Shown: piece after piece, positions 1 to 64,000 of the stretch
How the letters are laid out: each line of letters starts with the position of its first letter
Position numbering within the stretch: position 1 is the first letter of the stretch
From: Fimbriimonas ginsengisoli Gsoil 348
Lineage (GTDB): Bacteria > Armatimonadota > Fimbriimonadia > Fimbriimonadales > Fimbriimonadaceae
Direction: 5' to 3'
Assembly (NCBI RefSeq): GCF_000724625.1
Contig: NZ_CP007139.1
Span: 3,596,001-3,660,000, forward strand
Length of the DNA stretch: 64,000 nucleotides
The notes under the pieces: generated by a model
The model's database searches: none
What the model saw: only the letters and a program-made list of their open reading frames with translations
Told to the model about the DNA's origin: nothing
Program-made: the position numbers and the translations under genes

Positions 1-2
1 GC

Positions 3-512
3 ATGGTTCAGACGAGCGTGGCCCAGAGGCCGCCTTCATCGGTCCGAGCGGAGCAGCTTCGCCGGGCGGAGGCAAAGCGTCGTCAAGCCGAGCGAGTAGC
101 CGCCGCCCAAAGGGCGGAGCGAAACGCGATCCAGTCGTCGCGAATCCGGATGCACGCCCTCAGCGCATCTAAACTGGCGCAAGCGCGAGCACGGGAAAGG
201 GAACGCGCGGCGATCTTACGCTCACGCGCGCAACGACTTGCGGCGGCTCAGAGGGCGGAGCGAGAAACGATCAAGGCCTCCAGGATCCGAATGCACGCGG
301 TTTCCGCCGCGAAGTTGAGGGAGGCTCGGGCTCAGCAACGGGAGCGCGCGGCGATTTTGCGGTCGAGAGCCCAGCGAGACGCCGCGTTCCGCCGGGCGGA
401 GCGAAAGTCCATCACCTCCTCTAGGGAGCGAATGAGGGCGCTTCGGTACGCGAAGCTTCAGGCCGAGCGAAGAAGGCACCATCGCCATCACCACGACCAC
501 GACCACGACTAG
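3..512 (+). CDS. Arg/Ala-rich tandem-repeat protein with His/Asp tail
   Basis: Protein of 169 residues built almost wholly of Arg, Ala, Glu and Gln. A 47-residue unit beginning AAQRAER and containing SRIRMHA and RERAAILRSRAQR occurs twice almost exactly, then once more degenerate (AFRRAERKS). The 141-bp DNA period is visible (AGGGCGGAGC at 111 and again at 252). The chain ends HHRHHHDHDHD, a likely metal-binding tail. It is predicted to be helical or coiled-coil and strongly basic, with no signal peptide or membrane segment. I recognise no family; a nucleic-acid-associated or structural role is only a guess. The start lies 3 bases from the window edge, so a longer N-terminus cannot be excluded. 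Confidence 0.6.
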   Translation: MVQTSVAQRPPSSVRAEQLRRAEAKRRQAERVAAAQRAERNAIQSSRIRMHALSASKLAQARARERERAAILRSRAQRLAAAQRAERETIKASRIRMHAVSAAKLREARAQQRERAAILRSRAQRDAAFRRAERKSITSSRERMRALRYAKLQAERRRHHRHHHDHDHD

Positions 513-536
513 CGCCGCGTTACCGGCGGATGAATC

Positions 537-556
537 CCGGCCCCGATTGGGGCCGG
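537..556 (+). terminator. Hairpin after the repeat-protein gene
   Basis: CCGGCCCC, loop GATT, GGGGCCGG: a perfect 8-bp GC stem starting 24 bases after the stop at 512. Only a weak T stretch follows (ACGTTT), so intrinsic termination is plausible but not certain. Confidence 0.55.
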
Positions 557-1154
557 AGCTACGTTTGGATCATGAGGCGTTGTCGCGTGGGTGCGAGCCA
601 AGCTGCGCCTTCGCGGCTTCGCCCTGGCGGAGCCGCCTGCCTGGAGAGCAGCGGTCCAGGGTTGCGCGGTAGGAGACACGGGGTCGACCGGCTTTTTGGC
701 GGCTCAATCGAGGCTCGGGCGGGGCTCGGTTTGCGGTAACGCGACTCCCGGTCGCACGAAAGATGGGCTTTTTTCGCCCTCTGCGATCTCGGAAGATAGG
801 GCATGGCACCCACGATCCTCCTTCTCGCAACAATCTCAATCTCTCTAATGTCTGCCGCAGACCGGCTCCGGCTCGCCCATAGCGTGATCTCTCGCGATCC
901 AGACCTTTTCGACTAGGCCACTCGCCGCTAACTCGGGGTCGGAAGTGCCATGTCGCTCCAGGTTTTTGCGCCGATGCGCCCCATATCGCGAGACGGCCTT
1001 AACAAAAAAGCTTAACAAGATCGCCGCGTCGGATTTCCCCGATTTCAACCTAGACGAACCTGCCGAAATTGGGCTGCTACTAAAGGAGCAATAAACGATG
1101 CCCTAAACAGGGGGCATTATCCGTTTTAATTACTGAGTGCAAGGACGCCATCTG

Positions 1155-1223
1155 ATGGCCCTGATCTTCGGTCGGGGTTTGGATGCTGTTAACAGACTCG
1201 TCAGGAAGAATACGAAATGTTAA
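1155..1223 (+). CDS. Possible 22-residue mini-ORF
   Basis: ATG at 1155 is preceded by AAGGA at 1141-1145, a usable ribosome-binding site 9 bases away. The product begins MALIFGRGLDAVNR and is basic at its C-terminus. Its TAA overlaps the ATG of the next mini-ORF at 1217, which suggests coupling. It is too short to be certain and may be chance. Confidence 0.2.
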   Translation: MALIFGRGLDAVNRLVRKNTKC

Positions 1224-1303
1224 TCATGGCAATGACTCTTGGATTTATCTCCGCCGGCCTCTTTACTGGCGCGGATAAGCTCAAAGATCGACGGACGCTC
1301 TAA
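1217..1303 (+). CDS. 28-residue hydrophobic peptide, copy 1
   Basis: The product begins MLIMAMTLGFISAGLF and continues TGADKLKDRRTL: one hydrophobic helix followed by a charged tail. AGGA at 1203-1206 could be the ribosome-binding site. It has the same length as the ORF at 1456 and shares 11 of 28 residues with it at the same positions (M1, L2, M6, G9, I11, S12, L15, A19, D20, K23, T27). The shape is that of type I toxin or small membrane peptides. It could instead be the N-terminus of a frameshifted longer protein. Confidence 0.3.
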   Translation: MLIMAMTLGFISAGLFTGADKLKDRRTL

Positions 1304-1455
1304 CCGCGTTGGGCAAGGATGCCCAGCCTCAAGTGAGTGCCCAAGCGCTGCAAACAGCGAAAAAGATCTCTACGAGAGACCTTGCGGCATGGTGCGCAAG
1401 ACCTGCCCTTTATTGCCGGGCTGAAACCGGCCCCTTAAATTAACGTCAAATAAAT

Positions 1456-1542
1456 ATGCTTGTCCTAACGATGGTGTTCGGGCTTATATCACTACTGTTG
1501 ATGGCGGCCGCCGACTCGGCAAAGCGCCACCACACCTATTAA
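1456..1542 (+). CDS. 28-residue hydrophobic peptide, copy 2
   Basis: The product begins MLVLTMVFGLISLLLM and continues AAADSAKRHHTY: a single predicted membrane helix and a basic tail. It is the apparent paralogue of the 1217 ORF. No clear Shine-Dalgarno precedes ATG 1456; the upstream sequence is AT-rich (TCAAATAAAT). A second frame stays open across its 3' end (about 1523 to 1608), again allowing a frameshifted longer protein. Confidence 0.28.
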   Translation: MLVLTMVFGLISLLLMAAADSAKRHHTY

Positions 1543-1796
1543 TCGCGTTCCAACGGAGAGTGAGGCGAATGCCACCCTCGAACGGGATTTAAGCGGCAGT
1601 CCCTAGTCCCTGCCCGAGCGACTAGACATACCAGGTGCAATGTGCCTACACATGGTGTCGCGCACAATATCCAAGGCATTCGGATTATTGAGTGGGCGGT
1701 TTTCTCGACATGAAACCGCGGAAAGGGATTTCTCGCAAAGAGCGCTGAGGTCCGGGGCTTCACTTTAGGGATTCCGAACCGTACGCGCGACCGTCT

Positions 1797-3797
1797 TTAA
1801 GCTTGGTTCGCGTTTGACGGGTCGCCGGCCATTTCTTCCAGGTAAGTCGCGTATCGCTTGCGCAGGATCGGGGACTCGACCATGATCGTTGCCTTCGTGA
1901 CGGCAAGGCCTTCGCGGTCGACGAGGTCGAAGACCTCTCTTTGACGGCGTCGGTCTTGCTCCAAGACCCGGATGAGCGCGTCGATCGTTTTTGGTCCGGC
2001 CGCGGTGAACGCTTGCTCCAGGAGAGCCCCGACCTTCGGGCGCTGCAGCAGCGCCCGGGCGGCGTTGAGCCGAACCACCGAATCGGGATCGTTTAGCAGG
2101 CGGAACAGCGTCGGCGTGACCTCAGGCCACTGAAGCCGTCCCAGGGTTTGGGCCAACGCCGCCCGCACGCGTAGCTCGTTGCTGGAAACCTGCCCCCGTA
2201 AATACGCCACGACTTCGGCCCGTTCGAGCTCTCCAATGGAGGCCGGGACGTGCCTCATCGCCTTCACCATCTCAAGCGGATCTTCCGAGGCCAGGCCGGC
2301 CAGTACCTCTTCGAGCGGATGTTCGTCGGAGGCGGAAGTGTCTCGCTTGACGTCTTCCCCGTGAAGTCCGCCAACCCCCTCGAGGTGCTGAGTGTTGTCC
2401 CAGCGCACGGCGGCTTTTCCGCTTCTCGAGTCGGCGAATACCTTGAGGGCTCGGAAGGTGGCGAGTCCATTGAGAATGTTGCCGATGATTAGGCGGGGTA
2501 CCGAGAGGATGCCTGGCCCGAGGCCGTACGTGAGGCTCACCCACGTGATGCGCTGGGTAACGCGAAGGATCATAAAGAAGCTGCAGAACGCCACCAGGTG
2601 GGCGAGGGCGGTGCCGGGGACCAGAATCGACAGCAGCCTGAACGGAATCCATCCGGCCTGTCCCATCGCGTACAGGACGAAGTAGAGAAGGATGAAATAG
2701 CCGAGGAACGAGGCGCTCGCGGCGACGAAAACTTTCCGGTCCTTGACGAAGTTCTCCTTCATCAACCAATTTCCCTCCCACCCGGATTGCTCCCATTCTT
2801 GCAGAGAGATTCCGATGATCCAGCGCGACTTTTGCCGGACAGAGCGGGTCCAGTCCATGGGGAAGTACGACCAGTTGGAGATGAACATCGGTCGCTTACA
2901 AAGCGGGGTCCACCAGGGCGATTTATCGTCTTCCAGCACCACCGTCACGAAGACGGAGCGCAGGCCGGCTTCCCGGATCTTCTTGGACATGGAGTAGTCC
3001 TCCGTCATCGAAGATTCGTTGAAGACGTGCCCTCCGTGCTCGTCGGAGAGGAAGTCGATCACCTTCCGAGAGAAGCCGGTGCCGGTTCCCGCGTAAGGGA
3101 CGAATCCGGAGATCTTCTCCCGCACCGGGACATCTTTCAGATGGTTCTCGCTGAATTCATCCGCGTAGATCCAGTGCACCCACTTATTCCACTTTGTGGG
3201 GAGGGGCAAGATCGGAAGCTGCACCACGTCGACCTGAGGAATGAGATAGTTGTGTAGGAGAAACGATTGCGGATGAACCCAGTCCTCGGCATCGTGCATC
3301 AGGATGATGTCGAAGTTGACGCCGTATGCCTCCTCGTGGGCTCGGATCGTCTTGAGCACGTTATGAAGGCAGTCCGCCTTGGTGGTGGGGCCGGGGCGGA
3401 GGGTGACGACCTTATTGATCTGCGGATACTCTTTGGCGAGGCGGTCCACGCAAGCCTGAGTGGCTGGGTCGTTCGGATACGTTCCCACGAAGATCGAATA
3501 ATTCTCGTATTCGACCCGCTTGATGATGTTGTCGACCATGCTGGCGACGACCTCGCCCTCGTTCCATGCAGGGACCATTACGGCGATCCGCTGCTGGTCG
3601 CGGGCACGCAATCGCTCCAGCGAGAGTCGCGGCTGACGCCGGTAGCTGTACAGCCTCCAAAAACGGAGCCAGTAAGCTCCGATGTCGTAAACCAGGTCTT
3701 GAGACCCGCTGAGGAAATAGATGACCGAGACGACCCAGGTCATCCCCGCGAACACATCGCGCAAGATGATGAGCAGGTCGCGGGCTTGGAGGTTCAC
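1797..3797 (-). CDS. NfrB-like membrane glycosyltransferase with C-terminal HEAT-like repeats
   Basis: A GT2-fold processive-type glycosyltransferase of 666 residues, GTG start. One membrane segment lies near residues 12-32. The catalytic domain (about 68-330) has VPAWNEGE, the DAED acidic motif at 169-172, TED at 265-267 and a QxxRW motif at 322-326. Three hydrophobic segments follow (about 358-440). This arrangement matches NfrB, the inner-membrane half of the E. coli N4-receptor/exopolysaccharide machinery. Residues about 495-600 look like HEAT-type helical repeats (RAALAQTLGRL, RLNAARALLQ), where NfrB is expected to carry a different regulatory domain. No NfrA-like partner is visible. Donor sugar unknown. 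Confidence 0.75.
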   Translation of the reverse strand: MNLQARDLLIILRDVFAGMTWVVSVIYFLSGSQDLVYDIGAYWLRFWRLYSYRRQPRLSLERLRARDQQRIAVMVPAWNEGEVVASMVDNIIKRVEYENYSIFVGTYPNDPATQACVDRLAKEYPQINKVVTLRPGPTTKADCLHNVLKTIRAHEEAYGVNFDIILMHDAEDWVHPQSFLLHNYLIPQVDVVQLPILPLPTKWNKWVHWIYADEFSENHLKDVPVREKISGFVPYAGTGTGFSRKVIDFLSDEHGGHVFNESSMTEDYSMSKKIREAGLRSVFVTVVLEDDKSPWWTPLCKRPMFISNWSYFPMDWTRSVRQKSRWIIGISLQEWEQSGWEGNWLMKENFVKDRKVFVAASASFLGYFILLYFVLYAMGQAGWIPFRLLSILVPGTALAHLVAFCSFFMILRVTQRITWVSLTYGLGPGILSVPRLIIGNILNGLATFRALKVFADSRSGKAAVRWDNTQHLEGVGGLHGEDVKRDTSASDEHPLEEVLAGLASEDPLEMVKAMRHVPASIGELERAEVVAYLRGQVSSNELRVRAALAQTLGRLQWPEVTPTLFRLLNDPDSVVRLNAARALLQRPKVGALLEQAFTAAGPKTIDALIRVLEQDRRRQREVFDLVDREGLAVTKATIMVESPILRKRYATYLEEMAGDPSNANQA

Positions 3798-3851
3798 TTA
3801 GTCAAAGTCTACGCCGTCCGTCCCGCAGCTCTTTCGGTCGAGGCGCGAAGC

Positions 3852-4418
3852 TTACCGGGAGCCAACGCCGGCGAGTCCATTGTTGGCCAGCTCGTGCACT
3901 TCGAAGAGCGAGGTTTTGCCCATGGTTACCGGGTCGACGACGACCGCGCACTTGGAACAGTATCGCAGGCGAGACCAAACCTGACGCCGCTGAATGTAGG
4001 CCCAATACCGCTCACGGTGACTATCCAGCCGTAGCTTATCCTCGCTCGCCGCGAGCGCCCTTTCGGTGCGCCAGCTCCTGAACCCGGTGATCGTCGCTAA
4101 TACCAACGTCAAGGTTGCGAAGGCGAGACTGGGAGCGGCGCCGGTTAGGGCGAAGTAGGCGACGGTAAAGACGATGATGCAGACCACGCCGAAAGCGACC
4201 CCATTGCGCAGACCGGTACGGTGCCGACGCGAAAGCTCGAGGACAGGGCGTTGAGGGGGTGTCAGCCACTCGGCAAGATCGGCGGAAAACAAGAACGAGG
4301 GCTTAGAGACGAGCTCGCTCAACTCCTCCATGGAGTAAACCTGCGGATTCCGGCAGTACGGACAGAGACATTGCGCGGCAATTTCCTTGTGAACTTCGTG
4401 CTCTATCTCTTGGATCAT
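3852..4418 (-). CDS. Zinc-ribbon membrane protein, function unknown
   Basis: About 188 residues from ATG 4418; the frame opens upstream to 4505 (GTG) and another ATG lies at 4463, none with a good ribosome-binding site. The N-terminus has CPYC and the C-terminus CSKC, a split four-cysteine zinc site. Two adjacent hydrophobic segments (GVVCIIVFTVAYFAL; SLAFATLTLVLATI) form a hairpin in between. It lies 54 bp upstream of the NfrB-like gene on the same strand and may be cotranscribed. No family recognised. Confidence 0.55.
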   Translation of the reverse strand: MIQEIEHEVHKEIAAQCLCPYCRNPQVYSMEELSELVSKPSFLFSADLAEWLTPPQRPVLELSRRHRTGLRNGVAFGVVCIIVFTVAYFALTGAAPSLAFATLTLVLATITGFRSWRTERALAASEDKLRLDSHRERYWAYIQRRQVWSRLRYCSKCAVVVDPVTMGKTSLFEVHELANNGLAGVGSR

Positions 4419-4992
4419 GGGTGCTGCCGGACGTCTAGAGGGCTGAATGACCGATCTCTGCATACGTGCGAAGCTTTGCGGCTGTGCCACGTCGTGTCCG
4501 CTCACTACCGATTATCGGCAGTTCGGCTGGCCAACTTTAGCGCCAATGGGTGAAAGCGAGGGAGTTCGTCCACGGTTGTCGTTCAACCCAAAATTCTCCG
4601 GAGCCTAATCGTCCTTGCTATCGGACGGTTTAGGGGTCTTGCGGGGTTCGAGCGCATCTGGGTGGAAGTCCCAGTCGTCAGGAGCGTCCATCACAAACAC
4701 CCTAAGGATTCTTCGCCACAGCCGGCGCAGCCAACTTTCCCTCATTGGATCTTTGTTCAATTGACCGCCTCGTCCGTTGAATCGCGGAGAAATCCTACCC
4801 GAGGGAGTGACTTACGCTGGGTCTCATCCGTGTGGTCGCCCAGCCCGGGAAGAAATCTCCGTGGGTCCGGTATCTTTGATGTCGGTGCTTGTACATCATC
4901 GCGTGAGGAGTGCGGCGCCACCCGGACCTTTGGCGCATCGGAGTCACGACTTCGTTTAACATGGAAGGTCAGCGCGGACGGGCGACGCAAGG
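4419..4992. other. Intergenic region, nothing convincing
   Basis: Separates the minus-strand zinc-ribbon gene from the plus-strand gene at 4993, so it should hold divergent promoters. I see no clear promoter pair or hairpin. The open frame at 4662-5114 has no family resemblance and a weak start. Confidence 0.4.
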
Positions 4993-5313
4993 ATGCAAAT
5001 CGAAATCGAAGGAGTACTGAGGCGCCGGACACGGTTACGGGCCGGCCCGTTCATGCACGAGAAGTGGAGGGACGAAAAATTCAGAGCTCTTTTCGACCTC
5101 TCCGATCCGAATAACGCCAATCCTTGCGAGCTCGTTCCGGAATTCCAAGTTGGATGGGAGCGAAACGGCGACCGAGTATTCCTCACCGCCCACTTAAAGA
5201 GCCGCCTATTCGTCCTCGGTGAAACCGTGGTGGACGACCGACGGGTCTTTTCCTTCAACATCCTGTCCGTCGCCGGAATGGAAGTTGTCGGCAAAGTCGT
5301 CTGCCGTCCTTAG
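4993..5313 (+). CDS. Hypothetical protein, 106 residues
   Basis: A small soluble protein rich in charged residues, with an alternating hydrophobic C-terminal half (FNILSVAGMEVVGKVV) suggesting β-strands. No signal peptide, membrane segment or known motif. No good ribosome-binding site precedes ATG 4993; an internal ATG at 5053 is possible. It converges on gmd with an 11-bp gap. Confidence 0.4.
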   Translation: MQIEIEGVLRRRTRLRAGPFMHEKWRDEKFRALFDLSDPNNANPCELVPEFQVGWERNGDRVFLTAHLKSRLFVLGETVVDDRRVFSFNILSVAGMEVVGKVVCRP

Positions 5314-5324
5314 TTTCTTGGCCC

Positions 5325-6371
5325 CTAAACGTTCGCCATGCCACGGGCGGTGACAAGGTGTCCGGCTTCGACCAGGGTCTTTTCCTGTCGCGCCAGCTCG
5401 AGGTCGTGCTTTACCATCCGCTCGACCAATCGCGCAAAACTCACCTTGGGCTCCCAACCGAGAACTCGCTTCGCCTTTGTGGGGTCGCCGTGGAGGTGCT
5501 CGACCTCGGTCGGCCGGAAGTAGCGCGGATCGATCAGGACAAACTCCTCCCAATCGAGATCGAGCTGGGCAAACACCCGCTCGACGAATGCCTTGACGGA
5601 GTACGACTCACCGGTGGCAACGACGAAGTCGTCCGGCTCGTCGACCTGTAGGATGCGCCACATCGCCTCCACATAGTCTTCCGCGTGGCCCCAGTCTCGC
5701 TTTGCGTCGAGATTGCCCAGGTACAGCTTTCTTTGAAGCCCAACCTTGATCCGGGTGGCAGCGCGGGTGATCTTTCGGGTCACGAACGTTTCCCCTCGAC
5801 GTTCGGACTCGTGGTTGAACAGGATTCCGTTCGAGGCGAACATCTGATAGGCCTCTCGGTAGTTGATAGTTTGCCAGTAAGCGTATACCTTTGCCGCGGC
5901 GTACGGGGAGCGAGGATAGAACGGGGTCGCTTCCGATTGCGGAGGTGGGGTGGCCCCGAACATTTCGGAAGTACCGGCTTGGTAAAAGCGGGCGAACTTG
6001 CCGGTGCGGGCGCCAAAGTCTCGGATCGCTTCCAGCAGTCTCAGGGTGCCGAGCGCATCGACGTCGACCGTGTATTCCGGCTGCTGGAAGGAAACCGCGA
6101 CATGCGACTGAGCGCCAAGATTGTATACCTCGTCGGGCTGGACTACCTCGATGACTCTCCGCAGTCCGGATCCGTCGGCGAGGTCGCCGTAATGAAGCTT
6201 TACGTGAGGACTAGGCGTGTGTGGGTCTTCGTAAAGGTGATCGATGCGGTCGGTATTGAACGTGGATGCTCGGCGAATAATGCCATGCACCTCGTATCCC
6301 TTTTTGACCAACAACTCGGTCAAATAAGAGCCGTCCTGACCAGTGATGCCGGTAACTAATGCTCGTTTCAT
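5325..6371 (-). CDS. gmd: GDP-mannose 4,6-dehydratase
   Basis: Converts GDP-D-mannose to GDP-4-keto-6-deoxymannose, the branch point to GDP-fucose, GDP-rhamnose or GDP-perosamine. It is a full-length (348) extended SDR enzyme with the N-terminal NAD(P) motif GITGQDG at 8-14, the family signature [15 protein letters not shown], catalytic SPYAAAK (YxxxK) and [22 protein letters not shown] about 7 bases before the ATG is a good ribosome-binding site. It faces away from the phosphoglycosyltransferase at 6722, so it is probably a separate transcription unit of the exopolysaccharide locus. No GDP-keto-sugar reductase or epimerase is adjacent. Confidence 0.95.
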
Positions 6372-6594
6372 TCGAAATCTCCTGATGCGCGGTCCGGCAG
6401 CTTCGGCGTCCCAGATTGTCCGTTCGACGTTTTGGAACGACGAACAGAGAAGTGATTGTAACCGCAGAAGGGCGATTCCGTGGCGGCTAATCGCCGATAA
6501 GGATCAACTTCGAAGCACGGCGTCCGCGCCGTCCCCGTTCGACCGGTAGTATTGCGGTCTCAAAAAGAGTTTTAGTAAATAGTGCTTGGAATCT

Positions 6595-6623
6595 TTGGCG
6601 CGAAGAGCATTTCCCGTTATAAT
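6595..6623 (+). promoter_or_regulatory. Sigma-70-type promoter
   Basis: TTGGCG (6595-6600), 17-bp spacer, TATAAT (6618-6623). Transcription would start near 6630, about 90 bp before the phosphoglycosyltransferase start. The gap 6372-6721 otherwise holds only the gmd leader. Confidence 0.65.
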
Positions 6624-6721
6624 TCAGTCGGCACAGCAAAGAGGCGGCCATCGATCTCACGGATCTCCCACCGTAACGAAGCTTACGAGATCCCCTGACC
6701 GTTGACCTTGACTCCTGGCCC

Positions 6722-7438
6722 ATGCTCGCCAATTATTCACACGTTGCCCGTGAGCCTTCCGGCGAAGACTCGGATTACGATCGCCGCTCACTCATGCGGG
6801 ATCAATTCGTTCCTGCCGAGCCGCTCTCGGAGAGCCTCGCTTACCGGGGCGTGAAGCGTTTGGCCGACGTGACCGTAGCCCTGACCGCGGTGGCGGTATT
6901 TTCACCGATCTTCCTCATCGTCTCGATCCTGATTTTTCTGGAGGACAAGGGTCCGATTCTTTATCGGCAGCCCAGAATCGGCCGTTTCGGAGTCCCGTTC
7001 TGGTTTTACAAATTCCGCAGTATGCGGCTGGACGCGGACCGGCTTCGGGAGGAGCTCCTGAAGAGCAGCGATACCGAGGGGGCCGCGTTTAAGATGAAAA
7101 ACGATCCTCGGGTGACGAGGATAGGACGGACGATTAGGAAGTTTTCGATCGACGAAATGCCGCAGCTATTCTCGGTGCTGGCAGGCCATATGTCGATCGT
7201 GGGTCCGAGGCCGCATCTGAAGTCGGAAGTTGCGACTTACGCACCGGAAGAGCACGAGCGCCTGTTCGTGAAACCCGGATTGCTTTGCCTGCGAGAAATA
7301 AGGGGGCGGTCCCACCTTTCCTTCGAGCAATGGATACTTTTCGATCTGGAATATGTGCAAAACCGGTCGCTATGGCTGGACGCGAAAATATTCCTCCTTG
7401 CAATACCCGCCGTCATCAAAGGTGAAGGCGCTTATTAG
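6722..7438 (+). CDS. Initiating sugar transferase (monotopic phosphoglycosyltransferase)
   Basis: Transfers a sugar-1-phosphate from UDP-sugar to undecaprenyl phosphate, the first membrane step of repeat-unit assembly. A basic, cytosolic N-terminus leads to one hydrophobic re-entrant helix (about 45-70, VALTAVAVFSPIFLIVSIL). The catalytic core then shows WFYKFRSM, the IDEMPQL Asp-Glu motif and the GHMSIVGPRP loop. At 238 residues it is the short catalytic form without the WbaP/WcaJ N-terminal membrane domain. The start could also be ATG 6794; neither has a strong ribosome-binding site. Donor specificity cannot be read. Confidence 0.88.
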   Translation: MLANYSHVAREPSGEDSDYDRRSLMRDQFVPAEPLSESLAYRGVKRLADVTVALTAVAVFSPIFLIVSILIFLEDKGPILYRQPRIGRFGVPFWFYKFRSMRLDADRLREELLKSSDTEGAAFKMKNDPRVTRIGRTIRKFSIDEMPQLFSVLAGHMSIVGPRPHLKSEVATYAPEEHERLFVKPGLLCLREIRGRSHLSFEQWILFDLEYVQNRSLWLDAKIFLLAIPAVIKGEGAY

Positions 7439-7468
7439 CGAAGCCCACCCGGCTTTTCTCGTTTTCTA

Positions 7469-8704
7469 ATGCGAGTTTGTATTCTCAATGAGTTCTTCTA
7501 TCCCGACGTTATGGGCGGGACCCCAAAGGTGCTTTCCGACCTTGCGTCGAAGCTGCGATTCTCCCATGGCTTAGACATTAGCGTTATAACCAGCCGGAAT
7601 TCTTATCGCGACCCCAGCGTGAAGTTTTCGTCCTATGAAAATTGGGAAGGGATAAAGATTTTCAGGGTCGAGGCACCCCACTGGACTTCGAAGAGCACCC
7701 CGCAACGCCTCGCCGGAAACCTACTTTTCACGCACAGGGCCAAGCGGCGCATGTTGCGGGATGTGAAATGCGACGTGGTGTTGGTGTCTTCGGCGCCGGT
7801 AACGTTGCCGATGGCGGCGCTGGCGTACCTGCGCCGGCGAAAAATTCCGTATGTGTATGTCGTTTACGACATGGATCCCGATCGCGCGGTCGCTCTCGGG
7901 ATCGCCGATCCGCATGGATTGCCCGTGCGAGCGCTCTCTTGGCAGCAACGAAAATGGCTCCACGGAGCGCATACGGTTGTGGCGATTGGGCGATGTATGC
8001 GCGACCACCTGATGGAACGGTATGAAGTTCCGCCCGATCGGATCGAGGTGATCGAGGTCGGAGCCGACGCCTATACGGTGCGGCCCCTTCCGCGGAATAC
8101 AAAATTTCGGCGCGAAAACGAAATCGACGGTTTCATCGTGCTGTACTCCGGAAACTTCGGCAAGTACCACGACTTCGACACGGTTTTGGACGCGGCCAAG
8201 GCGGTTTGGTCGAAAAAGCCGTCGGTAACTTTCGTGCTGGTGGGGCGTGGCGCCAAGAAGGAGCACCTTCAGACGCGAATCGCGACCGAGCGAATCCACA
8301 ACGTCAAGATGTTCGACTTCGTTCCGGAGGAGGATTACGCCGACCTGATTGCCTCGGCCGACGTTTGCCTCGTCACCTTGGAGGCCGGAATGGAAGGTCT
8401 GTGCGTTCCGAGCAAGTTCTATTCGATCCTTGCCGGCGGCCGGCCTACCCTGGCACTAATGCGGGCAAAGTCGGAAGTCGCGTATGCGGTGGACGGGGAG
8501 GATATCGGAATCGTGGTGGAATTGGGCGACTCGGGCCAGTTGGCAAAGACGGTATTGCAACTCACGACTAAATCCGAGGAGCTGAGAGTTCAGGGGGACC
8601 GGGCAAGATATTTGTTCGAGGCCCGGTATACGAGCGATATCATTGCGCAAAAGTTCGAGGCAACGCTTTCCAAAGCTGCCGCTAAGAACTCTCGATCTCT
8701 TTAG
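7469..8704 (+). CDS. Glycosyltransferase family 4
   Basis: A 411-residue GT-B retaining glycosyltransferase of the WcaI/WbuB kind. The N-terminal acceptor domain opens MRVCILNEFFYPDVMGG, with the Gly-rich loop used by GT4 enzymes. The C-terminal donor domain has VLYSGNFGKYHDF, FVLVGRGAKKE and a nucleotide-binding segment (ADVCLVTLEAGMEGLCVPSKF). It follows the phosphoglycosyltransferase by 30 bp and probably adds the second or a later sugar. Its end overlaps the convergent GT2 gene by 23 bp. Confidence 0.88.
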   Translation: MRVCILNEFFYPDVMGGTPKVLSDLASKLRFSHGLDISVITSRNSYRDPSVKFSSYENWEGIKIFRVEAPHWTSKSTPQRLAGNLLFTHRAKRRMLRDVKCDVVLVSSAPVTLPMAALAYLRRRKIPYVYVVYDMDPDRAVALGIADPHGLPVRALSWQQRKWLHGAHTVVAIGRCMRDHLMERYEVPPDRIEVIEVGADAYTVRPLPRNTKFRRENEIDGFIVLYSGNFGKYHDFDTVLDAAKAVWSKKPSVTFVLVGRGAKKEHLQTRIATERIHNVKMFDFVPEEDYADLIASADVCLVTLEAGMEGLCVPSKFYSILAGGRPTLALMRAKSEVAYAVDGEDIGIVVELGDSGQLAKTVLQLTTKSEELRVQGDRARYLFEARYTSDIIAQKFEATLSKAAAKNSRSL

Positions 8705-9494
8705 CTTTAAGATCGATCAGATATTCGTAGATCATCATAAGCCGGGCGTAGGTCATTCCCGGCTTGCCATCCAAGAAGGCTCGTTTCGCGATCACGAGAA
8801 AGAGCCATTTGACGAGCGGGCGCAAAGGCATTCGGTAAAAAATCGCTTTCTGCGCGACGCGCCGATTATTAAAATCGCGCTCGAACAGCGCGCTTTTGAG
8901 GCTTGGCTTGTGGGCGGCCCTTTGCCGAACGAGCTCTTGGGCTTCCATCGAGCTGTATCGATTATGCTTATCGACCCAGTGCGTGATTCCTTTGCTGAAA
9001 GGGAAGTGGTCGAACGGATTCTTTAGGTCGACGATCTCGCCGTCCGCAATCAGAACCTCGTTTACCTCCCGTTCGTAGCGAACCCGATTTGGCATTACAA
9101 GCCGGACGAAGAACGGAGACATTTGAGCATGCTTCAACCAACGCCCCATGAAAAAGTCGCGTCGCCGAATGCGGCAGGCGACGACTCCTTCGGGGGCCGA
9201 TGAAACGAACGTTTCCATTTCGATCCGCAAGGCCTCGGGAACGATCTCGTCGGCATCTAAAATCAGGACCCAAGGATGTTTGTAATTAATCTGGTGAAGT
9301 CCGGCGTTCCGCTGGCGGGCGTATCCATCAAACGCACGTTGCGTAACTTTAGCGCCCAGCTCATTAGCCAGTTCTACGGTCCGATCCGTCGACATTGAAT
9401 CGAAGACATGTATATCGTCAGACCATTTGAGACTCGCTATGCACGTCGGCAAATCCGATTCTTCATTCTTCGTGAGAATTAAAACTGAAATCAT
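8682..9494 (-). CDS. Glycosyltransferase family 2
   Basis: A 270-residue GT-A enzyme from the ATG at 9494, which forms an ATGA overlap with the upstream acetyltransferase stop. The frame extends upstream only through antisense-looking sequence. Motifs are MISVLILTKNEESDL, the metal-binding DADE (in VLILDADEIVP) and a basic C-terminal helical region. It resembles the WaaE/KdtX-like GT2 group (FDGYARQRN, FPFSKGITHWV). Last gene of a five-gene minus-strand run from 13381. Confidence 0.87.
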   Translation of the reverse strand: MISVLILTKNEESDLPTCIASLKWSDDIHVFDSMSTDRTVELANELGAKVTQRAFDGYARQRNAGLHQINYKHPWVLILDADEIVPEALRIEMETFVSSAPEGVVACRIRRRDFFMGRWLKHAQMSPFFVRLVMPNRVRYEREVNEVLIADGEIVDLKNPFDHFPFSKGITHWVDKHNRYSSMEAQELVRQRAAHKPSLKSALFERDFNNRRVAQKAIFYRMPLRPLVKWLFLVIAKRAFLDGKPGMTYARLMMIYEYLIDLKAKEIESS

Positions 9495-10054
9495 CGGCGC
9501 TCTTTCATGATCCGAGGCTTTATCGGCCGGCAGGGATTTCCTACGCAAACCATCCAGGCAGGCATGCTTTTCGTGACGACGGACCGGGCGCCGACCACGG
9601 CGCCTTCCCCAATCTCGACTCCCGGAGCGAGGAATGCTTCGGCAAAAATCCAGGCATGGTTTCCGATTGAAATCGGAAACGCAAGAAGAGGAGCGCCCCA
9701 ATCAGAAATATCGTGCGTCCCACAGCAAAGGTGAGCTCCCTGGGAGATGGTCACGCGGTCTCCGACCGTGATCGGAGCCATAGAATAAAGATTCACACCA
9801 TCGCCGATACCCGACTCTTCACCAATTCGGACATTCCACGGAGCCCAGATTTTAACGCTTGGATAGACATGGCTGCCGCGGCCTACTTCAGCTCCGAAAA
9901 GTCTTAACACGAATGCCCGCCATCGATGAGCGGGGCGCGGAGTCCATCGAAACAATGCGACCCATGCCACTCCCCAGAGGACTCGTCGCAATCGGTTGCT
10001 CAAAGAAAAACTGGGACCTCGATGCGTGTCGACATTAACCAGGATCTCGCTCAC
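9491..10054 (-). CDS. WcaF-like hexapeptide acetyltransferase
   Basis: A sugar O-acetyltransferase with a left-handed β-helix, 187 residues from GTG 10054. This start is chosen because its GTGA overlaps the stop of the GT4 gene and a strong GGAGGAG lies 6-7 bases upstream; the open frame continues to 10378 but only as antisense of the GT4. Hexapeptide repeats run from about residue 60 (IGEESGIGDGVNL, VGDRVTISQGAHL) with GTHD and the C-terminal VVGARSVVTKSMP typical of colanic-acid WcaF. It probably acetylates a repeat-unit sugar. Confidence 0.85.
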   Translation of the reverse strand: MSEILVNVDTHRGPSFSLSNRLRRVLWGVAWVALFRWTPRPAHRWRAFVLRLFGAEVGRGSHVYPSVKIWAPWNVRIGEESGIGDGVNLYSMAPITVGDRVTISQGAHLCCGTHDISDWGAPLLAFPISIGNHAWIFAEAFLAPGVEIGEGAVVGARSVVTKSMPAWMVCVGNPCRPIKPRIMKERR

Positions 10055-11202
10055 CGCATCTCCTCCAAAATTTCGAGCAATCCTCGCGCCGACTTTTTGA
10101 TCTCGAAGCGTGACTCGAAACATTGTTTTGCCCGATCCGACATGGCAAGTTTTTCGGATACTGCAGTGTCGAGCCAACTTACGAGAAGTTCGCGAGTACC
10201 TTCCAAAGTGTCCTCGGCAACGAACCCGGCTTTGTCTTCCGCGATTTCCCGCCAGATGTTCACTTTTCTTGAAAGGAGCACGGGCCTGCCACATGCCAAC
10301 GCCTCGGCGACGACGATCCCAAAATTCTCCTGATGCGACGGCAAGATAAACGCTTCGGAAGCGTGGTACGCGCCCCACTTGAGATCACCGGTCAACATGC
10401 CCGGCCAGTGAACACGTTCCGCGATACCTAACGATTCCGAGAGTCGTTGTAACTCTCCCATCCACCCCACTTGATCGGGACCAGCCACGACCAGGGCAAG
10501 GTCTTTATCGGTGGCACATACCTCCGCGAAGGCGGTGATCAGAAGGTCACACCCTTTCTTCGGGTGTATCCGGCTTAAGTACAGCAGAATCCGCTTCCCC
10601 TCCAATTGAGGAAAAGCAGTGAAGAAGACTGCACGCTGCTGCTCCGGTATTCCGCTCGGGTTGGTAATTCCGAGCGTCGCAACTCGCTCGTTGGCTTTGT
10701 AGAGTTTGAAAGATTGTCGAGCAAGCACCCTCTCATCCTCGCATGTAAACAGAACCGATTTTGCGTCCCTCAAAACTCGATACTCGCCCCACGGCCAGTA
10801 GAGACTTTTCTTGAGATGCTTGAGAGGGAAGGTGTGCTTAAACCAAGGGTCCAGCATGCCGTGGGTAAAGACCACGTAGGGGCGGCCAAGTTTCCGCATT
10901 GCGCGCCAGGTTGCAAATCCGGTGTACTGCCAAAGACCGTTCATAATTACCGCATCGAAGCCGGCGGCGTTCTTCAGCAACCAAGGATGAAGGTCGGGCG
11001 CGTAGGCAAAGGCGGTTGAACCCGGGCCGAGTGGGTGCACCTTGCAAGGAAATTCGTCGATAAAGGGCAGGCCGGGGGCGTCGCAAGTGGCGACTTCCAT
11101 CGAATGCCCCAACTCGATAAATGCACGAGCCTGTTGCCGAATCACTTCACTGGGTCCGCCGGTAGCCGGATCGATGCTCGAAACGACTTGGAGAATTCTC
11201 AA
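10051..11202 (-). CDS. Glycosyltransferase family 4
   Basis: A 383-residue GT-B enzyme. It starts at TTG 11202, overlapping the upstream GT2 stop as TTGA. The N-terminal MRILQVVSSIDPATGGPSEV and the donor-domain motifs LLYLSRIHPKKGCD and HASEAFILPSHQENFGIVVAEALACGRP (the E(x7)E pattern of retaining GT4 enzymes) are clear. It is part of the coupled run Wzy, GT2, GT4, acetyltransferase, GT2. Confidence 0.9.
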   Translation of the reverse strand: MRILQVVSSIDPATGGPSEVIRQQARAFIELGHSMEVATCDAPGLPFIDEFPCKVHPLGPGSTAFAYAPDLHPWLLKNAAGFDAVIMNGLWQYTGFATWRAMRKLGRPYVVFTHGMLDPWFKHTFPLKHLKKSLYWPWGEYRVLRDAKSVLFTCEDERVLARQSFKLYKANERVATLGITNPSGIPEQQRAVFFTAFPQLEGKRILLYLSRIHPKKGCDLLITAFAEVCATDKDLALVVAGPDQVGWMGELQRLSESLGIAERVHWPGMLTGDLKWGAYHASEAFILPSHQENFGIVVAEALACGRPVLLSRKVNIWREIAEDKAGFVAEDTLEGTRELLVSWLDTAVSEKLAMSDRAKQCFESRFEIKKSARGLLEILEEMR

Positions 11203-12044
11203 GTTCGGCCGCCATTTTGACGGTAGTCCCTTACCAGGCAGGCGGCGTGCATCAAGCGAAACGTCGCTTTACGCCATTTCCGCTCCAGGTCGGAGATCTG
11301 AATCCCGTTTGAAGCAAAGATTTCCCGTGTCCGCGCCCGCGCGGTCGCGCGTCTAGCTAAGGTTTTCTCATCGGGATTCGACAACAGTCCAACAGTAATG
11401 CTCTTCTCGTGGAAGCGAAAGCCGGCTAAGACGGCCGGAATATCTTTGAACGCGAATCCCTTAACCGCGGCCTGCGCATAAAACTCGGGGTCCCAATTGG
11501 TCCGGTTATCGGCGTTGAACCCGCCCACGGCTTCGTGAAGAGTTCTCTTCCATGCCGAAGCCTGCTGCGGAAGAACCATTACGCCGGCAGCGTAGGTTCT
11601 AATGGACCACGGGCAAGCCGGGTAGCCCCAAGCCTTTCCACCTCCGGGTCCTTTCGTCGGCCGGCCCTCTCCATCTAGATACTTGATTCCTCCGTAGACC
11701 AAATCCACCCGAGGGTTTTTTTGAAAGGCATCTACCCACTTCTGAACTGCCTCCGGAAGGAGAACGTCGTCGGAATTCAGGTAAGCAAAAATCGTGCCGG
11801 TTGCCTGCTCAAATCCCTGGTTCAGGGCGTCCGCCGGACCGTTGTCTTTTTTGGAATGCCAATACTTCAACCGGTCCGCATATTCGGCGATGATTTCCGC
11901 GCTGTTGTCCGCCGAGCCACCGTCGATCACGATGTACTCGACGTTAGGATAGGTCTGCCCTAAGACCGACTCGATACATGCCCTCAGGTATTGGGCCTGA
12001 TTGAACGAGACGGTCACGATCGACACCAGGGGCTGCGGGTCCAT
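11199..12044 (-). CDS. Glycosyltransferase family 2
   Basis: A 281-residue inverting GT-A enzyme from ATG 12044, 8 bp after the Wzy-like stop. The frame opens to 12239 but the extension is antisense-like. Motifs: SIVTVSFNQAQYLRACIESV, YIVIDGGSADNS, YLNSDDVLLP (the DxD equivalent) and the acceptor-side NWDPEFY. Similar to glycosyltransferases of O-antigen and capsule loci. Confidence 0.88.
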   Translation of the reverse strand: MDPQPLVSIVTVSFNQAQYLRACIESVLGQTYPNVEYIVIDGGSADNSAEIIAEYADRLKYWHSKKDNGPADALNQGFEQATGTIFAYLNSDDVLLPEAVQKWVDAFQKNPRVDLVYGGIKYLDGEGRPTKGPGGGKAWGYPACPWSIRTYAAGVMVLPQQASAWKRTLHEAVGGFNADNRTNWDPEFYAQAAVKGFAFKDIPAVLAGFRFHEKSITVGLLSNPDEKTLARRATARARTREIFASNGIQISDLERKWRKATFRLMHAACLVRDYRQNGGRT

Positions 12045-12052
12045 CTTAGATC

Positions 12053-13381
12053 TCACGCGGTCGCCTCCACCGACGTCCGCAAACGAATTTGAGCCTGCTG
12101 CTCTCGCCTTGCAATGACCGCCATCCAGCTCACGATCGCCAGCATGAACCCGACTTCGACCTTGCGTTCGCCTCCAAATGGGGAGAAGAGAAGGTCCCAC
12201 GAGAGCTGGGTGATGGTGTAGCAAAACAGCGGACCCCACACCCCGAGCGTGTTAAAAGTGCCGGTGAACAGCGTACGCAACATCTGGAGCAGCGCGAACA
12301 TCCAGAAAATTCCGCCGCAAATTCCGGCCTCGACCCACCCCTGAAGGAGAAACGAGTGGGTTGGAATGCGCCCCGTGGTACGCACCGAGCCTTTCTGAAT
12401 CCCCAGCTCGTACGACCGGGAGTGGACGAATTCATAGTCCTTGGCCCACGAGCCGTATCCGATGATCGGCGATCGCAAAATTTCCGGAACGGAAAACAGC
12501 ATCTCATTTCGGCCGCCTAGGACGATGTCGAAGGGGCCGACGTCCTCCTGGCTAATCGAAATCTGCGTTTCGTATTTCTCTTGCCCTTCCTTTCCAAGCA
12601 AACCGTTCGAGGCGGCGTATTTGTATAGTCCAAGGATCGCCAAAATCCCGAGGACCATCGTGCAAATCGCCGCAATCGATTTACGTCGCAGCTTCGTTTT
12701 GGAAGGGGTTGCTTTGCCTACATCCAAGATCCAAAGCGAAAGAATTCCGGTCGCAAGAAGCGTCATTCCTGCGGCCGAACGTGCATTTTGCGAGAGCGCG
12801 ACCAGCCCGGAAAGAAGCGGCAGAATAAGCGCCATCCGCCCAAACCTTGCGGACAGGTACCCGGCGCCGATGAAACAGACGCACGAAACCGGAATCGCCA
12901 AGTAAAACTTATAAAGCGGTAAGGTCGGTCCGGCGGCGGCGGAGGCCAGGATAACCATTAACGAACCGACCATGTAGGCGGCCATTCGCCATGGTTTGCC
13001 GTCCAATAAGGCGGGAGCTAGGAAAAGGGTGAGCAAGAAGATCAATATCTTCGCCCAGCCACGGAAGTAATCCTCCTCGGCGGATTGCCGAACGAAATCC
13101 GAGGTCACCAAGGAGACGAAATAGATCACTCCAAGCGAGAGAAATGTCCGAAAAGGCTTCATTCGGACGATCTGCGTCGCCTTCCGAATGTAGAAAGGGG
13201 CGAGCACGATCACCAAAATATCGCGCGCCCCAAGCTCGCCCACGAAGGAGAATTTAAGGAGTCCGGCCAAGCCGATAAGAAACAGGAGCCAGACGTTCCG
13301 ATCCCTTAGCGGATGATACGGTCGAGACCTGGCAGCACCTTCCGCAAACGAAAGGTATGAAAGGGATGTGGGCGCGCTCAT
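12053..13381 (-). CDS. O-antigen polymerase/ligase-like membrane protein (Wzy)
   Basis: A 442-residue polytopic protein with roughly ten or more hydrophobic segments and one large loop (about residues 245-340) before the last helices, the layout of Wzy/WaaL (PF04932-type) proteins. The loop holds GRNEMLFSVPEILRSPIIGYG and TGRIPTHSFLLQGWVEAG, matching the family pattern G-x-G ... HSxxLxxxxExG. With the Wzx-like flippase at 18857 it makes this a Wzy-dependent locus. First gene of the minus run. Confidence 0.85.
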   Translation of the reverse strand: MSAPTSLSYLSFAEGAARSRPYHPLRDRNVWLLFLIGLAGLLKFSFVGELGARDILVIVLAPFYIRKATQIVRMKPFRTFLSLGVIYFVSLVTSDFVRQSAEEDYFRGWAKILIFLLTLFLAPALLDGKPWRMAAYMVGSLMVILASAAAGPTLPLYKFYLAIPVSCVCFIGAGYLSARFGRMALILPLLSGLVALSQNARSAAGMTLLATGILSLWILDVGKATPSKTKLRRKSIAAICTMVLGILAILGLYKYAASNGLLGKEGQEKYETQISISQEDVGPFDIVLGGRNEMLFSVPEILRSPIIGYGSWAKDYEFVHSRSYELGIQKGSVRTTGRIPTHSFLLQGWVEAGICGGIFWMFALLQMLRTLFTGTFNTLGVWGPLFCYTITQLSWDLLFSPFGGERKVEVGFMLAIVSWMAVIARREQQAQIRLRTSVEATA

Positions 13382-13479
13382 GAATCCGCTCTTTCTTGGC
13401 GTAGCGCGTTGCTATCGGCTCCCACCGGCGGCCCTGTCGGTGTGAAATCGTCTTGCTAAGCAAGCGCAAGAACAGTCTG

Positions 13480-14940
13480 CTATATTCCCGGAATATTTGC
13501 AATGGGTTTAGCGAAACTATCAAGGTTTTCGAGTGCGCCGAAAACCCGACGCCAGTACAACTCTTCCGGCTCGGAGGCGATTCGCTCGAGATCCTCCACG
13601 GAATCAAACGCCAGTGCGACGGCGAGGGCGCCCAGCGTATTTTCCGCGTCTTGAGGGAAATTAAGCTTGAACAGCGCCACCCTTTGACCCTCCGCTAAAA
13701 GGTCGAGGGCCAAAGTGCTTAGATGAGCCACGTGGAGACATTCCGACGCGCTGAAGATCTGGGTCCGATCGGCAACGATCGTGGCGGCGCCGACGGCTCG
13801 CCAGCCGGCCAAAATCTCTTCGTAACTGTCAATTTCCTCGCGCGGATGGATCTTTAGCAGGACCTCGTCCACCGCGTTTCGCGAGATAAAATCGGTGAGA
13901 ATCGATGCGCAGCGCCGCCCCTCGGGAATCCGCAAAGCACCCATCATAAGGTCGTCGGTTCCCGCAAAACGCCCGAGCGCCAAGAAGAGGTTCGTACTAT
14001 AACCGACGCGTGAAAACCGCGGCGTTGCATCCGATGAAATGCGCTCTCCCAACGCTCTCCGGATCGTATCTAACAGGTCGCGACGCGCTCTTACTTCCCG
14101 GCAAAAGCCGTACCGCGCCAGGGCAGATCGGTCGCTTTCATATTCGGTATAGATGATGTCAGTTGTTGTACGTGCTACAAAAGGGAGATACGGAACTCCG
14201 TGCATCAGAGTCACGCTCTCAATCCCATTCCGCGCCCGGGCGGCGTCGGCAATGTAGGAACACATCGAGGTGTAGGTCGTAAACCAGATGCGACTCGTGT
14301 CGGCATGTATAAAGAATGCTCGCGATTCCTTAACATACGATCTCAACATCGGCGTCAGGGCTAGCCCGAAGCGTCCCCAGGCCTTGGCTTGGCCTGGGAA
14401 AACACCGGCCACTCGCCAGGCGGCGCTTAGGCATCGGAGAAATCCTATCGACGAAGTTATGGTGTTTCGAGGCCCGAAGCCCCACCCGATAACGGCGGTG
14501 GAGGGGGGCGGTTTTCCAAAGAGCAGGTCGCGAATGCCGATGACCGGCATCTCCAAACAACTTCCCGCCGGTTCTTCCTCGATGATCTCCGCGCTCGTCT
14601 TCAGTTCGACCGGAGAATCGCCCCGAAAGATAATGACGGACGCACTATTGGCCTCTCGTCCCGAACATCTTTTGGCCGCACGAAAGAGCGAGACGAAATA
14701 TCCAACAAAGGCTCCGGCAAGGAGGTGAAACCGCGATTTGGATTTGGTGACCGCCCCGTCCGGGCGCACGTAATTTGTGAGGTATTGGAACACATGGATT
14801 CGGGCTGCTTCTGCGCTTGCGCCCGAGTATTCCGCTACACGTGCAATGAGCTCTTGACCGCCGTTGTCGCAGAGCACCTTCTCCCAATGTTCGCAATCGC
14901 GGCTCACCTGGAGAATAGGCGTTTGCAGCAAGCCATCCAC
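13480..14940 (-). CDS. Sialyltransferase-like GT-B protein (putative)
   Basis: About 486 residues. The C-terminal half has LLKIHPREEIDSYEEIL and VAHLSTLALDLLAEGQ, the HP and Ser/Thr motifs seen in bacterial sialyltransferase and KpsC/S-like GT-B folds. It lies divergently beside NeuB and NeuA, so transfer of a CMP-nonulosonate is a reasonable inference but not proven. The start is uncertain: the frame opens at TTG 14946, but GTG 14940 sits 6 bases after a TATAGT box (14947-14952) and would be leaderless. A 98-bp gap separates it from the Wzy gene. Confidence 0.55.
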   Translation of the reverse strand: MDGLLQTPILQVSRDCEHWEKVLCDNGGQELIARVAEYSGASAEAARIHVFQYLTNYVRPDGAVTKSKSRFHLLAGAFVGYFVSLFRAAKRCSGREANSASVIIFRGDSPVELKTSAEIIEEEPAGSCLEMPVIGIRDLLFGKPPPSTAVIGWGFGPRNTITSSIGFLRCLSAAWRVAGVFPGQAKAWGRFGLALTPMLRSYVKESRAFFIHADTSRIWFTTYTSMCSYIADAARARNGIESVTLMHGVPYLPFVARTTTDIIYTEYESDRSALARYGFCREVRARRDLLDTIRRALGERISSDATPRFSRVGYSTNLFLALGRFAGTDDLMMGALRIPEGRRCASILTDFISRNAVDEVLLKIHPREEIDSYEEILAGWRAVGAATIVADRTQIFSASECLHVAHLSTLALDLLAEGQRVALFKLNFPQDAENTLGALAVALAFDSVEDLERIASEPEELYWRRVFGALENLDSFAKPIANIPGI

Positions 14941-14969
14941 TTGCAAACTATACCTACTCGTCGTATAAT
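14941..14969 (+). promoter_or_regulatory. Promoter of the neuB operon
   Basis: TTGCAA (14941-14946), 17-bp spacer, TATAAT (14964-14969). The predicted start is about 75 bp before ATG 15051. On the other strand TATAGT (14952 to 14947) faces the divergent gene, so both promoters interleave within 30 bp. Confidence 0.7.
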
Positions 14970-15050
14970 CGTCTCCGTTGGACGTTGGCCCTGCATTGAT
15001 GCTGGCCTCGTTTGCCCGGCATTGCGGCTGGCAAAGCTCAGGGCAAAACT

Positions 15051-15935
15051 ATGATTCCTCCAAAAGTTATCGCAGAGGTGGGTTGCAACCACAAGGGCGA
15101 TCTAATGATCGCCAAGCAAATGATCAATGTAGCCGCATCCTTTAGCGGCGTCGATGTAATAAAATTCCAGAAACGTAACCCACAGGAGGCGCTTTCTCCT
15201 AACCAATACAATTCGGTTCACCCGGTTCCGGAGAATTCGTACGGGCAAACTTACGGAGCCCATCGCGAGTTTTTGGAATTTACCGTCGACCAACACCGAG
15301 AATTAAAGGCGACTTGCGAAGAGAATCGGGTCGAGTACTCTTCTTCTGTATTCGACCTCACCTCCGCAAAAGAGATCGCCTCCCTAAACCCACGTTTCAT
15401 TAAGATCCCATCGCAGGGAAATCTTCGGTTTGGAATGCTGGAGTACCTATGCGACGAATATCACGGCGATATGCACGTCAGCTTTGGCATGACAACTCAT
15501 CTCGAAGAGCAAGAGATCGTGGAAGTCTTCGTTAAAAAGGGGCGCGCGAAGAACTTGGTCATTTACTCCTGTACTTCGGGATACCCCGTTGCGCATGAGG
15601 ATCTCTGCTTACTGGAGATTGTCCGCCTTAAGAACACGTACGGATCAACGGTTAAGGAGATCGGTTTCTCCGGGCACCACAACGGTATTGCGGCCGACGT
15701 CGCCGCCACTACGCTTGGAGTCTCCTGGATCGAGCGCCACTTTACGCTGGATCGAACTTGGAAGGGAACCGACCACGCCGCTTCGCTCGAGCCCGACGGG
15801 TTGCGGAGGCTGGTCCGCGACGTTCGGAACGTATCGAAGGCTCTCGAATATAAGCATCAGGAGATCCTGGACTCCGAAATGCCAAACCGCAACAAGGAGA
15901 AGTACACCGCGGAAAAATATGTAGCGCAGCGATGA
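15051..15935 (+). CDS. neuB: NeuB-family nonulosonate (sialic acid) synthase, short form
   Basis: Condenses phosphoenolpyruvate with an N-acylated hexosamine to form a nine-carbon nonulosonic acid. ATG 15051 (AGGG upstream) starts PPKVIAEVGCNHKGDL, the family N-terminus. The TIM-barrel motifs DVIKFQKRN, IKIPS, SFGMTT, CTSGYP, GFSGHH, and WIERHFTLDR with KGTDHAASLEP are all present. At 294 residues it is shorter than usual (about 340) and stops where the antifreeze-like SAF domain would start. The product could be Neu5Ac or a pseudaminic/legionaminic acid. Overlaps the next gene as ATGA. Confidence 0.92.
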   Translation: MIPPKVIAEVGCNHKGDLMIAKQMINVAASFSGVDVIKFQKRNPQEALSPNQYNSVHPVPENSYGQTYGAHREFLEFTVDQHRELKATCEENRVEYSSSVFDLTSAKEIASLNPRFIKIPSQGNLRFGMLEYLCDEYHGDMHVSFGMTTHLEEQEIVEVFVKKGRAKNLVIYSCTSGYPVAHEDLCLLEIVRLKNTYGSTVKEIGFSGHHNGIAADVAATTLGVSWIERHFTLDRTWKGTDHAASLEPDGLRRLVRDVRNVSKALEYKHQEILDSEMPNRNKEKYTAEKYVAQR

Positions 15936-17107
15936 AAGCGGTCGGTTTCATCCCGGTGCGCAGTGGGAGCAAGAGCATCCCACGCAAAAATGTTCGGCCG
16001 CTTGCCGGTAAACCGCTCGTTCTTTGGGCGGTCGAAGCGGCGGCCCGGTCCGGGGTACTCGACCGCGTCGTCGTAGCCACGGACGACGCGGAGATCAAAG
16101 CGATCGTGCAGCAGGCCGCCCTTCCGGGCGTCGTGGTGGTCGACCGCGACCCGGCGAACGCCACCGATACGGCGAGCACCGATAGCGTGATGCTCGAATA
16201 TGCGGTTCACGAAGATTTCGACACCTTCGTTTTGCTGCAGGCCACCTCGCCCCTCACGACGTCGAAGGATGTTCGAAACGCGGTTCGGATCTACCAGGAA
16301 ACGGGCGCCGATTCGCTGGTGACCGGGGTTCGGCAGAAGAGGTTCATCTGGGAGCGTAACGACGGCCACCTCGGCCGCGCCATCAACTACGACCCGTCCC
16401 GCCGGCCCCGCCGTCAGGATTTCGATGGATACGTGGTTGAAAACGGCGCGATTATCGTGTGCGATCGACTCGGTTTGATCAAGCACGGATACCGGCTCTT
16501 CGGCAATGTCGCCGTTTACGAGATGGAGGACGAGACCTACATCGAGATTGATGAACCGAGCGATTGGGAAGTATTGGAAGCCCTGATCCATTCTCGAACT
16601 CGTCAAGCCGTCCAAGACAGCTATGTCGAGCGCCTCGGTTCGATCCAACTCGTGCTCACCGACGTCGACGGGGTCTTAACCGACGCCGGAATGTACTACG
16701 GCGAACAGGGAGACGAGCTGAAGAAATTCAACACGCGCGACGGAAAAGGGCTGGAGCTGATGCGCAAGATCGGCGTAAAAATCGGCATCGTCACCAGCGA
16801 AAATACTTTGCTCGTCGAACGCCGAGCCCGAAAGCTCAAGATGGATTTCCTCCATCAAGGGGTCGAAAGGAAGAGCGTGGTGTTGACAGAAATTTGCCAA
16901 GAGCTCGGCATTTCGCCGGCAAACGTCGCCTATATAGGCGACGATGTCAACGATTTGGAGATCCTTCGGGAGGTCGGTTTCGCGGCATGCCCGGCCGACG
17001 CGGTCGATGAAGTGAAGCAGGTTGCCCACTTTGTCACCAAAGCCAAGGGGGGCGAGGGGGCCGTGCGCGAACTCTGCGACCTCATCCTGAGCGTCAAGCA
17101 ACGGTAA
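15932..17107 (+). CDS. CMP-nonulosonate synthetase fused to KdsC-like HAD phosphatase
   Basis: Two enzymes in 391 residues. Residues 1-220 are a NeuA-type cytidylyltransferase (FIPVRSGSKSIPRKN, LLQATSPLT) that activates the sugar as CMP-sugar. Residues about 230-391 are a KdsC/NeuA2-type HAD phosphatase (LVLTDVDGVLTDAGMYY, IGIVTSEN, YIGDDVNDLEIL), expected to remove the 9-phosphate made when the synthase uses a 6-phosphate sugar. The fusion plus NeuB gives condensation, dephosphorylation and activation in one two-gene operon. Similar fusions are known from some bacteria and from animal CMAS. Confidence 0.93.
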   Translation: MKAVGFIPVRSGSKSIPRKNVRPLAGKPLVLWAVEAAARSGVLDRVVVATDDAEIKAIVQQAALPGVVVVDRDPANATDTASTDSVMLEYAVHEDFDTFVLLQATSPLTTSKDVRNAVRIYQETGADSLVTGVRQKRFIWERNDGHLGRAINYDPSRRPRRQDFDGYVVENGAIIVCDRLGLIKHGYRLFGNVAVYEMEDETYIEIDEPSDWEVLEALIHSRTRQAVQDSYVERLGSIQLVLTDVDGVLTDAGMYYGEQGDELKKFNTRDGKGLELMRKIGVKIGIVTSENTLLVERRARKLKMDFLHQGVERKSVVLTEICQELGISPANVAYIGDDVNDLEILREVGFAACPADAVDEVKQVAHFVTKAKGGEGAVRELCDLILSVKQR

Positions 17108-17117
17108 GACGGCGGCG

Positions 17118-18350
17118 CTATGCAGACAGATGCCGGTACAGCTCTTGAACCTGATCTGCGTAGTGCCACTGCCGATAGCAAGAAAGAACCAGCTCGCGGT
17201 TCGCCTTTCCGATCTCGCGAACCTGATCTAGATTCGTAATCGCCCACCGGATCGCAGTTTCAAGGGCGCTCACGTCGCCGACGGGGACCACCGCACCGTG
17301 CACACGGTCCACCACGATGGAACCGGAATTACCGGTCGTAATCACATAACATCCCGCCGCAAGCGCCTCGAAGATGACACGGGCGGAGCCCTCGACCAGG
17401 GATGGGAAGACGAAGATGTCGTTTGCCGCCATCTTTTTTGCCAGGTCACCACGCGATAGAAATCCGAGCGCGGTGACGCGCGGGTCGCGCAAAAATTCCC
17501 TCACCCCCTCCCCAGAAGCTTCGTCGATGTGCGAGGCGATCTCAAAGGTCCACGGCAGTTCGGGAATGCGGGACATCGCCTCCACCAGTTCGGGCGCTCC
17601 TTTTCGTTTGCTGTAAGAGCCGGCAAAGAGAAGCCGCGCCGATTCCGGCGCGGCTTCTCGCTTTGGAATACGCTCTAAAAATTGCTCGTCGACGCCCAGA
17701 TAAACGACGGTGACCTGGTCGTCGCTCCAACCTTGGCTCAGCATGGTCGCCTTGACGAAGTCGGAGTTGACCAACACATGGTCTGCCGCCTCGATGTCGG
17801 CCAGGATAAGACGCTCGACCGGGTTCGTCGGCTCGGGAAGGGCTCCCTCGGGAAACCTTCCCATGTGCCCCATCATGTATTCGAGCACCTTCGGGTGGGC
17901 GATCGAATGGTCGCAGAGCGCTACCATTCCAGCCTTTTTGGCCTCCGTAACCGATGCTCCGCCATATCCGGCGCGATAGTGGTACACCCCTTTTTTTGCA
18001 TTTTTTGCGATAAAGCGTCCGGCGCGGTGGCCGTATCGGGAGTAAGACTGGGCTTGCAGTTTCTGGGCCAGGGTATGAAGGCGGCTTGATTTTCGGAGTG
18101 CTCGCGACACGTGATAAAGCGACTCCTCTTTCCAAAAAGCCAGGATCGCGCGTTCCGGGAGAGACTCTTCCCGCTGCTGGAGCCGCTGTAGGCGCCCGGT
18201 CTTTTTCGCCGGCAATCTCGACACGAGACTTCCGAAGCGCCCAACCGGATAGGAGCCGGTTATAAAACGAGATAAGCCGTCTCGTTTTGCAAGCTCCGAT
18301 GCCAAGACACTAAGGTGGAATTTTCCGTATCCGTTTGAAATAATGACCAC
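17118..18350 (-). CDS. Glycosyltransferase family 4
   Basis: A 410-residue GT-B glycosyltransferase. GTG 18350 is preceded by GGAGGT. The donor domain has LLFAGSYSKRKGAPELVEA and NDIFVFPSLVEGSARVIFEALAAGCYVITT, the E(x7)E signature. It is the third gene of a run with the Wzx flippase and acetyltransferase (18366-20266), with a 15-bp gap, and converges on the NeuA fusion. Confidence 0.88.
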   Translation of the reverse strand: MVIISNGYGKFHLSVLASELAKRDGLSRFITGSYPVGRFGSLVSRLPAKKTGRLQRLQQREESLPERAILAFWKEESLYHVSRALRKSSRLHTLAQKLQAQSYSRYGHRAGRFIAKNAKKGVYHYRAGYGGASVTEAKKAGMVALCDHSIAHPKVLEYMMGHMGRFPEGALPEPTNPVERLILADIEAADHVLVNSDFVKATMLSQGWSDDQVTVVYLGVDEQFLERIPKREAAPESARLLFAGSYSKRKGAPELVEAMSRIPELPWTFEIASHIDEASGEGVREFLRDPRVTALGFLSRGDLAKKMAANDIFVFPSLVEGSARVIFEALAAGCYVITTGNSGSIVVDRVHGAVVPVGDVSALETAIRWAITNLDQVREIGKANRELVLSCYRQWHYADQVQELYRHLSA

Positions 18351-18365
18351 GGCGACCTCCGAAAC

Positions 18366-18860
18366 CTACTCTAGAAATTCACCGAGGACGGCGATCCTCT
18401 CGATCGCGTCGGCGTCTCTTTCCGATGTCCGTATCAGTTTCGCGGGAATTCCGACCGCGGTAGCTCCATCGGGCACGGAACGGATAACCACCGCATTGGC
18501 TCCGATAACGGCTCCCGGGCCAATCGTCAACTCGCCCGATGCGATAACTTTCGCTCCAGCTCCGATCACTACACCGTCTCCGATTCGGATATTCGCCGAG
18601 ACAACCTCTCGCCCTTTCCGCACGTTTTGGCCGAGAACGACATGGGGAAGGATCATTACGTCGTTACCGATCTCAACCGCCGCATTCATAATGACGCCGT
18701 TTCCATAGTCGGGAAGCCGAAATCCGGTGCCGATCGAAACCTGAGGCGGAATGCTACAACCGCTTAGAAAATAGTTGAGGCGGTATACGAGCCGGGCGAT
18801 ACGAACCGCACCCATCAGGTGAAGCCGTCTCGAAAGGCGATAGAGAATGATCGGGTTCAT
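18366..18860 (-). CDS. CysE-like hexapeptide acetyltransferase
   Basis: 164 residues from ATG 18860, in ATGA overlap with the flippase stop. An N-terminal helical region (NPIILYRLSRRLHLMG) precedes a left-handed β-helix (IGTGFRLPDYGNGVIMNAAVEIGNDV, IGDGVVIGAGAKVIA, IGPGAVIGANAVV) ending GIPAKLI. This is the serine O-acetyltransferase-like arrangement often found in capsule loci, where it acetylates sugars rather than serine. Substrate unknown. Confidence 0.85.
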   Translation of the reverse strand: MNPIILYRLSRRLHLMGAVRIARLVYRLNYFLSGCSIPPQVSIGTGFRLPDYGNGVIMNAAVEIGNDVMILPHVVLGQNVRKGREVVSANIRIGDGVVIGAGAKVIASGELTIGPGAVIGANAVVIRSVPDGATAVGIPAKLIRTSERDADAIERIAVLGEFLE

Positions 18861-20266
18861 GAGGTGAAGTTCGCTGAAGACACTCTCTCCTGGGGACGAA
18901 ACACCTTCTTCGTGAGATACCAATACATCGGCAGTGCGACGATCGACACGTACAGGGTGCTACTGGCCCATGCCACACCGGACAATCCAAACGTTCTCGC
19001 AATCATGGGTTTCACCGAAAAACCGATAAGAACATACAGCCCCATCAGGAGAATTTGGAACTTAATCTTGCTCAGCGAAGAGAGCAACACGCCGGTCGGG
19101 CCGACGAAGCTATCTACGATTAGCCAAATGCCCCTGGCGATCAAAACGCTAAGAGGAACCGTCAAGTGGCCTTCCGTCCAGACCCTGATGATCCAAGGGC
19201 TCAGAAGTACGAGAATCGGCGCTACGATCGAGCACACGATCAGCGCTCCAATAATCGACCGCGTATATGTGCGCCTCACCCATTCGTGATCACCCCGAGC
19301 GTGCGATTCGCGATAAGCGGGCCACAAGGCATTGATAAACATCGTAATAAGCGTCTGAACCACGTTGAATAGTCGGACGCCGGTGGAGTAGATCGCCACC
19401 GCGATTCCGCCCATCACCCCGCCGAGGATAACGTTGTCCATGTTGTTGCACGTGGATGCCGCCACCTGGAGGAGGCAAAAAAGCACTCCCTCGTTCAAAA
19501 GCGCGGTCGCCACGCTTCGTTTCACGGCTCCGAAAGATGGCGTGAGGTCGGGCTCTCGGGCGAAAAAAGTGGCGAAATTGAGTGCCGTCGAGATAAGAGG
19601 TATCCCGGAATAGGCGAGTACAAGAATCGGAAGCGGCGCACGGAAATAGACTGCGCACAGAATTCCCATCAGCGACCCGATTCCTCCCACCAACTGCCAC
19701 ATGTAGGTGACGTGTCCGCGCTGCAATCCAATCTGGATTCGCTGGACAATATCCATGGGCAAGTTGATCAAGATGCAAGCTAGGCATACATAGACGGCTA
19801 GCGAAGCTTCGCGCAGTACGGCAGGGCTTGATGTCTTAATCAGCGGAAACTGGACGTTCAAGGCGACGAGGCCGATCAGGACCAGTGACAACACAGATCC
19901 GATGCACAGCAAGAGCATGAAGGCGCTCGATATCGCGATATGCATCCGCTTTCGGTCCTGAGCGCCATTGGCGTCCGCCACCTGGTTGAGAAGGCCGATA
20001 CCCATGCCGAGGTCGGCAAACGCCATCATCGCCACGAAGGAGCTGACCGTCATCCAGACTCCATACCGCTCGGGGCCAAGGTAGTGAACGGTCAACGGTA
20101 CGGTCACTACGAGTGAGACTGCCGAAACGAGCTTCACCAGGAGGGCCGAGAACGCCACGAGAGTTGCCCGCTTAACCCGCTGCTTTCCGCGATCATGCGC
20201 ATCCACGCGATCGGTGGGTGCCAAGGTAGGAGGGGCAATGCCTTCTAGATCCGACATGCGTGTCAC
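18857..20266 (-). CDS. Wzx-type polysaccharide flippase
   Basis: A MOP-superfamily transporter of 469 residues with about twelve hydrophobic segments. It should flip undecaprenyl-linked repeat units across the inner membrane for polymerisation by the Wzy-like protein. The N-terminal motif VTVPLTVHYLGPERYGVWMTVSSF is typical of oligosaccharide flippases. The start is GTG 20266 or ATG 20257; no strong ribosome-binding site precedes either. First gene of a three-gene minus-strand run. Confidence 0.88.
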   Translation of the reverse strand: MTRMSDLEGIAPPTLAPTDRVDAHDRGKQRVKRATLVAFSALLVKLVSAVSLVVTVPLTVHYLGPERYGVWMTVSSFVAMMAFADLGMGIGLLNQVADANGAQDRKRMHIAISSAFMLLLCIGSVLSLVLIGLVALNVQFPLIKTSSPAVLREASLAVYVCLACILINLPMDIVQRIQIGLQRGHVTYMWQLVGGIGSLMGILCAVYFRAPLPILVLAYSGIPLISTALNFATFFAREPDLTPSFGAVKRSVATALLNEGVLFCLLQVAASTCNNMDNVILGGVMGGIAVAIYSTGVRLFNVVQTLITMFINALWPAYRESHARGDHEWVRRTYTRSIIGALIVCSIVAPILVLLSPWIIRVWTEGHLTVPLSVLIARGIWLIVDSFVGPTGVLLSSLSKIKFQILLMGLYVLIGFSVKPMIARTFGLSGVAWASSTLYVSIVALPMYWYLTKKVFRPQERVSSANFTS

Positions 20267-20600
20267 AAGGTTCTAAGTGAACTTCAGCGACACTGCCTCA
20301 GTTTGCAATCGTATTTTGCAAGCGGGTTTTCTCGTCCAATCCGGATCGGAGCGAGAAGCGATTCTGGATCTCCGTAGAGTGGGCGTATCATACCACGCCT
20401 TTTGAGAGTCTACAAGACCCGATTTGAGATTGATTTCCGGTTTTTCGCGTCCGCTTCAGAGGCAATTGGCCCGGTCAAAGGCTCTCAGGGAGGCCTTACG
20501 AAAGAATTCGCGATCCTTCGCTAGAAACATTTATTAGACAAATTTTTCGCACCCTTTGCGGGGAGCGAATGTTCTACTATACTAATCTCAAGCGGCAAAG
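20267..20600. other. Divergent regulatory region between wzx and wza-like genes
   Basis: A 334-bp AT-richer gap with promoters for both sides. A small hairpin GGCGT/ACGCC (20382-20399) is followed by four Ts. The plus-strand promoter is listed separately. No small gene is convincing. Confidence 0.5.
20556..20583 (+). promoter_or_regulatory. Promoter of the export operon
   Basis: TTGCGG (20556-20561), 16-bp spacer, TATACT (20578-20583). The same two hexamers occur at 44845-44873. Transcription should begin near 20590, shortly before ATG 20601 or 20622. Confidence 0.55.
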
Positions 20601-20621
20601 ATGGCGCAAGGTCTCGGATCT

Positions 20622-21764
20622 ATGCGAAAGTCTTTCTCGCTATCGTTCATCTGTTTGCTGGCGGCAAGCAGCTTCCCTCAGTCGAATCCCGACGCGGACC
20701 AATACCGGCTCGGGCCCGAAGATGCCATCAGCGTCTCGGTGCTTAAGCACCCGGAATTTTCCGGCGACTTCCTTGTTCCGGCGAACGGGGTGATCCAGTT
20801 CCCGGTCGCGGGCGGCCTCAAGGTTTCCGGTCTATCGCTTGCCGAAGTCAGGAAGCAGCTCACCGAAAAACTCAAGGCTCGGCTGCTAAAACCGGAGGTT
20901 TCCGTGACCCTCAAAATGGCAAGGGTCCAGCGCTTCTACGTCCTTGGCGACGTCAAAGGGCCGGGGATTTACGATGTCAAGCCCGGCTGGGGTGTGGCCG
21001 AGGCGCTGAGCGCGGCCGGGGGGTTGGGCGCCGACGTCCAGCAGAAGGATGTTCGCGTTACGATCGAGAAGGCCGGCACGGGCGAGAAGATCCGGGTCGG
21101 ATTGCCACAAGCCTTGAGCGACGGTGCCGCTAAAGTCGCTCCCGGCGATATCGTCCGATTCGACGCCGTTCAAAAATTGCCGGTTTACGTCTCCGGCAAG
21201 GTAAGGAATCCGGGACTCTATCGACTGCGGGAGGACGCGACCGGGCTGCTGGCGGCCATCGCCGAGGCGGGCGGACCCACCGAGGACGCCTCCATCGCCA
21301 AGGTGCGGGTGGTCCACGTCAACGGCGGAGAAGATGTGGTCGACCTCGTCCCGACGCTCGTGAGAGGCGAGTCCTCGACCCTTCCGGTGCTCGCATCGGG
21401 CGATATGGTCATCGTGCCGGAGGCAACCAGCAAGTTCGCCATTCTCGGGTTCGTAAGCAAGCCCGGATACTACGCCATTCCCGAAGGGCGGCTCTACACG
21501 CTGAGCGATGCCGTCGCCTTGGCGGAAGGAGCCGATAAGCGCGGCCGGCTCTCCAAGGTTGGCTTGGTGAGAACCGAAAACGGAAAGCAGACCCGGTCCA
21601 TCTACGACCTCGGACGGTTTCTGCAAAAGGGGGACTCGTCTCAGAATCCTGCCCTTCGGCCGGGGGACGTCGTGTACGTTCCGGAGACTAACCGAGCGGA
21701 GCTTGGAACGATTCTAAGTGCCATCTCCACCTCGGCTCTGCTCTTCAACGTGTTCAAGCACTAG
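20622..21764 (+). CDS. Wza-like polysaccharide export protein (Poly_export/SLBB)
   Basis: Outer-membrane or periplasmic exopolysaccharide channel. ATG 20622 is preferred over 20601 because it starts a clean signal peptide (RKSFSLSFICLLAASSFPQ). The mature chain has the Poly_export domain (YRLGPEDAISVSVLKHPEF, VPANGVIQFPVAGGLKVSGLS) and several SLBB-like repeats (VLGDVKGPGIYDVKPG, VSGKVRNPGLYRLRE, ILGFVSKPGYYAIPEG), each followed by a GD-containing segment. No convincing lipobox is seen, unlike E. coli Wza. It is 20 bp upstream of the tyrosine-kinase gene, its usual partner. Confidence 0.88.
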   Translation: MRKSFSLSFICLLAASSFPQSNPDADQYRLGPEDAISVSVLKHPEFSGDFLVPANGVIQFPVAGGLKVSGLSLAEVRKQLTEKLKARLLKPEVSVTLKMARVQRFYVLGDVKGPGIYDVKPGWGVAEALSAAGGLGADVQQKDVRVTIEKAGTGEKIRVGLPQALSDGAAKVAPGDIVRFDAVQKLPVYVSGKVRNPGLYRLREDATGLLAAIAEAGGPTEDASIAKVRVVHVNGGEDVVDLVPTLVRGESSTLPVLASGDMVIVPEATSKFAILGFVSKPGYYAIPEGRLYTLSDAVALAEGADKRGRLSKVGLVRTENGKQTRSIYDLGRFLQKGDSSQNPALRPGDVVYVPETNRAELGTILSAISTSALLFNVFKH

Positions 21765-21784
21765 CCCCGAAAAGTATCGAACAG

Positions 21785-24001
21785 ATGACAAATCCCAAGC
21801 GAATTACGGACGACCTTCGGTCGGGCGGCGGTTACGACGTTGACGAGCAGGAGAGAACGGAGCTCTTGCATTACGGAGGGGTCCTGCGTCGCCGGTGGCC
21901 CGCCATGCTCGTGGTCGCCTTGGCCGTTTTCGGCCTCGTGGCCGCTTACACCATGCTGCAGCGAAAAGTGTACGAGGCATCTACGAAGCTCGTCGTGGTC
22001 ACAAAGGGGGCATCGATCGGCGGCGGAGATACTCTCCTCGCGACGCTCGGCGCGATCCGGCAGAGCCGGACGGTGGACACCCAGGTCGAAATCATCAACA
22101 GCTTCGACCTCATCGACCGGGCGTTCCGAACCATGACTCCGGCCGAGCGAATGAACGGTTTCAAATCGCTCACCGCGCCCGCCTGGTCCTATGAGATCAA
22201 GAGCCGAGCGGAAACGGACGTGATCTTGATCGATTCGCGTTCGTTCCGCCCCGATTTGGCGGCCCGATTCGCCAACGCCATCGCCCAGACTTACTTAGAC
22301 GAGGACCTGAAGCGAAACAGCCAGGCAACTCGCCAAGCGTGGGAATACGTTCAGCGGGAGATGGCGACGTCGCGTAACCAGCTCGCCATCGCTTCCGCCG
22401 ATCTCGCACACTATAAACAAAAGACCGGCCTGGTCGCTGCCGCCGACCAGGTGAGCGGCCTCGCAAAGGCCGAGCTCGAGGTCCAGGGATCGCTCGATTC
22501 TTCGCGAGCCGACATGCTCGCGGCGGAGCGAAACCTCGCCCGGCTGAAAGGCCAGCTTCGAGCCCTGAGTCCCGAAATCGATTTCCAGCGGACTATTGCG
22601 GAGAACCCCGAGTTCGCTCTCGTTCGGGCGAACGTGCTTCAACTGGAGGGACGGCTGGTCGAGCTATCGCAGGAGTTCACTCCCAACTCGCCTGAGGTCA
22701 CCCAGGTCAAGCAGGAGCTGCAGGTCCAGAAAGACAAGCTCAAGGCATTGGCACGGACCACCGTTTCCACCGAGGAAAAGGTTCGTAATCCCCTCCTGGA
22801 CAAGCTTGCCTCCGACTACGCAGAGGCGACCGCGACCCAGGTTGTCGCGTCGGAGCGGGCGAAGGCCTTGGGCGGCCAGCTCGTAAAAGATCAGGCCGCG
22901 CTTCGACAATATCCCGAGCAAGAGAGGCATCTCGCAGAGCTGCAACAAAGGGTCGACGTTCTTTACCGCACGTTCAACATGCTCTCGGACCGGTATTACG
23001 CCTTGCTGATCGAGTGGCGTTCCAGCCTGCCCAACGGCCTCGTCGCGGCGCTCGCAAGGCCGCCCAGCGCTCACTCGTCGCCGCGCACCTCGCTCAATCT
23101 GACGTTCGGAATCATCATCGCCCTTGTCCTCGGTCTGGGTGTCGGGGTGCTTCTCGAAAGGCTCGATACGAAACTCCACAGCCCCGAGGAGGCGGAGCGA
23201 GCGACCGGGCTTCCGGCGCTCACCTTTGTTCCGGAGGCCACCACGTCTGGAGACCGGCTCCTGCTGGGCGAGGCGCAACCAAGCCACGCCTTCATCGAGA
23301 GCTTCCGTTTGCTTCGGAACAATATCGCCTTTGCGGTTCCCGACAAGGACCTCCGGGTGGTCGCCGTTACCAGTGCGGCGATGGCCGAAGGTAAGTCGAC
23401 GATCTCCGTCAACCTCGCCATTGCGATGGCGATGGATGGGAAACGAGTTCTCATCATCGACGCCGACCTCCGGCGTCCGACCGTCCACAAATGGGTCGGC
23501 ATGACGAACGAGAAAGGATTCACCTCGGTTGTTCGGGGAGTTTCCTCGCTTAGCGACGCGGTTCGATCGACTCAGTGGGACGGTTTGCAAGTGCTCCCGT
23601 CGGGGCCGCTTCCGCCCGATCCGACGGAGTTCTTAAACTCGCACCGCAGTAAAGACGTCTTTCAGCTCGCGGCGAACGAATACGACGTCGTCGTGGTCGA
23701 CGCGCCCCCTTGTACCGGTCTCAGCGATATGCAGGTCATTAGCACGATCGTGGACGGAGTGGTCTTGGTGGCAGCTCTGGATTCCACGTCCAAGCCGATG
23801 ATGCACGCCACCATGCGCATGCTCCGCCAGGCGGGGGCGCCTCTTCTCGGGTTAGTGATCAACCGTATCAAGCACTCGAACAAGGGGTACTACGGCTATT
23901 ACGGTTACTACGGATACTACGGATACAGTTCCTACCAAGACGATCCCGCGGCGGAGGAGAAGGTGGCAAAGACCAAGCGATCCCGAACCAGCAAGAAATA
24001 A
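21785..24001 (+). CDS. Wzc-like chain-length regulator and tyrosine autokinase
   Basis: A polysaccharide co-polymerase with a BY-kinase, 738 residues. A Wzz-type N-terminus has a membrane helix (about 38-58) and a long periplasmic coiled coil (about 190-400), with the second helix near 440. The cytoplasmic kinase shows Walker A AEGKST (about 532), Walker A' VLIIDADLRRP (about 560) and Walker B VVVVDAPP (about 637). Residues about 700-717 form a Tyr cluster (GYYGYYGYYGYYGYSSY), the expected autophosphorylation site. It probably controls Wzy/Wza export and is reversed by the CpsB-like phosphatase next door. Confidence 0.93.
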   Translation: MTNPKRITDDLRSGGGYDVDEQERTELLHYGGVLRRRWPAMLVVALAVFGLVAAYTMLQRKVYEASTKLVVVTKGASIGGGDTLLATLGAIRQSRTVDTQVEIINSFDLIDRAFRTMTPAERMNGFKSLTAPAWSYEIKSRAETDVILIDSRSFRPDLAARFANAIAQTYLDEDLKRNSQATRQAWEYVQREMATSRNQLAIASADLAHYKQKTGLVAAADQVSGLAKAELEVQGSLDSSRADMLAAERNLARLKGQLRALSPEIDFQRTIAENPEFALVRANVLQLEGRLVELSQEFTPNSPEVTQVKQELQVQKDKLKALARTTVSTEEKVRNPLLDKLASDYAEATATQVVASERAKALGGQLVKDQAALRQYPEQERHLAELQQRVDVLYRTFNMLSDRYYALLIEWRSSLPNGLVAALARPPSAHSSPRTSLNLTFGIIIALVLGLGVGVLLERLDTKLHSPEEAERATGLPALTFVPEATTSGDRLLLGEAQPSHAFIESFRLLRNNIAFAVPDKDLRVVAVTSAAMAEGKSTISVNLAIAMAMDGKRVLIIDADLRRPTVHKWVGMTNEKGFTSVVRGVSSLSDAVRSTQWDGLQVLPSGPLPPDPTEFLNSHRSKDVFQLAANEYDVVVVDAPPCTGLSDMQVISTIVDGVVLVAALDSTSKPMMHATMRMLRQAGAPLLGLVINRIKHSNKGYYGYYGYYGYYGYSSYQDDPAAEEKVAKTKRSRTSKK

Positions 24002-24022
24002 GTTGCACCGTCACTCGCCGGG

Positions 24023-24805
24023 CTACTTTCGAAGCAGCCGGGAAAGCCACCCTTTTTGCTCCGGTTGGGGTGGCGCGGCGGGTAATTCGGGCAGAGCCTC
24101 GCCCTGGAGAACCTGAGCGGCGCTTCGGCGGGTAAGCAGGTCTACGTATTCCGCGCCCAGGGTAGGAACGAGCATGGCGTATGCCGTTCCTAGCACCGGT
24201 TCGCTGCTGGCTCGATGCCCGTCCGAGGCTAGGAAGTGCGCCCATCTTCGCCGGAGGATGAGCTTTGCGACTTCGATCGCCCTCGGACCGTATTTCCCGA
24301 CAAGACTTCGTGCGTTCACTTGGCACACGATTCCTCGCTGCAGGTACTCCTGCAGCCGATCCGGCTCCTCTTGAAACGGAGCGCACCGCTCCGGATGGGC
24401 GAGGATCGGAACGATCCCTCGCACCTGGATCTCGTATAGGATCTGGTCGAAGTCGTGCGGCAGCGATCCCATCGGGAGGTCGACCAGCATGTGCCGCCCC
24501 TTTCCGGCCAGGGTAATGGAGACGCCTTTATCCATCGCCTCGAACATGGCGGCCGTGGGGTAGATCTCTCCGCCCGGATAGATCTCCGCCTCAATTTCCG
24601 CATCCGAAACGACCCGATTCAGTCGCTCGACACGCTCGCCGACGTCTCGCAACCGGTCATAGTCGCGGCGTTCGATGAAGTGCGGGGTCGCGATGAAAGC
24701 TCGTGTGCCGCCCTGCACCTCTTTACGAATCAGCGCGATCGCCTCTTCATCGCTCTGGGCTCCATCGTCGACGCCCGGGAGGATGTGGCAATGAATATCG
24801 ATCAA
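24023..24805 (-). CDS. CpsB/YwqE-type protein-tyrosine phosphatase
   Basis: A PHP-fold metal-dependent phosphatase of 260 residues that would dephosphorylate the Wzc-like kinase. The metal site shows DIHCHILPGVDDGA at the start, TPHF, and ILAHPERC, with SDGHR near the C-terminus. It starts at TTG 24805. A TAAAAT box lies about 8 bases upstream, hinting at a leaderless or very short leader. It is convergent with the kinase gene (21-bp gap), so the two are on opposite strands although functionally paired. Confidence 0.92.
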   Translation of the reverse strand: MIDIHCHILPGVDDGAQSDEEAIALIRKEVQGGTRAFIATPHFIERRDYDRLRDVGERVERLNRVVSDAEIEAEIYPGGEIYPTAAMFEAMDKGVSITLAGKGRHMLVDLPMGSLPHDFDQILYEIQVRGIVPILAHPERCAPFQEEPDRLQEYLQRGIVCQVNARSLVGKYGPRAIEVAKLILRRRWAHFLASDGHRASSEPVLGTAYAMLVPTLGAEYVDLLTRRSAAQVLQGEALPELPAAPPQPEQKGWLSRLLRK

Positions 24806-24990
24806 CGGGCATCATTTTACGCGCCTTTGATTGCCACCGAAACCCGGCAAAACTTTCTGGTCACGCAGAACGGCTCATGCGCCGAATAAACGTAAGTCAA
24901 TCGCCTCATTTTGCCGTTAGAACCGTCGAACCTGCGGAGACGGCGGAACAAGGCCCTACCTTAAGTCGTACAATCGCTTGGAAGGAAACG

Positions 24991-25206
24991 ATGCAACGAA
25001 GCACGATCCGTTTAAAAGGCAATAACCTCGGCCTCTCCGGTCGAACCGATCGTCCCGGCAATCCGCGCGGGACTCACGACACATCTTGGTGGAACCGGCT
25101 AATCTCCCGGTTCGTCATGGATGCCCCGCCCGATTGGGACGTGCACCCAGACGCCGTCGAAAGACTCGCCTCCCGAGCCACCCCATCCGAACCGACTGCA
25201 AACTAG
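24991..25206 (+). CDS. Small hypothetical protein, 71 residues
   Basis: ATG 24991 follows a strong GGAAGGA, and a TACAAT box lies at 24969-24974. The product is basic at the start (QRSTIRLKGNNLGLSGR) and has an amphipathic WWNRLISRFV segment followed by an acidic stretch (DAPPDWDVHPDAVERL). A bidirectional terminator follows 17 bp after the stop. The control signals make it look like a real gene. No family recognised. Confidence 0.6.
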   Translation: MQRSTIRLKGNNLGLSGRTDRPGNPRGTHDTSWWNRLISRFVMDAPPDWDVHPDAVERLASRATPSEPTAN

Positions 25207-25223
25207 TCGAAATAGAGTAAAAA

Positions 25224-25255
25224 GACGGCTCCGGAGAAGAATCTCCGGGGCCGTT
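25224..25255. terminator. Bidirectional intrinsic terminator
   Basis: A 14-bp stem: GACGGCTCCGGAGA, loop AGAA, TCTCCGGGGCCGTT, with two G-U pairs. A-rich sequence lies on the left and TTCTTT on the right, so it can stop transcription from both the 71-residue gene and the convergent FrhB-like gene. Confidence 0.85.
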
Positions 25256-25257
25256 CT

Positions 25258-26634
25258 TTACGTCAGTCCCCAGCGATCCAGAAGCTTGCCAAGCTCGCCA
25301 CGGGAGTAGGCGAGGGCGTGGTAGAACGTCATTGCCGATTTGCTCCATCGGATGAAGAGAATCGGATTTCCGGTTCGTTGGGTAAGCCAAAAGATCCGGT
25401 GGCTCCACCGGGAGACGAGAGCGCGGGTCCGGTAGATTAGCCGACGGCGACGCGACTCGGGGGCGGCGGGGCGCACCCGCTTGACGGACTTGAGCCCCGT
25501 TTTTGGCCAAGTCAACCTATAGGAAAGCCCCTCGCGCCTCTGCCGAAATCCGGCGGCTTGCGTCGCTACCACGAATTCTTCGTCGACCGGCTCGAGGCAA
25601 AGGCGGCCATCCTCGATGGCTGCTTGAATCAAGTCGTTTACCACCGGCGAGCGGGTGACGATGACATTGGTTCCTCTCCCGTCGGACGTGTACGGTTCGA
25701 CCCAGGCGTCGCCGAAGGAGATATCCGCGGTTTCGGCGATAACGTCGTCGCAGAAGTTGCACGCCTCGTATTGAAAGAACCCCGAGCCCCAGTCGCCGTC
25801 GACAAGATTCCACCAGTCGCGCTTCTGGATTGAACCGTCCTTCAGGGTCAGCTCGGCAGTATAGGTGCTCGCGGGACGAGTGACGTCCTTCTTGCGGAAC
25901 TCGACCGCCTGCACCTCCTCAATCGGGACATTCATTTGCATGGCGAACGACTCGACGAAACGAGCGCTCTTCATGTGGCCGCAGAACAAACCGAGCGTAA
26001 ATGCGATCCGCTCCCGCAGCAGCGGATCTTGACGTCGAAGAAGCTGGACGGCCTTGATAAAGCAGGGAACACCGACCACCGCGTAGCGTCCGGGGTTCGC
26101 CCGGATCTCCCGAAGGATCTCCGACATTTCGACCGGGTAATAGCGAGACTTAGCCCCCTCCCGAATCTCGTCCGGCGATCGCGAAATCCGGTATCGGAAG
26201 AAACGTCCGTCGGTTTCCGGCTCGGCGACGGGTGCGACGTGGGCGGCGCCGTCGATAAGCCCTCGACGCATCAGCTCTTCCAATACCCAACTGACCATTC
26301 CGCCGGAACTGCCTCGCTCGCGAAAGCCACCGGTCGCAACATAGCCGACATGAGCGGCGATAAAGCGTCCGATGGTTTCGTGAGGCTCGGCGGCGGGGAA
26401 GAGGTCGGCGGCGATTTGGTCCTCGTTGGAGGCGGAGGGGGAAAAGGGGCAGGTGCGCGCCAAGACCTCGGAACGGCTCCGCATCCAGTGCTGGTCCCCG
26501 GTGGGATGGAACTGCCCGTAGGGATCGAAATCCATCCGGGTAGCAGGTGAATTCGATTGGGCTACACAGCTTCCGCAGCCGATGCAGAGGCCGGAGCGCA
26601 CGACTCGAAGGGGGCTTAGCGACTTCTCACGCAT
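25258..26634 (-). CDS. FrhB-family (F420 hydrogenase β-like) iron-sulfur protein
   Basis: 458 residues from ATG 26634, overlapping the pyruvyl transferase stop by 8 bp. The N-terminus has a ferredoxin-like cluster motif (CIGCGSC, later CPFS), and a second Cys group appears as CNFCDD. The middle matches the coenzyme F420 hydrogenase/dehydrogenase β-subunit domains (GSSGGMVSWVLEELM, GVPCFIKAVQLL, GLFCGHMKS, ISFGDAWVEPY). In exopolysaccharide loci this family is repeatedly found beside polysaccharide pyruvyl transferases; its reaction there is not established. The cofactor is probably a flavin plus FeS. Confidence 0.85.
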   Translation of the reverse strand: MREKSLSPLRVVRSGLCIGCGSCVAQSNSPATRMDFDPYGQFHPTGDQHWMRSRSEVLARTCPFSPSASNEDQIAADLFPAAEPHETIGRFIAAHVGYVATGGFRERGSSGGMVSWVLEELMRRGLIDGAAHVAPVAEPETDGRFFRYRISRSPDEIREGAKSRYYPVEMSEILREIRANPGRYAVVGVPCFIKAVQLLRRQDPLLRERIAFTLGLFCGHMKSARFVESFAMQMNVPIEEVQAVEFRKKDVTRPASTYTAELTLKDGSIQKRDWWNLVDGDWGSGFFQYEACNFCDDVIAETADISFGDAWVEPYTSDGRGTNVIVTRSPVVNDLIQAAIEDGRLCLEPVDEEFVVATQAAGFRQRREGLSYRLTWPKTGLKSVKRVRPAAPESRRRRLIYRTRALVSRWSHRIFWLTQRTGNPILFIRWSKSAMTFYHALAYSRGELGKLLDRWGLT

Positions 26635-27757
26635 CGGTTTCCAGCGATAGAGAGAGATAGCGATCGGAGGCGTCCCGAACGGCTTGGAGCCGTTCAAAAA
26701 GATGATCGGCGATCGGTTGGGAGAGAAGCGCTCCAACCGACTCAGAAGAGCCGTCCGCCACGAGGTGCGCCTCGCCGCCAAGGAGCCCCATCAACCCCCT
26801 TACCTTGATCGAACGATAGGGGGAAATCTCGCAGGCGAAAGGTTTGACGTTATTGAGGGCGAAGACGCAGCCGTGGAAGAAGTTGGTAGCGACCGACTCA
26901 CAGCGCCTCATCGCCTCGGCGAACTCGAGCGGTCCGGCTTCGATCCATTGCGAATCGGCCCAGTCGTTACGGTATCCGACGCTTAGGAGGAGCAACTTTC
27001 GCGAGTCGGCCCAACGGCGTCCCGCGTGGGCAAAAGCCGGTGTGAAGTTGTGACCGTACACGACGGCAAACGGCTTCGTCGGCCCACTCCAAGCCGTTTC
27101 GGAGGTGGGAGGGAATTGGAGGCACGGGTCGAGGACGGTTTCCGGTTCGATTCCGAGGGCATTTTTCAGCATCCACCACGAGTTTTCGTCTCGGACCGCA
27201 ATGGCGTCGAGCCGACTCAAGAGATCCGTCCACGGAGAACCGATCCCCTCCCAACAACTGTAGTTGCCAAAGCTTGCGGCGTAAGTTACGATTCGCTCAG
27301 CCGGGAGACCGAGACCAAAGAAGGCGGCCTGTCCCGCGTACCAGGGGTGCTGCAGATTCCAGACCTCGTCACTGCCGATGACGACGGCGTCCATCGGGGC
27401 AAGCCGCTCCGGGTGATCGATGTCGAACGGTGCGGAAAGCGGAAGCCGTTCGAACTCGGCGAGGAACTTCCGTATCTTGCAAGCGTAGCGCTCGGAGTCT
27501 GACTTCGAGACCGGGGTGGGAAGCGTGGGGCGGAGAGCGCATCGCCATTCGGCGATATTTATCCGGCTTGAAACGTGATCTAAGAGAAAGGCGTCGTGGC
27601 CACGGCTTCGGAGTCCTTCGACGAGGCATCGCGCTTGCCAGTAGCTGCCGTAGTTGATGCATCGGTGGAACGTAAGCACCCCGATCTTCTTCGATCTATG
27701 GTGCCCATCCACACGGCCGCCGACTAGATTCGGTTCCACGCGCGGACCCTGCTGCAT
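26627..27757 (-). CDS. Polysaccharide pyruvyl transferase family protein
   Basis: Up to 376 residues, PF04230/CsaB-like: expected to put a ketal pyruvate from PEP on a glycan sugar. The family start is KKIGVLTFHRCINYGSYWQA, with DAVVIGSDEVWN and the C-terminal FHGCVFALN (His-containing nucleotide/PEP site) present. The start is uncertain: ATG 27757 overlaps the ATG of the divergent gene (27756) by two bases, and GTG 27712, closer to the conserved region, is a good alternative. It is coupled to the FrhB-like gene. Confidence 0.85.
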   Translation of the reverse strand: MQQGPRVEPNLVGGRVDGHHRSKKIGVLTFHRCINYGSYWQARCLVEGLRSRGHDAFLLDHVSSRINIAEWRCALRPTLPTPVSKSDSERYACKIRKFLAEFERLPLSAPFDIDHPERLAPMDAVVIGSDEVWNLQHPWYAGQAAFFGLGLPAERIVTYAASFGNYSCWEGIGSPWTDLLSRLDAIAVRDENSWWMLKNALGIEPETVLDPCLQFPPTSETAWSGPTKPFAVVYGHNFTPAFAHAGRRWADSRKLLLLSVGYRNDWADSQWIEAGPLEFAEAMRRCESVATNFFHGCVFALNNVKPFACEISPYRSIKVRGLMGLLGGEAHLVADGSSESVGALLSQPIADHLFERLQAVRDASDRYLSLSLETDA

Positions 27758-29474
27758 GATTGTTTACGGCGACCCCTCCTATCGACAGCCATTAAGCGCC
27801 CTGGTAAGGGAGCTTCGGGCGGTTTCGGATGCGTCAAAGTTGGACGACCTACGCACTTTGCTGGTTCATGCCGGGGAATTGGAGCAGGCGTACCGCGACG
27901 AAGCTCCGATGGGCGACATAGGTAAGTTCGAACGGGTCACGGAACTTGCGGCAACCGCATTCCTGGGGCGATGGCTGGAGGGCCAACCCGAGCTCACAAT
28001 GTCGCCAATCGATGTCGCGGAAGCGCTCGCGAACCTGAGTGGGGCTTTGGATTCTATGCCGGTCGAGGACACGCCCGTTACGGTTAAGGTTCCGGAGGGG
28101 TTCGCGTTTTACGGCCTGTATCCGGAGGCGTATTGCGTAGCGGCATTGCGTTGGATCCAAGAACATACGATCGGCTCCGGCCAAGTGCTGGTAATCGGGA
28201 TCCGGAGTATTGGGACGACGCTATCGGCGGTCGTCTTGGCGACGCTCCGGGCGGGGGGATGGACGGCGGACCGCATCACGGTGCGGCCGATCGGGCACAC
28301 ATTTGCCCGCGAATTGGAGTTGTCGATGGACGAGGTTGGCAAGCCGGACTGGGTCCTGGTGGTCGACGAAGGGCCGGGACTCTCGGGTTCGTCGATGGCA
28401 TCGGTAGCCGAGGCGGTTCAGCGCGCGGGGGTGGCGGCGGACCGGATCGCCTTCTTCCCGGGGCATGGCGGCGAGCCGGGACCGCAGGCTACAGAGTCGG
28501 TGCGGAGGTGGTGGCGAGAGACGCCGCGGTATGTGACGCCGTCAAGCGAACTACGTTGGAACGGGCGCTCACTCACCGAGGTGCTCGCAGAGCGCACCGC
28601 CGTTTTGCTTGGCGGCGGGGTGGACCGGGTAGAGGATCTAAGCGGGGGGATGTGGCGAACCGCCGCGTATCCAGACGTATCAGAATGGCCCTCGGTGACC
28701 GCCCCCTTCGAGCGGACGAAATACCGGGCCGTCTTGCAGGACGGCCGGGCGGTGCTGTGGAAGCACGGGGAAGGTAGGTCGTTGGCTACGCTGGATATGG
28801 CATGCGGGTTTGCGGCCACGCCTTGGATCGAAGGGAGGCGATTGAGCCGTGCGGACGCTTCGCCAACGTTGATGGAGCGAGTCGGCCGTTATATCGCCGA
28901 CGCGGCTGGGCCTCCGCTTTCGGACGAAGAGGAGATTGCCGCGCGCGACCGCCGGTGGAACATCACGTATTGGAACACAAGGGAAGTTTTCGGCGAATCG
29001 ATCGCCGACAAAATCCTGGAGTGGCGCGATGGGGATTCCGACCCCTTGAATCCTCTTCGATATGGAGACGGTCGCTTGTCGCCCCATGAATGGGTATTGA
29101 CCACGGACGGCGAGGTTGTGAAGACCGACGCAGGCGGACACGATTGCGATCACACGGCAGTCGGACCACAGCCGGTGACGTGGGATATTGCGGGAGCTTG
29201 GGTGGAGTGGGGGCTCGACTCCTGCGGGGGCGCGAGTTTGCTCGCGGGATTGGCAAGTGGGGGATTGGTCTGTCGGCACGAAGATCTACGCCTGTTTCGC
29301 TTGGCATACGCGGCGTTTCGTCTCGGTATCTGCTCGTTCTGCGCCGATCTGAGCGGCGACGAGAAGGAGCGAGGTCGATTACGGCGCGACGTCGAACGGT
29401 ATCGCAACTGCTTGGTCGGGGTTTTCGAAGAGATGGGAATTACGGGATTCGAGGCAAGGCTCCCGTGTGGTTGA
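27756..29474 (+). CDS. Phosphoribosyltransferase-like protein with C-terminal kinase-like domain
   Basis: 572 residues. The N-terminal half holds a type I PRTase-like core: VLVIGIRSIGTTLSAVVLATL (about 144-164) and the PRPP-loop-like VLVVDEGPGLSGSSM (about 200-214). The C-terminal half resembles aminoglycoside/choline kinase folds: an ATP-lysine-like RAVLWKHGEG (about 331-340), then LSPHEWVL (441-448) and a late acidic segment VTWDIAGAWVEW (474-485). Both assignments rest on motifs only. The frame opens at 27654, but the first 34 codons are antisense of the pyruvyl transferase. The 3' end overlaps the histidine phosphatase gene by 35 bp, convergently. Substrate unknown. Confidence 0.6.
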   Translation: MIVYGDPSYRQPLSALVRELRAVSDASKLDDLRTLLVHAGELEQAYRDEAPMGDIGKFERVTELAATAFLGRWLEGQPELTMSPIDVAEALANLSGALDSMPVEDTPVTVKVPEGFAFYGLYPEAYCVAALRWIQEHTIGSGQVLVIGIRSIGTTLSAVVLATLRAGGWTADRITVRPIGHTFARELELSMDEVGKPDWVLVVDEGPGLSGSSMASVAEAVQRAGVAADRIAFFPGHGGEPGPQATESVRRWWRETPRYVTPSSELRWNGRSLTEVLAERTAVLLGGGVDRVEDLSGGMWRTAAYPDVSEWPSVTAPFERTKYRAVLQDGRAVLWKHGEGRSLATLDMACGFAATPWIEGRRLSRADASPTLMERVGRYIADAAGPPLSDEEEIAARDRRWNITYWNTREVFGESIADKILEWRDGDSDPLNPLRYGDGRLSPHEWVLTTDGEVVKTDAGGHDCDHTAVGPQPVTWDIAGAWVEWGLDSCGGASLLAGLASGGLVCRHEDLRLFRLAYAAFRLGICSFCADLSGDEKERGRLRRDVERYRNCLVGVFEEMGITGFEARLPCG

Positions 29475-30036
29475 TGCAGTGAACCCACGGACCGTAATCG
29501 CCGATGGCGATCATGCTTACCGATGCGGGACTGATCTCGACGCGCTGAAAGAGATCGAGCGGAATTCCGAGGAAGTAGGCCACCGCCGATTTGATGACGT
29601 CCCCATGACTGACCAAGGCGACATGGTCGAAGGGGTGTCGTTCCCGTAAGCGCATCATGAAAGTCACGATTCGGACCTGGGTTTCTAGCATCAGCTCGCC
29701 GTTCGGAGCGCGGGTGCCGCTTCGAAAGGAGTTGAACTGCCGCCACTTCTCCTGGGGCCGGAGGGCGTCCAAGCGCTGGCCCATCCAGTCGCCAAAATCG
29801 AGCTCCTGAATTTCCGCGGAGGGTTCGACGTTTCCGCTCAGATAAGAGGCGGTCTCGCATGTGCGATCGAGGGGGCTGGAATAGATCGCTTTGATCGGCA
29901 GCTCGCGCAGCCGCTCGGCAAGCTCGGCGGCTTGGGCCCGCCCATCGGGGCTGAGATGTACGCCGGGGAGACGGCCGGCGATCGTCTCGCCCCCCAGCTC
30001 GTGCAGCGCGTGACGGATGAGGAGAAATACCGTCAT
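29440..30036 (-). CDS. Histidine phosphatase (phosphoglycerate-mutase superfamily)
   Basis: 198 residues. Catalytic LIRHA at the start, YSSPLDRTCETA, and SHGD with the second catalytic His are all present. These enzymes hydrolyse small phosphate esters; CobC- and inositol-type sugar phosphatases are in the same family. As the last gene of an operon with inositol-1-phosphate synthase, it could supply the missing inositol-phosphate or sugar-phosphate phosphatase step. That is inference. Starts in ATGA overlap with the upstream hydrolase. Confidence 0.85.
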   Translation of the reverse strand: MTVFLLIRHALHELGGETIAGRLPGVHLSPDGRAQAAELAERLRELPIKAIYSSPLDRTCETASYLSGNVEPSAEIQELDFGDWMGQRLDALRPQEKWRQFNSFRSGTRAPNGELMLETQVRIVTFMMRLRERHPFDHVALVSHGDVIKSAVAYFLGIPLDLFQRVEISPASVSMIAIGDYGPWVHCINHTGALPRIP

Positions 30037-30986
30037 CGGAGAGACGTCGCCCCGGCAAATTCGGCGTGAAGCGTCGCGCCGGGAGCGTAGCGCCGGACCA
30101 TCGTCGCGCAGAAGTCGGCGTATTCCTCGATCTGGGCGGGCGGGCTCGTATGGTGGCCGGGCAGGCCGTGCTCCAGGGCAAGGCTTCGGTGTTCGGGGGT
30201 GAAGCAGAAGGTAACCGTCACCTCGAACTCATCCAGGGCGCTCATCTGCCGATCGAACCATTCCCATGCGCCGGGTCGGAAGCTATCTGCCCAACTCAAC
30301 CCGGTTCGGAGGCGCCGAACGCCCAGCTTACGCATCCACCGCACCGCGTCGTCGAGACGAGGATCTTCGAAGTGAAACCACTGGCAGAGACCCATTTCGG
30401 GCGCATAGAGAGGGAAGTGGCGGAGCGCGGGCTTGGGCGATCCGTCTTCTCGCAGGAGGCCCATGTAGAAGTGGCGGTAGTAGGAGGAACCCTCGGCCTC
30501 ACGGTGGCGCGTGGTCGCCGGCCAGGTTCGGGGCAGATCGTAGAGGCTGTACCAGTGGATTCTGGGGACCCTTCCGATAAGAAGCTCCGCGGTTCGATGA
30601 AGACCGAATTCTTGGACCTCTTCCGCTCCGAAAGTGGAGACTCCGACTTCGGTCACCCACACGGGCTTGTCGGTTACCGCCTGAATCTCGTTGACCTTGT
30701 CCGGCCACTCGTGGATGGTCCAGTGGTTCCAGTCGAGAGGGAATCCGTGGACCGCTACGACGTCCACTTCCTCAAGCCCGCCAAGATCTTCGACTCGTTG
30801 AAGCCAGGGCGCGTCGATCGGGGACATGCCGCCCAAGACTCGTGGGAGGCGCGGGTTCTCGGAGGCGATCGCCTGTCCGGCGGCTCGGATCATCTCCGAG
30901 AAAATCCGCCACTCAGGGTCTAGGTTTTCGAAGTCCCAGTGCGACTTATTGTTGGGCTCGTTCCAAAACTTGACCGCCTCGATCAT
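30033..30986 (-). CDS. Clan-A glycoside hydrolase-like protein with circularly permuted barrel
   Basis: 317 residues with both retaining-GH glutamates: FWNEPNN (acid/base E10) and WVTEVGVST (nucleophile E113), as in GH39/GH5-like β-xylosidase or cellulase folds. WNEPN normally follows about 150 residues of barrel, yet here it is at residue 8. The missing first half appears after residue 195: LGVRRLRTGLSW, FEVTVTFCFTPEH, then YADFCATMVRRYAPG, the helix that normally precedes the WNEPN strand. The order is therefore β4-β8 then β1-β3. No signal peptide, so probably cytosolic. Coupled at both ends by 4-bp overlaps. Confidence 0.7.
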   Translation of the reverse strand: MIEAVKFWNEPNNKSHWDFENLDPEWRIFSEMIRAAGQAIASENPRLPRVLGGMSPIDAPWLQRVEDLGGLEEVDVVAVHGFPLDWNHWTIHEWPDKVNEIQAVTDKPVWVTEVGVSTFGAEEVQEFGLHRTAELLIGRVPRIHWYSLYDLPRTWPATTRHREAEGSSYYRHFYMGLLREDGSPKPALRHFPLYAPEMGLCQWFHFEDPRLDDAVRWMRKLGVRRLRTGLSWADSFRPGAWEWFDRQMSALDEFEVTVTFCFTPEHRSLALEHGLPGHHTSPPAQIEEYADFCATMVRRYAPGATLHAEFAGATSLR

Positions 30987-31765
30987 CGCCGTACCCCCTT
31001 GGCCGGGTGGACCGCGCGCGGTCCATCGGGCAAGTCAGGCAGCTCCGTGCGGCGGCAAAGGTAGACCTCTTGCTCGGGGTGTTTTTCAATTTCGAAGCCC
31101 GAGCTTCGGAGCATCGCCTCGCAGCAGGCACGGTTCGGAACCCACCAATTGGTGGGGTCGTGCGAATAGCGTTCCTCCACGAAATACATCTTCGGGTAGC
31201 CGGGCTTCCGGAAGACGTCCTGCTGCCAGAAGTCGTAATCCTCTTCCAGCGGCTCGACCTCGGCGCTGCCGCGTTGCATCGATTGGAAGAGGAGCATGTC
31301 GCCGGCGACGTGCTCGTGGATAAGATCGAGGGCCAGAAGCGGGTGACGCAGGTGGTAGAGAACTCCCATGAAGATGACGAGGTCGAATTTTTCGCCAAGC
31401 TTCGCGACGTCGTAGACCGACAGCTCCCGATATTCGATATCCATCCCGCTGACTTCCGCGGCGAACCGGGCTTGTTCCAGATATCGCGGGTCGGAGTCGG
31501 TGCCGACCACCCGAGCCGCGCCTCGGCGCTTCATCTCCATGGAATAGAAGCCGGCGTTACACCCGATGTCGAGCACGGTCTTGCCGGATAGGTCGTTCGG
31601 AAGAGCCTCGGCGATCTTGGCGAACTTGATGTTTGGGTAGTCGCCCAGGAAGTGCTCGGGAGCGGTTTGGACTCCCCGAAGATCAAGGTTGTGAAACCAC
31701 GGCCCGAGCTCCTGCACTCGGGCCAGGATCTCCTCCTGGGTCAGCGGTTTTTGCAGCGAGATCAT
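30983..31765 (-). CDS. SAM-dependent methyltransferase, CmoB-like
   Basis: A 260-residue class I methyltransferase. SAM-binding motif [20 protein letters not shown], acidic loop [14 protein letters not shown], and [20 protein letters not shown] resemble CmoB and the glycan-cluster methyltransferases grouped as TIGR04290. The N-terminal [16 protein letters not shown] is also typical of that group. The neighbours (Ino1, CgeB-like transferases) argue for methylation of a sugar or cyclitol rather than tRNA. ATGA overlaps join it to both neighbours. Confidence 0.85.
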
Positions 31766-32847
31766 CGTGGTTCTTCCCCATTGATAAAGGCGGTGGTCTT
31801 CTCCCTAGCGACGTCGTCGGTGAATTGTTGGGGGGGAGACTTCATGAAGTAGCTGCTCGGGCTTGTCAGCGGTCCGCCGATGCCCCGGTCGAGGGCGAGC
31901 TTGGCGCACCGGATCGCGTCGACAACGACGCCGGCGGAGTTCGGGGAGTCCCAAACTTCGAGCTTGACTTCGCACAGAAGCGGGACGTTGCCAAAGGTGG
32001 TCCCTTCCATCCGGATGTGGCAGAACTTTCGATCTTCGAGCCACGGAACGTAGTCGCTAGGTCCGACGTGGGCGTTTTCGTACGTCATCTCGTAGTCGAG
32101 CTGGCTCGTGACGGCCTGGGTTTTCGAGATCTTTTTCGACTCGAGCCGCTCTCGCTCCAGCATGTTCATGAAGTCGGTGTTGCCGCCGAAGTTCAACTGG
32201 TAGGTGCGGTCGAGTCGTACGCCTCGCTCCCGAAAAAGGTTTGCCAAAACGCGGTGGGTGATCGTGGCTCCTACCTGTGATTTGATGTCGTCGCCGATAA
32301 TCGGAACTCCGCGATCTTCAAACCGCCGCGCCCACTCGGGATTGGAGGCGAGGAAGACGGGCATGCAGTTGATGAACGCGCAACCCACCTCGAGCGCCTG
32401 CTCGGCGTACCACCGGGCGGCATCTTCGGACCCGACCGGAAGGTACGAGATCAAGACTTCCGCCCGGCTGGCTCGCAGGATGGCGGCGACGTCGACCGGA
32501 GGCTCCGGCGACTCGTCGACTACCATTTTTAGGTACTTGCCGAGGCCGTCGAGCGTCGGCCCACGCTGCACGACCACTCCGTTGCAAGGCACTTCGGCGA
32601 AGCGGTAGGTGTTGTTGGGTGGGCTGAAAATCGCCTCGCTCAGGCATTTGCCGACCTTGGCCGCGCTCACGTCGAAGGCGGCGACAAACTCGATGTCACG
32701 CACATGGTAGCCGCCCAGGACCACGTTCATGAGGCCCGGCACCGTGTCTTCGGCCCGGGCGAGGCGATAGAACTCGACTCCTTGGACCAAAGCGGAAGCG
32801 CAGTTGCCCACGCCGATAATGGCGACGCGAATCTTCCCGTTACTCAT
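31762..32847 (-). CDS. ino1: myo-Inositol-1-phosphate synthase (Ino1 family)
   Basis: 361 residues. Converts glucose-6-phosphate to L-myo-inositol-1-phosphate with NAD. The Rossmann start [18 protein letters not shown], the conserved [15 protein letters not shown], and LNFGGNTDF match the short actinobacterial/archaeal Ino1 type (about 360 residues). It would feed inositol into the product of this operon or into phosphoinositol lipids. Joined to its neighbours by 4-bp overlaps on both sides. Confidence 0.93.
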
Positions 32848-34004
32848 TCACGGCCTCCAGCCGGCAAGCATCTACTTTCATCGGAAAACAGGCGTTCGTC
32901 CCGCGTTTTTGGTTCCCCGAAATCCGGGCGGGCCGCGCGTGCAGACAGTAAATATCGTTCGAGCTGCTCGGCGCGGTGGGCGGCGGTGTGTTCCGACATC
33001 ACCCGACGGCGGGCGCGATTGCCCATCGAAAGTCTGGTCGCTTCATCCGTTTGCCGCAGTATTTGAAGCGCCTGCTCCCGGGATCGGGCGGTGAATATCT
33101 CGGTTCCGATTTCGAAGATGGTCTCCAAGCCATCCCAGGCGTCGCTGATGATCGGGGTGCCGCAAGCAGCGGCCTCAAAGAGCCGGACGCTCGGGGAGTA
33201 GCCGGCGCGGATCATGTCGTCCCGCGTGACATTGAGGGTGAAGCGTTGCGAATTGTAGAACTCGCGGTGCTTGGCAGGGGGAAGGTGCTCGATCCGGGTG
33301 ACGTTGTCTGGCCACTCGATGCTAGAGGGATATTGGGGGCCGGCGACGGCGAATCTTCCTTCGGGCCAATTTCTGGCCGGTTCCACCAAGAGCTCGTTAA
33401 GGGTGGGTTGGCGGTCGTCGCTGTAGGTGCCCATGTAGCCGAGATCCCACTTGGGGGGCTGTGGCTCCGGGTAGTAGAGCGACGGGTCGAACGAACAATA
33501 GAGGGGCAGGGCGCTCGGAGATCCGTACTCTCGCTCGAGACGCTGGAGCGTCGGTCCGCCGGTGAATGAAAGGTAGAGGTTGTACGCCGGTATTAAGTCG
33601 GGCGACAGGTATTCGTAGTCGCCTCGGCTTAGTTTGGCAAGGGTGACGGGGGTGTCGATATCGTAAAAGGCGGTGACGCCACCGGCGTTTCGAGTGACCC
33701 ACTTGCCGACCTCCACGCCGGCAGGAACGTAGGAGCCGACGATCACGGCGTCGGCTCGCCGGACGCGATCGGCGAAGCAATCTCGAAGCTCCTCCAGAGA
33801 TTGGTAAAGCTCGGTTTCGCAGTAGACCGGGTTAGGCAGATCCCGGTGGGGGGCGTACCAGGGGACGTCGCGCTCCAAGAAGAGGATTCGATGTCCGCGG
33901 GCGGCGAGCTCGCGCAGCAGACCGCGGTAGGTGGTGGCGTGGCCGTTTCCCCAGGAGGAGGTGATCGAGAGTCCCAGGATGACGATGTCGAGTCGGTCAG
34001 ACAA
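32844..34004 (-). CDS. CgeB-like glycosyltransferase 1
   Basis: A 386-residue GT-B-fold protein of the CgeB/spore-maturation type. The N-terminus [29 protein letters not shown] and the C-terminal [19 protein letters not shown] with [14 protein letters not shown] are conserved with the two genes upstream. YDIDTPVTL matches the W/YDxDxPxT segment shared by all three or two of the paralogues. The 8-bp overlap with the upstream paralogue and 4-bp overlap with ino1 indicate translational coupling. Confidence 0.82.
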
Positions 34005-35088
34005 GACTCACCCCCGCCACTCGCTTTCCTTCCAGCGTCTGTTCGAGCTCCAGAACCCGGTGGGCATAGGTGTGTTCGGAGAGAACTCTTTTCAGGGCTG
34101 CGTCTCCGATATGACGGGCTATTTCCGGTGTGAGGGACTCTACGAAAGCCGCGACGTCGTCGCCGTTTCGGGCGACAAGTACTTCTCGATCCGGCTCCAG
34201 GAACTGTTCGATGCCGATCCACTCGTCGGTGATGAGACAGGCGCCCGCCCCGGCCGCTTCGAAGACGCGCGTCGCGGGCGAAAAGCCGTACCGGGCCATG
34301 CTTTCGCGGCTGATGTTCAGGACCGCCATGGGAGTGCGGTTGAAGGCGTTGTGGTCGGCGGTGTAGACGTGACCGAGATAGGAGACGTTGGCAGGCATCG
34401 CCTTATCTCCCCAACCGCTCCCGCCGATTAAGAACCGGCGTTCGGGCGCGGCTTGGGCGGCGCGTAGGAAGAACTCTTCCACTCTCGCTTCCCGGTCCGG
34501 CAGCCGGTTACCTAGAAATCCAAGATCCCCCTCGAACCGTGGCTCGGGAGGGACGGGAAAGTGGGTCGACGGGTCGAGTGCGTTGTAGATCGGCACGCAT
34601 TCGCGAGCGCCGAGCGCTTTGTAAGCGTTGATCACCGGCTCTCCGCCGCCGTAGGTAAGGACGAGATCGTATCGCGGAATAAGAGGGCGGAACGGGTCGG
34701 ATGGGTTGCCTTGAACCCGGTCCAGGGTCGCAGGCGCGTCGACATCCCAAAAGGCGACCAAATTGGAGGGGCGCTTGAGGTTCACGACGGCGGCCTCCAG
34801 AAGCTCGTCGAAGACACCGACGCCGCTGGCCTTTACGATCAGGTCCGCCGACTTTGCCTCATCGAGGGCGCGGCCGACGCCGTCGGTTCCTTCGCCCGGA
34901 TACACCACGACCCTCGCCCATGACGGGTCCTCGATATCGCGATGCTGTTGGCGGCCGTAGGCATCCGGCTCGTAAAACGTGATTTGGTGCCCCCGCTCGT
35001 CGAGCGCGCGAATGATTCCGCGATAGTAGGTGGCGGCGCCATTCCAATACGCCGACACAAGACTGGAACCGAAAAATGCGACATTCAT
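33997..35088 (-). CDS. CgeB-like glycosyltransferase 2
   Basis: 363 residues, a clear paralogue of the 32844 gene: NVAFFGSSLVSAYWNGAATYYRGIIRAL, FWDVDAPATLDRV, and GFSPATRVFEAAGAGACLITD, followed by EVLVARNGDDVAAFVE. The C-terminal LSEHTYAHRVLELE motif recurs in all three CgeB-like proteins ([26 protein letters not shown]). Probably a soluble or peripheral retaining glycosyltransferase. Donor and acceptor unknown. Confidence 0.82.
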   Translation of the reverse strand: MNVAFFGSSLVSAYWNGAATYYRGIIRALDERGHQITFYEPDAYGRQQHRDIEDPSWARVVVYPGEGTDGVGRALDEAKSADLIVKASGVGVFDELLEAAVVNLKRPSNLVAFWDVDAPATLDRVQGNPSDPFRPLIPRYDLVLTYGGGEPVINAYKALGARECVPIYNALDPSTHFPVPPEPRFEGDLGFLGNRLPDREARVEEFFLRAAQAAPERRFLIGGSGWGDKAMPANVSYLGHVYTADHNAFNRTPMAVLNISRESMARYGFSPATRVFEAAGAGACLITDEWIGIEQFLEPDREVLVARNGDDVAAFVESLTPEIARHIGDAALKRVLSEHTYAHRVLELEQTLEGKRVAGVSLV

Positions 35089-36212
35089 CTGTAAGTCACC
35101 GTCGTTCTTTCCTCTCGATTAATTTCGTCGACGATCATGTCGAGCTCGCGGACTCGGTGGGCGCAGGTGTGGCGAGCGAGGACGGTTCTTCGTCCGTGAT
35201 CCGCTAAGTTCGCCGCGTACTGGGGATCGTCCAGGATGCGACTTAACTTCGACTTCATCTCGTCGCCGTCGCGGGCGACGGCGAAGTCCTCCCCCGGCGT
35301 GAAGAGCCGCTCGCTGTCTTGCCACGGAGCGGAAACCAGGGGGATGCCGCAGGCAAGGGTCTCGAAGACCCGGATGGTGGGGATGCCCGGGAGGAGCCGC
35401 GTGTAGGGGCGGCGGGGGACGTGAACCGTCACTTTGTAGTGCGAAAAGATATCGGGGGCGGCGTGGTTCGCGAGCGAACCGCCGTAAGATATTCCGGCTT
35501 CCGCGAGGGCTCGCAGGGCATGATCCGGATATCTCACGCCGAAAACGGTGGCGCGTAGCCCGAGCTCCTTCACCGGGCGAAGCAGGAACTCGTGGAGCTC
35601 TTCGGTTCGCTCCTCGTCCCCCCAGTTGCCGATCCAGACGAGGTCGCCGTCTTTTCGATTGGATGGTTTCGGGTGGAAAACTCGGGGGTCGGCGGCTTCG
35701 TGCCAGGTCAAAGCCCGCTTCGCCCATCCTTTTTCCTCATAGACTTGGCGGATGACCTCGCCAAAGGCGAGGACACCGTCGTAGTTCGATAGGTCGTAGG
35801 CGGCCATCGCCGCTGGATCGGTGACGGAACGATGGTGGGTGTCGTGAAAGAAGAGCCGGTAACGGTAACGGTGGTGGTGGCGGCGGTGGTGTTCTCCAAT
35901 GCGGCGGACGAGCTCATGGTCGTTCCACTCGTGAACGAGCACCAGGTCGGCGTCGGCAAGAGCCATCTCCAAGTCCAAGCTCTTTAGGTCATAAGAGATG
36001 GAGTTAAGAGACGGATAAGCACGCCGGAACTCCCGGACCGCACCTACGCCGCGATCGGAGATCAAGTTCGTCAGACTCCATGAATCCCGCGGCTCATATA
36101 CGTCGAGCGAGTCGCCCCGGAGCTTCCATTCCGTGGCGAGGCCCCGAAGGAAGTGGGCGTTGCCGTGGTTCCAATCGGACAAAAGCGAATGGCAAAAGAC
36201 CTTGATCTTCAT
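35085..36212 (-). CDS. CgeB-like glycosyltransferase 3
   Basis: 375 residues from ATG 36212, 4 bp after the GT4 stop. The frame continues to 36353 only as antisense-like sequence. N-terminus MKIKVFCHSLLSDWNHGNAHFLRGL and C-terminal GIPTIRVFETLACGIPLVSAPW mark it as the third CgeB-like paralogue, and the most diverged. A His-rich stretch (GEHHRRHHHRYRYR) lies in the middle. Three paralogues in a row suggest successive addition of related sugars. Confidence 0.82.
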   Translation of the reverse strand: MKIKVFCHSLLSDWNHGNAHFLRGLATEWKLRGDSLDVYEPRDSWSLTNLISDRGVGAVREFRRAYPSLNSISYDLKSLDLEMALADADLVLVHEWNDHELVRRIGEHHRRHHHRYRYRLFFHDTHHRSVTDPAAMAAYDLSNYDGVLAFGEVIRQVYEEKGWAKRALTWHEAADPRVFHPKPSNRKDGDLVWIGNWGDEERTEELHEFLLRPVKELGLRATVFGVRYPDHALRALAEAGISYGGSLANHAAPDIFSHYKVTVHVPRRPYTRLLPGIPTIRVFETLACGIPLVSAPWQDSERLFTPGEDFAVARDGDEMKSKLSRILDDPQYAANLADHGRRTVLARHTCAHRVRELDMIVDEINREERTTVTYR

Positions 36213-36216
36213 GGCA

Positions 36217-37320
36217 TTAGCTCGCGAACGCCTGCTGCGCAAGGGAGACCGCAGAGGGACTCGAATCGAGAAGTTCCCGGTAGACCCCGAGGTAGGAGTC
36301 GGCGAAGGTCGACGGGTCGAAACACAGCCCTCGGCGCCTTGCCGCATCGCCAAGCCGGGCTCTCTGGTCCGGGTTGTCGATAAGCGTTTGGATCGCGAAC
36401 TTCAACGCGGAGGGATCTTCCGGATCGACGAAGAGCGCGCAGTCGGTCCAGTTCTCTCGCAAACTCGGAATGTCGCCTAAGACGAGGGCGCAGCCGGACA
36501 GCGCGGCTTCCAGGATCGAGAGTCCGAACGGCTCATACCGGGCGGGTAGGGCGTAGATGGAGGCTCGCCCCAGCCAGTGGGCGATGTCTCGCGAGGGAAG
36601 TTTGCCAAGTCGCCGAAGCGACGACTCACTTGGGTTGCTATTGCCATCGCCGGCGACGTAGACCGGCCAAGGTAGCTCACCGGCGATCCGGTCGAGCGCT
36701 TGCACGTTTTTCGCTTCGTCCCAAAGCCGGCCGGCAGAGAAGACGAATGGCTCTTTCGAATCGGAGCGGAAGCGGTTGGCGTCGGCGGTGTTTGGAATCG
36801 CGATCGAACGCTTGAACGGGCCATAGAGCCGATTCGCGGTGTTTAGCATCGCACGGGTCGGAGCTACCAGGTACTTGGCAGCTCTCAAACCCTTCGCTAC
36901 CTCTTGGCGGTACCGGTACCAGTTTTCCGGGGCGGACTGCCGCTTCACCGCTTCGAACCAGGAAAGAACGCACGAGTGGAAAACCACGACCGTCGGAGCC
37001 GACCAGCAAAGGGCGGCGTGGCAGAAACCGTTGAGATGGACGACATCGGGTCGAACCGCATCTTCAAGGCTTAGCAGCCATCGACCTGCTTTTCGCACGT
37101 CACTCCACGGATCGGCCATCCACTCGAGCTTGTAATTGCTCTCGTAGAGCGTAAGCCCGCGAATCGCCTCCGCCGACCGTACTTGGTCGCTCGATAGGAG
37201 AGCGCCCATGGTGGCGAGGGAGACTTGAATGCCCCGCTCGGTCAGGCATCGGGCGAGGTCGAGGGAGTAGTTCCACACCCCGCCGACGGTGTCGGCGGTC
37301 ATCAGAATCTTTCGGGTCAT
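36217..37320 (-). CDS. Glycosyltransferase family 4
   Basis: 367 residues. ILMTADTVGGVWNYSLDLARCL is the GT4 glycine-rich N-terminal loop. Donor domain: FVFSAGRLWDEAKNVQALDRI, PVYVAGDG, and ASIYALPARYEPFGLSILEAALSGCALVLGD with the E(x7)E signature. Stop and start overlap by 4 bp with the alcohol dehydrogenase gene upstream. Likely adds the first or a core sugar in this pathway. Confidence 0.88.
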   Translation of the reverse strand: MTRKILMTADTVGGVWNYSLDLARCLTERGIQVSLATMGALLSSDQVRSAEAIRGLTLYESNYKLEWMADPWSDVRKAGRWLLSLEDAVRPDVVHLNGFCHAALCWSAPTVVVFHSCVLSWFEAVKRQSAPENWYRYRQEVAKGLRAAKYLVAPTRAMLNTANRLYGPFKRSIAIPNTADANRFRSDSKEPFVFSAGRLWDEAKNVQALDRIAGELPWPVYVAGDGNSNPSESSLRRLGKLPSRDIAHWLGRASIYALPARYEPFGLSILEAALSGCALVLGDIPSLRENWTDCALFVDPEDPSALKFAIQTLIDNPDQRARLGDAARRRGLCFDPSTFADSYLGVYRELLDSSPSAVSLAQQAFAS

Positions 37321-38327
37321 CGCCGTTCGGGCTCCATAAGAATGAGCGCCTTCTTGAATCCGGCGGGGCGGTCCCGGGTGAGATTCAGAGCTACGTCGAG
37401 CTCATCTAAAGCGAACCGATGCGAGTAAAGGGGCGAAGGGTTTAACCGCCCGGATTCAACGGCATGAATCGCCTCCTCCATGCCGCGGCGGTAAACGGAA
37501 GGCTCCCGTTCGTGTGCGTTGGTGACTTCGAGACCACGCCAGTTCCAGAGTTGCATGTTCACTTGGCGCAGACCGTCTTGGTGGTAGCCGGCGACCACGA
37601 GCCGCCCCATTTCTTTGGTGAGCTCGGCGGCGAGGTCGAGCGGCCATTGCTTGCCGACGGCTTCGATCACGACATCGCACATCTTGCCGCCGGTCAGTTG
37701 ACGGACTTGGTCGATTACTTTCCAGTGGTCGTCCATTCGGACCGTTTCGGCCGCTCCGACCTCGCGGGCGGTTTCCAGCGCTTCATCTTTGCGGGCGATC
37801 GCGATGACCCGGGCTCCCGCTTGGGAGCAAAGGCTGGTGAGGAGGGCGCCGAGGAATCCGATGCCGACGATGGCGACGATGTCGCCGGCCTTGACGTGAG
37901 ACCGGCGAAAGATATTGATCGCGCACCCGAGCGGCTCACCGGGAAAGGGGACTTGATTCAAGGAGGCGGGAATGCGGACGACCGAGTCTCGGTCCGCGAC
38001 GTCGTACTCGGCGTAGGAGTGGGTGGCGAGGAAGGCGACTCGATCGCCGACCTTTAGCTCGCGAACGTCTTCGCCTAGAGCGTCGACCGTTCCCCACCCT
38101 TCGTGCCCCAAGCCGCCGGGGTCCATCGGGTAGGTGAACCATTCCCGGCCTTCCCAAGGAGGGATGTTGGAGGCGCAGACGCCGCAGCCCTCCAGCCGGA
38201 TTCGGACTTCGCCCGGCCCCGGTTGGGGAATAGGTACGTGACGGATCTCGATTTTGCCGGGCTGGGTCACGGTTGCTGCCCGCATCGTGTCTAGGCGACT
38301 TTTCGGAGTTTCCGCGGCCGGCATCAT
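37317..38327 (-). CDS. Zinc-type alcohol dehydrogenase (MDR superfamily)
   Basis: 336 residues from ATG 38327, in ATGA overlap with the epimerase stop; the frame extends to 38387 only as antisense. GroES-like domain with GCGVCASNIPPWEG and GLGHEGWGTV, Rossmann motif IVGIGFLGALLTSLC. The catalytic-zinc pattern C-x-x-C ... GHE is present; the structural-zinc Cys cluster is missing. It would oxidise or reduce a sugar or cyclitol hydroxyl in the operon's product. Exact substrate not readable. Confidence 0.88.
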   Translation of the reverse strand: MMPAAETPKSRLDTMRAATVTQPGKIEIRHVPIPQPGPGEVRIRLEGCGVCASNIPPWEGREWFTYPMDPGGLGHEGWGTVDALGEDVRELKVGDRVAFLATHSYAEYDVADRDSVVRIPASLNQVPFPGEPLGCAINIFRRSHVKAGDIVAIVGIGFLGALLTSLCSQAGARVIAIARKDEALETAREVGAAETVRMDDHWKVIDQVRQLTGGKMCDVVIEAVGKQWPLDLAAELTKEMGRLVVAGYHQDGLRQVNMQLWNWRGLEVTNAHEREPSVYRRGMEEAIHAVESGRLNPSPLYSHRFALDELDVALNLTRDRPAGFKKALILMEPERR

Positions 38328-39391
38328 GAGGCGAACGCCTCCGATTGCTTGGAAATGGCCACCGGCTTTGGCCGGCCACCGAGCCATTGGTAGAGGTTGC
38401 GAACTCCCTCGAGAGCCGAATACACGGGAGTCCAGCCGGTCGCTTCTTGGAATTTAGCGGTGTCCGAAACGTAGTAGCGCTGATCGCCGGGGCGCCAGTC
38501 GCACATCTGCGTCTTCGGTCTCGTGCCGTGCAGCGCCTCGATTAGGTCGAGAAGCTCGATGAGGCTGATGGAGTTTTGAGGGCCGCCGCCCATGTTGAAC
38601 GCCTGACCGGTCAGGCGATCGATATTCCCCATGAGCAGACCGAAAGCTTCCACGAGGTCTTGCACGTAGAGAATGTCTCGAACCTGTTTTCCGTTTCCGT
38701 AGAGGGTGATCGGGCGTCCCTTAAGGGCCTGGAGTAAGAAGTGGGCGACCCAACCTTGGTCTTCGGTCCCACATTGGTGCGGGCCGTAGATGCAGCTCAT
38801 GCGGAAAACGGCGGCCGGGATCCCGTAGGTTCGGGCGTAGTCCAGCACGTATTGGTCGGCGGCCCCCTTGGAGCATCCATAAGGGCTGTGGAAATCCAGC
38901 GGACGGGTCTCCGCGATCCCTCGAAGCTTGGTCAAGGGCGACTCCGGCTCGTACCGGGTCTGCGATTGCACCAGTGGGATGTCCTCCAAGCTGCCATAGA
39001 CCTTGTTGGTGGAGGTGAAGACGAGACTGGGAGGGGTTACCTGCCGTCGCACCTCCTCTAGGAGATTCAACGTTCCTCGGGCATTGCGCTCGAAATCGTC
39101 GATCGGCGACTCCAAGCTTGTGGTGACCGCCACCTGGGCGGCAAAGTGGAACACTTGATCGGCCCTAGGGACGACGGCGTGAAGAGCTTCTTGATCTCGA
39201 ACGTCTCCCCGGTGGAATTCCACACGCTCGCCGTGTTTGTGCTGAAGCCACTCGAGGTTCTTCTCGACTCCGGCCCGGGCGAGGCTGTCGAAAACAATGA
39301 CGCGAATTCCCTGGGACAGGAGCCGATCCGCGAGGTTCGTTCCGATGAAACCGGCGCCGCCCACGATCAGCGTCGCTTTTCTGCTTTTCAT
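38324..39391 (-). CDS. NAD-dependent epimerase, RfbE/CDP-paratose 2-epimerase-like
   Basis: An extended SDR of 355 residues. NAD motif GGAGFIGTNL; FTSTNKVYGSLED; catalytic SPYGCSKGAADQY (YxxxK); and SCIYGPHQCGTEDQGWVAHF, a segment characteristic of the tyvelose/CDP-paratose 2-epimerase group. It should interconvert an NDP-sugar at C2 or C4. Coupled by ATGA overlaps to the second epimerase upstream and the dehydrogenase downstream. Confidence 0.88.
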   Translation of the reverse strand: MKSRKATLIVGGAGFIGTNLADRLLSQGIRVIVFDSLARAGVEKNLEWLQHKHGERVEFHRGDVRDQEALHAVVPRADQVFHFAAQVAVTTSLESPIDDFERNARGTLNLLEEVRRQVTPPSLVFTSTNKVYGSLEDIPLVQSQTRYEPESPLTKLRGIAETRPLDFHSPYGCSKGAADQYVLDYARTYGIPAAVFRMSCIYGPHQCGTEDQGWVAHFLLQALKGRPITLYGNGKQVRDILYVQDLVEAFGLLMGNIDRLTGQAFNMGGGPQNSISLIELLDLIEALHGTRPKTQMCDWRPGDQRYYVSDTAKFQEATGWTPVYSALEGVRNLYQWLGGRPKPVAISKQSEAFAS

Positions 39392-40506
39392 ATGGTCAAC
39401 CCCCGAGAGGCGAGCTGCTGGCGCATTTCATCGACCTTGTCGATGGCGGTTTGCTCCTGCAGCCATTCGGCGAGCTCAGCGAGTCCGTCGTCCAACAGAA
39501 TTTGGGGCTCGTATCCAAGCAGCTCGCGGGCCAGCGTGATATCGGGGAAGCAGTGGCGGACGTCGCCGACCCGGTATTGGCCGCAAATCTCCGGTTCGAT
39601 ATGCTCCTTCCCCATCGCCTTGGCGACCTTGCGGGCGGTTTCTTCGATGGTGTAGCTCATGCCGCTGCCGACGTTGATCGCCCGGCCGGTCGCCTCCTCG
39701 CGCTCGATCGCGAGCCGGCAGGATCGGGCGACGTCTTTTACGCTGACGAAGTCGCGAAGCTGCTGGCCGTCTTCGAAGATCAGGGGCGGCTTGTCGTTGA
39801 GGAGCCGCGATCCGAAGATCGCGAGAACGCCGGTGTACGGATTGGAAAGCGCTTGTCGAGTGCCGAAGGCGTTGAAGAAGCGGAGGGCGACGGTCGGGAT
39901 GTTGTAGGCCTTGCCGATCATCAGGCACATCCGCTCTTGGTCGTACTTCGAAAGCGCGTAGATCGATGGAAGCGTGGGACGTTTCCATTCCGGGGTGGCG
40001 ACCGGGGTTAGCGCATTTCCTTCCACATCGCGGACCTGCCAGTCTTGGGCTCGCAATTGGTCGATCGACCTTTCGCTCGCTTCGGCGATCTGGCCATCGG
40101 GGCGTTTGTACAACCCCTCGCCGTACAGGCTCATGCTAGAGGCGATGACGAGGTGCTCTACCGGCTGAGCGACCAATGCTTCGAGCACCACGGCGGTTCC
40201 AAGGTTGTTCACCTCGGTGTAGCGCGCGATGTCGTACATGCTCTGGCCCACGCCGACGATCGCGGCGAAGTGGTAAACGTGGTCGATTCCAATGAGCGCG
40301 CGTTTGACGGCTTCCGGGTTGCGCACGTCGCCAACCATAAGCTCGACGTCCGGCGACAGGTAGTCCGGGCGCTTGCCATCCGAGCCATGAACCTGAGGGG
40401 AAAGGCTGTCCAGGATTCGTACCCGGTAGCCGTTTGCGAGCAATTCATCTGCAAGATGAGAGCCGATAAACCCGGCGCCTCCCGTGATCAATACCGATTT
40501 GTTCAT
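39388..40506 (-). CDS. NAD-dependent epimerase/dehydratase (GalE-like SDR)
   Basis: 372 residues from ATG 40506, first gene of an eleven-gene operon. NAD motif GGAGFIGSHLADELL, HFAAIVGVGQS, catalytic SIYALSKYDQER and RFFNAFGTRQ. It belongs to the NDP-sugar epimerase/dehydratase SDR group; the exact sugar is not readable. The leader just upstream carries a (GAAGA)6 tract that also provides purine-rich Shine-Dalgarno-like sequence. The frame is open through that tract to 40620, so a longer product is possible. Confidence 0.87.
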   Translation of the reverse strand: MNKSVLITGGAGFIGSHLADELLANGYRVRILDSLSPQVHGSDGKRPDYLSPDVELMVGDVRNPEAVKRALIGIDHVYHFAAIVGVGQSMYDIARYTEVNNLGTAVVLEALVAQPVEHLVIASSMSLYGEGLYKRPDGQIAEASERSIDQLRAQDWQVRDVEGNALTPVATPEWKRPTLPSIYALSKYDQERMCLMIGKAYNIPTVALRFFNAFGTRQALSNPYTGVLAIFGSRLLNDKPPLIFEDGQQLRDFVSVKDVARSCRLAIEREEATGRAINVGSGMSYTIEETARKVAKAMGKEHIEPEICGQYRVGDVRHCFPDITLARELLGYEPQILLDDGLAELAEWLQEQTAIDKVDEMRQQLASRGLTI

Positions 40507-40515
40507 CTTCTTCTC

Positions 40516-40545
40516 TCTTCTCTTCTCTTCTCTTCTCTTCTCTTC
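40516..40545. repeat. (TCTTC)6 microsatellite in the operon leader
   Basis: Six perfect 5-bp units TCTTC at 40516-40545, flanked by partial units; read on the minus strand it is GAAGA six times, ending 9 bases before the ATG at 40506. The unit length is not a multiple of three, so slippage would change spacing and, for any extended start, the frame. The rest of 40551-40769 is the divergent leader with ugd; I see no clear promoter pair. Confidence 0.85.
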
Positions 40546-40769
40546 TCTCTCGCGGTCATCCAAGTCCTTCGCGGCGAACCGACAAGCCGGCCTCCCCGGG
40601 GGAGCGCCACCGCCGAGCATCTACAAAGGTTTCGATCTGACTGCGGTTTTTCGAAATCGGTTCGAGATGAAGATGAAGAAGATTTTTGGGAACCGAAAAT
40701 TCCTTTCCCCTCTCTGATGTGCGGGCAGATGAGAGCTGCCGCGAAGAGCCGTTCGGGGGTTTGAAGCTT

Positions 40770-42134
40770 TTGAAGATCGTTATTTATGGAACCGGATACG
40801 TGGGTTTGACGACGGGAGCCGCGATGGCCTTTCTAGGTCATGAAGTGACCTGCGTGGATATCGACGAAGCGAAGATTGCCTCCCTTCGGGGTGGAAAGTC
40901 GCCGATTTACGAGCCCAGGCTCGACGAGCTGATGGAGCTGGCGGGGGGCAACCTTCGGTTTTCTGTCGATCCGGCTCCCGCTTTATCGGAGGCGGAAGTG
41001 GTGTTTGTCGCAGTTGGAACCCCACCGATGGCGGACGGTAACCCGGACTTGACCGCCGTCCAGAGTGCGGCCTCCTCGATAGGTCGTCACCTCGGGCTTG
41101 GATTTACCGTCGTGGTCAACAAGTCGACGGTGCCGATCGGGTCGGGACATTGGGTTGAATCGCTCATTGCGGAGGCGAGCGGGGAAGGGGATATCAGGAA
41201 TCTCCGCAATCGATGTTGCGTGGCATCCAATCCGGAGTTTTTGCGGGAAGGGTCCGCGCTGTGCGACATTTTGTATCCCGACCGGGTCGTGGTCGGCTCG
41301 GAAAATCCGACCGCGAACGAGGTGCTGGCGAGGCTCTACGAGCCGATTCTCCAACAATCGTTTACCGCTCCCTGGTTCTTGCCAAGGCCGGAGGGAATGG
41401 GGGCGGTGCCGCTGGTCGCCACCGACCTCGCGTCGGCGGAGCTCATCAAGTACGCGTCGAACGCGTTCTTGTGCACGAAGATCTCGCTGATCAACGAAAT
41501 TGGAAACCTGGCGGAGAAGGTCGGGGCCGACATCACCCATATCGCTCGCGGCATGGGGCTCGATGCAAGAATCGGAGGGCGATTCCTGCAGGCCGGTTTG
41601 GGATGGGGAGGCTCCTGTTTTGGCAAGGACAGCGCGGCGCTCATCGCGACGGCCAAGGAGTACGACATCCGAATGCCGATCGTGGAAGCGGCCCGTGAGG
41701 TGAACTATGCCCAGCGCGACCTCGTGGTTACCAAGCTCCTGAACGAGCTGAAGATCCTCAAGGGGCGAACAGTGGGAATTCTCGGGCTCGCCTTTAAGCC
41801 GAACACGGACGACATTCGCGACGCTCCCGCGCTCGATATAGCTCAGAGGCTGATCGACAGGGGGGCTAGGATTCAAGCGCACGACCCGATCGCCTTGGAT
41901 CGCGCTTCTTGCCAGCTTAACCATTCGGGCATCCGCTTTGGGCCGACGGCGGAGGCGGTGGCGGCCGGCGCCGACGCGTTGGTGCTTACCACAGACTGGG
42001 CGATGTATCGCGATTTACCGTGGAAGCGTATGGCGAAGACAATGGCGAATCCGCTTATCTTGGACGGGCGAAATTTTCTGGATCAGGCTCAACTCGTGAA
42101 TGCCGGCTTCCGCTTCCTCTCGATTGGACGTTAA
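40770..42134 (+). CDS. ugd: UDP-glucose/GDP-mannose 6-dehydrogenase
   Basis: Oxidises a nucleotide sugar to its uronic acid with NAD. 454 residues if read from TTG 40770 (GGGGG about 10 bases upstream), which begins exactly at the family start KIVIYGTGYVGLTTG. The frame opens at TTG 40686 but that extension is unlikely. NAD motif GTGYVG, the GWGGSCFGKD catalytic-Cys segment (GGSCF), and FKPNTDDIRDAPAL are all present, so it should be active. It is divergent from the epimerase operon and likely feeds it with UDP-glucuronate or a similar donor. Confidence 0.92.
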   Translation: MKIVIYGTGYVGLTTGAAMAFLGHEVTCVDIDEAKIASLRGGKSPIYEPRLDELMELAGGNLRFSVDPAPALSEAEVVFVAVGTPPMADGNPDLTAVQSAASSIGRHLGLGFTVVVNKSTVPIGSGHWVESLIAEASGEGDIRNLRNRCCVASNPEFLREGSALCDILYPDRVVVGSENPTANEVLARLYEPILQQSFTAPWFLPRPEGMGAVPLVATDLASAELIKYASNAFLCTKISLINEIGNLAEKVGADITHIARGMGLDARIGGRFLQAGLGWGGSCFGKDSAALIATAKEYDIRMPIVEAAREVNYAQRDLVVTKLLNELKILKGRTVGILGLAFKPNTDDIRDAPALDIAQRLIDRGARIQAHDPIALDRASCQLNHSGIRFGPTAEAVAAGADALVLTTDWAMYRDLPWKRMAKTMANPLILDGRNFLDQAQLVNAGFRFLSIGR

Positions 42135-42151
42135 GGCCAGGGTAGGTCGCT

Positions 42152-44037
42152 ATGCGGTTACTCGATAGGATTCTGGGGCCTCGCCTGGCCACATCCGAGG
42201 AAGCTTCTCACCGGGTCGGAGTGTGGGAGGGTATTCCGATGCTCGGTCTCGATGCCCTTGGATCTTCCGCGTATGGACCGGAAGCCGCGCTAGCGGTACT
42301 TATCCCGTTAGGGGCGGCAGCATCGCGATATGAGCCGGGGATCGTTTTGCTGATTACGGCGCTGCTGTTTATCGTCTATCTCTCGTATCGCCAAACGATC
42401 GCCGCCTATCCTTCCGGGGGAGGTCTTACACCGTCGCCAGCGAAAATATCGGACCGAGGGCGGGGGTGGTTGCGGCGGCGGCGCTGATGCTTGACTACAT
42501 TCTCAATGTCGCGGTCGGCATCTCCGCGGGGGTGGGGGCGCTCGTTTCGGCGGTCCCGTCGCTTCATCCGCACATCCTCGCCCTTTGCCTCTCGATCTTG
42601 GGTCTGATCACGGTCGTTAATCTGCGAGGCGTGCGCGAGTCGGGGGTGGTGCTTGCTTTTCCCACCTATATTTTTCTCGCCTGCATGGGTTCGGTCTTGG
42701 TCCTCGGTTTGCTGCGGGTGGCTACATCGGGGGGAAGTCCGATTCCTCGGGCGCCGTTACCAAGTCCGTCGGCGACGCTTGTACCGGCCAGCGCTTGGCT
42801 CTTGGTGCGGGCATTTGCCAGCGGCTGCACGGCGATGACGGGGGTGGAGGCGGTGAGCAACGCCGTCCAGGCGTTCCGCAAGCCGACCGTGAAGAACGCA
42901 CGGCTTACTCTTGGGGCGCTCGTTCTGCTGCTCTCGCTGCTGCTGATTGGGATTGCGACGCTGACGCGCGCGTATGGGATCGTCGCCACGAGTCCGGATT
43001 CACCGAGTTACCAGAGCGTGCTCTCGCAATTGGCGGCGGCGGTGGTCGGGCGCGGGTGGCTCTATTACGTAACGATTGGAAGCACCTTGGCAATCCTCGC
43101 CCTCTCCGCCAACACTAGTTTCGCCGGCTTTCCTCGGCTCTGCAGGTTGCTTGCGCAGGACGACTATCTGCCGCACGCCTTTGCGACGGTCGGCCGCCGG
43201 CTGGTGTACTCCATCGGCATCGTTTTTCTGGCGGTGGTGGCGGGCGCCCTACTTATCGTCTTCGGGGGGATTACCGATCGACTGATTCCCCTATTTGCGG
43301 TGGGCGCGCTGCTCGCGTTCACGATGTCGCAGTGGGGGATGGTTAAGCATTACGGTTTGATGACGGACCGGCGAGGCAAGGGGAAAAGGAGCGTGAATCT
43401 GGTCGGGGCGGTGACGACGGGAGCCGCGCTGGCGGTGGTTCTCGCGGCCAAGTTCACCGACGGAGCTTGGATAACCCTCGTCCTCATCGGGGGAATGATT
43501 TGGCTTTTTCTGCGAGTGAAGCGCCACTACCGGTTTATCGAACGGCTTACTCACGCCGGGGAGCCGCTCGACGTCGAGAACCTACATGCGCCGGTGGCGA
43601 TCGTTCCCTTGACCGCATGGAGCAAGGTGACGGCCAAGGCGTTGCGGTTTGCGTTGACGATGTCGGACGACGTGAGGGCCCTTCACATCAGCATCGACGA
43701 GGAAGAGGAACGGAAGGTATGCGCCGAGTGGCGCCGGCACGTCGAGCTTCCGCTCGCGGGAACGGACCGTGCCGTCCCGCGGCTCGACACGATCCGGTCG
43801 CCTTACCGACGCCTCTCGGGGCCGCTTCTTACCTTCTTGTTACGGACTCAACACGACCACCCGGAGCAGACTGTGGCGGTGATCATCCCCGAGCTGGTCG
43901 AGGCCAAGTGGTATCAGTTCTTCCTCCACAACCAAAAGGCGGCGGCACTGAAGATGGCGTTGCTCCTACGCGGGGGGAGCCGCGTGGTGGTGGTGAGCGT
44001 GCCGTGGTACACGGACGAACCGGAAGAGCCACGTTAA
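42152..44037 (+). pseudogene. APC-family permease, frameshifted
   Basis: Two consecutive frames make one transporter. 42152 to about 42424 gives the N-terminus (GIPMLGLDALGSSAYGPEAALAVLIPLG, then AAYPSGGG). From about 42424 the reading continues in the next frame as SYTVASENIGPRAGVVAAAALMLDY and then about eleven membrane segments and a hydrophilic C-terminal domain, ending at 44037. The join at GGGGGAGGTCTTAC lacks one base. Either a real inactivating deletion or a sequencing error. Intact length would be about 628 residues, matching amino-acid permeases of the APC superfamily with a cytosolic tail. No downstream second frameshift is visible. Confidence 0.8.
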
Positions 44038-44146
44038 CGGGAAAGTAGCGGTGGCTATGCTTATGCCGCTGCCTTGATTGAGCAATAAGAACATGAGAAC
44101 TTCGGCGCCGAATGTTAAGGGGTAGCCGGTTCGAATATTTGGGTGC

Positions 44147-44171
44147 TCTCTACATCTTTGGCGTGTAGAGA
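44147..44171. promoter_or_regulatory. Inverted repeat upstream of the ECF sigma gene
   Basis: TCTCTACA, 9-base spacer, TGTAGAGA: a perfect 8-bp inverted repeat, 85 bp before ATG 44256. It could be an operator or the terminator of the permease gene; no T-run follows. The rest of 44038-44255 is AT-richer and may hold the sigma gene's promoter. Confidence 0.45.
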
Positions 44172-44255
44172 ATCTCATGTACAAATAATTCTTGTCACCC
44201 TCGCCAGCTTCTTTGTAGGTCAGTAGTTTTGGCCGCTAGGAGCGGCGGGGGACAA

Positions 44256-44843
44256 ATGGAAGAAAAGAGGGAGATGCTCGATCTGTTTGTTCGGCGAGCG
44301 CAAAATGGAGACCGGAGCGCCGTCGATGTACTTATCCGCCAGCATCGGGAGCGGCTATTCCGCTTTGCAATCGGCCTCTGCCGCGATTCGGATGAGGCAG
44401 CGGACGTGGTCGCGGAGACGTTCCTCCGCGTGTATCGATCGCTTCACACTTTCAAGGGGGACTCGGAGTGGTCGACATGGCTGTTTCGCATCGCTGCCAA
44501 CGCGTTCTTCGATTACCGCAAGCGGAACTCTCGGCGGGAAAGGTTTTCGTTGTCGGAAAGGGAATTTTTAGCGGAGTCCGATTCGGCGGTCGCGCATGTC
44601 AGCTTGAGCCCCCACGAGGTCGCCGTGAGACGGGACGAAGAAGCGAGAATTGGCCGGGCGGTGAGCCAACTCCCCAGCCCCCACCGGGAGATGGTGCAGA
44701 TGTACTACTTCGAGGAGTCGTCGTATGACGAGATGGCGGAGCGGCTGGAAATCCCGATCGGGACGGTTAAGAGCCGAATGAATCGTGCCCGTCGACACCT
44801 CGCCCCGCTGCTCCTCAGCGAGCCCACGTTCAGCCTCGGGTGA
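44256..44843 (+). CDS. ECF-type RNA polymerase sigma factor
   Basis: 195 residues from ATG 44256 (GGGGG 5 bases upstream; the TTG at 44229 is less likely). Region 2 shows DEAADVVAETFLRVYRSLHTFKGDSEWSTWLFRIAANAFFDYRKR, region 4 LPSPHREMVQMYYFEESSYDEMAERLEIPIGTVKSRMNRARRHL. No anti-sigma factor is adjacent; the next gene is a small membrane protein with its own promoter. The regulon cannot be read. Confidence 0.92.
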   Translation: MEEKREMLDLFVRRAQNGDRSAVDVLIRQHRERLFRFAIGLCRDSDEAADVVAETFLRVYRSLHTFKGDSEWSTWLFRIAANAFFDYRKRNSRRERFSLSEREFLAESDSAVAHVSLSPHEVAVRRDEEARIGRAVSQLPSPHREMVQMYYFEESSYDEMAERLEIPIGTVKSRMNRARRHLAPLLLSEPTFSLG

Positions 44844-44844
44844 G

Positions 44845-44873
44845 TTGCGGCTCCGCACTATTGCGTTTATACT
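44845..44873 (+). promoter_or_regulatory. Promoter giving a leaderless mRNA
   Basis: TTGCGG (44845-44850), 17-bp spacer, TATACT (44868-44873), then 7 bases and ATG 44881. Transcription should start at or next to the start codon. Same hexamers as at 20556-20583. Confidence 0.6.
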
Positions 44874-44880
44874 GCGCCCC

Positions 44881-45303
44881 ATGGCAAACGAGCCGATGAC
44901 GTGGGATTCCTCTGGAAAGCTTGTGCCATTGACGGCGGATGAGATCCAGCGACAGCAGGCCGATGCCCATGAGCTATGGGTAGAGAGCGGGAACGCCAAC
45001 GCCAAGATGACTGAGGTGATCCCTATCTCCTGGGACACCGGCGCTTGGATGATCCTCAAAGACCTGGGTGAGCTAGGAATGGAGGCGGTCACGAGCGTGT
45101 GGTCGGATACGAAGCCTCGAGTGTACGTACCCTCCGTCGGAATGACCGGATTGTCATTCCTCATCCTGGCATTGGGCTTCCTGCTGGGTTTGATTTTCTT
45201 CCCATTGTCTTTCTTGGCCCTCAATATCGGCCGCCGTGGCTATGATTGGTCCCTGCGACGAGCGGTACGGCGAGAAGAGGCGAAGAAGATATTTCTTGGC
45301 TAG
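44881..45303 (+). CDS. Small membrane protein, 140 residues, function unknown
   Basis: Soluble N-terminal part (about 1-80) with TWDSSGKLVPLTADEIQRQQAD and a hydrophobic hairpin at about 88-115 (GMTGLSFLILALGFLLGLIFF) followed by a basic tail (RRGYDWSLRRAVRREEAKK). No known family. ATG 44881 is chosen because the TATACT box is only 7 bases upstream, so translation is probably leaderless; the open frame extends upstream to 44785 within the sigma gene. It may be the product whose synthesis follows the nearby ECF sigma factor. Confidence 0.6.
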   Translation: MANEPMTWDSSGKLVPLTADEIQRQQADAHELWVESGNANAKMTEVIPISWDTGAWMILKDLGELGMEAVTSVWSDTKPRVYVPSVGMTGLSFLILALGFLLGLIFFPLSFLALNIGRRGYDWSLRRAVRREEAKKIFLG

Positions 45304-45397
45304 GTGAATCCCGGGCGCTGCCTCGGCTTACTCACTACGGTGGTCGCTACAACATTCATGGAACTGGCACCTTCGATCTGAGGTCATACCCGCACAC

Positions 45398-45475
45398 ATG
45401 ACTACTATTCTGTTAATCGTAATTGTCGTTCTTCTGCTCGGCGGTGGTGGCTTCTACTACCGTGGGCGTCGCTAG
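45398..45475 (+). CDS. 25-residue DUF3309-like membrane peptide
   Basis: Begins MTTILLIVIVVLLLGGGG and ends FYYRGRR: one membrane helix, a glycine run and a basic tail, the pattern of the very short DUF3309-type proteins common in soil bacteria. TGAGGT at 45379-45384 is a slightly distant ribosome-binding site. Too short for standard ORF calling. Confidence 0.55.
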   Translation: MTTILLIVIVVLLLGGGGFYYRGRR

Positions 45476-45972
45476 CCTTCTGTCATGTGAGTTCCTAACG
45501 ATCACTCCCGTTAGGAACACTCCTCAGTCCATTCGCGCGATCGCCGGCAGCCGACGGGTACGGCATTACTCCATCAGCCGGCGTGCTTCTCCGTTTCCAA
45601 GCCCCACCCGAGGTGAAAGTGGGACCGGCCATACGAGCGGGGAACTGCTTTCAGCAGAGTCCTGTAATTCGGAACGAACTTCTCGATGGTGACATGAAGA
45701 TGTCCGAATGGTGTGGACGATTGTTCACCTACTCGAAGCCGGTATCTTGCGACCTCGCCGCTGGACGGATTTTTAGTCCCAGGAATCGGCCAACGAGGCC
45801 GAATAGGCTCGCTTTAGGTGAAGAACCGCGGCCGGCGCGAACTTGAGGTGAGGCTGAATTTGCTGGAGGCGAAGCTGCAACCATACGTAATGCTAATACG
45901 GTCTCAAGAGAAATCTTTGAGGCCGTATTAGCTTCAATTAGCCGCTTGAAGCGGTCGTATTAGAAACGGCAG
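45476..45972. other. Intergenic region with stacked hairpins
   Basis: No gene seen in 45476-45891. At 45892-45932 lies an 18-bp imperfect stem (GCTAATACGGTCTCAA pairing with TTGAGGCCGTATTAGC, one G-U). CCGCTTGAAGCGG at 45942-45954 makes a second small hairpin and CGTATTAG recurs a third time. They follow the stop of the minus-strand SRPBCC gene by 40-80 bp, so an RNA structure ending that operon is likely, though no clear T-run is present. Confidence 0.5.
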
Positions 45973-46776
45973 CTACTCCGCGGACGGGAAAAGGTCGGCG
46001 AGCCAGCGTGCCCACTCCGGTTCCGCCTCTGCCGCGGCGGTGTCTGCGCCTTCGCCAAAGAGATAAAACCGGATCGAAAGATAGACCTGGTCCCCCATCG
46101 GCATCGCGAAGAGATTGCAGATTCCCTGGGCAGGCTCACGGACAAGGACCAGGGAGCCAGGCGCGTCTTCCGGACCCATCGTTGCGACCTCGCCGGAGAA
46201 ACTCGGCGCATCCGATCCAGCGGAAACCTGTTGGCCCACGGTGGCGTTGGCCACGCCTAGTGGACCGGCAAACTTTTCCCATGTCGAAGAGATCGGACCG
46301 GGAGCCACTGCCGAGGCTTCGAAACTCGCGCTGGGTTGGCCGGGGAACCGGGTGAGCACCAGCCGGAGGATCTGGAAGAAGGTGCCCCAACCCTGCTCGA
46401 TCGCTTCGAACTGGCCATCCCACTCGTCGGTGCTGGCAAACCAACTGTGGACAACCCGAACCACGCAGGTTCCGCCGGACTTGGCTTCCACGGTCCACTC
46501 GTCCGCGACCGCCGGCGCGCCCGGCGACATCCCTTCGCTGTTGGCCACAAACCTCCGGGGAGGGTCCCATTCGGCCATGGTTGAAACGGTATCCATCCCG
46601 GGGCCGAAGCAAAGGGAGATCTCGCCTCCGACACGCTCTTCGATCTTCGCGGGAACGAACCAGGACGAGATTCCCGGCCCGGTGGCGATCGCTTGCCAGA
46701 CCTCTTCCGGCGAACCCGGAACTTCGACTTCGACTTGGACGGAACGGAGTCCATTCTCTCCTACTTTGACGCTCAT
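45973..46776 (-). CDS. SRPBCC (AHSA1-like) domain protein
   Basis: 267 residues. The N-terminal half is an activator-of-Hsp90-like START-fold domain: VQVEVEVPGSPEEVWQAIATGPGISSWFVPA, then AEWDPPRRFVANSE and the C-terminal helix GWGTFFQILRL. The second half (GQQVSAGSDAPSF on) is a further α/β region of unknown kind. It is cotranscribed with an ArsR-like regulator through an ATGA overlap, the common arrangement for this family; ligand unknown. Confidence 0.88.
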   Translation of the reverse strand: MSVKVGENGLRSVQVEVEVPGSPEEVWQAIATGPGISSWFVPAKIEERVGGEISLCFGPGMDTVSTMAEWDPPRRFVANSEGMSPGAPAVADEWTVEAKSGGTCVVRVVHSWFASTDEWDGQFEAIEQGWGTFFQILRLVLTRFPGQPSASFEASAVAPGPISSTWEKFAGPLGVANATVGQQVSAGSDAPSFSGEVATMGPEDAPGSLVLVREPAQGICNLFAMPMGDQVYLSIRFYLFGEGADTAAAEAEPEWARWLADLFPSAE

Positions 46777-47375
46777 GATTGCTCCTTAACGTTGGATTCG
46801 TATGGGGTGGGGTGGGCGGCGACGATCAGCCGGTGCGATCGCCCGCCCGGGGACGACGCATCGTGGTAGTGCGAGACCAATGCGGTAACCGCCCGGGTTA
46901 GGTCGGCGGTGAACGCTGCCCGCTCGGTGGCGGATCGGAACCGGATCTCGGTGTCGATCGATAGCGTGGGGAGGTGCTTATCCGCTTCGCGGGCTCGGCG
47001 GACGAGGTCGCCGACTTCTTGCACGATCCGCGCGGCCAGCGCGATAAGATAGCTAGCGGATAGCCGATCGGCGGTCCGCGCCGGGTCGGTAGCGGCGAGC
47101 CCCATCGCCTTGGGCGCAACGACGTACGACGCCGCGCTGGCGACGAAGAGCCGCTCCGTGATCCCTCCCCACTTCCGCTGCCCGGCCTGGCGCACCAGTT
47201 GGTGGGTTTCGAGGGCGTTGAGATGGTAATTCGCCTTCTGCCGGGTTAAGCCAACCTTCGCCGCCACGGAAGCGGCGGACTCCGGCTGACTCAACTCGGC
47301 CAGCAACCGACTCCGAATCGGCTCCAGCGCGACGGTCGCCGCCGAGGGGTCATGGATCACTTGCAGGTCGAGCAC
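46773..47375 (-). CDS. ArsR-like winged-helix regulator
   Basis: 200 residues. The N-terminal wHTH is clear: LEPIRSRLLAELSQPESAASVAAKVGLTRQKANYHLNALE. The C-terminal region (about 60-190) is alpha-helical and of unknown ligand. It starts at GTG 47375, exactly where transcription should begin (TAGAAT ends 6 bases earlier), so it is probably leaderless. The operator palindrome covering its own -35 box indicates autorepression. It overlaps the SRPBCC gene by 4 bp. Confidence 0.85.
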   Translation of the reverse strand: MLDLQVIHDPSAATVALEPIRSRLLAELSQPESAASVAAKVGLTRQKANYHLNALETHQLVRQAGQRKWGGITERLFVASAASYVVAPKAMGLAATDPARTADRLSASYLIALAARIVQEVGDLVRRAREADKHLPTLSIDTEIRFRSATERAAFTADLTRAVTALVSHYHDASSPGGRSHRLIVAAHPTPYESNVKEQS

Positions 47376-47381
47376 GGGGCT

Positions 47382-47413
47382 ATTCTAAGCCTTGACAACT
47401 TTTGTTGTCAAGG
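47382..47413 (-). promoter_or_regulatory. Promoter and operator of the ArsR-like/SRPBCC operon
   Basis: CCTTGACAAC (47390-47399), TTTT, GTTGTCAAGG (47404-47413): a perfect 10-bp inverted repeat. On the minus strand its outer half supplies TTGACA (47411 to 47406), an 18-bp spacer follows, then TAGAAT (47387 to 47382). Binding of a dimeric repressor would cover the -35 element. Confidence 0.8.
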
Positions 47414-47817
47414 GTTTTAAAGGGGAAACTGGGCGGCTTGGATTTGGGGCGCATCGCAGAGAGCCTGTTGGATGGTATTCGGTGGGTTCGAGGGCTCCTG
47501 CTATTCGTAGGCTGATGTCGCCGCTTTCAGGGCTCGGAGGGTTGTCGGCCCCTTTACCAGGGCTCCGCTTCGCTCCGACCTTTGCTTTGAGATGTCGCGC
47601 CTTCAGCGCTGGCTCCGGATCTGCCCTCGGACGCAGCTTCGATCTTAGGCGCCCCACGTAGAAGGCATGCTATGCAACGGCTTCCAGAGGACAGAGATGC
47701 AGCGCTCTTGGTCGACTTAAGATGGGGAGCCTTCGATTGTTTTGCCGCTCGTCCGAGCTTGAACACGACGACCCACCTTCGATTGGGGTTACACTTACTT
47801 GTACATCAACTCGGCGA
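47414..47817. other. Intergenic region with structured, repeat-like DNA
   Basis: No gene. Sequence is strand-skewed and rich in short inverted motifs (GGGCTCGGAG, CAGGGCTCCGC), and its minus-strand translation contains PALKARHLKA, the kind of artefact seen when an intergenic repeat is called as an ORF. Its other copies, if any, lie outside this window. Confidence 0.4.
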
Positions 47818-50800
47818 TCATTCGTTCGGTAGCCGGGGCAGCAAGAAAGCCAAGTCTGGCGAGGACTCCCAATCCTCCCGCGCCGCGGCAAGGTACGCCG
47901 CCCGCTCCTCCCCCGATCCGGCAATCCCTGCCAACCGCAAGTTGGCCTCCCCGGCAAAGTGCCGGTTTGGAAGCGACCGGAACAGCCCCAATGCATCGTC
48001 CCACGCCCGCCTCTTCGCCTCGACGTCTGGCTCGAAGTCCCCCAGCCAAAGGCATGCCTCCGCTTCCTCGAACCGGCCTTCGACCTGCGCCAGCTCCCCG
48101 CGAACCGCTCTCAACTCACGCGCAGCCTCCTCGGCATCGCCTCTCACACCTCGGATGCGCATTTGTAAGGCCCAGAAAATGGCTTCATTTCGTTTGTCCC
48201 CGATTTTTTGGAAGAATTCCCCGGCAATTTGCAGTCCTGCTTCTTCAATGTCGTCGCGACCAGCTTCGATTCTGGTCCTCGTAAACCCGTAGAGCGAACC
48301 CGCCTCCCCCTGCCGATCTCCAATCTCCTTATAGAGGATCTGAGCCGCTCGATATCCTTCCTCTGCCTCGGCGTAGGCATCGCGCACGCGTGCCACCTCG
48401 GCAAGGCCACCCAGCACGTTTGCTTCTCCCCGCCGATCTCCGATCTTCTTGAAAATGGTCAGTGCTGCCCGATAACCTTCCTTCGCCTCGGAGTAGGCAC
48501 CGCGCATGCGTGCCACATTGGCAAGCCCATCCAGCGCGTTTGCCTCTCCGGACGGGCTTCCGACCCCCTTATAGATGATCTGAGCTGCTCGATAACCTTC
48601 CTCCGCCTCGCAGTAGGCACCGCGCAGGCTTGTGACATCGGCAATGCGGACAAGCGCATTAGCCTCTCCGTGCCGGTTACCGACCTCCTTATAGATGGTC
48701 AGGGCTGCTCGGTATCCCTCCTCCGCCTCAGAGTAGGCGTCGCGCATCTTTGCCACGTCAGCAATGCCCCTAAGAGCATGTGCCTCTCCCTGCTGGTCTC
48801 CGGTTTCCTTGTTGATGGACAAAGCTAATCGGTATCCTTCCTCCGCCTCGGGGTAGGCATCCCGCATCTTTGCCATGTCGGCAAGGGCCTTGAGCGCATG
48901 TGCTTCTCCCTGCCGATCTCCAATCTCCTTATAGAGGATCTGAGCCGCTCGGTAACCCTCCTCCGCCTCGGCGTAAGCACCGCGCATGCTTGCTACGTCA
49001 GCGAGGCCCCTAAGCGCATTAGGTTCTCCGTGCCGGTTTCCGACCTCCTTGTAGATGGCCAGGGCCGCTCGGTATCCCTCCTCCGCCTCGGCATACGCAT
49101 TGCGGATACTTGCCACTTCGGCAAGGCCGATCCGCGCATTTGCCTGGGCTGATTTGTCGGGACGGGCCATTGCAGTTATCAGGCCCCGTTCGAAAACAGT
49201 GCGCGCATCGTCGTTGCGGGAGGTCACTCGCAAGAATTCACCGAGGTGGTAGAAACAAGCGAGCACCAGACCTGGCGGAACTGTTCCTTCGACGATGGCG
49301 CGCGCGGCAGGCTGGCTCGCTCTACGCAGGACGTTCCATCCGGGACTACCCGGCATTTCGTTGCCGCGCTCGCGCACGAGTCCTACGTAATAGCCGCAGT
49401 ACGCTCGGCGCATCGCCTCAAAGGAAATCTCGGCCCGTTTGGCGAGCACGAGCCGCACAATTGTCGGCAATTCATACTCGCTGGCGCCGTGCACTTCCGT
49501 GCGCCGTAACAACGACCACCGGGTCCACTCGGTCAACTGACTTCGGCTGACCTTCAAGTGAAGCTCGGCGTCGTCCGCGACGAACGGGTACTCGAACGGC
49601 GCGAGCTTGAGGAACGCCTCCCGATCCTTCTTTTTCAGCCGATCGATGGACCAACTGACGCACGCTTCTATGCTCCGCTGGCGCGCCACGCCGACCGAAT
49701 CTTCGCCGGACGTCTGGAGCCAGGATAGCGCCGCCTTCTCCACGCCATCCGCAATCTCCTTCAGCGTGGCGTCGTTCGCATGGGCGCCCAGCAGCTCCAG
49801 CGCCAGAGGCAGACCCTCGGTCGCCCGAAGCACCCGCAGAAGCGCCTTTAGGTCAGAAAACTCGGTAACGCCACGCTGGGCTGAGCGATCTCTAAACAGC
49901 GTGAACGCCTCGCTACCCTCGATATTATCTTCACTCGTCGGCACTCCCAGCGACCGCTGCTTCACCTCGGCCGTGACGTTCAGCGGGGAAGCCGCATGCT
50001 GGCTGGTTGCCAGCGCCCGCACATTCCGAGCCTGTTGCAGCAGATTCCCCAGAAACGCGTTCGTCTGCGTATTCGCGACGCTCTCGAAGTTGTCTAGGAA
50101 GAGCAGAAGGGTCCCTTGCCGGGCAAGGTAGCCGGCGAGGCTGCCAGATGGATCTTTCCTGACCACCTCCGGCGCCCGCACCGCTTCCGCAAGCATAGAC
50201 GCGAACGAGTCCGCCGTCACGTCCTCGGGCACGTTGGTGGTCAGTACATCGAACCGCGCGACGTGGACCCCGCCCGCGAAGCGCCCCTGGATCCGTTTGA
50301 TCGCCTCCACCGCGGTCGATGTCTTCCCAATCCCCCCGGGCCCGTGGAGTAGCAGCATCGGCGGCTCCCCCCGCTCTGCCCACTCAACAACCCGGGCGAT
50401 CATGTCCTCGTATCCGACGAACTTGCCCCGAGCTCCCAAGCTCAATAGAACTTCCATCCCGGGCAAAGCTGCGCCCTCCTGCGGCGTTTCCAAGGTCACC
50501 TGCACGGCCGGAGCCATCGGCGCCGACCCATGATCCAGAAAATGGCGAATCCGCTCCTCTTTCCCCACCGGCAGACCTACAGAAGCCGAAGCTATGATCG
50601 CGTCCGCGTACTGGTCCAATGCCTCCTCCACGGCCGCGTTCTGCGCCTGATCCCGGATGAGTTTCAAAAGCGTCGGCGCCTGCCGCTCCTTTGCGGACGC
50701 GCTCAAGGTCCGGTGAGCGTTCTGAAGCGCCCCTTCAAGGAGATCCACGTCTTCGAATTCACCCCAAACCACCGGCACAAGCCCGGTGTAGCCGCCCTCG

Positions 50801-51165
50801 ACTGGCTCGGAGCCAATCCGGTCTAGAAACGCAAGTAGCTCCTTAGCCGACTCACTCCCTACCCGGAAGAAGCTGGGAGAAAGCACCGCCACCAGACACC
50901 CGCACCTAGCCAGCTTCTCGCTGTGCCGAACCAAATAATCCTGCCCCACTCGGTTGTCCCGCCAGTCTGCGAACAGAACATCCCCATCCTCCTCGATCCG
51001 AGCCATCCGCGGCCCTAACCGAGCCCGAACCCGCGCCACTAACCGGCGAGTGAATTCCGCGAGATACCGCCCATCCCAAGCATCCTCTCCGGCATGACAA
51101 AGGAATCCGATTGGCTTTGGCAGATCGATCGGTCCGGGGTGGGGCTCCACTTTCGAGTATTTCAC
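47818..51165 (-). CDS. TIR-like / NB-ARC (STAND) / TPR immune-receptor-like protein
   Basis: About 1115 residues. Numbered from the upstream TTG 51228: residues 38-135 look like a TIR domain (PIGFLCHAGED, GCLVAVLSPSFF, then SAKEL with Glu 130 at the site of the NADase catalytic Glu). Residues 265-560 are an NB-ARC-type STAND ATPase with Walker A GPGGIGKT (296-303), Walker B LLLFLDN (374-380), TSQ (408-410) and GLPLAL (472-477). Residues about 697-976 are seven near-identical 40-residue TPR units. This is the plant R-protein architecture, known in bacteria as antiphage cell-death proteins. GTG 51165 (or 51150) is preferred because the promoter lies inside the longer frame. Confidence 0.8.
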   Translation of the reverse strand: MKYSKVEPHPGPIDLPKPIGFLCHAGEDAWDGRYLAEFTRRLVARVRARLGPRMARIEEDGDVLFADWRDNRVGQDYLVRHSEKLARCGCLVAVLSPSFFRVGSESAKELLAFLDRIGSEPVEGGYTGLVPVVWGEFEDVDLLEGALQNAHRTLSASAKERQAPTLLKLIRDQAQNAAVEEALDQYADAIIASASVGLPVGKEERIRHFLDHGSAPMAPAVQVTLETPQEGAALPGMEVLLSLGARGKFVGYEDMIARVVEWAERGEPPMLLLHGPGGIGKTSTAVEAIKRIQGRFAGGVHVARFDVLTTNVPEDVTADSFASMLAEAVRAPEVVRKDPSGSLAGYLARQGTLLLFLDNFESVANTQTNAFLGNLLQQARNVRALATSQHAASPLNVTAEVKQRSLGVPTSEDNIEGSEAFTLFRDRSAQRGVTEFSDLKALLRVLRATEGLPLALELLGAHANDATLKEIADGVEKAALSWLQTSGEDSVGVARQRSIEACVSWSIDRLKKKDREAFLKLAPFEYPFVADDAELHLKVSRSQLTEWTRWSLLRRTEVHGASEYELPTIVRLVLAKRAEISFEAMRRAYCGYYVGLVRERGNEMPGSPGWNVLRRASQPAARAIVEGTVPPGLVLACFYHLGEFLRVTSRNDDARTVFERGLITAMARPDKSAQANARIGLAEVASIRNAYAEAEEGYRAALAIYKEVGNRHGEPNALRGLADVASMRGAYAEAEEGYRAAQILYKEIGDRQGEAHALKALADMAKMRDAYPEAEEGYRLALSINKETGDQQGEAHALRGIADVAKMRDAYSEAEEGYRAALTIYKEVGNRHGEANALVRIADVTSLRGAYCEAEEGYRAAQIIYKGVGSPSGEANALDGLANVARMRGAYSEAKEGYRAALTIFKKIGDRRGEANVLGGLAEVARVRDAYAEAEEGYRAAQILYKEIGDRQGEAGSLYGFTRTRIEAGRDDIEEAGLQIAGEFFQKIGDKRNEAIFWALQMRIRGVRGDAEEAARELRAVRGELAQVEGRFEEAEACLWLGDFEPDVEAKRRAWDDALGLFRSLPNRHFAGEANLRLAGIAGSGEERAAYLAAAREDWESSPDLAFLLPRLPNE
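48298..49137 (-). repeat. Seven 120-bp tandem repeats (TPR units)
   Basis: Seven in-frame 40-codon units with the core EAEEGYRAA, and an eighth, degenerate one beyond 48298. Units 1, 4, 6 and units 2, 7 are particularly close, differing at a handful of residues. The DNA is similar enough to recombine and change copy number. Confidence 0.9.
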
Positions 51166-51199
51166 GGAGGTAATGACCAGTATCGGCAGGGTCGGAAGG

Positions 51200-51228
51200 A
51201 ATATAACCTTACTCGGAGCCAACGTCAA
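51200..51228 (-). promoter_or_regulatory. Promoter of the TIR-STAND-TPR gene
   Basis: On the minus strand TTGACG (51228 to 51223), 17-bp spacer, TATATT (51205 to 51200). The TTG that would be the earliest start codon is the -35 box itself, so translation begins further in, at GTG 51165 or 51150. Confidence 0.7.
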
Positions 51229-51272
51229 CTGACCCTCTACATTGGGAAAATAGACTGCCAGTCTGAAAGTGA

Positions 51273-51336
51273 CCGTAGCCCGGGGATTTATCCCCGGAGG
51301 AGCCGCGAACCGCAGCTAAAGCTACGGGGTACGGGT
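51273..51336 (+). repeat. Palindromic intergenic repeat, copy A
   Basis: Two stems in a row: GTAGCCCGGGGATTTATCCCCGG type (CCGGGGA/TCCCCGG) and an imperfect stem built on CCGCGAACCGCAGCTAAAGC. A second copy lies in opposite orientation at 61361-61425, sharing a 25-bp identical block. Confidence 0.8.
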
Positions 51337-51453
51337 CACATCAAAGAAGGCAAACGTAAACCCAATCTGTCGCTGCCCATCTGGGGGCCGATAAGCTGGG
51401 GAATGCGCCAAAGAGCGGCGTTAGAGGGCGGTGACCCAGGGGAAAGAGAGGAA

Positions 51454-51529
51454 TGGCTGCCGCAATAGGACTCGAACCTATGACCCGCTGATTAACAGTC
51501 AGCTGCTCTACCAACTGAGCTATGCGGCA
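51454..51529 (-). tRNA. tRNA-Asn (GTT)
   Basis: The minus strand starts TGCCGCATAGCTCAGTTGGT. It has an acceptor stem TGCCGCA/TGCGGCA, D arm, anticodon loop CTGTTAA with GTT (51494-51496), TψC arm GGTTCGAGTCC, discriminator G and an encoded CCA at 51454-51456. Total 76 nt. Confidence 0.96.
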
Positions 51530-51565
51530 GTAGGTTGAGAAATATACCTCGGAACTGGGGGGCGG

Positions 51566-52312
51566 TCAAGGGGCGGGATGGGAAGAAGAGTGGGCGACGA
51601 CGACGGGTGGCGGTGGTGGGGTGGAGCCGATGATGTTGACGGCCCGGCCGACGAGGAGGACGATGATGCTGAGGGAGATGCTTGCCTGCACCATCATCAG
51701 CCCCTTGGCCCATCGGCTCAATACCGGGGCGTCGGTCGGGGAGAGGGCCGCGCTCGAGTTGTATGCCAAGAAAAGGTAGTCGATGAAGCCGGGTTTCCAG
51801 CCCTCCTGTCCGGTCTTTTCGAGCTGTTCGGGGCTCATCGACATTTGGGGGAATAGGAATGCGCCCTCGTGATGCTGAAGACGAGCCGCCCTCGCGTGCG
51901 GACCGCCGGCATCGAGCCGCCAATACCAGCAGGCGAACACCAACACGTTCGTGGCCCAGAGGCCGGCCGCCGACTTTAGTAGCTCGCTGGGGGTCTCTTT
52001 TTGCCCCTTGAGGCCCAGGACCAGTAGTGCCAGCGAGGCCAGCATGAAGCAGGTGAGGATGGCGAGCAAGACGTACGCCAAAATCGTATTGAGCCGGTGC
52101 CGATGCTGGCGATGGCTTAGCATGAGCGGCGCCGCCGTCAAGAGCACGATCACCATTGGGATCCACCGCATCCGAGTGTCGGTAAACGGCAGCAGCTTCG
52201 TAGGAAGCGACGCATAGAGTCCGCCGATCGCCAGCAATGCGACCAACACCGGCCACCGCTGCTCCGCGGAGCCCAGGCGGCAAGCAATCCTTCTGGCCCA
52301 ACGATGGGACAT
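51566..52312 (-). CDS. DUF1345-like membrane protein
   Basis: 248 residues with about six hydrophobic segments. The C-terminal motif WKPGFIDYLFLAYNSSAALSPTDAPVLSRWAKGLMMVQ is the signature of the DUF1345 family. The loop before it carries a charged region (GGPHARAARLQHHEGAF) and the end is Pro/His-rich (STPPPPPVVVAHSSSHPAP). No known function; no operon partner. It lies 36 bp from tRNA-Asn. Confidence 0.82.
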   Translation of the reverse strand: MSHRWARRIACRLGSAEQRWPVLVALLAIGGLYASLPTKLLPFTDTRMRWIPMVIVLLTAAPLMLSHRQHRHRLNTILAYVLLAILTCFMLASLALLVLGLKGQKETPSELLKSAAGLWATNVLVFACWYWRLDAGGPHARAARLQHHEGAFLFPQMSMSPEQLEKTGQEGWKPGFIDYLFLAYNSSAALSPTDAPVLSRWAKGLMMVQASISLSIIVLLVGRAVNIIGSTPPPPPVVVAHSSSHPAP

Positions 52313-52320
52313 GGGGATAA

Positions 52321-52490
52321 GGGTACCGGGTGGGAGGCGTTGGGCGTTAAGGTGTTGCGGTGTTGGTTAGCGTGAGGCTTTACCTCGTTTGATGGGACGG
52401 ATGGGTCGAATGGGACTGATGGGTCTTATGCGCCCCATCAGTCCACACGACTGCGGCCACAACACCGTAACACCGCAACACCCGGTACCC
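52321..52490. mobile_element. 170-bp MITE-like palindromic element
   Basis: GGGTACCGGGTG (52321-52332) and its exact complement CACCCGGTACCC (52479-52490) are 12-bp terminal inverted repeats. Inside lie a second inverted pair (GGTGTTGCGGTGTT at 52351-52364 with AACACCGCAACACC), four 9-bp tandem units (GATGGGACG type, 52391-52426) and a central 11-bp hairpin GGACTGATGGG/CCCATCAGTCC at 52413-52444. No ORF. It sits in the glpX leader region. Confidence 0.6.
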
Positions 52491-52550
52491 TATTCTCACC
52501 TTCGAGCCCGGCAGTGTTGCCGGGTGATCTACGACGAGGTAGAGCGAAAA

Positions 52551-53510
52551 ATGACTAGTAATCACCATTTGGACTTCTTGCGCGTCACCGAGGCGGCGGC
52601 GCTTTGTGCGGCTAGGTTTGTGGGGAAAGGGGATCGCGACGGGGCGGACCAGGCGGCGTGCGATGGGATGCGCCGTACCCTTAACGAGCTTTCGATGTGC
52701 GGCACCATCGTTATCGGAGAGGGGGAGCGGGACGAGGCGCCGATGCTCTTTATCGGCGAGCAGCTCGGTAACGGCGACGGGCCCAAGATCCAGATCGCCG
52801 TCGACCCGCTCGAAGGTACGAACCTATGCGCGAACGGCACGCCGAACGCGATCGCGGTTCTTGCGGCGGCCATCGAGGGGGAAGGGACGCTGATGCATGC
52901 GCCCGATTGCTACATGGACAAGCTGGTGGTCGGCGAGGAGTGCCGCGGCATCGTGGACATCACCTTGCCGCCCCGGGTCAACGTGCGGCTCATGTCCAAG
53001 GCGATGGGGAAGGAGGTCGACGAGCTGATTATCGGCGTTCTCGACCGTCCCCGGCATGAGCAGCTCATTCGCGAGATCCGGGAAGCGGGGGCGCGGGTCC
53101 ATCTGGTTTCGGACGGCGACCTTTCGGTCGCGGTCGCCGCTTTGGACCCGGATTCGGACGTCGACGCGCTCATGGGGATCGGGGGAGCGCCGGAGGGGGT
53201 CATCACCGCGGCCGCTACCCTTTGCTGCAAGGGAGAGATGCAGGCGCGGCTTGTCTTCACCAAGGGCGAGCAGAGGGAGCGCGCCGAAAAGATGGTGGGT
53301 GGCGATCTCGAACGCGTATTTACCACGGAGGATCTGGCCAGTGGGAATGTCATGTTCTCCGCCACCGGCATCACCTCGGGCGACCTCCTGAAAGGGGTCC
53401 GATACCGGAGGGGATTTGCTCTCACCGAATCGCTGATCATGCGGTCGGCGACGGGAACGATCCGTCGGATCGAAACGACCCACCAGGATGCAGGGAAGTA
53501 CGCCTATTAG
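52551..53510 (+). CDS. glpX: Class II fructose-1,6-bisphosphatase
   Basis: 319 residues from ATG 52551 (GAGG 12 bases upstream); the frame opens upstream to 52389 only through the palindromic element. Hydrolyses fructose-1,6-bisphosphate to fructose-6-phosphate in gluconeogenesis. Li-sensitive-phosphatase metal motifs GEGERDEAPML and VDPLEGT are intact, with GIGGAPEGVITAAAT and FTTEDLASGNVMFSATG typical of GlpX. A core metabolic gene; it probably forms its own transcription unit followed by glnE. Confidence 0.96.
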   Translation: MTSNHHLDFLRVTEAAALCAARFVGKGDRDGADQAACDGMRRTLNELSMCGTIVIGEGERDEAPMLFIGEQLGNGDGPKIQIAVDPLEGTNLCANGTPNAIAVLAAAIEGEGTLMHAPDCYMDKLVVGEECRGIVDITLPPRVNVRLMSKAMGKEVDELIIGVLDRPRHEQLIREIREAGARVHLVSDGDLSVAVAALDPDSDVDALMGIGGAPEGVITAAATLCCKGEMQARLVFTKGEQRERAEKMVGGDLERVFTTEDLASGNVMFSATGITSGDLLKGVRYRRGFALTESLIMRSATGTIRRIETTHQDAGKYAY

Positions 53511-53570
53511 CGGCTATCCTTAATCCGTGGGCGCCGTCGTGATTGCAGGAGTTGGGTTCCGTTACTCGCC

Positions 53571-56216
53571 GTGAGCGGCTTCCGAGATCCGGAGGCCGCC
53601 GAACGGACGTTTGAGCGGCTCGAGGCGCTGACCGGCGACTCGGTTCCCGGCTTCGTCCGCGAGGCGTTTCGGGGCAATCCCGACCCGGATTTGGCGCTGA
53701 CGAACCTCGAGAGGTGGCTTCTCTCTACGGCAAGCCCGGGCCTGTACCTGCAACAGGTCGCAGGGCTTCCGAGCCTCGGCCGGCTCTTGATCACGATTCT
53801 CGGGGCCAGCCAGCCGCTCGCCGATTCACTTATCCAAAATCCGGAGCTGGGAAGTCTCATCTTGGAGCCGGGCGAGTTGCGTCCGGTGCCGGACCGGGCC
53901 CGAATCGTCGCGGATGGCGAACGGCTGCTCGCTGCATCCACCTCGTATTCGCACACGCTCGACCGGCTGAGGTTTCTTCGTCAGCGGTGGAATCTGCCGA
54001 TCGTTATCAACGATCTCAGCAGCGCTTGGGACCAGGAGACGGTTTGGCGAGCACTTTCGGATGTGGCGGACGGGCTCATCGAGCTCGCTCGAAACGCGGT
54101 CTGGCAGGAGCAGCGCAGGCAGCGGGAGCTTCCGGAAGAGTGCCCGGTGCTGGTTGTCGCCTTCGGCAAGCTCGCCGGGCACGAGCTGAACTACTCCTCG
54201 GACATCGACCTGGTGTATGCCGGCGAAGACGGGCTTGCGGAGCGGCTGGAAAGGGACTGCGGCCGGCTTTGCGAGGCGCTCGGCCGGGCGCTGAGCGACC
54301 GCATGGGGCGCGGCTTCCTTTATCGAGTCGACCTGCGGCTCCGCCCGTATGGCGGGACGGGGCCGATCCTTAGCAGCATGCGCGCGATCGAGGCGTACTA
54401 CAACCTGTACGCCGAGCCGTGGGAAGTGCAGGCGCTCCTCCGTTCCCGTGCGGTCGCTGGTCCGCCGGAATTGGTGCGCCGATGGGAGGAGATGCGGATC
54501 CGCACCTGCTTTCGCCCCAAGCTCAGCGAAATGGCGTTGGAGCACATGCTCGCGATGCGGGCTCGGATCGAGGAGGGGGCGGGGGAGGAGGACTTGAAGC
54601 GAGGAGTCGGGGGGATTCGGGACGTCGAGTTTCTGACGCAGGTCTATCAGCTCCTCCATGGGCACGACCGGCCGGAGCTTCAGGTCCGGCCGACTTGCGA
54701 CGCGCTACGCGCTCTGGACGGCTGCGGCTTCATCGAACACCCGGTCGCCCAAGCGCTGATCGAGGGATATACGTTCCTCCGAAAGTTGGAGCACCGGGCT
54801 CAGTTGGTAGGAGACCGGCAGACCCATGCGATCCCGGCTGCGCCGGAGGCGCGAGAGGCGCTTGCCCGTTCGATGGGGAAGGGAACTTGGTCCGAGCTAG
54901 CTACCTTACTCGATGCCCATCGGCGTACAATTCAGACCTTGTACCGCAGCAGCCTTCATCTCGAACCGTCGGTTGACGGCGATCGCGACCGGGTGGCCGC
55001 CGCGCTGGGCCCACATGCCCCCGCCGCCTTGCAGTGGTTCGACCTGCTCCCGGAACACGACGCGTTTTACCGGGGGCTGTTCGACAACGAGGGAAGCCTC
55101 AGCCGGGTACGTAAAATCCTCGTCGACGCGCCAAGGCTGGTGTCCGCCTTTAAGGAATCAGTCACCTTGACGGAGCTCCTTCTGAGTGGCGAGATCGAGG
55201 AGCCGAACGACGATACGGCGCGAATCACGCGGCTTGCTCCGGACGCGCCGCTTGCGGCGGTCGCGACCGCTCACTCAAGCGCGGTTACGATCATCCTCGC
55301 CCGTTGGACGCTCGCCCCGAACTTCGACCTTGGCGAGCGTCTCTCGATGGCGATGGATGCATTGCTATCGCATTGCTTGCAGCGCCTCTACGTAGGGTTC
55401 GATGTGATCGCCACCGGCAGCTACGGCACCCGGGATTTTGGGCCGACATCGGATGCAGACCTTATCTTCCTCACCTCCCGGAAGGAGCTCCAGGCCGACG
55501 CGGAGCAGCAGGCTCAGCACCTGCTCAGTCTGTTGGGGCAGCTCAAACGCTTGGGAGCGCCGGCTGAGGTGGATCTCAGGCTGCGGCCGGAGGGAGGGAA
55601 GGGGCTGCTCGTCCGCACTTACGACGGCTTCAAAGCGTACGACTTCGACGGGATGGAAATGTGGGAGCGGTTCGCCCTAGGGCACGCCCGCCTCGTGCGT
55701 GGAGCGGAGGAAGGGCTAGACGTCGTGCTGCATTCCGCATATGGATTACCGCTGACTCCCGAACGGTTGAAGGAGCTTGTTCGGATGAAGCGGCGAGTGG
55801 AGACGGAACGGGTGAGTCCCCAGCATGTCCATCGCGACGTAAAGCTCGGGGCGGGTGGGCTCAACGATATCGAGTGGCTGGTTCACTTGCACGAGATGCG
55901 CTATCCGACGGCGGTGGAAGCCGGGTCGAGGACGCTGATGCCAGAGCGGATCCGGCAGTTGGCGCGGGTCGGCCTTATTAACGCGATCGAGGCGGAGGTT
56001 CTGTTGCAAGCGCACCGCTATCTGACCGATTTGCGGGCCCGGATCTACCTTCAGGGGCTTCCAAAGGATCTTTTGCCGGAGAACCCCGACAAGCTCAACC
56101 GATTGGCCACGGCTTGCGAGTTGCCCGGCGCGAACGAGCTGCTCGCTCGCCACCTGGAAGTGACGGAGACGGTTCGAAAGATGTATCTCGACGGGTTGGA
56201 GCGCTTGCGGGCATGA
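53571..56216 (+). CDS. glnE: Glutamine synthetase adenylyltransferase/deadenylase
   Basis: 881 residues, starting at GTG 53571. Two nucleotidyltransferase domains: the N-terminal deadenylase with HELNYSSDIDLVYAG (about 203-217) and the C-terminal adenylylase with GSYGTRDFGPTSDADLIFL (about 617-635). Both keep the DxD catalytic pair, so both activities should be intact. It is slightly shorter than the E. coli enzyme (about 946) because of short linker segments. It controls glutamine synthetase by reversible adenylylation. ATGA overlap with plsY. Confidence 0.95.
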   Translation: MSGFRDPEAAERTFERLEALTGDSVPGFVREAFRGNPDPDLALTNLERWLLSTASPGLYLQQVAGLPSLGRLLITILGASQPLADSLIQNPELGSLILEPGELRPVPDRARIVADGERLLAASTSYSHTLDRLRFLRQRWNLPIVINDLSSAWDQETVWRALSDVADGLIELARNAVWQEQRRQRELPEECPVLVVAFGKLAGHELNYSSDIDLVYAGEDGLAERLERDCGRLCEALGRALSDRMGRGFLYRVDLRLRPYGGTGPILSSMRAIEAYYNLYAEPWEVQALLRSRAVAGPPELVRRWEEMRIRTCFRPKLSEMALEHMLAMRARIEEGAGEEDLKRGVGGIRDVEFLTQVYQLLHGHDRPELQVRPTCDALRALDGCGFIEHPVAQALIEGYTFLRKLEHRAQLVGDRQTHAIPAAPEAREALARSMGKGTWSELATLLDAHRRTIQTLYRSSLHLEPSVDGDRDRVAAALGPHAPAALQWFDLLPEHDAFYRGLFDNEGSLSRVRKILVDAPRLVSAFKESVTLTELLLSGEIEEPNDDTARITRLAPDAPLAAVATAHSSAVTIILARWTLAPNFDLGERLSMAMDALLSHCLQRLYVGFDVIATGSYGTRDFGPTSDADLIFLTSRKELQADAEQQAQHLLSLLGQLKRLGAPAEVDLRLRPEGGKGLLVRTYDGFKAYDFDGMEMWERFALGHARLVRGAEEGLDVVLHSAYGLPLTPERLKELVRMKRRVETERVSPQHVHRDVKLGAGGLNDIEWLVHLHEMRYPTAVEAGSRTLMPERIRQLARVGLINAIEAEVLLQAHRYLTDLRARIYLQGLPKDLLPENPDKLNRLATACELPGANELLARHLEVTETVRKMYLDGLERLRA

Positions 56217-56911
56217 GCTTGCTTCTCGATTGCCTCCTCGCCTATTTCATCGGCGCGATCCCTTTCGGGGTGATCGTCTGCCGCTCGAAAGGGATCGACA
56301 TTTTCAAGTTCGGCAGCGGCAATCCAGGCGCCACGAACGTTTCTCGCGCGGTGGGCAAGCCGTTGGGGGCGTTGGTCTTCCTGCTCGACGTATTGAAGGG
56401 GCTCGTCCCCGCGCTGATCGCACGGCAGAACGTGACGCAAGACCTGTACGGAATGCACGCGCAAGCTTGGTGGTTTGTGGCCGGCCTTTGCGCGGTATTG
56501 GGACACTGTTACTCGGTCTTTTTGCGCTTTCGAGGCGGAAAGGGGATCGCGACTTCTCTGGGTGCGGGACTCGGAGCTTCGCCGGCGGTAGCGGGTTCGG
56601 CTTTCGGGATCTTTTTCGTTCTATTCGGTGTTACGCGATACGTCAGCCTGGCCAGCATCGCCGCGGCGATCGCCGGACCGATCTTCGGATGGGTGATCCC
56701 AGGTCAGGCGCGAGAGCTGGTTCCGGTTTACGGCCTGCTCGCGGTATTCGTCGTGATCCGGCATCGTGCCAATATTCGCCGGCTGCTGAACGGTACGGAA
56801 CCGAAGTTCGAATCGAAGAAGAAATCCGCTTCCAATCCGCCTTTAGGTGAAACTGATCCGTCCTTAGATGAACGCCGGTCTGAAACCGGCGGGAACCCCG
56901 ATGCTCAATGA
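56213..56911 (+). CDS. plsY: Acyl-phosphate:glycerol-3-phosphate acyltransferase PlsY
   Basis: 232 residues from ATG 56213, in ATGA overlap with glnE. The first acylation of phospholipid synthesis, using acyl-phosphate. Motif FGSGNPGATNVSRAVGKPLG and FRGGKGIATSLGAG are the PlsY signatures; five or six hydrophobic segments. The C-terminal 35 residues (KFESKKKSASNPP...) are a hydrophilic extension not typical of the family, possibly because the gene end overlaps the next gene. Confidence 0.94.
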   Translation: MSLLLDCLLAYFIGAIPFGVIVCRSKGIDIFKFGSGNPGATNVSRAVGKPLGALVFLLDVLKGLVPALIARQNVTQDLYGMHAQAWWFVAGLCAVLGHCYSVFLRFRGGKGIATSLGAGLGASPAVAGSAFGIFFVLFGVTRYVSLASIAAAIAGPIFGWVIPGQARELVPVYGLLAVFVVIRHRANIRRLLNGTEPKFESKKKSASNPPLGETDPSLDERRSETGGNPDAQ

Positions 56912-57698
56912 CCTGATTGCCAAACATCCGGAGCTTATCGCGATGGGTTGCCTCTCGTGGGTGATCGTCGTGGTTTGGGTGATCCACGTGATCAACCGGA
57001 TGATCATGTTGGAACTGGACATCGTGTTCGGGGTGCTCGCCATCGGCGTGGTGGTCGGCCTTGGATTTATGGCAATCGCACCGCCCGTCCCGGTCCTTCA
57101 ACCGCTCAGTATCGTTTTGCTCGTGCTGAGCGCGGTCATGATTCCGATCACGCGCGGCATTCAGCAGCAGCGGGAGCATCGGAACGTCGACGTGGAGGGG
57201 GTCGAGAAGGCGTACGAAGGGTTCGTGCTGCGCCCCAGCAACCCGGCGGCTCAGATCCGCCTCGCCCGTCATCTTTATAACCTCGGGGTTCGGGGGCACG
57301 CTCTCGTACTGGCGGAGGGGGCGCTTCCGGGGTTGCCGCGCCGATACTTCCCGGACGAATATCGGATGGTGGAGAACTGGCGGCAATATCCGCCGGACAA
57401 GGGCGAGTTCGAGCCGATCGGCTGCGTGGAATGCGGCCATGCGAATGCGGCCGGCACCATTCACTGCGCGGCATGCGGAGCCCGCTTCCTGCTCGACCGG
57501 GTGAAAGGGCGGGTCGTCTCGACGCAGATGGGACGCAAGCTGATGGTCGCCTGGATCGTCATGATCTTGTGCGCGGTCGGCATCGCCCTTGCCTCCGAGA
57601 TTCAGGGTCCCGGAGCGCTGGTGGTGATCTTCGTCATCGCGGTCGGCGCAGTCGGAACGCTTGCGTTGGCGTTTCGCGACAAGGAATCGACGGCTTGA
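56901..57698 (+). CDS. Membrane protein with zinc ribbon, function unknown
   Basis: 265 residues from ATG 56901 (an earlier ATG at 56868 is possible). N-terminal membrane segments (WVIVVVWVIHVINRMIML, FGVLAIGVVVGLGF), a middle cytosolic domain (about 100-175, with YEGFVLRPSNPAAQIRLARHLYNLG, a TPR-like helix pair), a zinc ribbon CVECGHANAAGTIHCAACGARF, and two further C-terminal helices. It overlaps plsY and lptF/G, so it is in an envelope operon, perhaps a quality-control factor. No family recognised. Confidence 0.75.
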   Translation: MLNDLIAKHPELIAMGCLSWVIVVVWVIHVINRMIMLELDIVFGVLAIGVVVGLGFMAIAPPVPVLQPLSIVLLVLSAVMIPITRGIQQQREHRNVDVEGVEKAYEGFVLRPSNPAAQIRLARHLYNLGVRGHALVLAEGALPGLPRRYFPDEYRMVENWRQYPPDKGEFEPIGCVECGHANAAGTIHCAACGARFLLDRVKGRVVSTQMGRKLMVAWIVMILCAVGIALASEIQGPGALVVIFVIAVGAVGTLALAFRDKESTA

Positions 57699-58774
57699 AG
57701 AAGCTCGACGTCTATCTCCTCCGCGAGATGATGGTGCCGTTTCTGATCGGCACGATTGCCGTCGTGCTGATGTTTCAGGCGAATACCTATATCTTTCTCG
57801 CCAAGACGTTGCCCAATTTGGAAACTGTGCCGAAGAAGGCGATCTTCCAGTACATATACTTTCAAACCCCGCAGTATCTGAACATGACCCTGCTCGTGGG
57901 GATGGCGCTCGGCTCCTCGTTGGCGCTCTCCCGGCTCGCGCGGGAGTCGGAGCTGACGGCGATCCGGGCCTCCGGCGTGCGGATCCTGCGGAGCTTGTAT
58001 CCGGTCGTCGCCTTCGGAATCTTGGTTGGGATCGGCAACTTTTACCTCGCCGAGAAGATCATGCCACCGATGGCGAAGAAGGCCACAAGCCTCGGACTGC
58101 AGATCGGCGCCCTCGCCTTCACTTCCGATCTCAAGCCTAACGTGGTCGTAAGCTTGTCGAACTTCACCGCCAACTTTGGTGTTGTGCGTAAGAAGGGCAA
58201 AGATGCGATCGAGTTCGAGGACGCTTGGCTGTTTCAGCAGCCGGTTAAAGGGGAGGAAGAGGTCTACTTTTCGAAGCGTGGCAAATACCAGGGTGGGGTT
58301 TGGACGTTCGAGGATGCGCGCGTCCGGCGCATCAAAGACGGCTTGGACGTCATCACGACTTCGCGCGCGAAGAGCCTGATTATCAATCAGCGGATCATTG
58401 CCGAAAACCTGTTTTCACCGATCATGCCGGAGGAGCAAACGGCGAAAGAACTCCTCGAACAGATCTCCATTCAAAGAAAGAACCACCTGGATACCAAGCA
58501 GTTGGAAGTGAAGTACCTCGAGCGGTTCAGCGTTCCGGCGGCTTGCGTGGTGTTCGCTATCGTGGGCCCCGTGTTTGCGATCGTCTTTGCCAGAAACGGC
58601 GGATTCGTGGGGGTCTTCCTCAGCATCGTTTTGGTGATGCTGTATTACAACGCGCACGTGATATCGACAGAGATTCTGTCGAAAGTTTCCTTTATCTCCG
58701 CCTTCACGGCGGCTTGGCTCCCGAATATTCTGTTCACCATCCTTGGGGTGGTGGCGATTAGGAGGCTTGAATAG
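57695..58774 (+). CDS. LptF/LptG-family permease
   Basis: 359 residues, starting at TTG 57695 in TTGA overlap with the previous gene. LPS transport permease of the LptB2FG ABC complex. The N-terminal LKKLDVYLLREMMVPFLIGTIAVVLMFQANTYIF is the LptF/G start, with the jellyroll periplasmic domain in the middle (about 150-260) and final segments near 285-357 (SVPAACVVFAIVGPVFAI). It cannot be assigned to F or G from sequence alone. Only one such permease occurs in this operon. Confidence 0.9.
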   Translation: MKKLDVYLLREMMVPFLIGTIAVVLMFQANTYIFLAKTLPNLETVPKKAIFQYIYFQTPQYLNMTLLVGMALGSSLALSRLARESELTAIRASGVRILRSLYPVVAFGILVGIGNFYLAEKIMPPMAKKATSLGLQIGALAFTSDLKPNVVVSLSNFTANFGVVRKKGKDAIEFEDAWLFQQPVKGEEEVYFSKRGKYQGGVWTFEDARVRRIKDGLDVITTSRAKSLIINQRIIAENLFSPIMPEEQTAKELLEQISIQRKNHLDTKQLEVKYLERFSVPAACVVFAIVGPVFAIVFARNGGFVGVFLSIVLVMLYYNAHVISTEILSKVSFISAFTAAWLPNILFTILGVVAIRRLE

Positions 58775-61134
58775 TGCCGAAGGGACTGGCTCGTCGCTCC
58801 GCGGGAGCGGTTGCATTCCTCGCCTGCTCGGCGTGCGCGTCGGCGCAAATGGGCGGATATGACGTCTTGATTCGAGCGGGGCGGCAGTTGCAGGAGACGA
58901 ACCAGATTCCACGGGCTCCGCAACCAAATCCGCTGGAGCCGGTCGGCAATCCCGGGCTTCCGCCCAAAACTCCGCCCGATCCCACCATCGCTCAGCAGGG
59001 GGACCTGCCGGGAACGGAAAACCCCGACGAAGGATTCAAGCTCATCCGAAGCGGGCGCCAACGCTGGAGCGGCAAGCACGTGGAAATGGACGAAGGGGTG
59101 GAATTCGTCTACAAGGGCTACCACGTCTTCGCGGATAGCGGAGAGGGAGACCTCAACACCAACATCTTCTCGCTTGCCCACCACGTGCAGATCATCGGCA
59201 CCGACGCGGTGGTTAAAGGGGAGCGGGTCGTGGTCGATTTCAAGCAGAGGACGTACCGGTCTTTCAACGCAGAGTCCCAGGTGAGCCCCAAATTGGTGGG
59301 GGGCAAGATCCTGAACGACGTTTATATTAAGGCGCGCGAGTCGTTCGGGAGCCAGCGGGAAACCCGCTCGTTCGACGCCGAGGTTACGTCTTGTAACCTG
59401 GAACATCCTCACTACTCGATCGACGGTGAAGACGTGGTGGTTCGCCCGGGGATCCGGGCGATCTTTAGGAGGGCCAAGATCCGGCTGTTCGGCCGGACGA
59501 TTCTCCGGGTGCCGTATCTCTCCATTCCGCTCGACGACCGGCAATACCGCAACCTGCCGACGGTAGGGCAAAGCCCGGACGAGGGGTACTACATCAAGAC
59601 CAATTACGGGATCCCGCTGAAGGGAGAGAAGGAGCTGCGATCCCGGCTGGATTATATGTCCAAGCTCGGCGTGGGTGTTGGCGCGGACTATGCTTACACC
59701 GCTCCCCGCATGGGCGGATTCCTGAGGTTCTATACGATCCGGGGGAACGTCAATACGCTCAGCGTCTCAAACGAGCATCGCCAGAATCTCGGTTGGGGCG
59801 AGCTCAATCTTACGACCGACATTCAGCAGGGAAACTACCTTTCGGCCCCCGATAGCACTTTGCTAACAAATCGGGCGGTGCTCACGATTCCGCGCGGTTC
59901 GGACACCACGCAGTTTGGGTTCGCCCGCACCGCAAACTCTACGTTCGGGAACAGCACCACGACCCAGACGATTACGCTGTCCGACCAAAGAAACGTCTTC
60001 GGGAAGGTTCGCACGAACGTCGACCTTAACTGGTTGACCAACAAGTCCGAATTTCAGGGGCAGCCGGGCCAAAAGCGAGAGCAGCTCGAAATGCTGGTGA
60101 AGGCCCAGGAGGATTTGCCTAAGGGACAGGCCAGCCTCGAGTATCAGCGCTCGATCCCGATCGGTGAGACGGGAAGCTTCTTTAGCTCAAACGACCGGAC
60201 TCCGGTGATCACCTTCTCGTCGGACGCCCAGCGGTTGGTCAACCAGAAGTTTGCGCAACAGCTTCCTTTCCGAACGGAGGTCTCGTTGGGCGAATTCCAG
60301 GACCTCACGGGCAACAGCCATGTGAGCCGGGGGAACTTCGACTTCAGCTTTCAGAAGCCGGACCGAAGCCGGAAGCGCTTTCACCTCGACTACAACGGGG
60401 AATTCCGGCAGGGAATCTACTCGGACGACACCGCTCAGTACGTTTTGAACTACGGAACCCAGATGGGTTACAGCCTGGGCCGCGATACCGCTATCAACCT
60501 TCGCTACAACTACCTTCGACCGTACGGTTACAGCCCGCTGCAGCAAGATCGCTCGGGCAAGACGAACCTCGTCACCGGCGACATAAGCTACCGGCCGATC
60601 CGCTCCTTCTTGATCGGCGCTCAATCGGGTTACGATATCAACCGAATCGAGACCAGCGATACCGGCTGGCAGCAGGTGGGGCTTCGTACGGAGTGGATCC
60701 CCACGAGCTACTTCCTGCTGAGAAGCCTTTCCACTTACGACACGTTCCAGGGGGCTTGGAGCAGTGTCCGGTTCGATCTCGGCTATCAGCCCGGGGCAAC
60801 CCTGCTTACGATCGGTACCCGCTACGATGGGATCCGCAAGGTCTGGAGCAATGCCAACATTTTCCTCAACAACCTCAAGGTCGGACGAGCCCGGTTAAGC
60901 GCGGCTCTGACCTACAACGGCTACACCAAACAGTTCGACAGCAAGCAGTATTCGATGATCTACGACCTCCACTGCGCGGAGGCGGTATTCACGATGACAG
61001 AGAGCAACACCGGATTCAGGGCCGGCCGCGAGATCCAATTCTTCGTCCGCCTGAAGGCGTTCCCGTTCAATTCCCTCTTCGGGATCGGCCGCCGCGGACA
61101 GCCGTTAGGGACCGGCACGGGGCGAGACTTCTAG
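58774..61134 (+). CDS. lptD: LptD/OstA-like outer-membrane assembly protein
   Basis: 786 residues; GTG 58774 shares a base with the previous stop (TAGTG). A signal peptide (KGLARRSAGAVAFLACSACASAQ) precedes a short Pro-rich linker, then the OstA-type β-taco (about 85-215: SGRQRWSGKHVEMDEGVEFVYKGYHV) and a long β-barrel of alternating aromatic strands ending GTGTGRDF. It should insert LPS-like lipid at the outer leaflet. With the LptF/G permease this shows a diderm envelope. Confidence 0.88.
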   Translation: MPKGLARRSAGAVAFLACSACASAQMGGYDVLIRAGRQLQETNQIPRAPQPNPLEPVGNPGLPPKTPPDPTIAQQGDLPGTENPDEGFKLIRSGRQRWSGKHVEMDEGVEFVYKGYHVFADSGEGDLNTNIFSLAHHVQIIGTDAVVKGERVVVDFKQRTYRSFNAESQVSPKLVGGKILNDVYIKARESFGSQRETRSFDAEVTSCNLEHPHYSIDGEDVVVRPGIRAIFRRAKIRLFGRTILRVPYLSIPLDDRQYRNLPTVGQSPDEGYYIKTNYGIPLKGEKELRSRLDYMSKLGVGVGADYAYTAPRMGGFLRFYTIRGNVNTLSVSNEHRQNLGWGELNLTTDIQQGNYLSAPDSTLLTNRAVLTIPRGSDTTQFGFARTANSTFGNSTTTQTITLSDQRNVFGKVRTNVDLNWLTNKSEFQGQPGQKREQLEMLVKAQEDLPKGQASLEYQRSIPIGETGSFFSSNDRTPVITFSSDAQRLVNQKFAQQLPFRTEVSLGEFQDLTGNSHVSRGNFDFSFQKPDRSRKRFHLDYNGEFRQGIYSDDTAQYVLNYGTQMGYSLGRDTAINLRYNYLRPYGYSPLQQDRSGKTNLVTGDISYRPIRSFLIGAQSGYDINRIETSDTGWQQVGLRTEWIPTSYFLLRSLSTYDTFQGAWSSVRFDLGYQPGATLLTIGTRYDGIRKVWSNANIFLNNLKVGRARLSAALTYNGYTKQFDSKQYSMIYDLHCAEAVFTMTESNTGFRAGREIQFFVRLKAFPFNSLFGIGRRGQPLGTGTGRDF

Positions 61135-61557
61135 TGTAGTGTCTCGTTAATCTCAGGCGCGAACAGATGCCTCCCGAAGCGTTGGAACAACGCGCCGTCG
61201 GGAGGCTAAGCTCCTCCCAACCGTCCTCTCCCAGCCGCTCATATACACGTTTAGATAAGACGTCGACGGGCTTCTTCGCCCCCTCGTGAATTGGTTTGCC
61301 CGTAGCCTGGGGATTACGGTCATTGAGAAATTAGGTTTACATTTCCCTTGCCTGATTTCACCCGTAGCCCGTGGCTTTAGCCGCGGTTCAAGGTTCTACC
61401 GGGGATAAATCCCCGGGCTACGGGGCAGATCAGACAAAGTTGTCGATCACCGCTCCGGAGTCGGGTTCAATGCCACCGCCCAGGAGCGGAGGCTTATTTA
61501 AAGGCAATGTGCCAACCGTATCGCATCGGGAGAGCCATGGAGTTGCGAGACCCTACA
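61135..61557. other. Intergenic region with lptD hairpin and palindromic repeat
   Basis: 61169-61206: GCCTCCCGA pairs with TCGGGAGGC, enclosing a second stem GCGTT/AACGC (loop GGAAC). It follows lptD by about 35 bp and resembles a terminator or RNA structure without a T-run. 61361-61425 is the palindromic repeat listed separately. No gene seen. Confidence 0.6.
61361..61425 (-). repeat. Palindromic intergenic repeat, copy B
   Basis: Reverse-orientation copy of the element at 51273-51336. The minus strand reads CCCCGTAGCCCGGGGATTTA, then TCCCCGG, a short spacer, and CCGCGGCTAAAGCCACGGGC. The 25-bp block around CCCGGGGATTTATCCCCGG is identical in both copies. Confidence 0.8.
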
Positions 61558-62343
61558 CTAGCTACTTGCGGATGAGTAGTGGCGCATCGCGAACTTCCAA
61601 AAACGTCGCGATAGGAACAAGGCAAGAACCGCCCAAAAGATGCCCAGGCCCAGCATCGCAGGATCGAACCCTTTAACGAGCTGCCGCGCTGGGATGGTCG
61701 AGAGGAGCCCGAGAGGAAGGACGAATGTGAAGGCACGCTGGACTCCGAGCGGATAGATGTCGAGCGGGTACCGGGCCATCGACGTCACCGTTTCGCCGAG
61801 GATGAACAGGTTGTCGACACGAACGAGCCAAATGCCGGTCGTCATCATAGCTAGGTTGAAAGAATAGAAGACCGCGACCGCGGCGAACACGAGCACCAGG
61901 TAGGAGAACCACTGGAGAATCGACGGGCTGGTCGCGCCCATATGGATGCCCGCGATCACCATGCCGATGCCCGCGATGAGGGAGCCGACCTGGTCGAAGT
62001 TGAAGCGGCGCATGCTGATCCAAAACTGGTTGTCGACCGGTTTAGTAATCACGAAGTCGAGCGTCCCCTGCCGCACTTGAGTCGGAATCTCGGTCAGTGA
62101 GAAGAAGAACGCGGACGATAGGGCGCTCATGACGAATACGGTGGCGCCCAGGACGAACGCGTCTCCGCGAGCCCAGCCGGCCACGTCCGGTGTGTTTCGG
62201 TACACTACGAGCAGGATCATCACAAAGAAGCCGATCCAGACCACGCTCTGGAAGATCTTCGCGATGAAGTTGGCGCGAAACTCCAGCTCGCGAGCTAGCG
62301 AGCTCTTCATAAACGTCCGGTAGATCCGCCAATACCGCGCCAC
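61558..62343 (-). CDS. ABC-2 family transporter permease
   Basis: 261 residues with about six hydrophobic segments. RYWRIYRTFMKSSLARELEFRANFIAKI and the later QVRQGTLDFVITKPVDNQFWIS (cytosolic coupling-helix region) are typical of the ABC-2 membrane_6 (DUF990) permeases. The family usually comes in pairs with an ATPase gene. The ATPase and partner permease would be expected outside this window; none is visible next to it. Substrate unknown. Confidence 0.85.
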   Translation of the reverse strand: MARYWRIYRTFMKSSLARELEFRANFIAKIFQSVVWIGFFVMILLVVYRNTPDVAGWARGDAFVLGATVFVMSALSSAFFFSLTEIPTQVRQGTLDFVITKPVDNQFWISMRRFNFDQVGSLIAGIGMVIAGIHMGATSPSILQWFSYLVLVFAAVAVFYSFNLAMMTTGIWLVRVDNLFILGETVTSMARYPLDIYPLGVQRAFTFVLPLGLLSTIPARQLVKGFDPAMLGLGIFWAVLALFLSRRFWKFAMRHYSSASS

Positions 62344-62379
62344 GTTCGAAAGGCTACCTCTGCGGTACGCTCGCGCGAA

Positions 62380-64000
62380 GTGTTAGGCGTCCTCATTACG
62401 TTGGCGGTCGTCGCGGGCTGCGCCGGAGTTGGCGCGGCGCTCGTCCGTCGATGGTCCGAGGCGCTGGACACCGCGTTGCGTCTAGGGATAGGCGGATTGG
62501 TGGGGCTGGGGGTTCTGGGAACCGCTACCCTGTTCATCGGGCTGATTCCCGGGGGCTTTTCTTTCGGGATCTATCTTGTTGGCGCCTACGCGCTGGCCGG
62601 GATCTTTTTGTTAGCTCGAGGAGGAAGGGAGCTTCGATTTGGCTTGCCGAAGGGCCCAGCGGTGCTTGGGCCGTTGGCGATGGCAGTTCTGGTCCTGTTC
62701 ACCTTGGTGGCGGTCCTTGCTCCAAGCGATGGAAACGACTGGGATTCGCTTGCCTACCATTTGGCGGTGCCCAAGCTTTGGCTGGCGGCGGGGCACATTT
62801 ACTCGGTTCCGGCGATTCACCACAGCAATTTTCCCGACGTCATCGACGACCTCTACACCTGGGGGTTGATGTGGGGCGGCCAGGCGGGCGCGAAGGGGTT
62901 TTCTCTCGGCTTTCTCGTCCTCGGCATTCTCGCCACCTTCGGCTTCGCGCGCCAGCGATATGGAGGAACCGCGGGTTGGTGGTCGGCGCTCGCTTTTGCG
63001 ACGGTTCCGGCGATTCTTTGGGAGAGCGGAACCGCCTATATCGATGTCGGGCATGGGCTCTTCGCGGGCCTCGGCATCGCTTTCGCCGCAATCGCGGTAG
63101 CGGACGAGGATCGCCGGTCGCTTTGGCTCGCCGCGGTTTTACTTGGTTTTGCCGCGGCTAGCAAGTACACGGGGCTTCAAACGATCCTAGTCGTTTGTGG
63201 GGCCGTGGTGATCTTCGGCGTCACTCGCCGACAGGTGGCGGATTCCCTGAAGAGCGCGGTGCTGATCGGCCTCGTTTCCGTGGCCATCGCCTCGCCCTGG
63301 CTTATCAAAAACGTGGTGAACGTAGGAAATCCGGTTTATCCGTTCCTGTACGAGCGCTTCGGCGGGGCGAACTGGGACCAGCGGCGGGCCGACATCTACC
63401 GGATTGAGCAGCAAAGCTTCGGCGTCGGGCATAGCCCGACGAATATGGGGCATGCGGTGCTTGGATTGGCTTACCAGCCGGGCCGGTACGTGAATCCAAA
63501 TCAAACGCATGGCGGCGGATCGCCCTTTGGGGCGGCCGGAATCGCGGTGCTGGCGGCGCTCGTCATCTGGCCCCTGAGCGGGCGAGCCCGGCGGTTTGAA
63601 CGGTTCATTCTCGCCAGCTCCGGCATCTTCTTCGTGCTCTGGATATTTCTCAGCCAGCAGAGCCGTTACATCACCACCCTCGCCCCGCCGGCGGCGATTT
63701 TGCTGGGAGGGGCGGCGGTCATGCTGACCCTGCGCCAAGCTGCCATGGCGGTGGCGGTGCTGCAAACCTCCTATACGCTGTGGCTATTTCAGAGTCAGAA
63801 GTTTTCGGACCAGCTTCAGGTTGTGCTCGGGCGGGTTTCGGCGGACGAATATCAGGCGGCGACGATTCCGTTCTTTGAGGCAAGTAAGGCGATCAATCAG
63901 CAGGTCGTTGGAGGGAAGGTCGCACTATACGACGAAGTGTTCGGCAACCTGCTCGATGTTCCGTACATGTGGGCGAACCCGGGCCACAGCACCTTGATCC
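62380..64000 (+). CDS. Large integral membrane protein, glycosyltransferase-39-like, partial
   Basis: At least 540 residues, cut by the window end. GTG 62380 begins LGVLITLAVVAGCAGVGAALV. About ten membrane segments follow. The periplasmic/loop motif APSDGNDWDSLAYHLAVPKLWLAAGHI, with an acidic D-x-x-D-S-L-x-Y-H pattern, and NPVYPFLYERFGG resemble lipid-linked-sugar glycosyltransferases of the GT39/ArnT-like type. The frame is uninterrupted to base 64000. Substrate not readable. Confidence 0.7.
   Translation, partial: MLGVLITLAVVAGCAGVGAALVRRWSEALDTALRLGIGGLVGLGVLGTATLFIGLIPGGFSFGIYLVGAYALAGIFLLARGGRELRFGLPKGPAVLGPLAMAVLVLFTLVAVLAPSDGNDWDSLAYHLAVPKLWLAAGHIYSVPAIHHSNFPDVIDDLYTWGLMWGGQAGAKGFSLGFLVLGILATFGFARQRYGGTAGWWSALAFATVPAILWESGTAYIDVGHGLFAGLGIAFAAIAVADEDRRSLWLAAVLLGFAAASKYTGLQTILVVCGAVVIFGVTRRQVADSLKSAVLIGLVSVAIASPWLIKNVVNVGNPVYPFLYERFGGANWDQRRADIYRIEQQSFGVGHSPTNMGHAVLGLAYQPGRYVNPNQTHGGGSPFGAAGIAVLAALVIWPLSGRARRFERFILASSGIFFVLWIFLSQQSRYITTLAPPAAILLGGAAVMLTLRQAAMAVAVLQTSYTLWLFQSQKFSDQLQVVLGRVSADEYQAATIPFFEASKAINQQVVGGKVALYDEVFGNLLDVPYMWANPGHSTLI

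Follow-up and report, generated by a model that had tools for sequence, protein, structure and literature searches.

Single genes that encode a TIR domain, a STAND ATPase and TPRs have been described as antiphage systems in bacteria: one such 'TIR-NLR' protein, from P4-like satellites, was validated against phages in E. coli, and its authors proposed a role for the TPRs in sensing infection and for the TIR in degrading NAD+ (Rousset et al. 2022, PMC9122126). In FxSxx-type systems, an AP-ATPase with an N-terminal TIR and C-terminal TPRs has also been reported (Kaur et al. 2020, PMC7159879). Here we analyze a gene of Fimbriimonas ginsengisoli Gsoil 348, located in a window of 64,000 nucleotides (positions 3,596,001 to 3,660,000 of the chromosome), that combines TIR, STAND and TPR in one gene, as in the TIR-NLR definition (PMC9122126). 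The TIR-STAND-TPR architecture is already described and the type of system is known; the gene contributes one more NLR-like TIR receptor encoded in a single gene, from Fimbriimonas of the little-studied phylum Armatimonadota.

The original prediction for this gene, made from the sequence alone, had called its architecture plant-type. The TIR/NB-ARC/TPR order that it described holds, but the architecture is a known bacterial one with a published antiphage example (PMC9122126). With plant TIR-NB-ARC-LRR receptors the protein shares the effector-switch-sensor order, which is a resemblance of layout only, and the plant sensor is an LRR rather than a TPR array. With the TIR-NLR of P4-like satellites (PMC9122126) it shares the single gene, N-terminal TIR, central STAND ATPase, C-terminal TPRs and accessory location, while differing in its FxsC-type TIR and in residing on an Armatimonadota chromosome beside tRNA-Asn instead of on an E. 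coli satellite element; here too the two are likened by layout. Since both plant immune receptors and an antiphage protein of bacteria share this layout, the protein probably serves in defence, as a receptor of the self-sacrifice type.

A single intact gene encodes TIR-like, NB-ARC and TPR domains

The features on which the analysis is based are as follows, with positions counted from the first letter of the window.

47818-51228 (-): TIR(FxsC-type)-NB-ARC-TPR protein, 1136 aa from TTG (open frame, Pfam and NCBIfam)
50569-51117 (-): predicted FxsC-type TIR-like effector domain, residues 38-220 (NF040588, profile-profile TIR match, weak PDB profile matches)
50839-50841 (-): codon of the candidate catalytic Glu130 in SAKEL (alignment with the invariant Glu of ten TIRs; PdTIR PDB profile alignment)
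49549-50421 (-): NB-ARC STAND ATPase, approximately residues 270-560 (PF00931, E = 2.9e-8; alignment with 32 phylum NB-ARCs)
50343-50320, 50109-50089 and 49815-49798 (-): Walker A, Walker B and GLPLAL, respectively
48304-49143 (-): seven 40-aa TPR units, likely sensor, residues 696-975 (in-register copies, 120-nt spacing)
51200-51228 (-): promoter-like TTGACG-17-TATATT, overlapping the annotated TTG start (consensus scan only)
51454-51529 (-): tRNA-Asn (GTT) (ARAGORN, Rfam; 3' side variable in the genus)
47455-47695 (no strand assigned): dispersed intergenic repeat, 3' of the gene (genome matches; alignment of 15 copies)

The gene is a single intact frame with no internal stops, and its product carries, from N- to C-terminus, the TIR-like domain, the NB-ARC and the TPR array, to which a degenerate eighth unit is appended. 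All motifs lie where they had originally been placed, with SAKEL at residues 127-131 (Glu = 130), GPGGIGKT at 296, LLLFLDN at 374 and GLPLAL at 472. Although an AGAGGG-like stretch is found upstream of the TTG, this codon is an uncertain start because it falls inside the promoter-like sequence, and GTG codons at 51165 or 51150 are possible alternatives; the choice of start codon does not affect the domains. The GC content of the whole gene is near that of the neighbouring genes.

The N-terminal domain resembles FxsC-type TIRs

Of the three profile searches that had been proposed for this protein, those with NB-ARC and TPR profiles succeeded, the latter with TPR_12 at E = 3.2e-21, while Pfam TIR_2 fell below its cut-off (E = 0.0082). 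FxsC_Nterm (NF040588, NCBIfam 'TIR-like protein FxsC') matched residues 52-215 with an E of 9e-13 but missed its curated cut-off (48.6 vs 130 bits), and the TIR-like domain is a relative of FxsC, not a member. To compare this domain with TIRs at the profile level, an FxsC-like profile was assembled from the domain of the 1136-aa protein, an FxsC-annotated domain of a Streptomyces plasmid and the second FxsC-type domain of the genome, and was aligned with a profile built from ten of the phylum's TIR domains. This revealed a match with a probability of 98.6-98.8%, versus at most 7.7% for shuffled-column controls (n = 100), and the sequence of residues 38-220 alone reached 88-90%. A five-TIR alignment was dropped as a scan profile, being too diverse. 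The top profile matches among solved structures were the bacterial TIRs 3h16, 4c7m, 4lzp and 4lqc, each of them weak (E 0.07-0.5), with a peroxiredoxin also among the matches (E 0.42). Single-sequence AlphaFold2 modelling of residues 36-270 gave an unusable model (pLDDT 44) with no PDB match at E <= 0.001, and this low-confidence model was counted neither for nor against a TIR fold. Taking the FxsC_Nterm match and the profile-profile comparison together, we conclude that the N-terminus is most probably a divergent TIR of the FxsC type, in line with the TIR-like domain originally predicted.

In the alignment, Glu130, which had been proposed as the catalytic residue, falls on the Glu that all ten TIR domains share, and the PdTIR PDB profile alignment stops at the same Lys-Glu as in SAKEL, so that its standing as a candidate catalytic residue is upheld. 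Where typical TIRs have Trp-Cys ahead of this Glu, the Fimbriimonas protein has SAK. Together with the divergence of the sequence (TIR_2 only 0.008), this replacement would suit a TIR that serves as a catalytically dead scaffold and clusters with a separate effector protein, a reading that we consider improbable, as Glu130 is kept and aligned and no partner gene adjoins. None of the papers searched was found to report on the biochemistry of FxsC-type TIRs; NADase activity, if real, would provide this type of domain with a testable function.

Related TIRs occur in likely conflict systems

Besides this domain, a single FxsC-type TIR was found in the genome. It lies at 427 kb, in an iSTAND-MoxR-vWA operon (~424-430 kb, minus strand), a placement newly observed here. 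In this operon, a TIR-SLOG cluster2 gene is followed by genes for TIR(FxsC)-iSTAND, a MoxR-like AAA ATPase and a CoxE-type vWA protein. The inactive-STAND match of the FxsC-type protein (PF19995, 7e-4) is below cut-off. These genes are likely an iSTAND ternary conflict system, as iSTAND-MoxR-vWA ternary conflict systems with the same layout have been described (Kaur et al. 2020, PMC7159879). The two FxsC-type TIRs of the genome are related, with 27-28% identity, but that of the operon is fused to an inactive STAND within a multi-gene system, whereas the gene at 47818-51228 is solo and encodes an active-looking ATPase and TPRs. On Streptomyces plasmids, a MoxR-like AAA gene is directly followed by one for a long repeat protein that ends in the FxsC domain, and these loci are a plasmid-borne VMAP-like conflict system.

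As FxSxx-type VMAP ternary systems include a component with the same TIR, AP-ATPase and TPR order (PMC7159879), and as the TIR subtype is itself named after the FxsC of these systems, the Fimbriimonas gene might be thought to belong to an FxSxx-COOH peptide/VMAP conflict system, as its remnant or as a member that stands alone. Unlike the genes of such systems, it has no adjoining MoxR, vWA, peptidase, radical SAM or peptide genes, and no FxsB radical SAM protein over cut-off was found in the genome, where only generic radical SAM matches were obtained (22 vs 370 bits). Membership in an FxSxx-COOH system was ruled out on the absence of FxsB, and the idea of a remnant, mostly refuted already because the partners are absent, is very improbable.

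The ATPase is intact and resembles those of regulators and cyclases

The PF00931 match exceeds its gathering score (33.7 vs 23.5 bits), and an alignment of 33 NB-ARCs, including the Fimbriimonas protein, revealed that Walker A, Walker B and GLPLAL are all kept, which bears out the intact NB-ARC STAND ATPase of the original prediction. A sensor-1 TSQ in place of TSR and a missing MHD motif were considered as defects and discarded, both being common to other NB-ARCs of the phylum. The best NB-ARC matches (up to 2e-24) were STANDs whose heads are BTAD or nucleotide-cyclase domains, whereas the ATPases of the two further TIR-NB-ARC proteins detected in the phylum matched at only 9e-5 and 0.17, in a comparison set that is biased toward BTAD and cyclase proteins because these were chosen as best matches to the 1136-aa protein. 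Matches on plasmids were mostly annotated as BTAD or LuxR regulators. Thus, judged by sequence, the ATPase appears to resemble those of BTAD/cyclase STANDs more than those of the phylum's TIR-NB-ARCs, which is a new aspect of this protein. In an NB-ARC tree the Fimbriimonas protein sits on a long branch with no firm placement, and grouping with the phylum TIR-NB-ARCs was not rejected (AU p 0.27).

These matches bear on the main rival to a role in defence, namely that the protein is a signalling STAND in which an NB-ARC-TPR core, of the type that bears BTAD or cyclase heads in this phylum, is joined to a TIR head with a part in regulation or development, or in the production of an ADP-ribose-type messenger. 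The closest NB-ARC sequences are those of AfsR/BTAD and cyclase-type NB-ARC-TPR proteins, which also have a like TPR layout, and the plasmid matches, as well as the lack of defence genes among the flanking genes scanned, point the same way. However, these proteins bear an N-terminal DNA-binding or cyclase domain and no TIR, while the Fimbriimonas protein has neither of those heads; TIR-headed STANDs have a published antiphage precedent (PMC9122126), the gene is missing from congeners, unlike a conserved regulator, and the tree permits the grouping with TIR-NB-ARCs. We therefore regard a signalling role as rather unlikely. The original prediction would have been contradicted by an ATPase that aligns with transcription regulators lacking a death effector; this was partly borne out, in that the ATPase aligns with regulator-type ones, but with a TIR, and not a DNA-binding domain, at the N-terminus. 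A tentative explanation for this mixture, which we rate below even chances, is a chimera made in this lineage, with the FxsC-type TIR of a conflict system grafted onto a BTAD/cyclase-type NB-ARC-TPR core and the TPR array expanded afterwards. If this were true, bacterial immune receptors could arise by a head swap on a housekeeping STAND.

The TPR array varies at ligand-facing positions

The seven conserved TPR units of the original prediction are matched by seven units of exactly 40 aa each, which share 53-82% identity in protein and 67-82% in DNA and have a lower GC3 than the NB-ARC part (0.62 vs 0.785). TPR positions 2, 5, 9, 12, 13, 33 and 34 are known to be the most variable and to form the concave ligand-binding face (Magliery and Regan, PMC1261162). 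Differences between the units gather at these seven positions (mean pairwise 0.69 vs 0.27, permutation p 0.0005), where pN is below pS (synonymous 0.64 vs non-synonymous 0.37 per site). The pattern of variation fits a ligand-binding sensor, without demonstrating positive selection; TPRs ordinarily vary on their concave face, and with pN below pS the variability alone is no sign of an arms race.

The gene is accessory and adjoins a variable tRNA-Asn site

No full-length relative was found in 100 related genomes, in which the best matches cover only the ATPase and TPRs, and FxsC-type TIRs were detected in 16/291 genomes of the phylum, over cut-off in none. Phage records held no relatives, and plasmids and viral contigs held none that cover the TIR. 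Pattern scans of viral and genome contigs likewise returned no relative, but the short peptide patterns used were poor ones and say little about absence outside the phylum; Pantoea plasmid matches annotated 'diguanylate phosphodiesterase' (E 0.02-1) were taken as chance. PADLOC defence models gave no full-length match, with only a generic TPR model matching (3.6e-29) and other matches weak. The gene is accessory.

As first described, the gene lies alone between an intergenic repeat and tRNA-Asn. The repeat is real, the stretch 47380-47820 having 39 matches in the genome including itself, the others at 70-86% identity. When the 3' side of tRNA-Asn was compared across 12 congeners, it differed in 12/12, and the TIR-NB-ARC-TPR gene was present in 0/12. 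One congener has a phage integrase (PF00589, 5e-29) ~0.7 kb from tRNA-Asn, another has an hsdM gene at the site, and a further comparison found the glpX-tRNA-Asn neighbour pair retained in one congener that lacks the gene. This diversity, with the integrase and hsdM, supports a variable site beside tRNA-Asn and suggests that it is an accessory-gene site in the genus, in agreement with the accessory location first read from the tRNA. No second att-like copy of the tRNA-Asn 3' end was found within the window, and an integrated element could thus not be delimited. Synteny of glnE and an amino-acid permease was of no help, as gene order is shuffled in the genus. In a congener, tRNA-Asn is followed at ~3 kb downstream, and in the same orientation, by another NB-ARC gene with a non-TIR N-terminus (SARP-like by eye), which may be coincidence. 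The flanking genes scanned, which include those for a glycosyltransferase, an epimerase, a UDP-sugar dehydrogenase, a permease, a sigma factor, AHSA1, an ArsR-type protein and glnE, gave no convincing match to defence genes.

A putative ligand-gated TIR NADase in abortive infection

The domain order, intact ATPase motifs, conserved Glu, repeat array varying at ligand-facing positions and accessory distribution form the observed base for a reading that we hold to be the probable one, though with some reserve: a ligand-gated TIR NADase that acts in abortive infection as a TIR-NLR-like receptor. At rest, the NB-ARC switch would hold ADP and keep the TIRs apart. On binding of a ligand, probably a protein of the phage or some other invasion cue, to the concave side of the TPR superhelix, ATP would replace ADP, and the protein would then presumably oligomerize. 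The clustered FxsC-type TIRs may cleave NAD+ via Glu130, so that the infected cell would be killed or arrested. In favour of defence are the TIR kinship and Glu alignment, the intact NB-ARC, the TPR variation at ligand positions, the accessory distribution, the variable tRNA-Asn site, the second FxsC-type TIR in a conflict-type operon, the FxsC domains encoded behind MoxR-like genes on Streptomyces plasmids and the antiphage TIR-STAND-TPR precedent; against it are the absence of defence genes among the flanking genes scanned, of relatives in phage records and of TIR-covering relatives in plasmids or viral contigs, the regulator/cyclase-type NB-ARC, an FxsC match below cut-off and the lack of a reliable structure model. 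Weighed together, a defence role for the TIR-NB-ARC-TPR protein is plausible.

Intergenic repeat and promoter-like sequences

The core of the dispersed repeat forms a palindromic TACCAGGG...CCCT(T/G)GGCT stem; the repeat (47455-47695) has no Rfam match and may represent an element of the REP or MITE type. A near-consensus promoter, TTGACA-18-TAGAAT (11/12; 47375-47411, minus strand), precedes the ArsR-type gene at 46773-47375; as this promoter ends 7 nt before the GTG, the mRNA of the gene may be leaderless. A further promoter-like sequence, TTGACC-17-TATATT, is located just upstream of tRNA-Asn at 51541-51569 on the minus strand.

Follow-up and report, generated by a model that had tools for sequence, protein, structure and literature searches.

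A diverged TPR-repeat array in a bacterial NLR-like gene and a related plasmid pair that differs in unit number

The window, by which we mean the whole 64,000-nucleotide stretch of DNA analysed here, carries an ordinary bacterial NLR-like gene with a real, well-formed repeat sensor. The explanation that we favour, at a probability of roughly 0.55, is that the gene encodes a single-gene NLR-like receptor whose TPR array is an older, partly decayed version of the nearly identical arrays that change length in some related receptors. The main alternative, which we place not far below even odds, is an ordinary static TPR domain that was duplicated long ago and is kept alike by helix packing, with no continuing recombination; the 44-nt tract shared by two of its units would then be due to chance or to shared constraint.

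An NB-ARC protein with a TIR-like N-terminus

The genome consists of one contig of 5,231,762 bases. The gene and its parts are arranged as follows.

47818..51228, minus strand: STAND gene, the longest ORF, 1136 codons with a TTG start
50749..51114, minus strand: TIR-like N-terminal domain, about residues 39-160 (Pfam TIR_2 and blastp to the L006 protein)
49762..50409, minus strand: NB-ARC ATPase, residues 274-489 (Pfam NB-ARC)
48304..49143, minus strand: seven 40-residue TPR units (Tandem Repeats Finder, an independent repeat search, in-frame translation and Pfam TPR_12)
47821..48303, minus strand: diverged helical C-terminal part (two compared 40-residue stretches have 15-32% of residues in common with the TPR units)
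51200..51228, minus strand: promoter-like site TTGACG-17-TATATT (consensus match only; three found in the region against 1.0 expected)

The true start probably lies downstream of the TTG, for example at the GTG at 51165 (codon 22). Because the TTG sits in the promoter-like -35 box, the protein may be about 21 residues shorter than the ORF.

The NB-ARC domain scored 33.7 bits against a Pfam cut-off of 23.5, which bears out the initial annotation of a STAND protein. Its motifs are GPGGIGKT at residue 296, LLLFLDNF at 374 and GLPLAL at 472 (P-loop and GLPL type by the usual NB-ARC names). By eye, ELPTIVR at residue 586 occupies roughly the expected place of the MHD-type motif of the winged-helix part and contains no histidine; the ELPT found here appears degenerate.

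The N-terminal domain scored 17.6 bits with TIR_2, below the Pfam cut-off of 28, and it matched a protein of the same genome (L006) by blastp with an E-value of 2e-9; the latter passes TIR_2 with 33.5 bits. Glu130 aligns with a glutamate of this TIR paralogue, presumably at the position where TIR enzymes keep theirs. The predicted model of the domain was too poor to confirm a TIR fold (pLDDT 41.4). The L006 protein itself (L006:532-3526) has an iSTAND match below cut-off, and the adjoining ORF begins, by eye, like the end of another TIR domain. A further STAND paralogue of this genome (L002, at G000:C1:2830494-2832254) was matched by reading through an internal TAG.

TPR_12 matched the array with a Pfam E-value of 3.2e-21. 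A single-sequence model predicts a long helical superhelix for the TPR part (mean pLDDT 77.5), with 78-96 per 10-residue block over the array, and the units are accordingly modelled as helical hairpins with the TPR consensus that stack into a superhelix. The best PDB structure matches of this model were LGN/Pins TPR domains (E 1e-12, first TM-score 0.63 by target), which also led the sequence comparison with solved structures. With PADLOC, the protein matched a general TPR model and, weakly, PDC-S39 (E 0.0025) and mad8 (E 0.0055); no clear known defence system emerged.

Divergence, probable exchange and groove variation within the array

Tandem Repeats Finder placed the array at 48302-49145 (period 120, 7.0 copies, 75% matches, score 760), and a second, independent search found seven copies at a constant spacing of 120 bp. 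Each unit is exactly 40 codons long and in frame with the ORF.

49024-49143, minus strand: unit 0
48904-49023, minus strand: unit 1
48784-48903, minus strand: unit 2
48664-48783, minus strand: unit 3
48544-48663, minus strand: unit 4
48424-48543, minus strand: unit 5
48304-48423, minus strand: unit 6

The seven 120-bp units of the initial annotation are thus real, whereas its description of pairs as almost equal or near-identical was overstated. Across the 21 unit pairs, identity ranged from 52 to 82% in residues and from 66 to 82% in bases, with a mean unit identity of 66%. The closest pair, units 1 and 6, reached 82% in both measures; the remaining 20 pairs spanned 52-75% in residues and 66-80% in bases. 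Synonymous distances between units were about 0.47-1.41 (Nei-Gojobori), so the duplications look old and not recent, as a static array would have it. Where two units have the same residue, they use the same codon in 63.2% of 546 comparisons; codon usage in the rest of the gene would predict 41.5%. The likeness of the units therefore exceeds codon bias, and silent sites still carry traces of their common descent.

All seven units found their best match within the array, with 27-33 of 40 residues shared, whereas no match elsewhere exceeded 24 of 40; the array thus grew from a single module. This comparison covered 150 units from 40 translated frames, the window's included, after setting aside L001, L019 and L025 (the window's own gene), exact duplicate frames, and L029, L032, L035 and L043, which overlap other loci. 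Likewise, among the 24 arrays that had three or more units, 11 had every unit's best match in the same array.

One stretch departs from this even divergence.

48908..48951, minus strand: 44-nt tract of unit 1, identical to unit 6
48308..48351, minus strand: 44-nt tract of unit 6, identical to unit 1

This was the longest exact in-register match between units, followed by 23 nt for units 0 and 3; all other pairs shared at most 17 nt, which agrees with a static array. Units 1 and 6 lie five places apart and agree at 44 of 44 positions inside the tract against 55 of 76 (72%) outside it. Three shuffle schemes make the tract unlikely under the static alternative. The run of shared variable codons in this pair had a p of 0.0006 by permutation of codon columns, and 5000 site permutations yielded no run as long as the observed one, both schemes ignoring rate differences along the unit; codon shuffles within columns, which ignore kinship between units, reached 44 nt in 3 of 3000 cases (p about 0.001). 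A run test on silent codons alone gave a p of 0.0025, or about 0.05 after correction for 21 pairs, and this marginal value speaks for the static array. To judge from the sequence pattern, the tract probably arose by one internal gene conversion.

The initial annotation had proposed recombination between units and had named an invariant unit number together with equal divergence of all units as the results that would contradict it. The divergence is in fact nearly equal apart from the tract shared by units 1 and 6, and the proposal retains this one likely exchange, which is weaker when silent sites are taken alone.

Positions 2, 5, 9, 12, 13, 33 and 34 of the TPR are the most variable and are exposed on the concave face (Magliery and Regan, PMC1261162). 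We had set this groove list after viewing the units and before consulting the cited paper, which agrees with it. Mean entropy in the window array was 1.51 at groove positions versus 0.57 elsewhere (p 0.0006). The pN/pS ratio was 0.60 at groove positions versus 0.33 outside the groove, the latter value being in line with a static array. Of 15 distinct arrays with four or more units, 9, among them the window's, had raised groove entropy at p < 0.05, and such a bias is therefore typical of TPRs. The direction of the groove-biased variation fits ligand-facing change, without an excess of replacement over silent change. In this comparison, akin to the dN/dS check that had been suggested along with the recombination proposal, groove positions vary more than the others, yet pN/pS for the whole set is below 1 and positive selection at the groove is unsupported. 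Positions 5 and 12 alone gave a pN/pS of 1.24; they were two positions picked after viewing the units, and we make no claim from them.

Related arrays and a Streptomyces pair with seven and nine units

STAND-TPR proteins are common in the group: the whole-protein query found some match in 62 of 85 family genomes, its own genome included, and the array-only query in 166 of 291 phylum genomes. The family search scored at most eight candidates per genome, and among the matches listed, other than the gene itself, identity was 23-35%. The N-terminal 288 residues matched the gene's own genome alone among the 291 phylum genomes, and neither the family nor the phylum search found an orthologue. Two scans of a genome collection and one of a viral collection confirmed no relative, a single-protein query of this kind reaching close relatives only and possibly leaving out the window's own genome; a phage collection gave no match to the array. 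On plasmids, 139 records matched the whole protein and 115 the array, with the best place in each below 60% identity.

The array comparisons (unit identity, best match and groove entropy) drew on 54 loci, a part of the family and array matches. Unit identity was compared across 16 arrays of at least four units, or 15 distinct ones, as L032 repeats L012; L001, L019 and L025 (the window's gene) and exact duplicate frames were set aside. Among these 16, the window array ranked fifth by mean unit identity (0.66), behind L023 (Halocatena, 0.85), L020 (0.83), L021 (0.78) and L030 (0.69). L023:913-4161, on a plasmid of the archaeon Halocatena salina, encodes a STAND-type protein whose TPR units reach identities of 100% in residues and 93% in bases.

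Two of these arrays belong to closely related receptor genes on Streptomyces plasmids.

L020:820-3909: receptor on Streptomyces plasmid NZ_CP108790.1
L021:562-3891: receptor on Streptomyces plasmid NZ_CP109405.1

Both genes encode caspase, NB-ARC and TPR_12 domains, and an EACC1 gene precedes each. Upstream of the array they share 97.1% DNA identity over 730 codons. As assembled, with collapse of identical units being possible, L020 has seven TPR units and L021 has nine, and the protein lengths of 1029 and 1109 residues differ by exactly two units. In L020, six units do not differ at a single base (100% DNA identity), and the last unit is diverged; L021 contains eight related units (seven mutually 94-99% identical, the first 87-89%) and the same diverged last unit. 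Compared between the two genes, the repeated units are 90-96% identical, while the last unit and the short tail show 92% and 93% identity. Taken as a whole, the 3' end has therefore diverged further than the 5' part. The units have been homogenised separately within each gene. Most of the differing unit positions lie, by eye, outside the groove set, and we do not claim groove-directed change for this pair. Among 206 plasmid records, no others besides these two reached 80% coverage of the N-terminal query, so the difference in unit number comes from a single pair. The proposed change in array length is supported by this one related natural pair and is putative for the window array.

The window protein resembles the Streptomyces receptors in having an NB-ARC domain followed by 40-residue TPR_12 units, and it is 40.6% identical to them over 320 array columns. 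The Streptomyces proteins differ from it by their caspase, the adjoining EACC1 gene and units that are nearly or fully identical, whereas the window protein is TIR-like at its N-terminus and its units are related but diverged.

In fungal NLRs, WD, ANK and TPR arrays can be strongly conserved internally, polymorphic in repeat number and variable at concave positions, and concerted evolution has been suggested (Dyrka and colleagues, PMC4986451); in Podospora, the polymorphism was shown between isolates (PMC4986451). The idea of repeat-length change is therefore already established in fungi. The window gene shares with these NLRs the NB-ARC domain and TPR sensor, repeats that are alike within the gene and variability of the concave face. 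It differs in that its best unit pair, at 82%, falls short of the cut-off of more than 85% over at least 100 residues used in PMC4986451, which L020 would pass, and in that a difference in repeat number was seen here in the Streptomyces pair only. In bacteria, retroelement-driven change of putative sensors has been tied to NACHT-domain systems (PMC10907252). Our literature search, which covered titles and abstract openings and left subscription journals mostly outside, found no report of unit-number change in bacterial STAND TPR arrays.

A survey of 26 intragenic tandem repeats in Legionella included several TPR genes with 108-bp repeats of about 66-75% identity (PMC2639597). As reported there, the seven genes that varied in copy number include none labelled TPR, and three months of passage left every array unchanged. 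This result favours stability in arrays that have diverged as far as the window's, and with it the static alternative.

We tentatively propose, rating it slightly under an even chance, that NB-ARC receptors of bacteria whose TPR arrays are built of 40-residue units diversify in the manner of fungal incompatibility NLRs, whole units being gained and lost and each array homogenised and then re-diversified; the window gene would represent a late stage of this process and the Streptomyces pair an active one. This bears on how bacterial receptors change recognition: should TPR arrays be gained, lost and homogenised in the way described for fungi, changing a sensor would come down to unequal recombination, a process open to laboratory measurement. 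Natural alleles of one receptor, with seven and nine units, are available in the Streptomyces pair, and the window gene offers a quieter comparison.

Genomic setting and proposed function

The setting of the gene bears on a further explanation, which is compatible with the favoured one, namely that the gene is recent mobile cargo inserted beside a tRNA gene.

51454..51529, minus strand: tRNA-Asn (gtt), about 225 bp upstream of the STAND ORF

The proximity of this tRNA gene and the failure of the family and phylum searches to find an orthologue both agree with such an insertion. So does a genome of the same genus (L074), in which tRNA-Asn adjoins glpX without the STAND gene, an AraC-like gene (by eye) standing there instead. 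Against it, the region 47000-52500 contains no direct repeat of at least 16 nt besides the array, and the GC content of the gene (0.617) is close to that of the flanking 8-kb blocks (0.603 and 0.626). The other four glpX stretches compared contain glpX and lack the tRNA gene, so they offer no comparison of the site. A scan for the tRNA 3' end with up to three mismatches, as expected for an attachment site, returned the tRNA itself and places with three mismatches at 12502, 34490 and 61679, none of which borders the gene; 0.83 matches were expected in all, and the search pattern differed by one base from the tRNA's own end. Taken together, we regard recent insertion as possible and lean against it.

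MalT is a sugar regulator. It is improbable that the window protein, instead of being an immune receptor, regulates transcription or metabolism as a MalT-like STAND: TPR-sensor STANDs do include MalT (PMC6468293) and TPR_MalT matched the protein with 23.7 bits, below the cut-off of 45, but no DNA-binding domain exceeded its Pfam cut-off, the sole HTH-named match (FAN1_HTH, E 0.21) fell inside the TPR part, and the N-terminus is TIR-like. The protein has a STAND core with a TPR sensor in common with PH0952 and MalT, and it differs from them by its TIR-like domain, a domain that the abstract of PMC6468293 does not name.

For the favoured NLR-like receptor, the described cycle of TPR-sensor STANDs offers a model: a closed ADP form, sensor contacts, opening and multimerisation (PMC6468293). 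At rest, the NB-ARC domain would be held closed through contacts with the TPR sensor. A ligand in the TPR groove would free it, and the protein would then oligomerise. The TIR-like domains would subsequently act, probably on NAD-type nucleotides, and the cell would be killed or arrested. The seven units would derive from old tandem duplication of one 40-residue module inside the gene; their divergence since then would have centred on groove positions, and one conversion between unit 1 and unit 6 would probably have followed. The TIR-type output and the immune role of the protein are inferred, and so is any influence of the number of units on which ligand is bound, a shift of ligand range having been proposed in the initial annotation.

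The combination of TIR, AP-ATPase and TPR parts resembles the AP-ATPases of predicted conflict systems (PMC7159879). Unlike the systems described there, the five window neighbours scanned with Pfam contain no vWA, MoxR or peptide-processing domain. On one side, the gene is flanked by an AHSA1/Polyketide_cyc2 gene and an HTH gene, and on the other by a membrane protein gene with a DUF1345 match below cut-off. Elsewhere in the window, 8.6 copies of TCTTC (plus strand) occupy 40506-40548. This pentanucleotide repeat immediately precedes the likely ATG (MNKSVLITGGAGFIG) of a gene on the minus strand, by eye similar to an NAD-dependent epimerase, and could vary its translation.
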